Source: Arabidopsis thaliana
Taxonomy: Eukaryota > Streptophyta > Magnoliopsida > Brassicales > Brassicaceae
Direction of reading: 5' to 3'
Length of the DNA stretch: 64,000 bases
Assembly: GCF_000001735.4 (NCBI RefSeq)
Contig: NC_003071.7
Location: 10,037,151-10,101,150 of the forward strand
A program made the position numbers and the translations under genes. The notes below the pieces were generated by a model. It saw only the letters and a list, made by a program, of their open reading frames with translations, ran no database searches and was not told where the DNA came from. Positions 1 to 64,000 of this stretch are shown here, piece by piece (positions within the stretch are counted from its first letter, which is position 1; every line of letters starts with the position of its first letter).

Positions 1-533
1 CAATGATAAAAGAATAGTAATTATAGTATATATTTTATGATGTATCACTTATCAATATTTAAATACTACATATGCTTTTAAAAATATGATTTAATAAAAA
101 ATAAATGAGTAGATGTAAAGCTCACCTGATTAAAAAAGACTCAAATGACCATAGTTTTGATAACGGTTAAAAACAACGAGAGAAAGAAAATTAGGATTAA
201 ACACCATGCAGTTAAACCTCATTAAGGTCATTAGTGGCTCAATGAGATTGAATACTCAGTGTCTCATGTAATGTTTTAAAAAAAAAGAAATTATTAGTTT
301 GTTACTCATGTAACGTTCATGTTATAAACGTTCTTCTATAATTATTAACCTTTATTAGTTATACCCTAACAATCTACTTTTCTAATATAAATAGCAAATA
401 TTTACACAGACACAACACACACATATTTACAAGTGCTTTTGTTTCCTTTGACAATTGAAGTTATTCAATTACTGAAAGAAAAATGAAAGATGGTTTGCTG
501 TATCACCAACATTTACGGTATCACCAACGTTTA

Positions 534-1020
534 CGGCAAGAGTCCTAACCTTATCAATTTGTCTCTTTCATTTAACGTTTGGACTCATATTACCTTTCAG
601 TTTTTTTTTATCTTTTTCTTTTAGTTTTTGTGAATGATTTCATATTGTTTAATGTTTCTAAAATGGTTATATTGAGTCTTACTTACATGTTTTTGTTTTG
701 TTCTAAATGTAAATCGAGAAATTTTTTTTTTTTTTTTTTTTTGGAAGTAGACATCAAATGCACTTTAAACCATAAATGAATATGAAAGAGGAAGCAAAAC
801 AGGCAAGAGTCTCAACCTTATCAATTTGTCTCCTTCATTTAAAGTTTGGATTCATAATAGCTTTCAGATTTTGTTTTTCTTTGTAAGTTTTTGTAAATGA
901 TTTTACATTGTTTAAAGTTTCTAAATTAGTTATATTGAGTCTTACTTATATATTTTTGTTAGTTTTTTTTTTGTAGGCATCAAATGCACTTTAAACCATT
1001 TAAATGGATATGAAAGAAAA
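534..1020. repeat. Diverged direct duplication, about 220-250 bp, two copies
   Basis: The segment starting near 534 (GCAAGAGTCCTAACCTTATC) recurs from about 803 with the same order of words: a Leu/Phe-type TCAATTTGTCTC stretch, CTTTCAG, a T-rich tract, TTATATTGAGTCTTACTTA and CACTTTAAACCAT. The copies differ by substitutions and by the length of the poly-T tract. No function is evident. Confidence 0.7.
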
Positions 1021-1680
1021 AGTTAGCATACTATGGATAGTAGAGTCAATTACAAGAGAAAGAAAGAATCAAAGTTTTGATCATTCATAAAATACAAAAA
1101 TTCAGGCAAGTGTTTTAGTTAGTCTCAAAAAATGATGGAGCGATAATAACAGGTATGACCACAATAATTATATAACTATTTATTTGTCTTTCCAAATTAA
1201 ATATTTTGAATTAATTTTTGCTATAAATAGTTACCAAATTTTGTTGACTTATATGCTCTCTAAAACAAAACTTAAATTGTTTTCTGATTTTTAATATAAT
1301 GAAGCTCAATTCTTAGTTTCTGAAGAAAACATGATCAACATTAGTTCACTCATACAAATTACAAAAATCTATGTCTATAATACACATTAGAAAATTATAT
1401 TGAAGCAAAAAAAAAATAGATTCTTTTATAGGAGTGACATATTGAAATGATTTAAGATTTATCTTCTCCAAGTTTATATTTTCTTAAATTGTTTTAAAAA
1501 TTTATTTAAACAAAAAAAAATAACAGTGTAAGGTTCATAATCTAAAATTAAAATTTAGAATTTAGCTTTTACAATAATATTTTTTAAACTCATAACAACA
1601 ACAAAGAAAAAACTTAAAACAAAACAAAACAATATTTGAGATACTGTGAAAGGGGATTAGGAAATGAGAGAATGAAAATA

Positions 1681-1975
1681 AATTGTGGGAGTTAATTTTT
1701 AATTTATTGTGTGTTGAAAAAAATGGTGTGGAGAAATATAATTAATTTATATATATTTATGATTTCAGTTTTGTAAATAAATTGTGGGAGTTAATTTTTA
1801 ATTTATTGTGTGTTGAATAAAATGGTGTGGAGAAATATAATTAATTTATATATATTTATGATTTCAGTTTTGTAAATAAATTGTGGGAGTTAATTTTTAA
1901 TTTATTGTGTGTTGAATAAAGTAGAGTGGATGAATATAATTGATACATATTTTTATGATTTCAGTTTTATATTAA
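1681..1975. repeat. 99-bp tandem repeat, about three copies
   Basis: The word AATTGTGGGAGTTAATTTTT begins at 1681, 1780 and 1879, a constant 99-bp period. The first two units are nearly identical and the third diverges in its second half. The unit is AT-rich and non-coding. Confidence 0.85.
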
Positions 1976-2842
1976 ACTGTGTGTTAAATATGTTATTTAT
2001 TATTTATTAAGAATTAAAAAAAAAACTTATATTGCCAAGTGGACCAATAAGGAAAGAGTGAAACCTTACTTTTATATATACATGATTCCTAATTTTTTGG
2101 TTTCATTTTTAAAGGTTACCTAAAGTATAGCTATTATTGTTGCCATTACATCACATATAAATAATAACAATTGTTATATAATCTTAAATTAATTATATAT
2201 ATAAATTATGGTTTCAATTTATCAAAGGTTATAACATTTAACTTAGAGACATATTTTTCCATCATTTGAAGTTAAAAATAAATAACTCTATATTTGTGCG
2301 ATAACAATTGGTAAACATCAAAATTGAAAATTTAAATTATTTTTGAGCCATATATTAACAATTTTTTAATAAATTATATATAGAAATTAACGTCTTTCAA
2401 TACATTTAACAAATTTTATATGACTTATTTTTTTTGAACTGACATCTGAGATCTTTAGTCGAGTTGGAGGGTTTTTCATTGAAAGTTATCTTAAATCATA
2501 AGCTTTAAATTTTTAAATGTGTAAAAGGTTCATCTATTGTTTTGAATTGCAAAACAATTGGTAATACATGCATTTGCATTTTCACCAAAAAAAAAACTGA
2601 ATAATTTATGTTTATTTTTTAATATATAGTAAAACATACTGTTTTCACAAAAAAATATAAAAACAAATTGAATGCAAACTTTTAATCAACTAAAATGTCT
2701 TTGTAAAAAACATCATAATTTGTAAACATAAAAGTTACTATTATTAATTATTTTGATCGATATATTAACAATTATAAATAAGTTTTATATATAATTTAAT
2801 ATAAATATTATTCTATATTCAAAACTAAAACCGTATATAAAA

Positions 2843-2869
2843 TCCACGCATCGCGTGGACAACTTCTAG
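2843..2869 (+). mobile_element. Helitron-type 3' terminus
   Basis: A 7-bp stem TCCACGC / GCGTGGA with a 3-nt loop (2843-2859) is followed seven bases later by CTAG (2866-2869) and then a host T. Hairpin plus CTAG before T is the known 3' signature of plant Helitrons. The AT-rich DNA to the left has no visible coding, so this would be a non-autonomous member. The 5' end (TC after A) is not located. Confidence 0.6.
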
Positions 2870-2870
2870 T

Positions 2871-3720
2871 AACATATAAATAAAGAGATTATAAAGTTTA
2901 TCTCCTTTTCATATTTTTTTCCTACTCTTCATCATCTACACATAACACATAAATAAAGAGATTATAAAGTTTATCTCCTTTTCGTACTTTTTTTCCTACT
3001 CTTCATCACAGATCCACACATAACACATAAGTAAAGAGATTATAAAGCTTATTCTTTTTCGTACTTTTTTCCCTAATCTGCACACATCCACACATGACAC
3101 ATAAATAAAGAGATTATAAGTCTAAGACCATGTACATAGGTGATATATTTAGAGTATCAAGAGCAATAAATAATTTTTTAATAGATTAAATAATACATTT
3201 AGCTCTGATCCAGTATCATTGCAGTGATTCTTTGGATACCCACTATCAGGTGATGTGGAGGCTCATAATTCGTCGAAATTTCCTGAAAGCAAAAAAAATA
3301 AAAAAATAAATCATTCTACTTTTCGATAGTCTTCTACTGTTTTAGCTAACTAATTATATTTTTTGCGAATGAGTAATTTTGCAGGCTCTTCGTGATTATG
3401 CGACATAATTTTGCAGTAATTTTGTAATGTTATGTTTTATATATTTATTTTTCGATTTTGCAAATAATTTTTTTTTTAATAATACCAATATCGGTCTTAC
3501 CGCTAGAAACAGATTTATTACCAGTATCATAAAAAATCGCAGACAATAAATAAACATTAAAATTAATACTAAAAATTGATAATGATACTCATAGAGTATC
3601 AACTATGTGCATGTTCTATAGTCCCTTTCGGTACCTATTTTCTATTCTTCACACATCCACCGATCCACGCATAACACATAAGTAAAGAGATTATAAAGCT
3701 TATTGTTGTATCCGACTTTT
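2871..3720 (-). repeat. Tandem array of MES core-promoter/5'UTR units (about 4.5 copies, about 72 bp)
   Basis: Units run 2871-2902 (partial), 2903-2972, 2973-3048, 3049-3120 plus 3617 (interrupted by the MITE at 3126-3616), and 3620-3712. Each has the order CTTTTCGTACTTTTTTCC, a CTTCACACATCCAC-like block, CATAACACATAAGTAAAGAG and ATTATAAAGCTTAT. The same order occurs once just upstream of the MES2 start codon (about 6495-6562), where ATTATAAAG reads CTTTATAAT (TATA-like) on the minus strand. The array therefore looks like repeated copies of a methylesterase promoter plus leader, left by unequal crossing-over. The leftmost copy abuts the Helitron end and has no coding exon attached. Confidence 0.75.
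3126..3616. mobile_element. MITE-like element, Harbinger/Tourist type, about 491 bp
   Basis: The left end GACCATGTACATAGGTGATA and the reverse complement of the right end GAACATGCACATAGTTGATA match at most positions, and similarity continues inward through GAGTATCA. The flanks are TAA (3123-3125) and TAT (3617-3619), consistent with a 3-bp TWA target duplication with one change. The element splits one unit of the MES promoter array, so it inserted after the array formed. No transposase is visible inside. Confidence 0.65.
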
Positions 3721-3774
3721 ATGGTGATACAACTTGTGTTAGATATCAGAATCATTCGTAGTAAAATGAGTTTT

Positions 3775-4928
3775 TTTGTCTCGGTCATGAGAGCTGTCAA
3801 GAAACCAATAGCAGCAATCTTACAAAGGAATATGTTAGTAGCGAGAACAGCGGATATTCCTCCCATGCTATGAGCAATAAGAGTACCTTATCGTTTATCC
3901 GAGCAAAGATGAAGATGAAATTATTTCGGTATTATGTACTAGTCGTCGAAATAGTACAAGATAAGTGATTCTGGAAGCTGAGATGCATAACTGATGATGA
4001 GGAGCTCGAATACTTTGATTTAAGAGCGTGTGTTAAGTCAAAAAAAAAATATTATTGTCTGAAAACAAAATGAATCTTATAAGCTATATGGAAGTTTGCA
4101 CGAAGAGAAAAGAAAATTGGCAAAAAGAAAACTTTTTTTCTTATGGAATGTGTTAAATATGTCTTATGTGTGATTGGAGTGTAAGTTTATGTTTGTTATA
4201 TAAGGGGGACGTGACCTTATGAGAATGTGGATTTGAGGAGGATAAATATCCCAAAGAGATTCGACATGAGAGATTGTGTGTGATAGTGTGTGACATAGTT
4301 TCGGTGTTTGGTGCTTGTGTGATTAAGCTGATTTATGTGTTGGTGTTGACGTAAGTATTGGGGCGTTTTGGTGATCGTTGGGTTTGTTGGTGTGAAGTTC
4401 GTGTGTGGCGGTTGCTCCAAGACATGGAGAAGTGAAGTCTAGGCTCATGGGGAATTTAGCTCAAGGTGAGGTTATCTTTATGAAATCTAGGTTTAGTACA
4501 GGTAGAGATTTATCATTAAGGTTTCATGTTATTGAACGGAGCAGTGAATCAAGAGGTTTGTTTGATTTACGCATTTGCGAATAGGTTGTATTTGCTTTCT
4601 TGTTCTAGTAAAATCTGGATATGGTCCCGTGGACTAGAAAAAACCAGGCTTCGTGAACAAATTTCTTGTCTCGTTTACTTTATACTCTTTATTATTACAT
4701 CATCCGCACTTACACAAAAGAGCTCAGAAACTTAAGCAAAGGTTAGCAGTAATCTTTAAGAGTCTGAATCTCTTCAACTCTAGTCATATTTATACCTGAT
4801 GCAGCTAGATCCACCGCGGTCACACAGTGACCTATAGCCTCCAAATGCATCTTCACATTGTACCAACACCACTCCCCGTGGCACAGCCCATGTACGAGCA
4901 CAAACCGTTCCTTGTTATTTTTCTCCAT
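3775..4928 (-). pseudogene. Methylesterase (MES8-like) pseudogene, first exon only, disrupted
   Basis: The minus strand from 4928 encodes a typical methylesterase N-terminus: residues 1-61 include the oxyanion-hole motif LVHGLCHG and then AVDLAASGI. An in-frame TAA follows DYC, where intact paralogues have Lys before Pro-Leu-Leu. Homology continues past the stop to about 4700, is interrupted by about 0.8 kb of foreign sequence (about 3893-4699), and resumes at 3892-3780 with [17 protein letters not shown], which contains the nucleophile elbow HSMGG. A frame slip precedes IAHS. Homology stops near the position of the MPDT motif; exons 2 and 3 are absent. It lies downstream of MES2 in the same orientation and is a dead cluster member. 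No working enzyme is encoded. Confidence 0.8.
3893..4699 (+). mobile_element. About 0.8-kb insertion in the MES pseudogene, possibly LTR-derived
   Basis: The insertion separates the DD and KVL codons of the pseudogene exon. Flanks TTATC (3888-3892) and TCATC (4700-4704) could be a 5-bp target duplication with one change. The right part (4615-4699), with CCGTGGACTAG followed by a CGTGAACAAAT-like block and TCTTGTCTCGTTTAC, resembles the U5 end of Arabidopsis Ty1/copia LTRs, and 4031 starts TGTTAAGTC like an LTR. No coding region survives. Class is an inference; it could also be another element type. Confidence 0.4.
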
Positions 4929-5174
4929 TGTTTTCTTTCTTCTTTGCTTTCAACATCTTAGTTCAACGTAAAGTTATATATCTCGAGGATTACTTTCCCC
5001 CACACTCTTTGTATATTGACTGTTTCTAGTCCTTCTAAACAAACACTAGATTGACTTAGGTTTCTCATTTCAACCATAGTAAGAACTAAGAAATAAGTTT
5101 GAACCTTTATGAAGATCCATTTTAGAACACGTTTGATTGTATCCACTCCAAATACATTTTCATCAAAATATTAT

Positions 5175-6491
5175 TTAACAGAAATTGTCAGCGATTGCCA
5201 ATAGATGGTCACTTAGTAGTTGAGGTTTGCAAAACATTGGCATATGATCAGTCTCTTCCATCTCAATCACTAAATTCGCCGGATAATTATGGATCATCCA
5301 TCGTTGATGGTCTTCCGAGATAATGTTGTCCTCTTTGCACACAATGTAAGCTCGAGGAACAGATCCATACCCTTTCTCAGAAAAGTTCTCCATCTTCGAT
5401 AATTCATTAATAAACAATGAACTAGGCCTCTTTAGAAGCAATCCAAGCTCAAGATCCTAAATAAAGATAATCATCGATTTATCATGAAAATGATTAGTCT
5501 TTTTTTGTTTTGTTAAAAATGATGATAAATTTAAATTACCTCCACAGGAGAAAGTTGGTAGAGACGGTGCTTCATGAAGTCGGTGCTGAAGAACACAGAC
5601 AAGCCGGAATTATCTGAACCATATGTCTCGAGCTCAGAGCCCATCCATCCTTCTGGTGTCATGCTGCTTGCAAACTTTTTCATAGTAATTACGAAAAAAT
5701 CATATTTATTTTCACGTTTATTACAATTAACTACCTTTAAAAATTCTAACGAAGTAACAACCATGAAAATGAAACATGTTAAAACAAATTACTAACTCAT
5801 CACCACGAAAGTGACACTACTTGGACATTAGATTGTCTAACACATGATCTATGGTTAATTGGTTATAGTATATAAGCCACAAGTTATAAAAGACTGCGAA
5901 ATGGAAATCTCGATTTTGTCCGACTAGACTGAACAATCGGACATATAGACCAAAAGGAACCGTTATGTTGATCAATTTTTGTAATCATTTTGGCTACAAT
6001 CTTGTAACGGTTTTGGCTAAAAATGGACGACCACGTTGTTTTGACCGTCAAGACTTCCAGGTGGTGGATTTAAGAACAGAACACAAAATTTGGCTGCTTT
6101 AAAAAGAGATATATACCTTTTCCTCGACGAACGATGGTGAGTGTTTGGTGTCGGGCATGAATGCAGTCACGAAGACAGAGACAGAGATTTTATCGGGAAA
6201 CTTATCCATGGCTAAGGCTAAACTCAAACCTCCAAAGCTATGACCAACGAGTACAACCTTCTCATCATTCGGCAATGAAGTCATTAGCTGCATCAATGGC
6301 TCAGAATATTGTTCACATGTAGAAATGTCAGTGATTGACCTGGTTGTGTCTATACCGGAAGCAGCTAGGTCTAAGGCGGTTACACGATGGCCCAAAGCCT
6401 CGAGAAGAGGCTTAACCTTGTACCAGCACCATGCGCCGTGGCACGCACCATGTACTAGCACGAAGTGTTGCTTCCTCTTCTCCTCACTCAT
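5175..6491 (-). CDS. MES2: Methylesterase 2 (acetone-cyanohydrin lyase-like), alpha/beta hydrolase
   Basis: Three exons: 6117-6491, 5540-5674, 5175-5456 (375, 135, 282 nt), all with GT-AG introns, giving 263 residues. The fold is that of salicylic-acid-binding protein 2/hydroxynitrile lyases. Visible features: oxyanion-hole motif [12 protein letters not shown] near residue 12, nucleophile elbow GHSFGG with Ser85, catalytic Asp213 in CKEDN, and His241 in TDHMPM. Family members hydrolyse methyl esters of salicylate, jasmonate or indole-acetate in the cytosol; this protein is also known as ACL. The start at 6491 (MSEEKRK) matches the two paralogues. The frame stays open to an ATG at 6575, but that stretch overlaps the TATA-like promoter. 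Same strand as MES3 and MES1. Identity is from recognition; catalytic residues are seen directly. Confidence 0.95.
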
Positions 6492-6547
6492 ATTTTCCTT
6501 TCGTACTTTTTCCCTACTCTTCACACATCCACTCATAAGTAGAAAAA

Positions 6548-6555
6548 TTATAAAG
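6548..6555 (-). promoter_or_regulatory. TATA-like box of MES2
   Basis: On the minus strand the sequence reads CTTTATAA, about 57-64 bases upstream of the start codon. The same word in the same context is repeated in the promoter-fragment array at 2871-3720. No transcript start was available to confirm it. Confidence 0.45.
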
Positions 6556-7259
6556 CTTATCGTTGAATTTTCCAAAATTGTCGCTTTCCTTTGAGATTCT
6601 TTTATGATTTTACGTGATAATTAAAATTTCGAATTTTTTCTTGCATAAAGAAATAACTTTGGAATTTTTCTTTTTAAAAGCGACATTTTGGCTCTGCGGA
6701 TAAGAAACTTTACACTTATTAAAATGCAAAATAAAAGTATCTTTCTAATTAAAGCTGATGTTACAGTGATATACAACTTGACAAGTTGTGTTAGATGTTT
6801 GTTCCGTGTCATGTACCAGGTCAAATCACACTAGTTGGACAATAATATTAATTTTTGATATAATATTAAAACAATTACTCGTAACTAAAAATAGAGATAA
6901 CATTTTTTAAAAATTACTTATGACTTAAAAAAATTCGCAGTTGTACCGTACATCTCCATTCGGCGCCTATATTTGTATTTACTCGATTGCTTATAAATTC
7001 ATTATTTTGATAGAGATTATCATGAAATATGGTGTATAAATCTGTATCCTATAAGTTTAAATCAATGGAGAAACCATAAAACATAATTTTCAGGTAATAA
7101 TATAGTTATCTAGCTCACGAATCATTATTCATAAAACCATTCTTGTGAATATTATCATTTGCTTAGTTCTCATACATTATGTATTCTCATATGGCTTATT
7201 ATTGTGGTGGACACTGAATTTGTAATTGATATGCAGTGATGATGATATTTCAGATTTAT

Positions 7260-9253
7260 TTAGGCATATTTATTTGCAATCTCCAAGAGAAGAGCACATA
7301 GTTGTTGAGGCTTGGAGAACATTGGCATATGATCTGCGTCTTTGATCTCCATTACTTCTTTTGGGGGAAAGTTGCTGATCATCGATCGCTGGTAATCTTC
7401 GGGTGACACAAGATCCTTTCCGCATACAATAAATATACGTGTAACGGATCCGTATCCTTCCTCACTGAAGCTTCTTCTCTCTGCCATATCTTTCTTAATC
7501 AATGGGTTTGCCCTCACCAACATTTTCGCCAATTCAAGATCCTAGTTCACCGTAACAAAAATCAACAAAAGATTGACATAGATTACTAGTACAATCTTAT
7601 TTGTGCTTGAAAAAAAGAGGTTCTTATGAAGCTAAGAGTCTTACTTGGACTGGAGACAACTGATACAAGTTCTTGGCCATGAATTCTGGTCCAAAAATCC
7701 AAAACTCGCTAGGAAAATCAGGTTTCTCGCTCGTAAACACGGTGTCTAACCATTCCTCTCGTGAAGTTTCTTTTCTTAGCTGTTAGATTTCAGTCAAATA
7801 TCCGAATTACTTGGTGTTAGATTCAAAAATATTATGTAAGCTATAAGTTTTCATGTAAAGTCAATAACAGTTAGAACTATGACTTGTTGGATAAGATTAG
7901 GTAGTTTTATTTTCATTTTCTGAAAGTTTTTAACAGTTATGTAAGTAAGAGCAACTCCAGCGTATAGAATTTTTGTAGTTTCTAAAAAACAAAAAGTATT
8001 AATATTTTACTTTTACATCTAAAAAACCAAAAAACCAAGGTATACGAGTAATAGAAACGATCCTAATATTATGAATTTTAGAGATTCTCTCTCATTAACT
8101 TTTCAATTCTTTTTTTTGTTAATTGTATGAGTTTCTACTAAGAAACTACTGCTGGAGTTGGTCTAAGGTAACCACTAAAAGGGGATGTTGTCTTGCGGAA
8201 GTGTATTCAATCAAGCATTTGAAATATTATTTTTTAAAATCCGTTATTATTGAAAACACTTCAAGTATTGGATTCTTAATTATTCTAAAGGGATTTTAGT
8301 AGCTTTTTTTGTTTAAACTTGCATACCAATCTCTTAAAAAAAAAAAGACAAATCTAAATCCCTTGCTTTAAAATGGGATTTGAAAAGATTTCATAATAAA
8401 CCATTAAAAATCCTAAATTTACCTAAAATCATCAAAATGAACCCCTCATTATGTTGGGAATAAGAAGCCATAGCTTCTAAAAATTGGTATCCTAGCGTTA
8501 GTGATTCAAGTGCCATCTGAAAAACAAAGATGACCCAACTAATTTGCTTAAATCTAGCAAATTCATTTGACCAACTTACAATTAATCTTGGAGCATATAT
8601 AATACAAATAATAAAGAGTCCAAAGATGGAAATCTTTAATGTATCATATGCTTGAGACTATTTTTTTTTTTCATCTATATGCTCATAAGAAATGAAGTAG
8701 TAATCAAAAGTATATTCTAAACATAACTAAGAATTATCTAAATTATATTCTACAACTCTTTTCATATTTATAGTCATGGACTAGTGTTGTTCACTGTTCA
8801 GATATACAATATACCTTATATGTTCATATATGTATATATATATGGTATAGACATTGATTTAAGATAAGATCAAAATACCTTATCCCATACGAAGGATGGT
8901 GAGTGTTTGGTGTCTGGCATCATAGCAGTCACAAAGACAGAAACAGAGATTTTGGTCGGAAACATATCCATGGCCATAGCTAAACTCAAACCTCCTAAGC
9001 TATGACCAACAAGCACAACCTTCTCATCATCTGGTAGTGAGGTCATTAGCTGCATCAATGGCTCTGAGTATTGTTCGCATGTGGATATATCTGTGATTGA
9101 CCTGGTCATGTCTATACCGGAGGCAGCTAGATCTACGGCGGTTACGCGGTGGCCAGAAGCCTCGAGCTGCGGCTTAACCTTGTACCAGCACCAGGCGCCA
9201 TGGCAAGCACCATGTACTAGAACGACGTGTTGCTTCCTCTCCTCCTCACTCAT
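7260..9253 (-). CDS. MES3: Methylesterase 3, alpha/beta hydrolase
   Basis: Exons 8879-9253, 7645-7779 and 7260-7541 (375, 135, 282 nt) encode 263 residues, the same architecture as MES1 and MES2. The triad is Ser85 (GHSLGG), Asp213 (CGKDLV) and His241 (ADHMPM). The oxyanion-hole motif [12 protein letters not shown] is present. The middle exon is more diverged than in MES1/MES2: it begins [15 protein letters not shown], versus FASSMTPEGWMG in MES2, and this part contributes to the cap over the active site, so substrate preference may differ. The first intron is long (1,099 bp) and carries a Harbinger-type MITE at 7949-8163. The ATG at 9253 is the first in-frame Met. The family acts on methyl esters of plant hormones; the exact substrate cannot be read from sequence. 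Confidence 0.95.
7949..8163. mobile_element. Harbinger/Tourist-type MITE in MES3 intron 1, 215 bp
   Basis: Terminal inverted repeats are GAGCAACTCCAGC (7949-7961) and GCTGGAGTTGGTC (8151-8163), 12 of 13 matching. They are flanked by a perfect TAA target duplication (7946-7948 and 8164-8166). The interior is AT-rich and non-coding. It sits in the first intron of MES3 and is spliced out if the intron is removed normally. Confidence 0.8.
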
Positions 9254-10311
9254 TTTCTTCTCTACTTTTAACTTTGTCTCTCGACTTCTTACTCTTCACC
9301 GACACACGACACAACACATAGATAAAGGGATTTTAAAATTACTTTTCCTTAGAAATGGTCCCTTTCCTCTACATTTTTGTGATATCAAGAATTATAATAA
9401 TCTGGATTTTGTTTTCTAGAAACAACACATGAAAAGGAAAATAAAAAGGTTATAGGACACCTGTTAATCTGTAATAGAAATGTAGGAATTTTTTTGGTTG
9501 TGTCATTTGAAATTTATTAATTAAACTGGTTGTGGAACCAAAGATAAATACAAATGTCCACGAAAATGAAGTAAAAGCTGGCAAACAAAAGAAAAATCCC
9601 AGACACCAACTGAAGAATTGAAAGCCCTGTTAAAAGAAAACTTTAAACATCAGAAAATTCAAACCAAGATTGAAAGAGGACGACGCCATAAATGTAGGGA
9701 ATCTTTCTTAAGTTATAATATTAAGATTTATTAATTTACTCATGGCTCACGAGTTGAAGCCATGTTCACAATGACACAACATAATAGAAGTCTTATCTCA
9801 TATAAAGAAGTAGAATTTCATTTTTGATGAAGTATATATTTGATGCCAACAATTAAAATGTTGCTTTCCTTTTTTATTTGGTAAAGTTTGTGTCTTCTCC
9901 AATTGAATGATCGGTGTTTTTATCGTATTTGACAGATTTTCAAAATGATACAAAAGATTTCTTTACTTTTTCTTTATTTTTAATTTTACGCAATACAAAC
10001 GTAAAATCGGAGTATTTATCATGAACAGATGGTCATGTAAACAACATTCTTCATAAATAACTCTTCTAAACCGTAATTAAAGTCGGTTGACAACAAAAGA
10101 ATAGAATCATCCCTAAAAAAATAAAAGATTATTAAACCTTAAATTACTTTTTCTTGTGTGCACAAAAAAGAAGAAGAAAAATACTACTCTTTGGTAGTGA
10201 ATTATATGTGAAAAGTAACAAAGCCTGAAATTTAAAAATATTCATCATTATTAATTCATTTGCAACAAACCTTTATTATATCAAATCCAATACAGTTTCA
10301 TGAAGATTTGA
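9254..10311. other. MES3 upstream / MES1 downstream spacer
   Basis: No gene is visible. The bases just above 9253 (minus-strand leader CTCTTCACCGACACACGACA on the plus strand) resemble the leader of MES2, while the TATA word seen at MES2 is degraded to TTTTAAAA. The rest is AT-rich. Confidence 0.6.
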
Positions 10312-12098
10312 TTAAACGAATTTGTCCGCGATTTTCAGGAAGTAATCACTGAGTTGCTGAGGCTTGCAGAACATTGGCATATGATCTGTCTCCTCCATCT
10401 CCATCACTAAATTCACCGGAAAATTATCAATCATCCATCTCTGGCGTTCTTCTGGAATTGCTTTGTCCTCTTTACACACTATGAAAACTCGAGGAACAGA
10501 CCCATATCCTTCATCCGAGAAGTTTTTCATCTTCGATAAATCGTTAATAAATAACGATCCTGGCCTCATTAAAAGTAATCCCAGTTCAAGATCCTAAATC
10601 AAGATAAAAACATATATGTCACTAAAACCAAAAAAAAAACCTAAGAAATAGTTTTCTTAGATCCATCGGTAGGACTAGTTTGGCCATAATCCTGGAAACA
10701 AATATGGTTTACATGTGCTTAATTTGCCATTGACCCGCTATCCTCTACATTAATTCTACATTTATTGTAGACTTTTACTACTTTTAAATTGTTTAAACTA
10801 TATAGTTTAATTTTATTTTATTTTAAATTATTAGGAACAATTAACGATGACATAATCTCATATAGATGATATATTGAATTGAAGACAATATATGATTGGT
10901 TTCTTCTGGTGCAATAATTTTGTAGACCACGAAAAATTTAAAACGATATATTTAAATACGCTTATTTAAATATGTCTATTGTAAATGTGCACATTTTGTA
11001 TTTTACAAATTTATCCATTGAGTCCCCGATTTCATCAAGTAATTCGATGATCCCAAAAGCACTTCCGGTTTTGTTTTAGAGACAATAAAAAAAGGGAATT
11101 GAAAACATATATGTAGACAAGTAATAAGATGATGAATTAAATTACCTCAACTGGAGAAAGCTGGTAGAGACCCAACTTCATGAAGTCAGGGCTAAAAAAC
11201 ATACTCAGTCCGGAATTGTCTGAACCATAAGGTTCGAATTCGGTGCCCATCCATGCTTCTTGAGGCATGTTGCTTCCAAACTTTTACATAATTTACAAAA
11301 TTTCAAACAGAGATTTATTTTCCAAGTTTATTACAATTAAATATACAAGAAAATCAAGAACCGTACGGTGGTAAAACACCTAACAACCATGAAAATGATA
11401 CATGTTCAAAAAACTAGTAGATTTAATTTTGAACCCCACGTGTACATTATATTGTCAAATGTCAATACATGATCTATAGTTATCTCATATATGCCACAAA
11501 AAGAACTCATATATATAGTAGATTCCAAAAACTCCAGAAACGAAATCTTACATGCGCTAATTCATTAATATCAGGAATGAAAGTATTACATGCATACTAA
11601 TTCTAGTCAGCATGAGGCCTAGACCTATTTAATACTAAAGAAGACTTTGTGGATACATTCATATTTATGATGGTCTATGCTCATATCATCAAGAGTAAAA
11701 TACCAAAAGAAAAAAGGAGATACCTTGTCCAAGACGAAGGATGGTGAGTGTTCGGTGTCCGGCATGAAAGCAGTCAAGAATACAGCGACAGAGATTTTTT
11801 CGGGAAACTTTTCCATGGCTATGGCTAAGTTCAAGCCACCAAAGCTGTGACCAACGAGCACAACCTTTTCATCATTTGGCAATGAGGTCAGGAGCTTCGT
11901 CAATGGCTCCGAGTATTGTTCGCATGTGGGGATGTCAGTGATCGACCTCGTTGTGTCTATTCCGGAGGCAGCTAAGTCCACAGCAGTTACGCGGTGGCCC
12001 ACCGCCTCTAGCAGCGGCTTAACCTTGTACCAGCACCACGCGCCATGGCACGAACCATGTACTAGTACAAAATGTTGTTTCCTCTTTTCCTCACTCAT
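10312..12098 (-). CDS. MES1: Methylesterase 1, alpha/beta hydrolase
   Basis: Exons 11724-12098, 11146-11280 and 10312-10593 (375, 135, 282 nt) encode 263 residues. Oxyanion-hole motif [12 protein letters not shown], nucleophile elbow GHSFGG with Ser85, Asp213 (CKEDKA) and His241 (TDHMPM) are present, so the enzyme should be active. In the family, MES1 is known to hydrolyse methyl salicylate to salicylic acid, a step in systemic acquired resistance; that role is from literature, not from this sequence. The protein is closer to MES2 than to MES3 in the middle exon ([12 protein letters not shown]). The start at 12098 is followed by MSEEKRK as in MES2. A TATAAAAT word on the minus strand lies at 12164-12171. 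It is the right-hand end of the cluster. Confidence 0.95.
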
Positions 12099-12163
12099 TC
12101 TTCTGACCTTCGATATTTTCTTACTCTCCTAAAAGTCACACGCAGACAAATATAAGTAGAAAG

Positions 12164-12171
12164 ATTTTATA
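12164..12171 (-). promoter_or_regulatory. TATA-like box of MES1
   Basis: The minus strand reads TATAAAAT here, 66-73 bases before the MES1 start codon, a spacing similar to that at MES2. Confidence 0.4.
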
Positions 12172-15100
12172 GGTAAATGTTCTGGAAAAAAATAATTGTC
12201 GCTTCTATATGAAGGAATAGTCGTCTGTCGATAATATTTATTTAACTCAAACGTTTATCATCGACCAATTTAACAAATATACAGTCTGTCGCCGATCCAA
12301 TTGTATTATTTTCTTTTAAGCAAAATGTATTCAAATGAATTACCGTCTGGTCGATCATTTAAATATAAAGGATTTGTGCAAAAAACATTTCTCAATTTTA
12401 TTTTTTTCACTTTTAGAAAATACGAATTAATCACACAAAATCAATAATAATATGCATTCTAACCCTTTCATGCTAATGTCAAGTTCGTAAACATTTGACA
12501 AATAATTTATCAAATCGAATTTCTCACGATAAGAAGTTCAACTCTTCTTTTAATATCTTATATATCTGATGTATATGACTAGAAAAATATTTATAATATA
12601 TAGTTGTGAGGTTTATACTGTGTATTATTTTTGACTTTATAAAATAAATCTACATTTTTTTAGAGATGTAAGGTTTAGTTACAAAAAAAATTAGTTGAAA
12701 GTTTTTTTTTTGCATAAAACCATAAATATAATCTTATATTTACGTGTGCATACATTTTGGAGTTTGTGAACTGTTGGTTCAAATTTCCTTGGTTTTGTTT
12801 TGGAGAATACGTCGGAAGAGTAGTTAAAGCTTTAGAGAGCAAACGAGATCAAATTCCTAAATGGTTGGGAGATCACTTCAGGTTGGATAGGCTAAGGAAA
12901 GCCTTTAGGATGTGACTCAAGGATTAGGGACCTTCAAGGTTCTATATATGGAACTCTGGATGAGCATGTACTCAATAGCATGACAATGACCTGCATAAAC
13001 TTCATCAAGTTTTTTCGTTTTCACATTTTGAAAAATGATTCCACTATTAGTATATATATATATCTAACACAATTCAAGGTAAGAGATAAAGATTTTCGGG
13101 GGTCGAAATAAACACTGAGAGTTTTATATGATTAAATAAAATGAGAGAAATATTATTATTTGTAAATCAAAACTGGTTTCGGTGGTGGAAATAGATCGAA
13201 ACCTAAAGCAGAGTAACATGACTAAGGTCTTTGGTCCGACAAGGTCAGCAATGAGAACCGTCTCACGCCTAATCTTTGGTTTCCCCTTGACTTGGTATTA
13301 TCAGTTTCCGTGACTAATACAATTAAGTAATTAACAATATCTATAGCTTAATTATACTTAATAATTTAGATAATTATGACAGCATAAGCAATTGAGTATA
13401 TCTTTCATGTACAATGAACATACTTGATACATATACAAAAAAATCGTGCAACAGTTTCATTATCAGCTTTTGTTTTTTAAATTGAAGTTGAACTATACAT
13501 TATACATACGATCGCTAAATGTAGTATATCACCGGCCTAAAAGTTGACTTGTTAGTATATAAAATCCAATCGAGCTGTAAGTGCTAAGATATATTTGAAT
13601 TGTCAATATCACCCAGCTAATTAATAGATTTAGTAATTAATCTTCATCCAACTAACCACTAGACTTAGTTTTTAATTGTCATCTAATAATGCAGTATTAA
13701 CTAATCAACATATATAAATTAGGAGACGAAGATAGAAAACTAAAGAGGAAAAATACTATAAATCAATAACGAATTAAGGGAAACGTAATCTACTTTTAAC
13801 CAAATTTCAAATATTAGTACAAAGAATACTGTAATTTTATACGGGGTTTTTTTTACTCATATCATCTTATAAGTATTACATGATTCCTGTTTTTTTTTCT
13901 ACACCACAGTATTTTTAATGTGTTACATCTAATTTATCAAATAAATTTTATATTTTCATAATATGTTTTTCATTTTGAATGTTGACATTTATTATTTTGG
14001 GGTTCTATAAAGAATAAAAGTTTAACGCATTTTCAATTATATTATCTCATAGTCGATTTAATATATGTTAGAAGAAAAAAAATAAAACAAAACTGTTTAA
14101 TTTGACTGTATAACTAACTACCCACATAGCTCATTTAAATTAAACCCAATTTCATTATATAATTTGCTTACATTCTACCATACCATTATTTTTATCACTC
14201 GTCATCTCCCTTAACTTCTGAAATGGTATGCCACACACTCATCTTAAGATCTTTTATATGATTCACTTTTTATGTAACACTAAATTATCGGTTGTACTTT
14301 TCTGGAAACCTTTCAAGATAAAGTTGTCTTAAAATATTTTGGATTTGCATATAAGTGGACTAATCTTTTCCTTTCGCTGTAGTGGTAAGAAATTGTATAT
14401 AATCAGCAGCACCCCCTAGATTCTTCACTCATGCCATCAAAATTTGGTGCTGGTAATATGATTTCATCGTTCGTTAGGAGAATGGAAATGGACTCATAAA
14501 GGCAATAAATATTCCTTTAATTAACAAAATAAAATAAATGTCCGTTTAAAAAAGTCCAAAGAAATGTAGATTGGGGACCTACGTTCTACATCTCTTTAGT
14601 AGGTGGATTTGACTCCACCATACAAATACAACATGTGGTTTATATCAACATTAGTAGGGTATGATTTAATGGCCAGTCTGTTTCATGGTTCTATTCATTT
14701 ACTTTTGTGGTTTGTTTTGTTTTGATATGTTTTCTTTAATCTCTCATTCATTAGTATCATCGTTCTTTTCTTTTAAAATATTATATAACCGCTGATTTAT
14801 CATTTTCAATTGAAGGATCAAATTATATCAACATTTTTACGACAAACTATCGTAAATTTTAAATAAAAATTCCAACGCATCAAATTATATGTTTGTGTTC
14901 AATTTAGAAGATACTTATCATCCGGGTTTTAGTCTAGTATTAACGTATAACTTGATTGCTAAAAGCCTAAAACGATCCATAGAGTTTTGTGTCTAAGGTG
15001 TCAACGAAATATTGACAGTTTTGCCATTTAATATAAATAAAAATAGCGGAGATTTCCAAAACGTCAAGTAATTTATATCCCATGGTGTTGAAAAATTAGT

Positions 15101-15430
15101 GACTTTTATCCAAAACGTGACTTTTTTTTTCTCGACACCAATAAGGACGTATACATTGTATAATGGAGCCCAGGTAGTGCTAATTCTTGTTAAGAAATAT
15201 GTCATCAATCTTGTCTCGGAAAAAATATAGACAAAACTAGTTATTGTTTCTTGTTGATTAATTGGTTTACAAATCGTTATGCTCGTGATTTGAAACACAT
15301 CACTCAAAACTTATAGAAGTGTCTTTTTGTTCAACGTTAACGTCACACCCTCGTGACTTAATTAATACTGTAATAACCTATAAATATAATAACCATATCA
15401 CGATAAGGGAATTTATTGATAAAAATATAT
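12172..15430. other. Intergenic region between MES1 and SKS16
   Basis: About 3.3 kb without a recognisable gene. Short, less AT-rich islands near 12790-12990 and 13180-13290 could be old gene or transposon fragments, but I could not assign them. The open frame at 14993-15307 (minus) has no family features and no codon-use support. Confidence 0.55.
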
Positions 15431-18161
15431 CTAAATCAAGCGGGGATGTTTGGCCTTGCCGCAAAAGAGAACATTAACAGGAGGCTCGGATTCAGTGTAA
15501 AGAGACTTCTCGTTGTTCCATACACGAACATAGAGTTCTTGTCCTAAGTATCTCCTTGACCATATTTGTGACCTCAAATTCCACATTCCCTTATTGTCTA
15601 ATGATACCAATATGCTCGTCCACGACATTGGATAAACCTATTTTTACACACATATAGAGAACATTTAGAACCATAGATGTAGTTATATATGCATGATTAC
15701 TATATTTTAGGTTTCAGATCGGCCCGCAAAATCAAATCAGGTATTATATTGGGTGGGAACGTTTTGGGCTTTAAATTGACCAACTAGACAAATTTTTCTT
15801 TCTTGTGAAATAAAAAACTACCAGTGTTGTTTTTAGGATTTACCTGAAAAGTGTGCCTTGAAACAGCATCAACCAAATTATAACCTCTCCTCTTAGCCAT
15901 GTTCCATGTGCCCGACCCGTATCTGATTATATGTCAAAACTTCATCAATTACTCTAACAAACAAATTTGATTGATCGAGAGCAATATGGAGGGATAATGG
16001 GAAAAGAATTAGGCTTAGTTATTACCCAACAACATATGCACTAGTGCCGTCAAGGTGCCAAGATTGTATAGATCCCTCGTTGTTCTGGAACACGAATTCG
16101 ACGTACTCATGGAGAGCCACATCAAAGACCGAAGTTCCGAGAATGGAGGGTCCTGGTGTGGGAATGTTCATAATGGTTTTGAAATTGAACACCCCGGGAA
16201 TGTTGAACCAGTCGGCTAATTTCAATGGAGTTGCTGGGTTAACGTAGGACACACGGTTCACTGTGTACCGAAGTTTCCCATTGATCATGGCTCTTCCGTT
16301 GGCTAAAACAAAAGTTCGATTTATCGGTATAGTACCGTAGTGAAAGGATCCTTGTGGATTTGGCCTTGCTGCATTCGCCGTCAAATTTAGCCTAAATATC
16401 ACCTTTCAAATGAGGTGTTGCACGAAATTGTTCGGTTTAATATTGTGCGATCAGATAGGATAAATTACCTGATGGTTCTTGCTTGTTTCATGGACCAATG
16501 GATATGGTAAGTAGGACCAATGGGAAGGGGATGTGATGGTCTGATTTTGGAACCTTGGTAGCTGAGGATTCCTGTGGTGGTTAGTATAGGTTTGGTAAAC
16601 CGAGTTGAAGCCACGATGAAGTAGTCCTTCACTGGAGCCTTCAATGTGACCAACACGGTCACAGACTGGCCAACGTGTATGTCAAGCGATTCATAGACCT
16701 CTTGCAGAGTGTGAGAACCTTCTACTTCGACGAGAGTCATCATGTGTCCTTGTATCCTAAAGTTAATCGATGTCGATATCCCAACATTCGATATCCGAAA
16801 CCTATATATCTTGCCTTTACAAACACCAAAAACATATCATCAATTAAGATATCAAATAGCTGAGAGTCTGAGAGTTGAATTAAGGAGGAAAGTGGATCTT
16901 GGTGATGAGGATATACCATGTTGACCGGTAAAGACTAAACCTTTAGAAGCACCGTTGATGAGAAGACCATCCGGAGGAGGAAGAGCACGACTTGAGTCGA
17001 GCCTCCTTTGCAGTTCCTGTCAAAAACAATAACAAGAGGCTGAAATATTCAGATCGCTTAGTTCAACCCTAAAAGTAATTTGGTTACTTGGGAAATAAGT
17101 TAACTCGTGTATTAAGGATTCTTTGTACCTTATGTCCCATCTTGTACCAATCACTGACGAGGAGAGTGAAGTCAGCGTCTGGTTTAGGGTAAGGAACGAA
17201 GATGACTGACCTCTGGTTAACGTTAAGTGCACCAAAAGCACCACTTGCTCTATGCATCGACGTTGAAGCAAAGTATGCATAAGTACCGATTTGGTCCTTA
17301 AGTTGAAAATGGTAAGTCCAACTCGATTTTGGTTGGATCGGACAGTTTGTTCCCAAAACACCGTCTTGCCACGACATCTTCCTCTGTTTAATTCCGTTCC
17401 TACGCATTTTCGAAAGTGTCAAGTTCTAGTTCTCTGATTGGTAAATGGTTTTGTGATTCCATAGTTTTTTTTTGTCTAAATACTAACTAATTTATATGTA
17501 TATTAAAATAAAAATATGAAAAATATCGGTAGCTTATTCGAATGATCTAGTTTTTTTGTGGGATAAAATTTGAACGAGTGATCTAGTTGCATATGCTAAA
17601 ACATTTTACGTACCAGGTGATGAGGAAAGGTTCGTCAAGCTTGTTAATGACATTAACAACGATATTATTGTTTGTTACACCTTCAATTGGAGGACCAGGG
17701 AACTGGCCATTAATAAGAATAACCTGAAAAACAATATAAGATCAAAATTTTGATTATATTAATTAATAGTGATTGAAACAGAACTAAATAAGATTAAAGA
17801 GATGGTAATGTAGAAGTGGTATAAGAGTGTTGGTTTCCGTTATATATCGGGTCTAGTCTCTCTTTGGTACAAAATGTTATTTTTAAAAATCGAAATACCT
17901 AAAGTCTGCTTTTGAAAATTGGAAAAAACACCCGGAACTGCCACGGTTTATAAAGAAAAAAAATACTAAAAATTAAGAAAATGCATAGGAAAAATAGACA
18001 GAACAATGTATAACCTGTTGAGGAACACCTAAAGGCGATCTGGTTCCATAAGTAACAGTCCAAGTGAAGAAAAGGTAGGGGTCCTCTGCGTTTATCACAA
18101 AAACAGAGCTGAAGCAATAAGCTAATAAGAATCCTAGAAGCAGTAGATGTTTCTGCTTCAT
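15431..18161 (-). CDS. SKS16: SKU5-similar 16, copper-free multicopper-oxidase-like secreted protein
   Basis: Eight exons: 18015-18161, 17614-17723, 17129-17399, 16917-17016, 16469-16814, 16026-16391, 15844-15922, 15431-15637, all GT-AG and in phase, giving 541 residues. Residues 1-25 form a signal peptide (Met-Lys start, hydrophobic core, cleavage after VINA). Three cupredoxin-like domains follow, with many N-glycosylation sites typical of wall proteins. The copper-ligand motifs of ascorbate oxidase/laccase are lost: the HWHG position reads TWNG, the last HCH block is replaced by SWTSILVSLDNKGMW, and WHLDG stands where a WHLHG motif is expected. Relatives SKU5 and pollen SKS proteins act in cell-wall expansion. 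I see no C-terminal GPI signal; the tail ends GKAKHPRLI. An upstream in-frame Met at 18176 is less likely because it puts charged/polar residues before the signal core. Confidence 0.93.
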
Positions 18162-20403
18162 TGTTGAGATCAACATAGAGTTTAAAAGTGTAATTGAGAT
18201 TGCACCAAGGTTAAGCTTTAATACAAGTGACGAAGTGAGTATGGAATAGAGAAGTAATTACGGGAAGTGAGGAAGTAGGTTCATATTGTAAATCCCCATG
18301 CATGCATATGTACAGAAAGGCACCAATGCTCTTTTGCGCCGTACTTCATGCATTTGCCGCAAACAGTATTTTCTTTTTCTTTAGATATACCTAATAGATT
18401 TTTATGAGTTGGGAAAATATGATCGAAATCTATGAATTATTATGGTGTTCATATCATATTCACGTCACTGATTTTTTTTTATATGTAAATCTTGTTTCAG
18501 TAAATATTATTTTAAAAAATTATATGAGTTAGAATTTCATTACTCGACAAGATAATTACCTTTCCTGGTAGTACTAATTAAGTGTATGAATTATTGTAGA
18601 TCTATTTTCAAATAAATTGTTGAAACGAAAAACTCTAATCGAATAATTTCAGTGAACTATATATCAATTATCATGCAGAAGAAATTAATTTGTAGAAATG
18701 ATTTAGGAGTGCTAATTCTATAAACACATCGATTTTGAAATAAATTATTGAACCTAAACACTAATCGAATAGTGTCAATATATTTAGGGAATTTGGTCGA
18801 CAAAAAAAAAGAAGGGGGAATTGCTTTAAGAGTGTTATATTTTAAATTGTATAAAATATAGTTTTGGAATGGCGTTGGTCAGTAAAAGAAAAGTTATAGT
18901 CACCGCCACTAACCGCTTCTCATTTAATGCACCATTGGGTCATGAAATTTGACTTTGATTACAAGTTTTCATTTTTTTTGTTCATCAGATTACAAGTTTT
19001 CATAAATGTAAAAAAGGGAAAACAAAACAAAAAAGCAACTCGAAGAATCATAGATATTCATCCTAATTCAAATATGAAAAAATTATGTATCATTGTAAAA
19101 TGCGAAATTGCCCCTAATTTGGACTTGCTTGGCAAAACAAATTGACATCAAAACAAGTTTTTTGGCTCAATTATAATTTTTGTTTACTCAAATTCATGAA
19201 TATATAACTGTCACAATACACAAATCAGCATTAATTCTAAAGAACTAAACTGAAGGTAACTTGTGGATATGGCGAGGCATCCCTAAAAGGAATCACATTG
19301 AGGATCCAAATTTATTGTTTAATTAATCACACATGAATGCGTCACCAATACTCTCGGGTTTTTCATGTTGCTCTTCTTCAGATCAATTAGTTATTAATGT
19401 ATTATAAGAAAACAATAGAAACATGAACTCGATCCGATGAAGCCTCCTAGAACCGTCAAACTCTAATTCTCACCGTCTCCGATGCTAATTTAGAGGTTTA
19501 TTCCATTTCAATCTTATTTATTCACCTTCGATCCCTTTTTCTAGGTCCTATGACAAAATTTCTTTTATTTTTGGCAAACTTTTATTGTATTTAAAACATT
19601 TTTAGTTTATTTAAAAGATACATTATTTTAATACTAATTAGACTACTTTGGTAAAAAAAAATATTTGAAAATGCCAAATGGTAAAATTGTAAATCATTTA
19701 AATTACCGACAAAAAAAAGTAAATCATTTAAATTACCGACAAAAAAAAGTAAATCATTTAAATTATTTTATTTGCAACCAAACATTTAAACTAGATAAGT
19801 CTTTGACTGGTTACCTAGTCAAGAAGATAATAAAATTTACACAAAAAAATTCTTTTACTTCTACTGTAAACTGAATGAGTGAAATAGTCAGTTCTAATAT
19901 AAACTTTAAAGCGCAAAAACTAAAAGAGAACGAGAAGAAACTAGGACAGACTTCTAAATAATATTTATAAACTCGTTCAAGAGATTAGAGAAAACGAAAA
20001 AATCATCTGGAAATTGCGTTAAGTTGATTAAATTCACACATTTTGTAATGGGTCAAAACGAGTTAATTAGTCCTACTTTTTCTATAATTATCCAAGTCAT
20101 CAGATTTACTATCCAAGCGAACGAACTAAAGCTCCTCGAATTTACTCGTCATCGAATAGTCCTAGCTACAAGAGGCTTCATATGTTGAACATCAGAACAT
20201 AGTTTGATTATCAAGCAACACATATCAATCATGCATGACTTCCACGTCACCACAACCTTACCACGACGTGTTACACTATGAGCTAATGAGAAATATTTCT
20301 CTCAGAATCTGGTCTAAGTTATCAAATTCCAATAAATATATATCATCATCCATAATTTTCTTATTTTTAATATCCATCGTTCAGCTATTATCAAAAAACA
20401 GCC
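18162..20403. other. Divergent spacer between SKS16 and RTNLB13
   Basis: The region holds the promoters of two divergently transcribed genes. No other gene is visible; the open frames at 18927-19145 and 19665-19874 are AT-rich, and the second crosses a tandem repeat. Near 18300 there is a CATGCATGCATATG block of the RY/Sph type. Confidence 0.6.
19689..19766. repeat. 30-bp tandem repeat, about 2.6 copies
   Basis: The unit GTAAATCATTTAAATTACCG plus CAAAAAAAA-type tail repeats at 19689, 19719 and 19749 with no mismatch in the first two copies. It lies in the spacer upstream of RTNLB13. Confidence 0.9.
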
Positions 20404-21892
20404 ATGGCCAACGACGTGACCAAAGATCCAACACCCAAATCTGGTAAGAAAAAATAGTTTAAGAAACATGATGCCAAAAAATATAAAATTCTTTATCGAC
20501 TAATTAAAGAAATAATTAAATCAGATTTTATACTTAATTTAATTTGATCTTGTCCTTGTTATTTTCATAAATTACATTGAAGACATTGTGGAGGATATTT
20601 ACTTATGGAGGAGGAAGAAACTGGCCTTCTCTACACTCCTGGTCTCAACATCGACATGGATTTTACTTAGCTTTTATGGTTTCACTACCATAACCATTGT
20701 ATCTTGGATCGGCATCGCAGTCGTCTCTATGATTTTCCTCTGGGGGAGTTTACTTCGCCTTCTCAGCAAGTAATTAATTATTTTCCATTTCAAACTATTT
20801 GAAGATCTCATGCAAGAAAATAAGTATTTTAAAATAAATTTGTTGTGTCAAAAGATCATTAAAAACACCTTAAAACCCCCATAAATTTAATACACATACT
20901 CAAAGAAATTCTGATATTAAATATAATTTCTGATTCGTATATGTTTGGTTTCATATGCACTAGCTAGTTGTTCATGTTATAAATATAGTCCATGTTTGAA
21001 CGGAACACTTTATTAAAGATGGTCTTATAAATTAAGATGATTAATTTTCGGACAGGGTCGAACCGGAACTATCAGGATTAGAAGTATCGGAGGAGTTTGT
21101 AGTGGAGACAGTGAGGTCTTGTCGGATGCTAATGGAAGAAATGGTTAGATGGATGTTTCGAGTCGGTGCTGAGAGTGAATGGTTTGTTTTCGCGAGAACC
21201 GTTTTAGGTTTTTGGATCTTGTCAAGAATTGGGAACCTTCTCGATTTCCATACTTGTCTCTTCATCGGTAAGTAACTAATTTTGTAGTTACTGATTAATC
21301 CATTACTTGTCTCTTCATCGGTAAGTAACTAATTTAGTAGTTACTGATTAATCCATTATTAGTTCATTAGATTAATTTAATTATTAATCATCTGTTTACC
21401 ATTAATTGTTAATGGTCGTGGTAATGTTCTTAATATGGTCATGCGCTTTGTGGTCTAGTGGCAACACGTTCCAAGTTTGATTCACCTGCTGGGCAAAATT
21501 GCAATACATTTTCCTGAACATCCACATGAATTGCAATAAAGTCAGAATGCTTTTAATGCTATAAATTCATATTTTCATCAGAAGATTATAGTCTTTACTG
21601 TACAATATATTTTAACATGAAAAAAGAACTACATTAAAATACATTAGACTATGTGTTTTTAAGATGGTTTCAAGTAGATGTGATTCATGTTTCTTGATTC
21701 TCTGATACAGGTTTGGTGATGGGGTTGACGGTTCCAAAGTTGTGGGAAGAGTACGGAGATCAAATACAGAAGCATTTGGGTAGCCTTAAAGATAAATCGA
21801 AGGGAGCGTATAATACAACTCATGAGAAGATTTTGGAAATGAAGAATAAGTTACACCATGGTACAGAAGAGAAAGTGAAAAAATCAGAGTAG
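20404..21892 (+). CDS. RTNLB13: Reticulon-like protein B13
   Basis: Four exons: 20404-20443, 20583-20769, 21056-21267, 21711-21892, giving 206 residues. The protein is almost only a reticulon homology domain: a short N-terminus (MANDVTKDPTPKS), a WRRKK basic entry, a long hydrophobic hairpin (about residues 26-72), a loop, and a second hydrophobic pair including the exon 3/4 join, then a basic Lys-rich tail ending KVKKSE. Such hairpins wedge into the endoplasmic reticulum membrane and shape tubules. It lacks the long N-terminal extensions of larger plant reticulons. Exon 3 ends within a 53-bp direct duplication that also copies the 5' splice site (see repeat at 21251). The ATG at 20404 is the only in-frame Met before exon 2. 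Confidence 0.93.
21251..21355 (+). repeat. 53-bp direct duplication containing the RTNLB13 exon 3 splice donor
   Basis: TACTTGTCTCTTCATCGGTA begins at 21251 and again at 21304; identity continues through AGTAACTAATTT, one base change and GTTACTGATTAATCCAT. Each copy contains the same ATCG|GTAAGT donor. Use of the first donor (after 21267) keeps the reading frame; use of the second would add 53 nt and reach an in-frame TAA two codons later. Confidence 0.92.
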
Positions 21893-22000
21893 ATTTTACT
21901 TGTCTTTTACTGTAAAATATATGTGTTACAAGTTACATATATGTAAATTGTAACCAAATTTGGTCGACTTTACCTGTGTCTTTTACAGTTTCCAAACAAA

Positions 22001-22038
<38 letters not shown>

Positions 22039-22276
22039 AATAATAAATAACAGAAACCAAAACAAGATGAGAAAGGGAAAATTGCATAAAAGCCATATCG
22101 TTATAAGTGTAAGGTGATTTACTACTCTCTACCAAAAAAAAAGTTTAAGGTGATTTACAAGTATGTAATTCTGTTGTTGGGCAGGCGAAGATATTAGGGT
22201 CCGTCTCATAATTGAAGACCCAGTATATTTTGTTGTTGGGCCGAGCTCGGCCCTTAAACTGATAAAAAAACAAAAC
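21893..22276. other. Spacer between RTNLB13 and the tRNA gene
   Basis: The 3' flank of RTNLB13 with a long poly(A) tract (about 22003-22036). No gene is seen. Confidence 0.6.
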
Positions 22277-22283
22277 AAAAAAA
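22277..22283 (-). terminator. RNA polymerase III terminator of tRNA-Met
   Basis: Seven A on the plus strand give seven T on the minus strand, 13 bases past the 3' end of the tRNA. A run of four or more T is the standard Pol III stop. Confidence 0.7.
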
Positions 22284-22295
22284 CACGAAACATTT

Positions 22296-22367
22296 TATCA
22301 GAGCCAGGTTTCGATCCTGGGACCTGTGGGTTATGGGCCCACCACGCTTCCGCTGCGCCACTCTGAT
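22296..22367 (-). tRNA. Initiator tRNA-Met (CAU)
   Basis: The minus strand folds as a 72-nt cloverleaf. The acceptor stem is ATCAGAG / CTCTGAT, the D arm contains GTGGCGCAGCGGAAGC, the anticodon loop CCCATAA carries CAT and is preceded by GGTGGG, and the T arm contains GGATCGAAACC. The three G-C pairs flanking the anticodon loop and the A-rich GATCGAAA T loop are initiator hallmarks, and the sequence matches plant tRNA-iMet. There is no intron and the CCA end is not encoded. Confidence 0.96.
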
Positions 22368-23091
22368 TTGATGTTAACTAAGCTACAAATATGATATGTA
22401 TACATTTACTTTAGGTAAACGTTAAATAGCCCGTATTTTACTGTACGCTTTTATTCTTAACTTCAAAACTAATTTGTTTCCGATACGATGATTAAACGTT
22501 TTTCTCCTTTCTCCAATACTGTATTTAACGTTTTCAAGAGACACAATTATAAGTTGCGTGGCAGAATTGAAAATTTTGATTAGTGTGTAACGACAAAATC
22601 GCAAAATGATAAAAACAGAATGCATGGATAATATCTCTGCTCTGCTCAATCGGTAATTCCTTCATAAACTCTTTTAATCTTACCATTGTTGAAAATATTT
22701 TTGAAAAAAGAAAAATAATTAACAAGTGGTTCATTACGGCATGTCCCTCATGACTACAAGTAAAGTCTATCCCAATCAGAGTACATTAGGTTTCATGCTG
22801 AGGTTGTATGATCATATCATTTGCTTGCTTTGGTTGGCTTCAAAAATAATACACAATCCATTCTCTGAAAATAGCTCGAAAACTTCTCAACCATAGCAAA
22901 AATCCGAGTCGATTCTGTGGCATTATAGACAATTGATGCGAATTCAGATTGCTTAATTTGTAGATGCAAATAGCGAGAATGAATAATACCATTTGATTAT
23001 TAAAAAAAAAAACCAAATAGATCCTCAAGAGTTAAGTAAACTATCCAAGAAAATAGGAATTTTTTTTTGTTCTCCTAAATGCATTTAGGTC
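22368..23091. other. Spacer downstream of LBD10
   Basis: About 0.7 kb of AT-rich sequence between the tRNA gene and the LBD10 stop codon. I see nothing coding; the minus-strand open frames are not supported. Confidence 0.6.
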
Positions 23092-24027
23092 TTAAAAACT
23101 AGCTTCCTTGTTCTCAGACATCCTCCATTTAACCGGTGGCTCAAGCTCTTCCTCCTCCTCTTCGTCATGAAGATTCTCTTGTCCCATTGGTTGCATCAAG
23201 AACTGTCCTTCCTCTGTTTGTTCTTGACCTTCTTGTAATGGAGGCTGAAGCATAAGCTGTGTCTGAAGCTGATCATGGTTGATATGACCATGCTCTGTCT
23301 CTTGACCCATCTGATAAGCATCACCAAAGCTTCCTAAAGCAAGAGATGGTCCAGACAACGAACCACCAGCACCTTGATCATTCACATCCATTTGGTTAAA
23401 ACCCGTGGCTGTAACCGAACCATTGTTGTCTATTCCGTAACCATTGAACATCCCTTGTTGATCTCCTCTCTCCAACATCATTGCAGCCATTCTCTGTGCA
23501 TCAGAAGCTATGAATTGCAACTGCTCATCTTGCGGTTGTTGATGATGATGTTGCTGAGACATGTTTGGTTCGCGTATCATCAAAGGTTCTCCTTGAGGGA
23601 TCACTCCTGGTGGCATTCCTTCCATAGACATCATGAAATTGGGAGGAGGATTGTTACCTATAGGAGGAAGATAAGGCGGCGGAATCACAGCATCGGGTCC
23701 CAAGTAACCAACAAGCTCTTCTTTAGCAGTGAGAAGATCTTGTTGAATTTTCTTGAGGTATTGTTGTAAAAAAGAAATGAGACCAACACATCCATAGATT
23801 GGGTCACGGATACGCGCTTCCGCTTCATAAAAGAGGGAATTAACAGTGTCTTCGCGTTGATCAGGTGGAAGATCGTTGAGGATCTTGGTTACATTGCTTG
23901 CTCCAAAAACTCGGTGAACAAAGATAAACTTTTGAGGATTAGTTGGTGGAAAATACGGCGCAAACACACATTCTTGAGTGCATTTACGCCTCAAGAGCTT
24001 ACATGCTGCACAAGGTGTTGAAGCCAT
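23092..24027 (-). CDS. LBD10: LOB-domain transcription factor LBD10
   Basis: A single-exon CDS of 311 residues. The LOB domain has the zinc-binding pattern C-x2-C-x6-C-x3-C at Cys6, Cys9, Cys16 and Cys20, the GAS block (FVHRVFGASNVTKILNDLP, about residues 35-53) and a leucine-zipper-like stretch (about residues 82-104), so it is class I. The C-terminus is rich in Gln, Met, Gly and ends in an acidic run (EEEEEE) followed by PVKWRMSE, a layout of an activation region. LBD10 is known from pollen development together with other LBD proteins. The frame has an ATG two codons earlier (24033); the second ATG is chosen because the family starts MAS-x-PC. A 5'UTR intron with acceptor near 24430 is possible. 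Confidence 0.95.
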   Translation of the reverse strand: MASTPCAACKLLRRKCTQECVFAPYFPPTNPQKFIFVHRVFGASNVTKILNDLPPDQREDTVNSLFYEAEARIRDPIYGCVGLISFLQQYLKKIQQDLLTAKEELVGYLGPDAVIPPPYLPPIGNNPPPNFMMSMEGMPPGVIPQGEPLMIREPNMSQQHHHQQPQDEQLQFIASDAQRMAAMMLERGDQQGMFNGYGIDNNGSVTATGFNQMDVNDQGAGGSLSGPSLALGSFGDAYQMGQETEHGHINHDQLQTQLMLQPPLQEGQEQTEEGQFLMQPMGQENLHDEEEEEELEPPVKWRMSENKEASF

Positions 24028-24033
24028 CCCCAC

Positions 24034-26156
24034 TTAAGACACAACACTATCAAAAATTTAAGAATGGAATTAAGACAAAGAGAACAAGGGAAATAACATG
24101 TAAGAAATATCTTGAAGCACAAGAAACACAAAATCATATACGTTTTAGCTTTCAACACAAGAAACCAAAAACCAGGCAAGAACATTTACATCACCCTTTG
24201 AATCAACCACATTAGATCAACTTTCTCAACAACAAAAAAGAAACAGAACTATGAAAATTTAATTATGAAAAAGAAAACATAGTTATGAAATTAAATCAAT
24301 TTTCAACCAAATCAATCAATCTATATATATGAGAGAATTAAGAAATGTGATCAAATAAAATTAAAGAATCAAGAAATCGCACCCGCTCGTTCGAGAACAC
24401 CGATCCTGTTCTCTTATGACCTTGGAGGATGGTACCTGAAATAACATTACTATTTAGAAAAATTCAACCAAAAAAATTGAAATCAGAATGATCACCTAAA
24501 ATAATATAGAATTACTGGATTTTTGGGAGAGAGTGAGAGAAAATGAAGGAGAAAAAAAGACAGAGATTTGCCAAGTACAGTGCCTGAGGAATCGTGAAGA
24601 TTGATTACAAAACTAAGGAACAAATGACGGAAATGTTTCTGAGAAAATTTTAAGGAGACAAAAATGAGATTTAGAAAACCTTAAAACACATCAACAAGAA
24701 AGAGAGAAAGATAGAGACATCGTGTTACAAAGTTACACACGTGTGGTCAAATTTAAATCTAAACCGCTTATGCAAATTGTTTTTTTTTTTGTGACTGATA
24801 AAAAATTTGAAGTATCATTTGATAAGTTAGCAATGATATTTTAAGCTGCATAATTAGTAGAAGACTAATTCAAATTTCATAGGAAAAGAAAATCAAATTT
24901 GTTTACAATGGAGAAAAAGTGAGTTATTTTTAGATATTTCTTTTATATTTTTAACTGATTTACTAGGTCTTGAATTTTTAACTTTCAAATTTAGAATCTA
25001 AAAAAATAATATACCCCATTCTTTAGCATTTTTTACAAGAACTCTTCAAATAAAGAATGAGAAATTAGCATTTAAAATTTGTGAAATTTATATAAAAGGA
25101 TCATTTGAAAAGTATAATTCATTACTAGTTACGAATAGTATTTTTACTGTCTCTAATACATCATTGATTCAATATGATACAATGTAATTAGTAAAACATT
25201 AATTAATGATAACAAAAGTGTATTAGAGTTTTAATATAAAAAATATTAGAGTCTGTAAATATTTCATTGATTTAAACTTCTACAATATAATGTATTCAGT
25301 GAAGGTACAACCTGATAATGCAGAAGTTTGACAACTGAAACATAGAAAATTTAACTTGAACGGGTTATAGATATTTCATTCTTGTAACTAATATTCTTTA
25401 GTAATTTACATGAAGAGTTCATATAGATACTAGAGAATAGCTTATTCTTCCTCTCTATTTTTTGCCTCCAATAATAGCATTATAAAAGTATAAAATTGAA
25501 AGAGTAAAGAAGATAAATCAACGTTCCTAACTACTTTTCATTGATTTAAACTTGATGAAATAAAATCAAGAACATTTACTTTAAATTCTCTAAATACTTT
25601 ATTGATTTACAAAACTTGATACAATATTAAGAGTCAAGATTTAGTTGATAATAACACAAGAATATTATGTCTTGAATTTAACTTGAATGGTTGATAAATA
25701 TCTTTAAGAAAACTAAAAAAAATCTTATTTAGTATTGATACTATTTATTTTTTTAATACATTGATACTTGTAACTTATGATTATAATTATATATTATAAT
25801 ATATGTTTTATAGTTTTATATAAGTTTTGTGATTTTAAGACATTATGATCAAGACTTTAAATGCAAAATAAAAATTGTTTTGATGTTAATAATATTATTC
25901 AACTTTAAACTTGAGGCTTGGTAAACTTAAAAATGAAATGTGCTTTGAAAATGCTATAAGCCATAAGCTATAAGAGCCACACAATTTACTTATTTCCGAT
26001 AAAAATCAAAACCGAAGCAAAATAGACCACATAATTCTGATCTTCTTCATCTCTAGGTATATGGTTTATGATATTACAAAACATAATTAACAGCAAAAAT
26101 TTAGACAAATATTTCTTTAACTCCAACACAAAAGTACACATAGCATTAGGTTATTC
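24034..26156. other. Upstream region of LBD10 and downstream region of YCF37
   Basis: The first 650 bases hold the LBD10 leader (pyrimidine/purine-rich, with AGAGAG runs) and promoter. From about 24780 to 26150 the DNA is very AT-rich and without genes. Confidence 0.6.
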
Positions 26157-26660
26157 CTAAGATTTCTGGGCTTCTGGTCCTAAAATCCCATTCACTACTG
26201 ACGTAGCGACAAGAACTCCGACGAACTCAGCCGCCACGACGGCTCCAGCTTGTGTCAATCCATTAAAGCTAACCGCCGTCACGATTTCCTTCTCTGCCGT
26301 CTCTACACCTCTCTCCGCCGCTTCTAATCCTTTCTCCGCCGCATCAACGCCTTTCTCCGCCGTCTCAAAGCCTTCTTTCACGATCTCCACCGCTTCTTCT
26401 TCTGCTTTCTTCAGTTTCTTTCTTATACCAAATAACGGAATATTCTCCGCCATTGATGCAGGCTGAAGTCCCGTCACTACCGTCGCTGCCGTCAACGAAA
26501 ATAACAGATTCCTGCGAGAGGCGCCGGTCAGCGAGAACGAAGAAAGCGCGGGTTTGTTAGAATGCGCCGCTCGTGGGCTAACATGCGCGGTTCTTGCGCA
26601 ACGCGCCTGAAGAGCTCCACTGCCGCCGCTGAGTAAAGAAAGCGAAACAGTCGAAGCCAT
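26157..26660 (-). CDS. YCF37: Small thylakoid-type plastid protein, named YCF37 homologue
   Basis: A single exon of 167 residues. Residues 1-48 are rich in Ser, Ala and Arg, as in a chloroplast transit peptide. Residues 49-71 (twin Arg, hydrophobic core, end ASMA) look like a twin-arginine thylakoid-lumen or membrane signal. Residues 98-125 hold four seven-residue repeats (FETAEKG, VDAAEKG, LEAAERG, VETAEKE) that should form an amphipathic helix. Residues 137-159 are a likely membrane helix. The name YCF37 (a photosystem I assembly factor in cyanobacteria) is recalled from annotation; I see no tetratricopeptide repeats, so the functional label should be treated with care. The coding sequence is distinctly GC-richer than its surroundings. 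The next gene is more than 2 kb away. Confidence 0.85.
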   Translation of the reverse strand: MASTVSLSLLSGGSGALQARCARTAHVSPRAAHSNKPALSSFSLTGASRRNLLFSLTAATVVTGLQPASMAENIPLFGIRKKLKKAEEEAVEIVKEGFETAEKGVDAAEKGLEAAERGVETAEKEIVTAVSFNGLTQAGAVVAAEFVGVLVATSVVNGILGPEAQKS

Positions 26661-27054
26661 TTTTTAGATGATCTCACAAGAAACGAAAAAAGCTCTCAGA
26701 TGTGAAATAGAAAATACGAAAAGTTTTGATAATATATAAGATAACAAAATAATTTCATTGTCAATTGACGTGACACGTCATCTCCATTGAGATTCTTTGA
26801 TAAATGGGTATAAAAAAGATTATAATTAAAGAATAATAAAACATTTTGTACGTTAAATCCAATTTATTTTATTTATTTTCAATCCACTTTCAGCCCCAAA
26901 ACTCAGCAAAATAGATTTTTTCTGAATGAAAAAAAAATAAAAAAAATCCATGTACACAAATTAGACTTCGGTTTTGGGTCTTCTTGTTCTGTCTCTGCTT
27001 TTATATAACTTGAGTTCTGCTTTGCTTCTGTGTTTCTTTAAATTTATTATAAAA
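26661..27054. other. Divergent promoter region between YCF37 and the COR413 pseudogene
   Basis: About 0.4 kb. A GACGTGACACGTCATC block at about 26767-26782 contains back-to-back ACGT cores (G-box/ABRE-like), 107-122 bases upstream of the YCF37 start. No gene is seen. Confidence 0.5.
26767..26782. promoter_or_regulatory. Palindromic ACGT-core element upstream of YCF37
   Basis: GACGTGACACGTCATC holds two ACGT cores in near-palindromic order, the type bound by bZIP or bHLH factors. Position relative to the start codon (about -110) fits a proximal promoter element. No binding data were available. Confidence 0.4.
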
Positions 27055-28596
27055 ATGGAAAAGATTGAGTTTTCTAAATGAGCTCCAAGTAGCTGTAGAG
27101 AAGCTAATCCACAGCTACGGAGTCCTAGTTATGGTCACGTTGTTCCTAAGATGGATCGCATCCTTCGCTGCATTGTCAGTCATATGTTTCAGATTTAAAA
27201 TATTTTGATCTTATGTATAAGTCTTCTTCTTATTTTTTAATATATTTATTGCTTATATTTTGTTTTGGGAGTCTTTTGATGATACTGGATCAAACGAAAT
27301 GGAAGTACTCAAACAATATGTTAACTTCGCTATTAGCTCCTTACCTCTTCTGTAGCCTTCCTTTAGTTGTTTTCCAATTCTTGAGGTAACAATTCATACA
27401 CACAAAAAATACCTTTTGTTGTTGTTCTTGAGTATGTAACAATGATCGGATTAAGTATTTGATTTGTATTTTCAGGACCGGGTTTGGGACATGGATCGCT
27501 CTCCTCAGTCATTCTCAGGCTTTTCCTCCCAAACCGTTTTTCTGGTTAACAACCTTAGAATAGTACCAATGAGATTTGAAACAATATTAGTTACGATATT
27601 AATAGTCTTCAGTGTTGATATATAGTAATGTTAGAGAACAGTTTGCGATATGAATATTTATTCTATTTAAACTAGTAAAGGTAGGCAATCCGGTTTAGAG
27701 GCTTCGCACGATTACTCGTTACTCGTTACTCGTCTAGTACACGTTACTTGCTTCGTACCACCTTGAGAAAATAAGTACCCGTTACTCGTTTTCTCTTTAT
27801 CATTTTATATACATACATTTCGTATTGTATTAGTTTTTAAAAACATATTTAAAATTTAGATTAAAAAAATAAAGTAAATTTTAAGCAGGTTAAAAACATG
27901 ACAAATCATCAACAAGTACTCAGCAAGTAACTCGCAAGTAATACAACAAGACAAGTAACTCGTATGTAATCATTTTTTAGCAAGCACTTGAAATTAGGGG
28001 TACAGAGCAAGTCAAGTAACAAAGATCCCTAAAATAGCGGCTACTTTGCCTTGTGCCCACACTTTTACAGTTTAAAACTTTAAATGTTTTAGTTTTTGGT
28101 TTCTTTGGGGTTAAAACTGAAATCATAAACAACCAACTGTAACTTGTATATATGTTTGCTATCGGTTCAGATATTGATAAAAAAGAATTAAAACTATTTT
28201 AAGATTACAATCATTTAATTTGATTATATCCCCTTTTAAATTTTAATACGTATATTTTTGAAATAATATTTTTTTTCAAAAATTGTTTGATTTGTTTGTT
28301 TGTGTTTTTTTATATGAAATTAAGTGGTTTTATAAACAAACTTTGGTTCAATTTGGTTTTAACTACTTTGATTTGTTTTCTTTTTTTTACTTACATTTAA
28401 TTATTAATGTTTTGCACACCCCAAATCAATTGGTGTCTTTTTGCAGACTCGCTAGAGCTTCCGAGTGCAACGATTCTTCTTACTGTGGTTACACCAAATT
28501 TCTTAGTGGAAATAGTCAGAGACAAACTAAGAGATAAAGGAAGTGTGTGCCTTTTCACGAGCATGTACTTTCTCAGTAGTCACACTAAAGCTTGTG
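27055..28596 (+). pseudogene. COR413/WCOR413-like pseudogene, tandem copy of the downstream gene
   Basis: Four exon remnants align with the intact gene at 29092: 27055-27174, 27272-27385, 27476-27544 and 28447-28596. Exon 1 is one base longer than its counterpart (TTTTCT versus TATCT), which brings a TGA into frame at codon 9. Exon 3 is two bases shorter near CTCCTCAGTCATT, a second frame slip. Exon 4 matches up to HTKACG and then loses the last membrane segment. Intron 3 is about 900 bp against 166 bp in the intact copy, pointing to an insertion within about 27660-28440. The encoded family is multi-spanning membrane proteins linked to cold. With two frame errors and a lost C-terminus this copy should not make the normal protein. 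Confidence 0.8.
27660..28440. other. Probable insertion in intron 3 of the COR413 pseudogene
   Basis: The intact tandem copy has only 166 bp at this place. The extra DNA contains a short repeat of TTACTCG (about 27714-27740) and a partly complementary GTAACTCG-rich stretch on the far side (about 27918-27965, CAAGTAACTCGCAAGTAA), so a decayed inverted-repeat element is likely. The exact ends are not defined. Confidence 0.4.
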
Positions 28597-29091
28597 GCTT
28601 CTTTATGGTTGGTCGTAACTCAGTTTTGCATCAAATATTGGAAACTTTCCGTTTAAGGAATTATAAAGATGTATTATTGTTTAATTTTTCGGTTTTGATG
28701 ATTTTGTTTGCGTTTACATTTGAAGAAAAAACGAAAAAAAAAAAATCATTGTTAATTTTTAGGGGTGGGCATTTCGGTTTAACTTCAGGTTTGGTTTAGC
28801 ATTTTGCAATGTAGTTTTGGAATATCTTCTCAAGACTTTTTCAACTATGGATGGCTTAAAAATAATTTTAGCAGTCCATGACAATGACAAAATCATATAC
28901 AAAATGTCAAATCTAGATATAAAGAAAGTTCCTCGTGTTGAATCCCTTTTTGGTTATCAAAAAAAAAAAAAAAGTAACCATAAATACGAAGACTTCGGTT
29001 TTGGGTCTTCTTGTTCCTTTTTATAACTTGAGTTCTTCTGCTCTGCTTCTGTTTTTTTTGTATTTTGGCTTCTTTTAGTTCATATTGAAAA

Positions 29092-30014
29092 ATGGAAAAT
29101 ATTGAGTATCTGAATGAGATCCAAGCCGTTGCGGGGAAGCTAATCCACAGCTATGGAGTCCCAGTTATGATCACGTTGTTCCTAAGATGGCTCGCGTCCA
29201 TCGTTGCAGTGTCAGTCATGTCTTTCATATTTTAAACATTTGGATTTATGTTTAATTTTTAATTTTTTAATGTTGGTTTACTTCTTTTATTTGTGTGTAA
29301 AGTTTTCTTATGATATTGGATCAAACGAAATGGAAGTACTCAAACAATATAATGGCTTCACTATTAGCTCCTTACCTCTTCTCTAGCCTTCCTATTGTTA
29401 TTTTTCAGGTCTTGAGGTAACAATCAATACACGCAAAGTACTTTTTTTGATGTTGTTGTTCTTGTGCATGTAACAATGATCAGATTAAATATTTCGATTT
29501 TGAATTCGCAGGAACGGGGTTGGGAAATGGATCGCTCTCCTCACCGTTATTCTCAGGCTTTTTTTACCAAACCATTTTCATGGTATGTAATCTTATAACA
29601 TCTAGAACATAAATAATCTTCAAAGTTTATATTATATAAGATATAAATAATCATTCTATTAAGTATCGTATGGGTGGATAACCCGATTTACGGTTTGGTT
29701 CAAATCTTTTTGTGTATTGCTTAACTAAAAGTTAATAACAAATTGCAGAATCGCTAGAGATCCCGGGTGCTACAATTCTTCTTATTGTGGTTACACCGAG
29801 TGACATAGGGGCAATATTCAGAGACGACCTGAGATATACGGGAGGTGATGTGTGCCTTCTCACGAGCTTTTACCTTATCAATAAACACACTAAAGCTTGT
29901 GGTGGTATCAAAAACTCATTCACTCAAAAGGACAAAGTCACTTACAGCATTTGTTTGTGGATTCTGTTTGTCTACCCTATTTTGTCCTCATTTGCTGCCC
30001 TCTTCTACTTATAA
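29092..30014 (+). CDS. COR413/WCOR413-family membrane protein (cold acclimation)
   Basis: Four exons: 29092-29210, 29303-29416, 29512-29582, 29749-30014, giving 189 residues, the usual family length. The first intron uses a GTCAGT donor; this choice restores the family motif FLMILDQTKW across the join. Other family motifs are APYLFSSLP, GKWIALL-x3-LRLFLP, LEIPGATILLIVVTP and the C-terminal TKACGGIKNSFTQ before a last hydrophobic segment. Five to six membrane spans are expected, in plasma or plastid membrane depending on subfamily; no transit peptide is seen, so plasma-membrane type is more likely. It corresponds to the locus I recall as At2g23680. Its broken tandem copy lies about 2 kb upstream on the same strand. 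Confidence 0.88.
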
Positions 30015-32749
30015 GAACGCAACGATCTTGCTGATATTGTGATCAGTGGTCTTATAAGCTGGCGAAAGATAGATGGAACCGAGTTCTTATGCCGAGTTTT
30101 GATACAGAAAGCAACTCCCAAGTTCAGAATAATGTTTTTCTAGTAGGAGTAAAAAAAAGAAGTATACCGAAGTAACTTTGACAACCCATTTTTTCGATAT
30201 CAGTTCATATATATGAGAATTAAGACAGGTATCTTAAACCTATATATATGTAATACATATCGATCTTAGTTTTCTTAAACACAATTTTCTCATTTCAATT
30301 TTCAAGTATTAAAAGTAAATTATGAACTCTTTATAACCTGAACTAATAATTTATCATTTTCTTACATAACCAATAATTAGGAAGATCTTGAATGATTATG
30401 GAAAAAGAGATCTATGGGCCAAGACAACCTTACATCATTGATGATTGAAAAATGCTGATCCTAAAGCTATAATGGGAAGTTTCATGGCAATGTCAAGTAC
30501 AAGCTTTTGCCATTGAATCTTGGCAACAAAACAACAATTGAATCCGACAAAGTAAAAAAGGGTATCCCACTCCTTGAGAAATACAAAAAAAAAAAAAAAA
30601 AAGAAATACAAAATGATAAATATTAAAGATCATACAATATGGAATATTTAAATAAATATCTCATTTATTCAAAATTTTAAGAAAAATAGTTTTTGTTTAA
30701 TGTTTGTGGCTAATTAATCAAAGTCTGGAATTAATTCCCACTAATTGATCCTATAAACACTCATATAATACAACTACTATGCTTACAAAAGTAATCTTTC
30801 TTTATTACCATGGAAGTTCATTTGCTAAAAATGGATTTTGTACTTAGGAGACTAAATTTTGAATAAAAAAATATCTAAAAATTAATTTTGAAGGTTTTAC
30901 TCATAATCCCACATTATATAAGAAAAAAACAAATTTAGACCAAATACCAATTTAATCTTTTTCTCTGCAGTCCATGATTTGCCTGTTGGTCTCTTCCTAC
31001 TAATTGCTTTAGACAACTTTGCTTGTTCCATATATATACAGCAAAAAAAATCATAATAATAATTACTACCCTTTAGCTTTCCAAAGTTAAGTAAGAGCTT
31101 TGACCAATATTCCGGATCTTATTCCTTGCACACACGTGATGTAACCAGAAATTTGCGTTGGAAATTAAGTTTCAATCTGTTTCTTATCATTTATATAAAA
31201 ACAATCGGATAAAAGTGAAGAATTATACTACTCAGAAAATTAGAAGAAAAAAAATCAGCTAATTAGTCTAAAACGTAACGACGACCATTTCAATATTTAT
31301 AACTTTAAACTTTATCAGAAAAGTTATTCATACCTTTTGGGGGTAAGACTATGAGAGATTAATGTATCATCCATGAAGCTTACAAAAGCGTACGCAGTGC
31401 TGTGACGTTCTCTTTCTTCTATTTCACGCAAAACTTTACAAGTTAAAAGAGAAGTTCCTGATTAACTTAATGCAAAAGAGAACTACGCATAATTTAAAAT
31501 CAATTTCACAACTAAATCAATAAATAGTTCCTTATAAACTACGCACGCATATGCCACGACACAAGTACTATATATACAGAGACCAAATTATTCTGTAAGA
31601 ATAAAAAACACACATTACAAGTGCATTATAGCCAACAAGCGTATTATTAATTAGATATTCCAAAACTACAAGCCTACAACCGCCAAGTCATCACCATGCC
31701 TATCTGTTTCTCCTTCCAATGCACGAGAAAACTCAGAAGCATAATCAAGTATTAATCAATTTTCTAACTAGTAATCCACCATTCCTTCAGTACGTAATTG
31801 TCAAGGATACAATCGTATCATGTTTTCATTACCTCAATATCTTATTTCCTTGTTCATTAGTCTTTCTATAATCACCTTAACCTAGAACCTTCTAGTACTC
31901 GATGTATATATATGTGTAACCTCTTTTGAAAAGATATGCAATACACAATATTCACAGTAATGACCAAACAGTATTACCTTAGTGTGGGTTGAAGTTTAGT
32001 AGTTGTATTCATGAACTGTTTAAATACAATAAATAGAAATTTAATAGGGAACACAAGTCACTTGTGGTTGGCATCAATGTGCTTAGTTGACAATTAAAAC
32101 CATTGACCCATCATATCATCTTCATCATTTAAACTCCATAACAGCTAAACAGCCGTCAGTTCTTAATAACTATACACTTCAAAAATAAGTACATGATATA
32201 TTTTGGTCAAAAATAAGTACATGATATATTTATCTCTAACTCTTTTATACTTGCCTCTTCTCCAACAACTTGTCGATTTCAGGTAGGACACGCTTATTAA
32301 CGTAGACACGTCATTGCGTTCGTATTATTATAACGTGGCAGATTTAGCCATGTCATATATCCCAATCACTCTGATTTTTTTTTGCCACCGTCCCCGTGAA
32401 GATCAACCAATTCTAGTTTGCCCAAAAAAAAAAAAAAAAAAAAGTTTATTTTCAACTTATTTTCTTAAAGAGGTTTTTTCTAACGTCTTACTTTATTACT
32501 TTGTTAATTTAAATTATGGATTACATATGTAAACATTGCTTATAAGTCAATTTACTATAATTGTCCACACACAAAAAAAAAAAAGATTACATAGTTTTGG
32601 TTTTATCGATAGGACAACTAATACATTACAAATGTTTAGGTATAACAATGTAATCAGAAAACTATGTATAACAATGAAATTACACTTACTTTCTTTCATA
32701 AAATCTTACACATTAACTAATAATTATCAAATCTGTTTTTTCTTTATAA

Positions 32750-32788
<39 letters not shown>

Positions 32789-35146
32789 GAGTTTCACTAA
32801 ATAGCCCCATTGGTGCAGTATCACCCCATTGGTGCAGTATCACATGAAATTTCTTTTCTTGGAAAAAATAAATAAAAATTTGATAAATATAAATATTAAC
32901 GTAGAAAATTGTCTGTATTCAGTTAATTTTGGTATCACACTTATGTTCTAATAGATTTTAACCCGCGGTATACCGCGGAGACAATTCATTTTTTAAAATT
33001 AATATATATATAATTTGTAAATTATTTTATAGTTTACAATTGTTACTAAGTAACGTCCTGCCAAACCCGTCCCGCCAAACCCGTTCACAAAAAAAAATAT
33101 TTATTTTATTAATGTTGATCTTATTTATAATATGTTTATGAATCATTGTCAAAAGATTTTATTCGTTGCGGGATGTTGAACCCACACATTTTTCGCCAAT
33201 TAGTTAATATATGTTCATTCTTAAAATTTCGAATCACAAAATATGAAGAATTTTGTTTTTAGATTTTTTAAACTCTATATATTCTATAATGATGTTAAGT
33301 TTTTTTGATATATTAAACTTTTTATAAATTTAAATATTATTAATGTTTTATGAATTTTAAATATATAAATAATAATAATTAAAAAATTAATATTTTTTGC
33401 CTTTTAGGTAATGATATAATAACTCTAAAAGCAAGAATTTAGAAGATTTAAATCTTTAATTAAATATTTTCATACCTAAATAATTAATGTCAGTACCATG
33501 ACATTGTAAATAAGTTCAAATAAATGATTTGTTTATTTAAAAAAAAAAAGTTTAGTAAGAACAATATTTATTTAAACAAAAAACTTTGTTTTAAAATATT
33601 GTTAACAAAATACTTTTATGCTAATTTTAAGGGATTGATGTGAAGTTTGTTTGGATTAAATTTGATTGATAATGTGATTGACAATTTAAATTAAGAATTT
33701 AAAGTAAAATTAATTATTTTGAAAAAAAGATTTAATGCTAATGGCATTGGGTTGTAAATAAGTCAAACTCAAAGATTTATTTGTTAAAATGGCTGCAAAA
33801 ATGTATATATAGATTATTCGTGAAAATAAAAATTTAAAGATATTCCTCTGCTTTTTAAAGAATTAATAACTAGTATTAAAGTAAAATATAAAAAAAAATA
33901 CCCGTAAAGACTATCCACAAAAACCATAATCATGCTCGACAATGAAATTAAATAACATTCAATGGTTAAATCTCGTAGCTTCTTGGCCATCAAAATCATA
34001 GGGCTTAGTGTATGCCAAAGCTAATCATCTCTTCATGTACGAAAATGAAAGTAATACTAATAAATGAGAACCATATATGAAATGCATGGTCCTTCCTTTT
34101 TATGATTTATTAATATTGTAATTATTATACGTTATTATCAGATAATAAATTTCAGATCATGCAACTTATACACATCCCCACATCGATCACCATCAGACAT
34201 ATACTACGCTTTAGCCAAAATTAAATGCATCACGAACATAACATTTGTGGTTGATGTGAATAGAATAGAATACAGAAGTAACAAATCTACTCGACCAAAA
34301 GTTGAACGGTAATATAATTTACTATTCAATATTTTCAATTTTCAACAAACCTTATCTAACACTTCCAACTACCATACGTTGATAAAAATTGTTAGTTTAT
34401 TAGTCAATTTGCACTCCTCTATTAAAAAAACATTGGAGAACTTGTTAGTTTATAGTCAATTTGCACTAGTTCTCTATTAAAAACTTTTTAAAAATTAACT
34501 TTTAGGGTTTAAACACATAAATAGCTGAGAAAAATCTAGATATATAGAATTGAGATTTAAAAGAAAAAAAACTTCAAAAAATCAACCGGAATAACATTTA
34601 AACAGTATAATCCTTTTTGATAAACTACGAATTTACTGGTCGAACTACATACATTTCCCTAAGCAAGATACATTTCCTAGTTTAACGCTTCAGCCTAAAT
34701 ATCTTACTATTTTTCAAACTTTTTATCGACTGCGACATACATACTTACATTCTCATATCGACTGGTCCATTTATCTATATCCTTAATAAACTGTCTATTA
34801 ACCCAAAAGAAGAGCCGTCATTAGTCAAAATTGAGCAAACGAATTCAATTCCCAAACCACAGTCCCTAAACTCGTAATTATACACCAAAACAAATGGCAA
34901 ACAAATCACAACACAGAAGCTGTCATCCTCCCAACTTACTTAAACAGCCTGTCATTGTCCCCACTTGTCGTTCAAACTTCAAAATAAATATTAAAAACAC
35001 ATAATCACAAAAAGACAAAACAAATCCAATGTGGCATATTCTTTTTATATATATAAACACACAAAAACACATCTCACTTCTCATCTCCTTTCTACTATTC
35101 CCTTTTGGCCGGAAACCGAGTCGACTCATTGAGTCAAACCAAACCA
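30015..35146. other. 5.1-kb gene-poor spacer
   Basis: No gene is recognisable on either strand. It contains long poly(A) tracts (about 30585-30602, 32425-32444, 32754-32787), a duplicated 22-bp word around 32805-32842 (CCCCATTGGTGCAGTATCA, twice), and a GC-rich palindrome at 32963-32978 of the sort found at Helitron ends. A block GTCCCGCCAAACCCGT near 33068 is also typical of transposon DNA. The last 300 bases are the promoter of the PADRE gene. Confidence 0.55.
32963..32978 (-). mobile_element. Possible decayed Helitron 3' hairpin
   Basis: CCGCGGTATACCGCGG is a perfect 16-bp palindrome. On the minus strand it is followed by GTTAAAATCTATTAG, close to the hairpin plus CTAG ending of Helitrons, but the CTAG is altered. 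Limits of the element are not visible. Confidence 0.35.
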
Positions 35147-35638
35147 ATGGGTATATGCAGCTCGTACGAGTCGACACAAGTCGCAACGGCGAAGCTGATC
35201 TTACACGACGGAAGGATGATGGAGTTCACAAGTCCGGTCAAAGTTGGTTACGTGTTACAAAAGAATCCGATGTGTTTCATATGTAACTCCGATGATATGG
35301 ACTTTGACAACGTTGTATCCGCCATTAGCGCCGACGAGGAGTTTCAGCTTGGTCAACTGTACTTCGCTCTTCCTTTAAGTTCGCTTCATCATTCTCTTAA
35401 AGCCGAGGAAATGGCTGCATTGGCTGTTAAAGCTAGCTCTGCTCTTATGAGAAGTGGTGGTTCATGTGGCCGAGATAAATGTCGGTGTCGTCGGAAATGT
35501 GTGTCTCCGGTGATCTTTTCTGCTCGAAGAGTGGCGGCGGTGGGAGCTAATGGAGAGACAAGGAATGGGAAAAGACGCGGTGGTGGTGGTAGCGGGAGGA
35601 GGAAGTATGCGGCGAAGTTGAGTAAGATAGAAGAATGA
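35147..35638 (+). CDS. PADRE-domain (DUF4228) protein
   Basis: A single exon of 163 residues. It begins MGICSS, with Gly2 available for N-myristoylation and Cys4 for palmitoylation, as in many members of this plant family. The PADRE/DUF4228 domain covers about residues 1-105, with the core words AKLILHDGRMMEF, PVKVGYVLQKNP and LGQLYFALPLSSL. The C-terminal third is basic and disordered and holds a Cys cluster (CGRDKCRCRRKC) and a GGGGSGRRK stretch. Family genes respond to pathogens and abiotic stress; the biochemical role is unknown. The ORF stays open upstream to 35105, but the family consensus start is at 35147. It corresponds to the locus I recall as At2g23690. Confidence 0.88.
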   Translation: MGICSSYESTQVATAKLILHDGRMMEFTSPVKVGYVLQKNPMCFICNSDDMDFDNVVSAISADEEFQLGQLYFALPLSSLHHSLKAEEMAALAVKASSALMRSGGSCGRDKCRCRRKCVSPVIFSARRVAAVGANGETRNGKRRGGGGSGRRKYAAKLSKIEE

Positions 35639-38144
35639 AGGGTAGTTTGGTGATTTAGTTATTATTGTAGGGTTAAGTTTGTAAATATGTAGTTATTATC
35701 GGAGAAGTATTGTTGTGCCTAATGCAAATTGCGTTTTGCAACGTGGGAAAACTTATTGTACTTGGTTTACTAATCATATGAGTTGAGAAAGACCAAAAAT
35801 CTCATATTATGGATTTAAGTTACAATTTTACGGTTGCATTTTCTTACCAATCATTCAAAAGATATATAGTTTATATGTGGTGTGATTTTAATACAATGTG
35901 GTTCTAATGCGGTGCAAAATTATTATTAGCTGCATTTAAAATCGCACACCAATAATCCAAAAAGTGTAGTGTATTTTTTTTAATTAAAAAGTGTAGTGTA
36001 TCCAAAAATCTCATATTATGGATTTAAGTTATTATTATCAGCTGCATTTAAAATCATGTGGATTAATTTTATTGCATCAAATAGTTATACAAAATTTATT
36101 TATTCATATGTTAAAATTTGAGAATTAGTATATTACAGTATTATCCTATATAGACTCGTTCAATATTTATTTTGTTTGTTCTGTACCACTCAAACAGTCT
36201 AATCTATATATCCTCTTTTTTAACCTTATTTATTCTGTCTGAAATATTAGTTGTTTTGATGTCAATTTCCACAGTACCAATTAAGCCCCATATCATTATG
36301 GTTAAGATAGACATGGTTTAACCAATTACACTACACTTTAGTTTATGGATAAGAAAGGACCATGTGTCTCATTGTTATAAGTTATCACTAGTATTTTGAT
36401 TGGCCAAACAAAAAATAACAACAACTTTATAACTATAACATAATAAATCATGGAGTAAACGCCAGACTAATAATGTGACTTGTATAAAGTATTCGTTTTT
36501 TTTTGTTGTTGAACATTTTTATAGTAAACAATTTAGAAGTTGGCACTTTCGCATGGTCAAGATTTTAGTCCCTGGTTGAAATTTTGTGAAAACACAATTC
36601 CAAAAACTTTATATACAAATTTTTGCCAAGAATTAGAAGGTTAATATAAAAATTAGATATATGCAAACGTTTTTATTGGATTTTGATTAGTAATGGATAT
36701 AGTGACACAAATATGAATGAATCAACCAAACATCACATAGACTAAGTAATTTGACTTTGAGAGACCCTACACACGCTAGGGGTTAGGTTTGAGACGCATC
36801 ACCCGATTTGGTCCCATCTGATTGCATTATGAAGAAGTCAATTTCTTGGGATTACAGGCTTCCAGCTATTGATTGATAGACTATTTGATCGAACCACATC
36901 ACGTACTTGATTTCTGATTCGATGTGAGATTTCTATGGCGTATGAATCTAACTATTTATGGGTGATCCGGTTTGGTTTTAAGTTCGTTTATTATCTTGGT
37001 TAGACTGGTTCTATAGAAACTGAACCAACTAAAACCAATTAAAACCCATTTATAACCAGTCGGTTTGATGTAATTTTGATTTCATTTGGTTTTATTTACA
37101 GTTTGGATTTGGTTTGATTTTAACTTTCTATTGGACTAAAATTGTTTCAATGCGGTTTGGTTATTTTGCTTCCTAATTAGTTATAATAATCGATTTATAC
37201 AAAATATTTGGTACGATATTAACCTAAATAATTTCACTTGGTTCGGTTTGGATTATTAGTTATCGGTTTATACTAATTTTTTTTGGTAAGATGATAAAAT
37301 CTAAATAATTCGCTTCGATTCGGTTGAGTTTGTATTTTTTTTGTTACATTTGCTTTTTGGTCCACCTAGGTATATGCATGCAACTAGCAAATGCTGGAAA
37401 GCAATAATGAATGGGGAAACAAGAGAATGGAGTAATAAGTTTGGACATGACTTTAATGAGACGACGATACGTGCGGTGCCAAACCATCATGGCCTACTTT
37501 TAAAAGCCATATATACAATCATATATCTCTACTAAGAATATATTATCAGACTATATCAGAAAAGGCTAAAACCAGACATATAAATATGCGATAAACTTAA
37601 AAGAGTAAACACTCTTTTATATATGAGCACTTTAAAGTATACTTATATATATATGAAAAATAGAAAGTAAACCCCAAACAACATGAAAAGAAAGAAAAGA
37701 AAAAAGACAAAGAAAAGTTTGACAAAAGGAAAAAAAAAAGAATATGTTCATAAAGCTGTCCAACAAATTTAATAGAAAGTGTGTGTATTATATCACACAA
37801 ACAAAAAAAAGCTTTTGGACGTTTGTTTATGTCTTTGATCTTTCTCCCTACCAAAAATAAATGTCTTTGATCTTTCAAACAATGCATCTATTTTCTTTAG
37901 GCTTTGATAAGAATGGTGAAGTTAATTGTTCCCCAAATGTATTGGGCGTGACTAAAAGACACTAACTCGTCTAACCTGGCAGCATTCATGAGTCATTCGT
38001 TCAATTGTCGCCCAATCTTTCTAGGGCCTTGAGTTGGGATACGGTTCTCGTTCCAAACCCCTCTGTTCAGTCCTTTGTTTCAAGGTTTTTTGGTTTTTAG
38101 ATATTATTCTTGAAACCATCGATGGATATTTTTACTACCTAATA
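35639..38144. other. Spacer with transposon-like debris
   Basis: No gene. A short direct repeat (about 35798-35818 and 36002-36030, with CAAAAATCTCATATTATGGA) is present. From about 36955 to 37340 the DNA is dense in CGGTTTGG/TCGGTTTA words, as in decayed non-autonomous hAT elements, but I could not find matching ends. Confidence 0.5.
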
Positions 38145-38152
38145 GTTGGGTG

Positions 38153-39053
38153 TAGGCCTGGGAGTTCGGTTAGTCGGTTTAATCTGGTTGGTTTAATCGG
38201 TTTTTCGGGTTTTTCGGATTTTAAAAATTCTGCCGAATTGGACCGAATTAAATTTCGGTTCGGGTCGGTTCGGTACTCGGTTTTTTCGGTTCGGTTACAG
38301 GGATTAAAATCAATTCCGAACTAAACCGACCCTTTTTCTAAATCGGTTAATTCAAACCGAATTAGACCAAAATTAAAAATTATGGGCTCAATTATTAAAT
38401 TTACAATTATAAACCAACAATAATAAATTAATAATGGGGTAAATCTAATAAAAGTCCAAGCCCAAAATAAACAACATGCCCAAGCCCATCTGAAATCTAG
38501 GTTTTTGACAAGTGAAGAATGATGACGGTGACGGAGACGCCGTTCACTCATGCGCGTCCGACTTTCAAAGGGAAAGAGAGAATAATTAGCGGCTTGACTA
38601 GATCTGTAATTCCTACATAGTGCAGATGTCTATGTTTGCCACCACCGGCAACTAGACGAGAGATTTGATGTCGCGGCGGTGAGAAAAAAAAAAAATGGAT
38701 TGATGCCAGAGAGTGTTGGTTTCACAGCAGTAAACGAATATGATAAGCTGAGAACGAAAACGAAGAAGACTGAAGAAGGAGAAGAAGATCAAAGAAGGAT
38801 CTTGAGGAGAAGAGTTTAAGATTAGAAAAGGAAGGAGACGACATGAATTGTTGACATAGATCTAGGGTTTCTTCTATTTTATAGGGTGTACCTCTAAACC
38901 GAGAAAACCGATCGGTTTAGCTTGCCGAACCGAACCGAACCGTAATCCGAATCACAATATTATTTTTGCCGAACGGTTTGCCTTCTCTTTATCTCTCTGC
39001 GCCGAGAACCGAAACATTCGGTTTCCTCGGGTTTAGCCGAAATCCCAGGCATA
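38153..39053. mobile_element. Non-autonomous hAT element, 901 bp
   Basis: The ends are TAGGCCTGGGAGTTCGG and, on the other strand, TATGCCTGGGATTTCGG, 15 of 17 matching. They are flanked by a perfect 8-bp duplication GTTGGGTG (38145-38152 and 39054-39061), the hAT hallmark. Sub-terminal zones are full of TCGGTTCGG words on the left and CCGAACCGAACC words on the right, extending the inverted structure. There is no transposase. The centre has a less AT-rich, purine-rich stretch (about 38510-38840) that may be captured sequence. Confidence 0.85.
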
Positions 39054-39473
39054 GTTGGGTGACTGAAACTTGGAATTTAGTAGACCACATTATTTATGTC
39101 GTTGTGTTATCATATCATTTTAAATTCGGTAAAATTTGTGTATGAGTTATTGACATAAACAAAAGTAAATGAAATGAGAGATCACTCGGGCGAGAGTTTA
39201 AGGAGAAGAAAATCAGCTAGGAAATTTTGCTTAGTAATATATATCGTTACTATAACAAATAAATTTTAAAAAATAAGAGAATCGATTTTGTATGTACAAA
39301 CATCATCGCGGATTGGTAACCAAAAAACGGCATGCAATTTTTCCTCTATTTCTATTTCTACTCTACACTCACCACACAAGACATCCACCTATACACTAAA
39401 CCAATAATACATTACAAAGAAACAGAGTCCTTGCAAATAAAAACCCTTCCCAAGACAATCACATAAGAAAATT
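39054..39473. other. 3' flank of the DUF547 gene
   Basis: About 0.4 kb of non-coding sequence between the hAT element and the DUF547 stop codon, likely including its 3'UTR. Confidence 0.55.
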
Positions 39474-42400
39474 TCATCTAACAAGTTCTCTGGCTATCAA
39501 ATACCGAAACACGAAATTATGAGGCGTCCATTCGACAATGCTCTTTCGGGATCTCCCTGAGTTAAGTTTCTTTATGGTTTTTTTCATTGTTTCCGGGAGA
39601 CATTCTTGAATCATCTCCATCAATGCTGCTTGACCTAAACCTGAGTCTTTGCTAAAAGACTCAATGATCTTTGGTAAGACTAGTTTCTGGTCTTTCTTTA
39701 CTCCAAACGTTGCGCGGATGTACTCTTCCTTTGCGGTTTCTAGCTCTTGGTATATTCCCTTGGGCGTAAAAACACGAATCTAAAGCCAAAGAAAACACAT
39801 TCAAGATCTCTCATTCTTCAAAGAAGATGACAAAAGTGTAAGCGTTCTCTACTTACCGCAGGGTCAGAATGGTTGCCTGAACAAAGTGCAAAGTATAAGA
39901 GAGGCTCGGAATGCTCGAGGGAATATTCTTGATGTTCATCTCCGGTTCTGAATTTTTTAGGTATGAGTAATAACTTCAGCCACTACAAATAAAACAGAGG
40001 AAGCTTTAGACATAGTCACATAGACCATTTGTATTTTTGAGATACTTTAGAAGTCAGCCCTACCTGGCCAGGACGAGGCATCTTGATACGAAGAATATAA
40101 CTTTGTATTGCTTCTAAGCTTACCATGCGACCTCCTATCTTGTAAGCTGGCTGAAAAATGTTAAGCAGAGAAAAAAAAAAAGGTTTTATTATCATTCAAA
40201 AATGTTAATGTTTTCAACCAATGTTTTTGAAGCAAACCAAGAAAAAAGTTGATACCATTACCTTGGAGAGTAGTAAAAATCGCTTCCCATTGTTCTGTGG
40301 AATCCCATTTGCCAGAAATGTCTGCAATGGTGAAAACCAATTATAAGTTAAGAGATGACAGTAAAAAGAAGACAAAGGTTAGATCAAAGAACCAGAGAGA
40401 AAACCGCGTACATGCATCACAAGAGCGTTATGTACGTTAATCCAGAACGCCAGTTTCTCTTGATGAGTCAGTTTTCTCGGATCAACACTTTCCAGTTGCT
40501 TAAGAAGTAAGCTGTATAAGTATAAACCAATGACTACTATCAGCACAAGAATTGAATTGAAAGAACAAAGGAAACTTTGGAAAGCTGATATTTAAAGGCT
40601 GACCTGAAGTTTCGATTCATCAGGTCAAGGTCGCGTCTTTTACGGTTTCGATGAATGTGTGACACTTCGATCATTGAGCTATAAGGTCCGCTGAATTCAA
40701 ACTGGTCATCGAAAGACGAGTTTTTTCTGAAGCTTGGACTCCACATATCATACTGGTCTTGTGGTGAAAACTCGCTTGTTGATGATGGAGACGAACTCGG
40801 GGATGAGAAACCGTGGTTTATCGATGGTGGATCAGCGAGCTTGGAATATATAGCTGATGCACACTTGATCATTTCCTCTGATAACTTGTTTGGAGTCATG
40901 AATATGTGATCAGATATCCGAGTTCCCATGTGTTCTGCAAGGCTTGCATCATTTGATCCATTTTGTATGTACTGTTGCATCAAAAGTGAGTAAAGTTACA
41001 GACAATGTAAATAGAAGAAAATAGATCCGTTGCAATGAGACTTACTTCATGTATGGACAATGGTTGGGAGTGGCACGCGAATACCGAGTCTTCTGGTGGA
41101 GATATTCGGTTATTGAAGGTGGAACGTTGATTAAGAGAGGACTGGCAACGACGAACACATGAATCGATGTCCTCCTTCTCGATAAAACATTGATCTTTCA
41201 GTCTATTGTCGAAAGAGAAACACCGAGAATCGATTCTTGAGCTTTCTTGATCGAATTGTCGAACACCAGAAACGGGTTCCTTCACTCTATTGTCAAAGGA
41301 GACACACTGAGAATCGATTCTTGAGTCTTCTTGATTGAAATGCCGAGCAGCAGAACCGGGTTCCTTCACTCTATTGTCAAAGGAGAAACTCCGAGAATCG
41401 ATTCTTGAGACTTCTTGATTACATTGTCGACCAGCAGAACTAGGTTCCTTCAGTCTATTGTCAAATGAGAAACATCGAGGTTGCGTGGCTAAGCTTTCTT
41501 GTCTACATCTAAGGTTAGGAGACTCTAGCTCCTTCTCTACCAAACGTGGACTCTTCAGTCTGTTGTCAAAGGAGAAACACCGAGATTCAGGTGTTCTTGA
41601 GAAGTCTAGACGTTTTCCTCTAAGAGTAGATTTAGGTGAACACGAGCTTTGTTGTTTCGATGTTGGTGGCGATACAGAAGATGTTTGTTGATCAAACGCT
41701 TTACGATACAAAGATAGAAGGTACTGTTCCAAATGAGAAACTTCTAACTCCAACACCGCGATTTCCTTGATCAATTCTGTTGGAGGCTGCTAGAGAATAT
41801 AAAACCATTCATGACTAAGCTGCACAACATCAACATTGTGTCGTCCTTTTACATAAGAAACCGATTCTTTACCTTTGGAGTAGAGTCGCCTTTGATGTCT
41901 CGAGATGGTGTTTTATAGCCTAATGCCTTCTCTAACGCACCACGGACATCAAACTGGTTCTGTAATCTTTTCTCAAGCTCTTGAATCTGAATGTAACCAA
42001 CTATGTGAATGAGGCAAATGATCTTGGACTAAAGACAGAGAGCTAGCTACACATAAGTTCAATATACAAACCTCTTGCTTCAGAGAGCTCTTGAATTTTA
42101 CATCAGGGGATAGATCCTTCTTCATTTCAAAAGATTTATCGCCGCAACGAGGTAAGTCCTGTGATAAAACAAGTTAAGAGAAACTAAGAATCAGTTGTTC
42201 TAAATGAGCTTTGAAATATCATAAATCAAAAGGACACTCACGAGCTTGAGGCGTTGAGAAGCATCCAGAGAAGAATCAATGCTATTCTCATCTTCAAGCT
42301 TTTTCTTCTCAGGAACAGTACAGCTAAAACAAGATTCAAAGAATCATTCAAAAACAGTTGAAACACATAATAGATAAACAGAGATTCTGTTCAAAATTAG

Positions 42401-42699
42401 ACAGAAACAAAACCACATTTCTATGAGAAAGTACACAACAGTTTCAATCTTTTAGTCCTAAAACCCAAATTCTTCAACAAAGACTCAAACTTTGACTCAT
42501 CTACCAACGAAATAATTTACATCTGGGTAAATTTTAACTACCCAAGTCTTCAAATTTGAGAAATCACTCATCATTATACCGAGAAACAAGTAACATTGAA
42601 GCTAAAAACAGAGCTAAAGAAGAACAAAGTCTTAAACTTGACAAACCTCTTAGAACGCTTATGTCTCTGTCTCAGCATTTTCTTGTCTTCAAATCCCAT
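39474..42699 (-). CDS. Leucine-zipper / DUF547 protein with FSFDNR repeats
   Basis: Eleven exons: 42647-42699, 42242-42323, 42072-42158, 41873-41986, 41046-41786, 40604-40971, 40412-40511, 40262-40321, 40064-40150, 39857-39982, 39474-39779. All junctions are GT-AG and in phase; the product has 707 residues. A basic N-terminus (KKMLRQRHKRSK) precedes a coiled coil (about residues 65-145; MIP1-type leucine zipper) with EIAVLELEVSHLEQYLLSLY. Residues 183-307 carry five copies of FSFDNR, three of them exactly 28 residues apart. The DUF547 domain occupies about residues 480-620 (LTHQEKLAFWINVHNALVMH). The end is EWTPHNFVFRYLIARELVR. The family's function is not known. It corresponds to the locus I recall as At2g23700. 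The repeat region is likely disordered. Confidence 0.9.
41202..41576 (-). repeat. 84-bp coding minisatellite (FSFDNR units)
   Basis: The five units in the DUF547 gene begin at codons 183, 218, 246, 274 and 302. The last four are spaced by exactly 28 codons (84 bp) and share the sequence [DS]-S-R-x-F-S-F-D-N-R-[LV]-K-E-P and a NQE-x-SRID linker. A sixth diverged remnant (TFNNRI) follows at about codon 335. Confidence 0.9.
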
Positions 42700-45600
42700 C
42701 TCTAAGAAGCTAAACAGAACTTATGTGTAGCAAATTAGCAATTAGAACTTAAAAACAAAGCTCACTTTGTAACTGATCTCAAAGAAAGAAGAAGAAGAAT
42801 CTCTTAGTTGGGTTTTGACTTAGAGAAAGAAAGAAACAGATTTGATATATTTCCTCGGATTTATGAATGAATCATAAGAAGAAACTAAACTCCAAGAACA
42901 CTTGTCTTCTTCTACCATTGAAAAAAAAAAACAAATCTGAGTTTATGAAAGCGATTAGTTTTTTTTCTTTCTGCTAAAATAATTAGAAGAAGAACATATA
43001 TACGGATACGACCAAAGACATGTAGCAAAGATTTGATGTCTTTATTTTCTGTTCTATCTCACGCGCCAGTACACAGAGAAATACAGAAGAGCAAAAAGAG
43101 TGTGAGTATTACTTTTTGACCCTAGAGAGAAGAATCTCACATCATCACCTCTCTTAGCCTTTAGCAATCTTTAACCTTTTTGTTTTTTTAGGGACTTTCT
43201 CTTTTGCATTAAAAAGCACAACAATTTACGTGGGTTATCGATATACGTAAAATTATTACTATTAAAATAACAAAAAACCTTTCTCACGAATTGCTAAATA
43301 ATGTGTATACTAGTTATTTTCTTGATAAGTATATGGTGGATAAACAGTAAAAAAGCAGTGTAATTACATGTTTGGTTTAAAGAAAAATATATGTTAAAGT
43401 AGTGTGTTATGTGTTTTATCAAAAAAAAAAAGAGTGTGTTATATGTTTAAACACCCAAATTTTTATCGCCATAACACATTTTTTATTTACGATTTTTCTA
43501 TTGTAACAAGTAATAAAAGACCGTCCCAAGAGATAAAGAGTCTTTGATAATTGATATCGAAAAGTAAAAAGTCAACAATTGATATGTACAAACTACAAAG
43601 ACAAGCCAGAGGGTAAAACAACCTTCCGTTACTATTTTTGTGGTGAAACGAGAAAAACGAAAACAAAAGGAGACAAAAATATATATTATATATATACTCT
43701 TTTGTCAATATTTGAACGACTTCCAAATTATCAAATTAAAAGTTACTTGTAAAGTGAAAAAAAAAACTATTGTATTGTATGGGCTTGTTGGAATGTAAGT
43801 GGGAGTTGTTGAACCATCGCATTGCACATTGTCTCGTTCTGTTTCTTCTACACTCATAGGGTTATTAGGATCCTACGTTTTGTTTTGTTTTTGTTTCTTT
43901 TCTTGTTACATTCCCTTAACTTTTGTCCTCATTCCTAAATCCTAATGTTTGATTTACTTACACATACATATTCTGCTTAGGTTTATATCATACAAAATTT
44001 ATATTTTCTAAGAAAATTAAAGTTTTACTTTCTTTACACCAATGTGGTCGATCTAGAGTCTCATTATCATATAACTATAGTCTATTTGAATTTTGTCATA
44101 CATATGTTTCCTTTTATATATAAAAACATGCTAATTATATTTCAACTTATAAATAGATGATGTAATTCCTGTTTACTAATGCTAATTGATAATTAATTAT
44201 TTCAACATATGACTATAATCAAGTAGTCAAATGAAACGGCAATAAATAAAGAAAAAACAAATATTTGGATTGCTTAAAATTATAAAATAAGGATTATAAA
44301 GTTTGCATCTCATTCGAGTTGTTGGTGCATTTGGCCAACTAATTAAGATGAGATCGATTACTAAACCACTTATCAGTACATCAATAAAACTACTATCCAA
44401 ACAACTACAATTCTACTTTTTCTAAATGATTTGACGTTTTAATGTTCCCTGTCTCAATTTCATTATCTTTGTATAAACAAAACAATTGACAAATGCATCG
44501 CCGATCCACTTAGTTTGACAATATTTTCTCACTGTTTTGTAACAATTAGATATTCTATTGTCGTCAACTATTGTACTATAAGGTCTTTAATATAAGATTC
44601 AGATTGGTTAATGTTATTTCAGTAGATGGAGCAGAACGGAATGTGACTAATACAAAGTAAACGTATCAAACATAATCAGTCTAACAGAAAAAAAAAAAAA
44701 AAAAAAAAAGAGTTGAATGAAAATCTTTTAAAAAAAACTGTTTCATTCTAAGTAACGTTTGCAACTTTTAATGCAAAAATTAAATGTATTATTTTTCTTG
44801 ACCATAAAAACGAGCATAAAAAAAAACCACACTTCCCATAATTTGGGTGGTTGGTGAGCAGTTCACAAAACATGAAAATCTTAAAAGATATATCTGCATT
44901 TCACTTAAACAACGTTGTATTATTCCACATCATGCCACAAATTAAATAAAATTCGCAATTGGTCAAGTGCAAATTGTATGATCAAGCTTCTTAGCACCGT
45001 AAAAAAATTCATGTCACCATTCATAATCTAAAATTACGTTGTTATTTTTAAAACTCATCAACGACCTAAATACAGTATATGACAATATCTAAGAATTATT
45101 CTTGCTAACCAAGTTTTTTGGGGTAAAAATTCAATGTAAATGATTGATATACAATCATAAAATTTTGAAATATAGAAATATATTTTAAAACATTTAGAAT
45201 TTTTAGCATAGTGCAAAAGTGTTTTCATTATAATTGTTTTAGATTCAATTTCTATTTAACAATGAAACTCGTTAAAATTTAGAAAATCTATTCCCACATA
45301 CTTTTTTCAAAAAAATAAATTAAATATTTATAGTATATAAAAAAACTTTAGTAATGGAAATACCTCCAAAAATTGTTTTCTCCAAGACATAAAGGAAATA
45401 GACATAGGATGCTCAATGCTGTAAAGCGCAAACTTCACAATGTGGCTAAGTTACTTTTCTTTTCTACTTCTTTTATTTCACTTTATATTTTAATCTATTA
45501 TATCACTTTATATTTAGCCGGATACCAGAATTGTCTTCCAGTACCAAGAAGACTATCGTTTGTCAAAGAATCCCAGGGGAAATAAAAATATTTAACAAAT

Positions 45601-48349
45601 AGCCAAAAGTGACATCTCTAAAGAATTAGGTTTTAAATTTTAAGCCCTTATATTATTAGTGACAGTGTTGTGATATTGTTAATATAATTAGATAGATAGC
45701 TTTTGCTACTCTTTTAATCTTGATTTTCACCAGCTCTTGAAAATGATACATTCTCTAGTTTTATAACATCATAGACGAAACCAAACACAAATAATTTGAT
45801 CTAACCCTTAATATACAAGTAGGTAATTGAACTCAAATTATTTGGGTATATTATTTGTAAAATATATGACTTTATTTACAAGATAGAAACTAAAGAATCA
45901 TATTTGAAGTCGAATTCCATTAACCACTACAATTAGCATGGTTGGTCATCTACCATAAAGAAATTAAGTTCATGTTTTAAAATTTACGAAATAAATAGAA
46001 TTATATATTTATAATGTTTAATAAGTTACTTATACATTTTAAATGCATTTTGAGACCAAACGGTTACCTTAGTTTTAATATTTAGAACAGAAATACACTT
46101 CCAGTAAGGTTTTAAATTATAGCAAGTGATTAACTTAAGAAACACTGTATTAGTGGAAAGATCCAAAACTTTCTTACATTGAGATTGAGGAAAAGGCCAA
46201 AAGCTTGTCGATTGTATATTTAAAACTAATTGGACGCTAGTGAATTTAGAAGTGATCCTAAGAATGACCCAATTTAAATTTTGATTGTCATAATATAACT
46301 AAATACTATACTTTTGTGATAATCTATGTAAGTTGAGCTCGGTAACAGTGTTACAACTTCTTATTTGCACGGTGTCGGGGACACAAATTACGGTAAAAAT
46401 TCAAGTGTCACCACTAATGACTGTTCCTTTAATCAATACTGGGTTTCAAATAAGATAAAAAAAAAAAATATATACTTACATTGATTTATTTGTATGGAGT
46501 TTAAGAAATGTGAGATTGGTGTGGTGACTTTAGACTTGGTGGCATGTGAGATTAGATCATGATTTGCCAGCAGAGAGAGACAAACATGCTTTTATGAATC
46601 TTATTAAAGATGCATTTGAGTTATGAAATACTACTAGTATTTATTACAAAGTTGTTACTTATTTATTGCAAAATGTCTCAAAGAAATTAATGTTGCACAT
46701 GAAGTAGTACTTATTGGATACCGGTTTTTAATTCCATCGTGCCGTAAAAAATCAGCTTCTTCAAAAGAACGAAACATTTCTTTAACATTTTTGTTAATTA
46801 ATTGTTGGAGATTTAGGGGTTATAAAGTAGAAAACAAAAAAGGTTGGGGCAATTTAGGATTTAAAAAATAAAAAGGGTTGAAAATGGAATCATACAAATA
46901 AGACAGGAAAAAGCTGAAGTTTACAAAGGCATTTGGACAAGAGAGTCAATGCCAATCATAACTAGCAAAACAAAAGAAAAGAAAAAGGTATCTCTACTTT
47001 AAATTCACTTTTTGATCACATGTAACACACGCGCTTCCACCGATTTGGTGTATCCACAAGTGATTTTGCAAACACATTTTTCTACAAAAACAAGGAATTT
47101 AATATTTGTATCCATTTCTAGCGTGACCCATAATGCCATAATGGAGTTTGCAATTATTAATCTTGTTATCTCATGCATATTTTCATGTTGCTTTAGTACT
47201 AACAATACATTGTATTAATGTCTTGTATGTATATATTTGTGAAACGATTTATATCTATTTAGCTTTCGATCAAAAAGACTATATATAGTGTAGAAGTAAA
47301 TCAAGTATTTCAGTATTGGTTGTTTGAAATATGAGTAAATTGCTTAGTGTCAGAAGATTCTTCTAAAAAAGATCGGGGGTGCATGACTTTGTATTTTTTC
47401 GTAGATAAAATATAGTTCCACTCTATATATAAGTGTGTATTTTTAAGAGATTTATAGTTATATTCTCTGAAGTCAAAATGAATAATAAGTCAACTATTCA
47501 GAGTCAACGTCCTCCTTGTTGTCAAAATATATACATATCAATTTTCAATGATTGGTTTCTGCCCGATATATATAAATAGAGACGATAATTTTTTATTTTA
47601 TATAATATCATATTTTACTGAGTATAAAAAAAAACATGAAGAAAACTCAGACCTCGATGGCTTGATGAAACGAAAATATGCTAAAAAAATGTTTGCAAGT
47701 GAAAAAAGAAAAGAAATTTGGGATATTAATCTGGTTTGTTCCGTCATTCTTAACCACTCTTAAGAAAATATTAGAATCATGAAAATAAAGTGAACATATG
47801 GTTGATGGCCTGATGTTGATGGGTCCATTAAATTGTTTTACACATTATGACTCGTTTGGTAAACTATCCAACAAGAGTTGTGATTTTTTGTTCTTATTTC
47901 CCCTTTAATGTTTTCACCCTTAAAGTAGTAGGATGGCTAAGTAGGATGCTTCAAGTAAATTATGTTGTCAATCATAAAGTAGGATTCAGTTTGAGATAAA
48001 TTAAATTAAATTAAATTAAGCTCTTTTGTATACAAACCTCCACATCCTAAAGAAACTCTTTCGGCAACTAAGACATTTTGAGAACCCAAAATTTTGAAGA
48101 CCTTTCGATTTTGTAACATCTATGAGCCTGTCTTGAGGAGTCTAACAATCATACCAAAGTAAAGTGTTTTGGCCATTGTGAATCTTAACACGAGTGAAGT
48201 TGATTACTTTGTCTTTAAGTTTCTAAAGCCTACGCGATAAGCCTATTCCAATAACATTTTTGTATCTTATCAAAATGTAGTTAGCTAATAAAACAAACCC
48301 CATTTTTCTAGTTTACAGGTTTTTATACAAAAGAGAAATGTATACACGG
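42700..48349. other. 5.6-kb gene-free interval left of the MULE
   Basis: The first 400 bases are the promoter and leader of the DUF547 gene (AGAAGAAG-rich). The rest is AT-rich with no recognisable gene; open frames such as 45373-45585, 47012-47218 and 47548-47763 lack family features and normal codon use. Poly(A) tracts occur near 44692-44710. I see no defined element ends here. Confidence 0.5.
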
Positions 48350-48358
48350 AAGTGAAGT
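48350..48358 (+). repeat. Left 9-bp target duplication of the MULE
   Basis: AAGTGAAGT, identical to 56445-56453, directly abuts the inverted end of the element. Confidence 0.8.
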
Positions 48359-48756
48359 GAGAGCTCACCTCTTATGCCACTATTGGAGAAGAAATAATCA
48401 CTCGTGCCATTCTTATGTTTGGAATATTATTATTGATTTTTATTTAAATCGAAAAATGAGGAAAGGATGAAAAACCCTTGCGAAACCACAAAAACTACAA
48501 GAAAACTTAATTTGTTGGGCTCGGGTCCAAAAAAAAATGTAAATACTCGGCCCAGTTGTATTATTTACAGAAAAAACCTAAGTAAAAACCTAAGTTCCCC
48601 CTTTTCACTTCTCGACTTCTTCCTCTTCTCTCCGTCGTCGTCTTCTCTCGTCTCCGACGATACCACTTTCACCGGAAAAATCAATCTCTTCTATTCTTCT
48701 TTCTTCTCCGTTTTCGTTCGTCTTTGTCTCTTTCATATCCGCAAATTTATTTTCCA

Positions 48757-51184
48757 ATGGCTAGAGTAAAAGACTCATCTGGAGAATATGAATCAACTAG
48801 GGTTGAATCGACCGGCGAAATTCCTCCATCAGTCGACGAGACCGCCGCCGAGATTCCCCAAAGAGATGAAGAAGGCGCAGAGCTTCTTACAACAGAAGAG
48901 GAAGCCGGAGAAATTCAGCCTACAACCGGCGATTGTGACGCCGCCGATTTGGGTAATTCAAACGCCGTCGCATGGGAATCAAATGACGATCTTTCAGACC
49001 CAAATGCCGATTCTTGTGCAGAAGAAGAAGAGGCAACGAATGCAGTTGTTCAACATGATGATGGAGCAAATAAGGTATGATAGAAGACCGTTATTATTTT
49101 GATTAGGCTCGTTTTAAGATATTATGCATGCATTGGTAAATGATTGGATTTGTGAATGGTGCTTCAGATAAAACAAGTAGTACAACTAGGTCGTAAATTT
49201 GTGAATGGTCATTCAGGAACAAGTAGTACAACTAGGTAGTTAATGTGAAATTGAAAGTATTTTGAATTGAATATGCAGGATGATGGTGATGATGATAACC
49301 TGCCGCAGAATATGCAGGATGGTGATGATGATCTTCAGCCGCAGAATATGCAGGATGATGATGATGATGATGATGATAATCAACCATTGCCGCCAGAAGT
49401 TATGTACTTTGATCCAACTACCTACACGAAGGTGTGTAAGATAGGAACGAGGTGTCAGTTGGTACAAACAGTGGAATTTATAGAGACTTTGGATGCAGAA
49501 CTGAAGTGGTTTAGGAATCATGACCAATTTAAGCACATATTCCACATGCCTAAGGAGCCCAATCACATGATTCAAGGCATGTGGATGCTTATGGTTCGCA
49601 CGGCTAAGACAGAATTGGAGAGAGAGTGTTGGTTTGTTGTCAATGGAGTACCTATAGGGTACTCAATTAGAGAGCATGCATTGTTGACCTGTTTGAACTG
49701 CCGTGAGTACCCAAAAAACTATAAGACTTTAGGCAGTTTGAAGTTTGTGGAGAGGTTGTTTAAGAGGACTGAGGACATCAAGATTAAAGACGTGGAAGAG
49801 AAGCTGGAAGAGTTTAAGAGTGAGAAGTCTACTGCTAGGTTGAAGTTGGCAATTCTGTTATTCTTAGCTAAGGTTATGAAAGCTGATTCTAAAGGGGATT
49901 CGAAGATAGAGGAGTTTTTGCTTAGGATTGTGGATAATGTCAGAGCTTGTGAGACATTCCCGTGGGGACGTTTTTCCTTTGAGCAGTGTATGGAAGGGGT
50001 GCGGAGAGTAATGAAGAACATGAAAGGTGTGGTGAAACCCAAGGCACAGACTGCTTTTTATGGATTTATTACTCCACTTGAGGTAAGTAGTCGAGTAAAT
50101 TATATGAGTGGCTAGATTTTGTTATTGTGAACTTTCATTTACTTTTATGTTTTTGTGTCTAGATTCTGGCATTTGAGTGCATTCCGCAGCTTGGGAAGAG
50201 ATTTAGAGAAGCTGTACGTGCAGACAAGGAATGTCCAAGAATGTGCAAGCACAAGTTCAGTGAAAGTTGCATGAAGGGATTTACTTTGGAAGAAATAAAT
50301 GAAGCACTTGGAGATATAACGGTTAGCTTTGTTCTCTTGAAATCTATGTTTATAATCTTTGTGGTGTTTGAAATATATGTTTACTTGACAGGATATTTCA
50401 AGCATCTTGGAACCTGATATGGATGAGAGAAAAATGTTGTCACGCGTTGTAGAGAAGCATGTTGATGATGGTATTGGATATATCGATCCAATTGTTGATA
50501 GTTGGAGAGAGAGGCTTATCGTAGAGAAAAAGAAGATTTTCTGGCGTAGTCTCTACCAAGCAGACATTGATGGTACACGTATTGAAACTGTTGATGATGT
50601 TCCAGCTGTACCTGAACCTGAAATCCCTGGGACATCGATTCTCTCGTTCAAGGAAGCTATGGAGAGAGGATTTGACAAGCTCACGGACAAGCTTGCTGTG
50701 ATGGATAGCGAAATCAAGCGGATTTGTGTGAGAGTACAAGGAATAGAGGAATATGTGGCAGATCAGCTTGAGAAAGAGGCAGAGAAAGACAAATATGAAG
50801 ATATGCGTCCTGGTTCAGCTGCTGATTTTGTGCTACCGTCTTATCAGCCAAGGGATACTCAGAGCAAGGCCTTGGTTATTCACAGTTGAATCCGTGACCC
50901 AGCACCTCCAACTATTGAGTCTCTAAGTGAGTTTTTGTTGAACTTTTGTGTAGTGATGCTTTCACAATAGTTCTTACATGTTTGGTTACATATTTTTGTA
51001 GGTGATGGCAGCGATGAGTCCGATGAAGAGGATAAGAAGAAGAAGAAGAAGAAGCAGATATCGAAGAAGAAGAGAAAGCATGTTGGTCCTACTCTGGAAT
51101 CTGGGAAAAAACGTGGAAGGAAACCTTCCAAGTATAAGGGGGAAGAGTTTACAGCTGAGGGGAAGCAAACGAGGAAGAGACTTT
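48757..51184 (+). pseudogene. DUF1985 protein gene of the MULE, with in-frame stop
   Basis: Exons 48757-49074, 49279-50082, 50163-50321 and 50392-50926, then 51001-51186 region. The N-terminus is acidic (many Glu/Asp, GATGAT repeats in exon 2). A DUF1985 domain lies in exon 2: FRNHDQFKHIFHMP, a MLMVRTAKTELE-type helix, ECWFVVNGVPIGYSIREHAL and LLTCLNC. Exon 4 has a coiled coil (FDKLTDKLAVMDSEIKRI). A TGA at 50887-50889 after LVIHS interrupts the frame; beyond it the frame stays open (IRDPAPPTIESLS) to a GTGAGT donor at 50927, and exon 5 (after TAG at 50998-51000) adds an acidic then Lys-rich tail (KKKKKKK, KKRGRKPSK) that looks like a nuclear signal/AT-hook. DUF1985 proteins are typical companions of plant MULE transposases; function is unknown. 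A truncated 424-residue product without the basic tail remains possible. Confidence 0.75.
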
Positions 51185-51349
51185 GACTTTTCTTTCTTGC
51201 TTATGTGTGTGTGGACTCTTAGGTGTTGGGAGAAATAGGACTTTCTTTTTGTGTATTTGGGAATGTTATGCGTAGTTTATGTGTAGAGGACAAACTTATT
51301 TTCTGTAATGGTTTATGTGTTTTAGGATTTTATTAAAATCAAAACGTTT

Positions 51350-51757
51350 GGCTAAGTTGTCCCGGTTGGCCGGTCAATAATACAAGAGTAGCTAAGTTGT
51401 CCCAGTTGGCCGGTCAATACACATAACTTAAAATACAAGAGTAGCTAAGTTGACCCAGTTGGCCGGGACACCCAGAGAGAGTAGCTCGTCAGCTCTTCAA
51501 TCTCCTTAGCTCGTCCTCAAGCTCCTTAGCTCGTCCTCAAGCTCCTCAGATCGTCCTCAAAGCTCCTCAGCTCGTCTTCAAGCTCTTCCCATCACAGCGA
51601 CCATCTCCTCGCCTAGCTGTCAGCTAGTCAGCTCGTCCGACTCCTCGTCTAGCTGTGATTCGTGTATCAACATTTTCGTACACATAACTTAAAATACAAG
51701 AGTAGCTAAGTTGTCCCAGTTGGCCGGTCAATACACATAACTTAAAATACAAGAGTA
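51350..51757. repeat. Tandem repeats in the MULE centre
   Basis: Copies of GCTAAGTTGTCCCAGTTGGC followed by CGGTCAATACACATAACTTA and AAATACAAGAGTA occur at about 51350, 51391, 51443 and 51704 (53-bp full period). Between them, 51478-51600 holds a separate 20-bp tandem motif AGCTCGTCCTCAAGCTCCTT in five to six copies. None is coding. Confidence 0.85.
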
Positions 51758-52587
51758 ACATATTTAGGTTCAAATGCCATACACCATCCTCAATAACATA
51801 AAACACATCATAATCACCATGTAGAAAGTAATGCCCTAAGCCTATCAATCTCGACTTCTTTGGCGAGTAACCTTTCTTTAAGGGTTTCAATTTCACCTTG
51901 CATGAGTTGAATAGTTTCCCGGATGGACTCCAAAGCATGATTGCATGCTAGTTGTCCATGTCTTAGTGTGGAATCAAGTTTGTGATTTACCTTCTCAAGC
52001 TCCTCAGTTACCGCCTGATCCCACCACTGAATAAGGTGGTTTCGGGACTCGTACTCTTCATCCTGCGAAAGAGAGAAGACTTCATAAATATAATTCACTT
52101 GTACTTTGTTGTTCCAATGAAATGAAAACACAATAACTTACTTTAAGCATTGGGCATTTGTAGACTCTGTCGCCTTGCCTGTAACCAGTTTTGCACACTT
52201 CAAGTTTTACAGGCTTACCACAAAAACATTTTTCTGGAACCCCCCAATTTGCATCGGCATTCGCCTCTCCACTATTCCAACTAGCTTCGGACGTGGATGG
52301 TTGAGAGTAACTATAGGGCATCTACAGAACAGAGAAAGAAAGAGATATGAATCATGAACGCTATAAACCCTAGATCTACTAATTACAGCGGCTAGAAACC
52401 CGTAAGAAACCCTAGATCTACTAATTACGGCGGCTAGAAACCCTTTAGAAGAAGAGAGAAGAACGAGAGAGAGGAAGAACTCCAGTGCATGTAATACCTT
52501 GGTTGTTGACAGCTAGGCGAGGAGATGGTCACTGTGATGGGAAGAGCTTGAAGACGAGCTGAGGAGCTTTGAGGACGATCTGAGGAG
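51542..52587. repeat. 81-bp inverted repeat flanking the GRF gene
   Basis: Arm 1 is 51542-51622 and arm 2 is 52507-52587. Arm 2 is the reverse complement of arm 1 with one mismatch in 81 positions (TGACAGCTAGGCGAGGAGAT starts arm 2). The 884-bp loop holds the whole GRF gene, about 190 bp from each arm. Confidence 0.93.
51814..52321 (-). CDS. GRF-type zinc finger, coiled-coil protein in the MULE
   Basis: Two exons: 52142-52321 and 51814-52062, giving 142 residues. Residues 31-57 are a GRF zinc finger: CFCGKPVKL, then VCKTGYRQGDRVYKCP, with Cys32, Cys34, Cys43 and Cys56 as likely ligands. Residues 66-142 start with a QWWDQAVTEELEKV block and continue as a long heptad-type coiled coil (ETLKERLLAKEVEIDRLRALL). 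GRF fingers bind single-stranded DNA or RNA in other proteins. Small GRF/coiled-coil genes of this form are frequent in plant genomes and in transposons. The frame is fully open, unlike the two larger genes of the element. The upstream inverted-repeat arm (52507-52587) would lie in its promoter or leader. Role in transposition is unproven. Confidence 0.8.
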
Positions 52588-53352
52588 AGAAGTGAAGAAG
52601 AGAGAAGAACGAGAGAAGTGAAATAGAAGAGAGAGAGAGAATAAATAGGTAGAAACTTTGTAGTGTGAACGCAATAATCGTAGTGTGAACGCGACTTCGT
52701 GGGGTCTATTTTTAAAAAAAATTATTTATTAGAATATTCAGAATACACATAGTTGTATGTATATGTACAGTTGGCCGGAATCACAAACAGTTGAACTATT
52801 CTAAATTTTGTGTTTTTGAAGTTGAATCTGAAAAACCAACTCATTTTTTTAGTTGGTCCCATAAGTTTTAACATATTAATGGATTTTAATAAGTTTTGAT
52901 AGAATCATATTTAGTAAATATCTGTTTTCATACATAACGTATGTACATTGGACAATCATGAACTATATGTTCCTTGTCATACATAGGTGATTTATTAGGA
53001 AACCAGTTTATGATCAAGTTTATTAATAACAATGTTGTAATATCATATTTTGGATTTATTCAATGTTTAGATGTTGATAATAGCTGAAAATATTGAGAAT
53101 TATTTTATCATTTTGTTAATCCTAAAATACAGATACATATATCAGTTGTCTCAGTTGAACTTAAAAAAATACATTAAACTTGCAAATAATTCAATAAACT
53201 TGCAAAGAATTCAATACAAATACGAAAACATAAAACATAGTACATCACACTTACAAATAATATAATGCAAATACAAATAAACTTAGTTATATTGGTTGAA
53301 CCCTTTCTGCAGTTGGCCAGGTTGTTCTGGTTGAACCCTTTCTGCATCAGAC
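52322..53352. other. MULE internal non-coding region
   Basis: Contains the promoter/leader of the GRF gene, a short tandem block (about 52361-52440, AAACCCTAGATCTACTAATT twice), the second inverted-repeat arm and AT-rich sequence. No other gene is seen. Confidence 0.6.
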
Positions 53353-55728
53353 TTAATCTTCCTCAGGCTGCAGCCAAGCCTCCAAGTTTATTCCAGGTTG
53401 CGATTTTCTCCTCTTTCGCGCTTCACCAGCTGATGGAAACCGCTTCTCTTGATTTCGTCCTGGTCCTTTTGGTGTGTATTCCGACGGAAAGGCAACTAAC
53501 TCTTTAATATGGGCAGGAAGAACCCAAACCGACTAATGTGGGACTACATACAACGTCCGGTAATAGGCCAATGACCAACTATCTATCAAGTAATACACAG
53601 AGCAGAGTCCGTAGATGGTTGTATTCGCATTTCTCCCTTCCTTGCGGGCGAGGTGCCTTGCTGCGGCCATAGCATGGACACACGGGATCTTGTCTATATC
53701 AAAACGTTTGCATGAACAACTTTTCATTTTCAAATCCACCAGAAAACTTACCGAGTTGAGATCAATCACGTTGTATTCTTGGTTGTAACTGTTAAGTTCA
53801 AACACAGTTAATTTGGCTACAACTTGACATCTAATGTGCAATATGTTCTCCACAGTAGGCACAACTTGTGCTGTGATTGGACAAGAACCTGAAGCTTGCC
53901 TATGCTCGTTGAACCATTCAGAAAACTTAGAAATCATCACATCAATCATTGGTAACAAGTGATATTTTCTCGCTTTTTTAAACACACCATTAATGGACTC
54001 TGCAGAATTACTAGTGTCAATGTTATACTTGTCTCCTTTAAAATGGCACTTCGACCATTTCTCAAACCCTACTTTCACAAGAAAGTCAGCAGCTTTAGGC
54101 CATAAACTTGTAAAATGACCAAACTCTTTCTCGAACTCACTCTCAGTATATGCATGAGCACAATCCCTGAACTTGACAGCAGCTCTATCCTTGTCAATTT
54201 TCACACGATCTCTCATGTTTTGACACAAATGCCATATACAAGCTGCATGAAGCGCATTCGGGTACACCGTCTTGACAGCCTTCTTTATGCTTTGATGCCT
54301 ATCACTAATAAAGACCAATCCGGGAACATCCGAATATACAGTTTTCAGCTTTTCTAAGAACCAAATCCAACTTACATCCTTCTCGCTATCAATGATTCCA
54401 AACGCAAGTGGATAATGATGATATTAGGATCTTGTGCTGTTGCAATAACCAACATCCCACCATACACAGTTTTAAGATGAGTTGCATCCACAACTATCAC
54501 TTTCCGCATTGCCCTAAAACCTTCAATGCAAGCGCCTAATGCAATGAAGAGGTACTTGAACTTTTTCTCTCCTTCCAACTCCACATAAGTTACTGTCCCT
54601 GGATTTACCTTCTCTAACATGTAAAGATAAGAAAATAACATCGTGTAGCTTCTTTCCGGAGTCCCTCGCACATCACTAACATGTAGCATTTTGCCTCTTA
54701 AGGCAGTGGAGTATGAACAATGCACCCCAAGTCTTCCTCTTACAATCGACATAATGTTTTTTGGAGTTGGGGTCTCTAAATTTCCGGGATAATCACAATG
54801 CAAAACCGATGCTATTAATCTTGGTGTGCCTCGCTGTATACTGTTGCTTGTAGTCTCAACACTCCGAGAGCATGTATGCATCTTTCTATGCACTCTAACA
54901 CTCCAAAAATGAGATTTCTTAGTTCTCGCAACTCTTAGATACCAAGTACACCCTTTAGAAGCTTGCCGGCATCGTAGCATAAGTCTCAACGGGTCTGACT
55001 TAATAGTATAGACTCCAAAAACTTCTTTCTTTGCAGCTCTGTTAACCAATTCCCACACAGCCTCCCTTGAACAAAATTCTTGACCAATTTCAATACCCGT
55101 ACCATCATCCCATTCTATAACCTGCGGAGTAACTTCTACACTTCGTGGAATATCGTGAATATCATCATAATCAATCCTATCATCCTCATCTTCTTCCTCA
55201 ACAGAATTCACCGGCCTTTCCATCGGCCTTTCGACAGCCACGATCTCCGTACCTACTACATTCTCACAATCATTCACATCATTATCATATCCATCATGCA
55301 CCATCTCACATACTTCATTTAAAACATCATCCTCTATTACATTTACACCAACTGAACTTCGACGCTCCGGTACAGAAATTTCCTCTCTCCTCTCAACTCC
55401 TATACCATTTAATTCCTCCACATGCAAAACAGGAATCCGACTCTCTTCATCAGATTCTGTTAAAAATATGAAGACATCCTCATCATCTACAATATATGTC
55501 TCTCTCCTAACTTTAGACAGATTGTAACTCAGTTTCAACTTGACAGAAGCTTCATCAATCGCAACCTTCTTCATGATCTTGTCAACTAACATCGAATAGC
55601 TAATCTTCTCCAAACTACTCGTCTTAAACGAATATAGCATATAGTGAATTTTTACCAATCCACTGATTCACTTCAGAATAGTATCCTCCAAAGTCAAAAT
55701 GTACCTTAGTATGGATCTTCTTCTTCAT
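53353..55728 (-). pseudogene. MURA-type transposase of the MULE, broken by frameshifts and a stop
   Basis: Three reading-frame pieces join in order. The N-terminus MKKKIHTKVHFDFGGYYSEV begins at 55728 but slips frame near 55655 into the frame that starts at 55658. That frame runs through a MuDR-like N-terminal domain, a WRKY/FAR1-like Cys region (FGVYTIKSDPLRLMLRCRQ), and the start of the MULE transposase domain (VIVVDATHLKTVYGGML). Near 54420 a slip within AATATCATCATTATCCAC shifts the frame; the correct continuation reads PLAFGIIDSEKDVSWIWFLE and FISDRHQSI. The SWIM zinc finger (CSCKRFDIDKIPCVHA) follows. A TAG at 53533-53535 interrupts the C-terminus, whose frame continues to a TAA at 53353. 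The first acidic residues of the catalytic set are visible as D in VVDATHLK and D in ISDRHQ. Confidence 0.85.
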
Positions 55729-56444
55729 CGCTCCTGAAAATACAACCAGTTCAACTCCAATCAAACATTTTAATAGTTATACCACATGTACTCTTATCAT
55801 ACGTTGAAATCAATCTCTCGTCGCACTCGATTCTACTGAACCTAATTCGTTACCTTTCAATTGATTTCCAATGTTAATACATACCTATTCGTTAAACTAA
55901 TTGGTTAATCTAAACTTTGCAAACACAAACCCCCCAAATCTTTAATATGAAATCTCGGAATTCAAATTCAACTCACATTCAAACTACATTCCTTTGCTCA
56001 TCACCTCAAATAACGTTTCGGCAACCTCTAATCGATTACTCTTTACTTTGCAAACCAATCATCAAACTATCAAATTGAATCGAGCTGGGAATTATATAGA
56101 ATTCAAAATCCCAATCTAAAATCACAATGCACCAATGTCAAAGGAAATATGAGAAGAAACTGACCTAATTCATGGCTTTTACGCCGGATTTCAAGTCGGC
56201 GGCATGAGGAAATCGATGGTGGCCGACGAAGAAGATGAACGTCGACCAAAGAAGAAGAACACGACGACGAAGAGGAGAATCTCCGAACTCGATTTTCTTT
56301 ATTTAGCTTTTGAATTTCTTTTTCATTTTTTTAATCAACTCATTAAGGGTACAACTGGTATATCACATTTTCGGTGGCATTCAGATTAACTGATAGCAGT
56401 CCAGATCAGTTTTTTCAAAAAAGTGGCATAAGTGATAAAAGTTC
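55729..56444. other. Transposase promoter and right end of the MULE
   Basis: Non-coding sequence including the transposase leader and the right terminus (CTTATGCCACT on the minus strand at 56422-56432). The short open frame at 56204-56389 is not supported. Confidence 0.5.
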
Positions 56445-56453
56445 AAGTGAAGT

Positions 56454-59400
56454 GGAGTGCATAACTATCTCTACTCTTTGAGTATATGCATGCACTAAGA
56501 AAAAGTGTGGAATACACAAATACGAACTGTGCCACGTTTAAGTTTGGTGGATAATGGACCATATATGGGCCTCAAGAAATCATTTAAGGCATAGTTAATG
56601 GACTTTCTACAAAGCAAACCAAACTACGCTGGTTTATGTAGAAGTAACGGCGGTCGTTGGAGCCTTGGAAGTTATGAGTCTATAAATATAATTTACTTAT
56701 GGATATATGGAATCCAAATATTAATCATCAATATAATTTGGTAGAAAATTTCATCTACAAAAGCAGTAAGTACATTGCATAATTTACTTATGGATGATTG
56801 TAAACTTTTTTTTGGTTGGTTGTTCATTCAAGTCAGTGACCACGAAACTACAAGATGCCTACAATTAGCTTACCCACGATAGTCATGTATTCTTTGTGTC
56901 CAACCTTCTTTCTTTGGTTTTGCAATCGGAAATTGAAACATGCCTCTTAAATTTACAAGAAGATTTCTAAACTCCATTCATCACTTCTTACACCATACAT
57001 ATTCATGAAAAAGAGAGAACTAACTTTAGAACTAGATACGAAAATGAAACATATGAGTTTTATGCGAGATATAAAATGTGATTTATTAATGATACACATA
57101 TTAATATTTCTTCTCGATCTGGACTAGATTATAAGGTTGAACATTATCAAGTTGACAAAAAAGCTCAAGAATTATAAGTATTGACATAATATCATATATC
57201 GACAAAAAACATCGGGGTTTCCGACGAACATTTTCCACGACAATATTCATGCGCTCTAACTAGACCGTTTTTTTTTTCGCTGTTACATTTGTCATTTTGC
57301 ATTAACATTTTCTGACTACAATATTTCTTTCTTTTTAAAGCTAAATAAAGATTATATTAAACTAAAATTGCCATTTAACTATGACTTACAATTTAATCAC
57401 TTTAAAAAATTTCTCATTTTTTCTACTCATTTGAACACTTTTTTTAATAAACTGTGATTTAAACGTTATATGTTTTTTATTTTTTTGGAAGGACATCAAA
57501 CCGATATTTCAAAAAGTTTTAATCATTTACTATATTGTGTAACTTTTTTAAAAAGAACTTCAATAAAATTATAGTAAACAAAATTGCCTTATAATGAATT
57601 CGAATTTAGTCACTACATAGTTTTCTCCGACGTTCAACTCATTAGAACCATTGTTGTATAAACTTAAACGTCTAGTTTTTTCAGAACGATATCCAACCAC
57701 TGTTGTAAAAAATCTTCCAAACATTTACGATTTGCGTAATTTATGACGATGTTCTTTGAGTAACTTCTTTAGGTGTTTATGAAGTTTTTAAGTATGTTTT
57801 ATTCTTTGATGATTCGTACCGAGTGTGGTAATAGAGAAACCAACCATTGTTGTTATTCAGTAGTAATATCCAACTTATAGGGTTATTTGAGTTTAAGAAA
57901 GAAACAAATCATTTCCCCTACAACTAATTAAAAGATAATAATTTAGTTTGCTCATAATTATTGTTTTGTTAATATAAAAATATTTACTGGCCCATTTTCC
58001 AAATGCAAATTTATCTTCCCCTTTACGGGTAACTATTATTTAACTTTTTTTTTTGTCAATGACAGCTAACATAATCATTAGCAAAACCAAACTCATTTAC
58101 ATACAAACATAGAAGATTGAAACGTATACATTTTTGCCTTCCCTATATTATCTTTTTATCTTATAATCCCATTTATAACCACACAATAACAGTTACCCCT
58201 AACATAGAAATTTATTTTCCCTTTTTTGACATTGTGGCTATGGTACATTCACCAAATACCGATGCCTTAGCCCCTAGACCTATAAATTATCACAATCCAG
58301 AAGAGAAGAATCGTATCCAAAAAAGCAAAGTATAGATCTGAAATTCGTAGATTCAACCTCCTGTAGTCACTTGCATCCATCACATATCATAAGGTATGAC
58401 CTTCCATACCCAAACTCCAATCTTTAGGGTAAAATCATTTGCTTTTGCTTCGATCTCTTATGTCTCAAACAACGATGTGTTTCTTAATAAATTTCTTCTA
58501 TATATTTAATCCAATATCGTTTGGTTCCTCTTTGGTGACCTAGCCTTTGATTCCGACATTCCTGTTACCACTCACCATATGTATCCTAACAAGTTATTGT
58601 TGTGTTATGTGGCCTTTAGTGTTGACTGTTGAGAAATAAGATCTCTATGTGAAAGCAGAAAGATGGTTTGTGCATTTTAACATTTTTTTATTCACTTGAC
58701 CCAGTAACTTTTCCAAAATTCAGTATAGTCCTTTTAAGTCTAATGATAAAACACCAAAAATTTTAAGTTTTCTTTTTAACTCCGTTATTCATAAATTGTC
58801 AGCAACTTTTAAACTTTGGACACAAATTCCAAGTTACTAAAGCTATAGATCTCAAAACTCTATCTAATTAGTTTTAATTTTGATGCTGATTAAAATTTTA
58901 TAATTTTTTTGTCAACAAATTCAATAAAAAAGATTTCTTAAATCTTTAATGCGACAACCACTATTAACAAAAAAAAAATACTTCAATATTTGTTTGATTC
59001 AAATATTTCCAATAAAAATATATATGGTCAGCCATTAATTAGGCGTTTACTCCTAAAAGTTTTAGGATTTTTCTAAAAAGTATTTTGTAATATATTTGGA
59101 AAAACATTTTTTTCTGTATTTTACATGGAAATAGACTGTTTTCTTTTAGTGACATGTTTTATACTATACTGAATTTGTTGGTAAAAATATATATATATTT
59201 AAGATATTTTTGGTGAAATGATATATTGCCATTCAACCCAAGTTAAAGTTTAACCAACCAATATATAATTTCAATGAATTTTAAGTATTAAAAATAATTG
59301 TTACTGTGTGTAACCTTGAATTTGCTTTAAGAAGAAACCAAAACAGTGTTAAAAAAAGCTTCTCCTTTACTACTATGTTAGGTAACTTTTTTTTCTTCGT

Positions 59401-61062
59401 AACAAATTTTCGCTGACATTTAAATTACTTTGTTTTTTTCTCACAATTATTTTTCTTAATATAAAAGTACTTTATTTTGAAAAAAACGAAAGAATAAAAA
59501 TGCCAAACTGATCCATTTTTAAAAATTGTAACTATTTTTTATTTTATTTTTTTAATCACATCGCTAACATAACCTGCACATAATTTTCCTTTCTTATAGT
59601 ATTATATTTTTTTTTATCTTATAAGTCAATTTATAAACCACACATAAAAATAATTATCCCTATTCCCTAGCATAGAAACAATTGTTACTGTGTTAAAACC
59701 TTGAATTTGCTTTTAAAAGAAACCAAAACAGTATTCAAAAATGCTTCTGATCCTTTACTATGTCAAGTAACTTTTTTTTTTTTCAAGTAACTTTTTTTCT
59801 TCCGAATAATTTTTTTCTCATAATTATTTATTATTAATATAAAAGTATTTTATTTTGAAAAAAAAGAGAGAGAATAATACTGCCAAACTGACCCAATTTT
59901 TAAAATCCAAACTAAATTTATGTGTAACTATTTGTTTGTTTGCTTTTTATTTTGGAAAGCTAACATAACCATATATACATACATAGATAAATATACCTAA
60001 TCATATTTTTCCAATCCTATAGTATTATTTTTATCTTATAATTCAATTTATAAACCACACATAAAAATAATTATCCCTATTCCCTAGCATAGAAAATATT
60101 TTATCTTCCATATTTTCGACATTTTGGCCATGGTACATGCCCAAATACCGATGCCATCGACCAATAAAATCTTCATTCATAATCCAGAAGAAGATAAGAA
60201 TCACACATATAGTAATTCTTTTCTCCTTTTATAATACAAATCTCAAAATTCATAGATTCAAAAACCAAATCCTCTCTTAATTTGCATCGCACCACCACAG
60301 ATCAAATCACAAAGGTGTGTGACCCTTCCATGCCCAAAATCCAAATCTTTAGGTTTAAAAAAAAAACATTTGCTTCTTATTATATGTCACATACATGATG
60401 TGTTTCGTGTTCCCACTTTATAACTCTCTTTTTTTTTTTCGTTGGTTCTTCTTCCGTGACCTAGCCTTTGATTCCGCCATGTCTGTTTCCATATCCTAAG
60501 TCCTAACAAGTTATTGTGTTACCTGACCTTCTCTCATAGTTATTAAAAACCCAAATGTTAAAGTTTTTGTTTTGTGGCAGCATTTTAACATTTTTGGTCA
60601 CCTCCACCTGGGTTTGTTGATTGGTCATGTTATTGATCTTCAATTTGGTATCTTTGGACCAACTTTTTTTTTTCTTATATATATCTGTATAATTCAATAT
60701 TGGGTTCTTTCTAATGTAGGGTTTAGATCAATTCTTCATTTCTTGGTGTTGATTTTGTTTTGTGGAATTCAGGGTTTTAGCTAATTGTTCTTCCCCAGTT
60801 AGGAGTTTTACTTCTTAAGATCTGAATTGTTTAGATTAGTAATTCTGATTAGTACCAACAATGTCATGTAATATAATTGACTTCGTATGTCTGAAAATGC
60901 CTTATTAGAAATTTCTTATGGTGAATGTTAGAAATTTGATTAGGATAGGAAAGCAATTTATATTGACTATTGTTTTTGTATTCCCCTGTTCTTATTGCAG
61001 AATTGTGTGTTTGTATCAAATCCTGGGTTTAAAGAAGTGAAATATCTTCTAAGTGGTGATTT
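56454..61062. other. SUVR5 upstream region
   Basis: About 4.6 kb. The distal part (56454-58100) is AT-rich and without genes. From 58115 to 60500 there are overlapping duplications listed separately. A plausible SUVR5 non-coding first exon ends at 60314 (donor AAAG|GTGTGT), with an intron to 61000 (CTTATTGCAG) before the coding exon. Confidence 0.55.
58115..60500 (+). repeat. Duplicated SUVR5 promoter/leader block and nested 394-bp tandem repeat
   Basis: The block 58115-58570 recurs, diverged, at about 59990-60495: shared words include GGTACAT, CAAATACCGATGCC, AATCCAGAAGA, ATTCATAGATTCAA-like, AAATCTTTAGG and GTGACCTAGCCTTTGATTCC. In addition TTGTTACTGTG starts a unit at 59298 and again at 59692, a 394-bp tandem repeat sharing CCTTGAATTTGCTTT, GAAACCAAAACAGT and ATAATTATCCCTATTCCCTA. 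Confidence 0.8.
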
Positions 61063-64000
61063 ATGGAAGTTAAAATGGATGAGTTGGTTCTTGACGTGGA
61101 TGTTGAGGAAGCAACAGGTAGTGAGTTGTTGGTGAAATCTGAGCCGGAGGCTGATTTAAATGCGGTGAAGTCTAGTACCGATTTAGTCACGGTTACCGGA
61201 CCTATTGGTAAAAATGGCGAAGGCGAGTCGTCACCTTCTGAGCCTAAATGGCTGCAACAAGATGAACCAATAGCTTTGTGGGTGAAGGTAATAATAATAC
61301 GCGTTTTTTATCTCCAAATTCGGAATCTTTAAATTCGATTTTTGTATGGTTAATGTTTGGTGTCTTGTTGTGGTGTTGTAGTGGAGAGGTAAATGGCAAG
61401 CTGGAATAAGATGTGCGAAAGCGGACTGGCCATTGACGACTTTAAGAGGCAAACCAACTCATGATAGGAAGAAGTATTGTGTGATTTTTTTTCCGCATAC
61501 GAAAAATTACTCGTGGGCGGATATGCAGCTTGTTCGATCCATCAATGAGTTTCCTGATCCTATTGCTTATAAGTCTCACAAGATTGGACTTAAGTTAGTT
61601 AAAGATTTAACTGCTGCTAGACGCTATATTATGCGGAAGCTTACAGTTGGGATGTTCAATATAGTTGACCAGTTCCCTTCAGAGGTATAAGCTCAGTATT
61701 TGATATACCGAAGGATTTGGATTGCATTTGGTTTTAACGCTTTTTAATGTTGCAGGTTGTTTCTGAAGCAGCTAGGGATATTATAATCTGGAAAGAATTT
61801 GCAATGGAAGCTACTAGAAGCACAAGTTATCATGATCTTGGGATAATGCTTGTGAAGCTTCATAGCGTAAGCTACTCTCTTTGCTGTTAAAGTTTTAGAG
61901 TATTTTTGGTTTGATTCGGCTTTGTGTAATGTTGTTCAGATGATTTTGCAACGATACATGGATCCAATCTGGCTTGAGAACTCGTTTCCTTTGTGGGTAC
62001 AAAAATGTAACAATGCAGTGAATGCAGAGAGTATTGAATTGCTGAATGAGGTAATGGCTTCACCAGAGGCTGATAGTGTCATTGATGTGTATTGTTTCCT
62101 TAACTGAAGCCACTTTATCTGGTTGTGTTTAGGAATTTGACAATTGTATCAAGTGGAATGAAGTCAAATCACTTTCTGAGTCTCCAATGCAACCAATGTT
62201 GTTGTCAGAATGGAAAACGTGGAAGCATGACATTGCAAAATGGTTCTCTATATCTCGCCGTGGTGTTGGCGAAATAGCACAGCCGGATAGTAAAAGTGTG
62301 TTTAACTCAGATGTCCAGGCTAGTCGTAAAAGACCAAAACTTGAGATTCGACGTGCAGAGACAACAAATGCAACACATATGGAGTCTGATACTTCGCCAC
62401 AAGGATTATCTGCAATTGACTCAGAGTTTTTCAGTTCTCGAGGCAACACAAATTCTCCTGAGACGATGAAAGAAGAAAATCCTGTAATGAATACACCAGA
62501 GAATGGTTTGGATCTATGGGATGGCATTGTTGTTGAAGCAGGTGGTTCACAGTTCATGAAGACAAAAGAAACTAATGGACTGTCTCACCCGCAAGACCAA
62601 CATATAAATGAATCAGTTCTGAAGAAACCATTTGGTTCGGGAAATAAGAGTCAGCAATGCATAGCTTTCATTGAATCGAAAGGAAGGCAATGTGTGAGGT
62701 GGGCGAATGAAGGTGATGTTTATTGTTGCGTGCATTTAGCTTCTCGTTTCACCACAAAATCTATGAAGAACGAGGGCTCTCCTGCTGTTGAAGCACCTAT
62801 GTGCGGAGGGGTTACTGTTCTTGGTACCAAATGCAAGCACCGATCTCTACCCGGGTTTTTGTACTGCAAGAAACACCGTCCTCATACAGGGATGGTGAAA
62901 CCTGATGATTCTTCATCTTTTCTGGTGAAGAGAAAGGTATCGGAAATTATGTCAACATTAGAAACAAATCAATGTCAAGATTTGGTGCCGTTTGGAGAAC
63001 CAGAAGGTCCATCTTTTGAGAAACAGGAGCCCCATGGAGCCACGAGCTTCACGGAGATGTTTGAACATTGTAGCCAAGAGGATAACTTGTGTATAGGTTC
63101 TTGCTCAGAAAACAGCTATATTTCTTGCAGTGAGTTCTCGACAAAGCACTCGTTATACTGTGAACAGCACCTTCCTAACTGGCTTAAGCGTGCAAGGAAT
63201 GGTAAGAGTCGAATAATATCGAAGGAAGTGTTTGTAGATCTCTTAAGGGGTTGTTTATCGCGTGAGGAAAAGTTGGCTCTACATCAAGCTTGTGATATTT
63301 TCTACAAGCTCTTCAAAAGTGTCTTATCGTTAAGAAACTCTGTCCCAATGGAAGTACAGATCGACTGGGCGAAAACAGAAGCTTCAAGAAACGCTGACGC
63401 TGGAGTTGGAGAATTCTTGATGAAGTTGGTATCCAATGAAAGAGAGAGATTAACTAGGATATGGGGTTTCGCTACTGGTGCTGATGAAGAAGATGTATCA
63501 TTATCAGAATATCCTAATCGACTACTTGCCATCACCAATACCTGTGATGATGATGATGATAAAGAGAAATGGTCGTTTAGTGGATTTGCTTGTGCTATTT
63601 GCTTAGATTCTTTTGTGAGAAGAAAGCTTTTGGAAATTCATGTGGAGGAGCGACATCACGTGCAGTTTGCGGAAAAGTGTATGCTTCTTCAGTGTATTCC
63701 TTGTGGCAGCCATTTTGGAGATAAAGAACAGTTGCTGGTACATGTGCAAGCTGTGCATCCTTCTGAGTGCAAATCGCTAACCGTTGCTTCTGAATGCAAT
63801 TTGACTAATGGTGAGTTTTCTCAGAAACCTGAAGCAGGCAGTTCACAAATTGTTGTGAGCCAAAACAACGAGAATACAAGCGGCGTACATAAATTTGTTT
63901 GCAAGTTCTGTGGGCTGAAATTCAATTTATTACCTGACCTTGGCCGTCACCATCAAGCTGAACACATGGGACCGAGTCTAGTTGGCTCTCGTGGTCCGAA
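61063..64000 (+). CDS. SUVR5: SUVR5 (histone H3K9 methyltransferase with zinc fingers), 5' part
   Basis: Exons 61063-61287, 61382-61684, 61756-61866, 61940-62050 and 62133 to beyond the window; 872 residues are complete here. Residues 1-75 are acidic. Exon 2 has a Trp-rich WVKWRGKWQAGIRC start, like a Tudor/PWWP-type fold. Three Cys3-His modules follow at about residues 426-451, 474-498 and 570-596. Three classical C2H2 fingers are C737/C740/H753/H758, C771/C774/H787/H792 and C840/C843/H856/H861. SUVR5 is known to deposit H3K9me2 at specific loci independent of DNA methylation, recognising DNA by its C2H2 fingers; the pre-SET/SET domains lie right of this window. A second in-frame ATG is at 61075; the first is preferred because of the recalled protein. 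Recalled locus At2g23740. Confidence 0.93.

Follow-up and report, generated by a model that had tools for sequence, protein, structure and literature searches.

The window analysed here, a 64-kb stretch of the Arabidopsis thaliana genome (C2:10037151-10101150), contains an element of 8,086 bp that spans 48359-56444 and is framed by two copies of AAGTGAAGT. Between weakly matching ends lie three genes, VANC, VANB and VANA, with short motifs, a tandem repeat and an inverted repeat around the middle gene:

48350..48358, no strand: left target-site duplication, AAGTGAAGT; boundary common to other copies
48359..48381, +: left terminus, a weak inverted end with shared core TTATGCCACT; 16/23 against the right end
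48757..49074, +: VANC exon 1, in open frame 48586-49080; start and splice site placed by eye
49148..49244, +: 46-bp tandem repeat in putative VANC intron 1, with two AGTTGTAC AC-type motifs (49180 and 49226, minus strand)
49279..50082, +: VANC exon 2 with DUF1985 (~49594-49992); splice sites placed by eye
50163..50321, +: putative VANC exon 3, an open frame; splice sites placed by eye
50392..50889, +: VANC exon 4 with DUF287 (~50395-50556), ending at a private stop
51002..51186, +: probable last VANC exon, lysine-rich, in open frame 50971-51186; splice site placed by eye
51355..51957, +: four AGTTGTCC motifs (VANC6 CC-type) at 51355, 51395, 51709 and 51950
51542..51622, +: left arm of an inverted repeat (81 nt, 99%) flanking VANB
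51814..52062, -: VANB exon 2, with W-rich motif IQWWDQA and a coiled coil predicted from profile neighbours and by eye
52142..52321, -: VANB exon 1, a GRF-like zinc ribbon (CxCG...C) with the intron directly after it
52507..52587, -: right arm of the inverted repeat flanking VANB
53356..55728, -: VANA, a MURA-type transposase with Plant_all_beta, MULE and SWIM domains; frame interrupted
56349..56356, -: a further AGTTGTAC motif, close to the right end
56422..56444, -: right terminus, a weak inverted end
56445..56453, no strand: right target-site duplication, AAGTGAAGT, a perfect pair with the left

In Pfam searches, VANC matched DUF1985 (88.7 bits, cut-off 35.1) and DUF287 (88.9 bits at 50389-50889), and the transposase matched MULE (56.6 bits, cut-off 27.6) and SWIM (39.1 bits). 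The three gene types named in an earlier note on this DNA (MURA transposase, DUF1985 and GRF) are thus present, but the GRF label holds less firmly: the middle gene scored only 16.0 bits for GRF (PF06839, gathering score 25.9) and 20.5 bits for DUF730, both below cut-off. Elsewhere the window carries ordinary host features, namely a methylesterase-like frame (6099-6620) and an LBD-type transcription factor frame (23092-24033), both named by eye, and a tRNA-Met (22296-22367).

Boundaries and copies in the genome

The coordinates, length and perfect AAGTGAAGT pair given in the earlier note are all exact; its 17/23 match between the ends came to 16/23 in an ungapped count. From the window alone, the case for a AAGTGAAGT-bounded element is only moderate. 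Exact 9-mer pairs spaced 7-9 kb apart number 2,235 in the 64 kb, and nine of them have ends agreeing at ≥14/23 positions, with the AAGTGAAGT pair at the top (16). Such background agreement favors a reading in which duplication and inverted ends are coincidental and the three genes derive from nested or unrelated elements. This is nevertheless extremely improbable, as ten copies share common boundaries and the three genes, whole or broken. A chance duplication was rejected on the copy comparison together with the count of 9-mer pairs. A MuDR-type MULE with long terminal inverted repeats (TIRs) was rejected too: TIRs of that type measure at least 100 bp, and the longest such pair at the ends of this element is 29 nt at 72% (48371-48399 / 56404-56432).

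Queries taken from the two ends and from the middle gene were used to search the genome (119.7 Mb, 7 contigs); copy counts are lower bounds. The earlier note had proposed looking for elements with the same ends in which DUF1985, GRF and MURA genes co-occur, and at least ten such copies with both ends were found, including that of the window (at least nine further copies in the same genome). A partial copy (C3 ~10.81 Mb) and a diverged relative (C5 13.56-13.58 Mb) were also detected. With ≤3 mismatches allowed, the left-end pattern (48363-48384) occurred at 10 genome places at 0-1 mismatch (reversed control 0). The right-end pattern (reverse complement of 56418-56440) matched 10 places with 0-1 mismatch and another 5 with 2-3, against 1 for the reversed control. 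The three genes keep their order, at similar spacing, in the 8/10 copies for which this was computed.

In 9/10 complete-ended copies the same boundaries are directly flanked by an exact duplication, ≥9 bp long and different in sequence at each locus. The tenth (C2:1758578-1766558) has no duplication beside its body; a matching left end lies ~18 kb off (C2:1740510), and with the left end assigned from that distance the duplication agrees at 8/9. The element boundaries are settled because family copies show duplications of different sequence at the same boundaries, and the description of a complete-ended MULE is borne out. The window copy is a single insertion that made a 9-bp target duplication. 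In a search for an empty version of the insertion site, the 501-bp left flank had no second match in the same genome. Two relatives (C5:12466481-12482338 and C2:1740510-1766558) are split by insertions of ~8 kb and ~18 kb, respectively, which are probably nested elements.

The nearest copy (C4:5943242-5951605) differs from that in the window by 46 substitutions over 8,083 aligned sites (99.4% identical) and has extra stretches of 200, 42 and 20 bp. We take this copy, by its chromosome and position, to fit AT4G09370, the VANC6 gene; it probably supplied the VANC6 that was tested.

VANDAL6-type identity, target motifs and decay

We assign the element with high confidence to the VANDAL6-type non-TIR Mutator-like elements. 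The assignment is based on gene order, the DUF1985+DUF287 gene, weak ends and VANC6 target motifs; the family is named from motifs, domains and chromosome position. Further VANDAL traits are the MULE/SWIM transposase and the 9-bp duplication. According to the available passages of PMC6446971, VANDAL non-TIR MULEs have terminal inverted repeats that are absent or short and degenerate, and those of Hosaka et al. 2017 (PMC5735166) describe VANC proteins with DUF1985 and DUF287 domains and VANC6 as AT4G09370 from A. thaliana VANDAL6. Somatic movement of VANDAL6 copies has been observed in Tsu-0 met1 plants (PMC12312487). The element type is already known, and the locus is mostly an ordinary member of a well-studied family. 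The joint presence of GRF, DUF1985 and transposase genes, which had seemed unfamiliar, is the known VANA-VANB-VANC set of Arabidopsis VANDALs.

The same gene order and similar spacing occur in a VANDAL21 copy at C2 ~10.00-10.01 Mb with VANA21, VANB21 and VANC21, which we regard as Hiun on the basis of where it lies, its gene set and its VANC21 motif. It differs from the window element in protein identity (~42% for VANA, ~20% for VANB) and in its target motif. The element resembles VANDAL6 in its MULE transposase, its DUF1985+DUF287 gene and the CC- and AC-type motifs in non-coding repeats. AGTTGTCC and AGTTGTAC are target motifs of VANC6, and both VANC21 and VANC6, as transgenes, bring about a sequence-specific methylation loss (PMC5735166 for both statements). 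Seven such VANC6 motifs lie within the 8.1-kb element versus three across the other 56 kb; whole-window shuffles averaged 3.45 and peaked at 9, compared with 10 in the real window. Three AGTTGTCC motifs (51355, 51395 and 51709) fall between VANC and VANB, and that at 51950 falls inside VANB exon 2. Among the fetched loci, CC-type motifs numbered 4-7 in the ten complete-ended copies, three in the partial C3 copy and one in the diverged C5 relative. The fetched Hi locus contained neither VANC6 motif and had CAGTATTAC six times; CAGTATTAC was absent from the remaining loci checked alongside it, and the VANC21-type AGTATTA was absent from the window element.

The window copy has interrupted VANA and VANC frames, a point absent from the earlier note. 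Against the 791-aa open VANA frame of the C4 5.94-Mb copy, its VANA lies in three pieces with one stop: two frameshifts, near 55.63 and 54.42 kb, divide it, and the stop is near 53.53 kb. A whole stop-free VANA frame was present in 2/10 complete-ended copies, C4 5.94 Mb (the query) and C4:14.28 Mb (by tblastn). The late VANC stop is private to the window copy (missing from 10/10 relatives aligned there) and would remove the lysine-rich last exon. The VANB frame is open. The window copy is thus decayed, with VANA lost and VANC function possibly lost too, and would therefore be mobile only with proteins from intact copies. In the VANC DUF1985 exon, dN/dS was 0.24 to 0.76 in 4/5 pairs, with small counts and stops in two pairs.

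VANB, its relatives and its possible role

The small GRF-like/coiled-coil gene is VANB. It encodes 142 aa, and a GT-AG intron immediately follows CPMLK; its exon 1 reached 19.3 bits for GRF (PF06839) in the genome search. We call it GRF-like, not a GRF member, because the Pfam gathering score was missed. In the Pfam search of VANB21, the matches at E up to 1 included neither GRF nor DUF730. VANDAL21 (Hiun) nonetheless has a VANB-like frame between its DUF1985 and transposase genes (CPCG...YQCEKFK), with an intron in the same place and a coiled-coil-like exon; the VANB21 and VANC21 locus numbers are given in the available part of PMC10398659. This counterpart and the further copies ruled out a GRF gene unique to the window copy. 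Profile comparisons (three sequences per profile) linked VANB6 to VANB21-like proteins (probability 94, E 1.4e-7) and to DUF730 (probability 84, E 8.1e-6). DUF730 (PF05325) likewise has a zinc ribbon followed by a coiled-coil-like part, in two exons with the intron at the matching place. In a ten-row alignment that includes three DUF730 rows, in which zinc-ligand roles are putative, the first three ribbon cysteines were invariant (10/10 rows). A cysteine occupies the fourth-ligand place in the three DUF730 rows only; VANB6 has asparagine there, and the other seven rows have a histidine one alignment column later.

A profile of ten VANB-like proteins found its best solved-structure match in the GRF zinc fingers of NEIL3 (PDB 7omk and 7jl5; E 2.5e-5 and 1.1e-4), over the VANB ribbon and the W motif that follows. 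The best PDB match is split into two stretches, both weak (10.1 and 16.3 bits), and the weaker structure matches include many coiled coils. NEIL3 differs from VANB in that its GRF domains are in tandem and within a DNA repair glycosylase. GRF domains bind single-stranded DNA. The NEIL3 match suggests that VANB may be a nucleic-acid-binding transposition accessory.

The family picture of VANB rests on Pfam GRF and DUF730 searches, with DUF1985 and MULE genome matches taken from the best 150 of 297 and the best 150 of 292 candidates, respectively. Within 10 kb of the 13 DUF730 loci, a DUF1985 match was found in at least six and a MULE match in at least four. Among 66 GRF matches, at least 13 had both DUF1985 and MULE within 10 kb; 500 shifted sets averaged 1.3 and never had more than 6. 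Independent support is modest because 8/13 of these matches are VANDAL6 copies and the remaining five, by themselves, would stay within the range of the shifted sets.

VANDALs have been studied as transposons that encode a sequence-specific anti-silencing protein of their own, and the VANDAL placement explains the parts of this element. In an intact member, VANC (DUF1985+DUF287) recognises AGTTGTCC/AGTTGTAC in the element's non-coding repeats and removes DNA methylation, as published for VANC6, and VANA, by homology, would then mobilise the element through its weak ends. The VANB ribbon may bind nucleic acid, perhaps single-stranded ends, while its coiled coil would dimerise, and the dimer could assist transposition through integration or end repair. 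MuDR has an accessory protein of its own, MURB. We tentatively prefer a role for VANB as a transposition accessory. It is similarly possible, rather than probable, that VANB is a member of a family of plant proteins with a GRF-like zinc ribbon and a coiled coil, DUF730 among them, perhaps with histidine as fourth ligand in the VANDAL branch, and that it represents a MURB-like ssDNA-binding transposition factor retained in MULEs with DUF1985. What this analysis usefully adds is a modest, testable lead: VANB clusters with GRF-like ribbons and turns up again close to DUF1985 genes of other MULEs. VANB was named only as an ORF, gene body or intron in the available parts of PMC5735166 and PMC10398659. 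The VANDAL, VANB and GRF literature searched, available in part, yielded neither a description of VANB as a GRF protein, which is not proof of being unpublished, nor a binding or transposition test.

The earlier note had proposed an accessory transposition or an anti-silencing role for the GRF gene, and the first of these is the reading preferred here. VANB does sit between VANC and VANA, with one VANC6 motif in its own exon, as might be expected of an anti-silencing protein or a VANC cofactor; however, specific methylation loss was still seen with a Hi transgene from which VANA21 and VANB21 were absent (PMC5735166), making such a function very unlikely. The VANDAL placement corrects the gene responsible, and the anti-silencing idea fits VANC, the DUF1985 gene. 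VANB could also be a host GRF gene that was captured and now serves no purpose, a passenger reading that we consider unlikely. Gene capture is frequent in MULEs and would favor this, as would the little-constrained coiled-coil exon: exon 2 dN/dS, from small counts, was 0.30 to 1.09 in the five of six pairs that could be computed (the pair at 0.73 carries a stop) and near 1 in 3/6 comparisons. Capture by MULEs is the subject of PMC13317346, available in part. The inverted repeat around VANB, with AGCTCGTCC-like units, points the same way, occurring in 4/13 loci (the window, C4 5.94 Mb, C1 8.45 Mb and C4 14.28 Mb). Against a passenger stand the VANDAL21 counterpart, which agrees in intron position and in gene order, the VANB relatives near DUF1985 genes elsewhere, and the zinc-ribbon exon, for which the two stop-free pairs of greatest divergence gave dN/dS values of 0.17 and 0.29 (small counts). 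Other exon 1 pairs gave 0 (a closer pair) and 0.54 (a stop-carrying pair), and two were not computable. The inverted repeat itself is possibly a recent subfamily gain because only 4/13 loci carry it, and it could form a hairpin and act as a small-RNA source.

DUF730 loci have one arrangement unlike that of VANB, with a second GRF gene within 4 kb in 7/13. In five (L024, L027/L028, L029, L030 and L034), the DUF730 gene and the second GRF gene are 2.2-2.6 kb apart in opposite orientation, and at least 4/5 have a DUF1985 match within 10 kb of the DUF730 gene. At C3 ~5.28 Mb (L032), a MULE with DUF1985 carries a GRF gene at the VANB position, the C-terminus of which resembles a transmembrane helix by eye.
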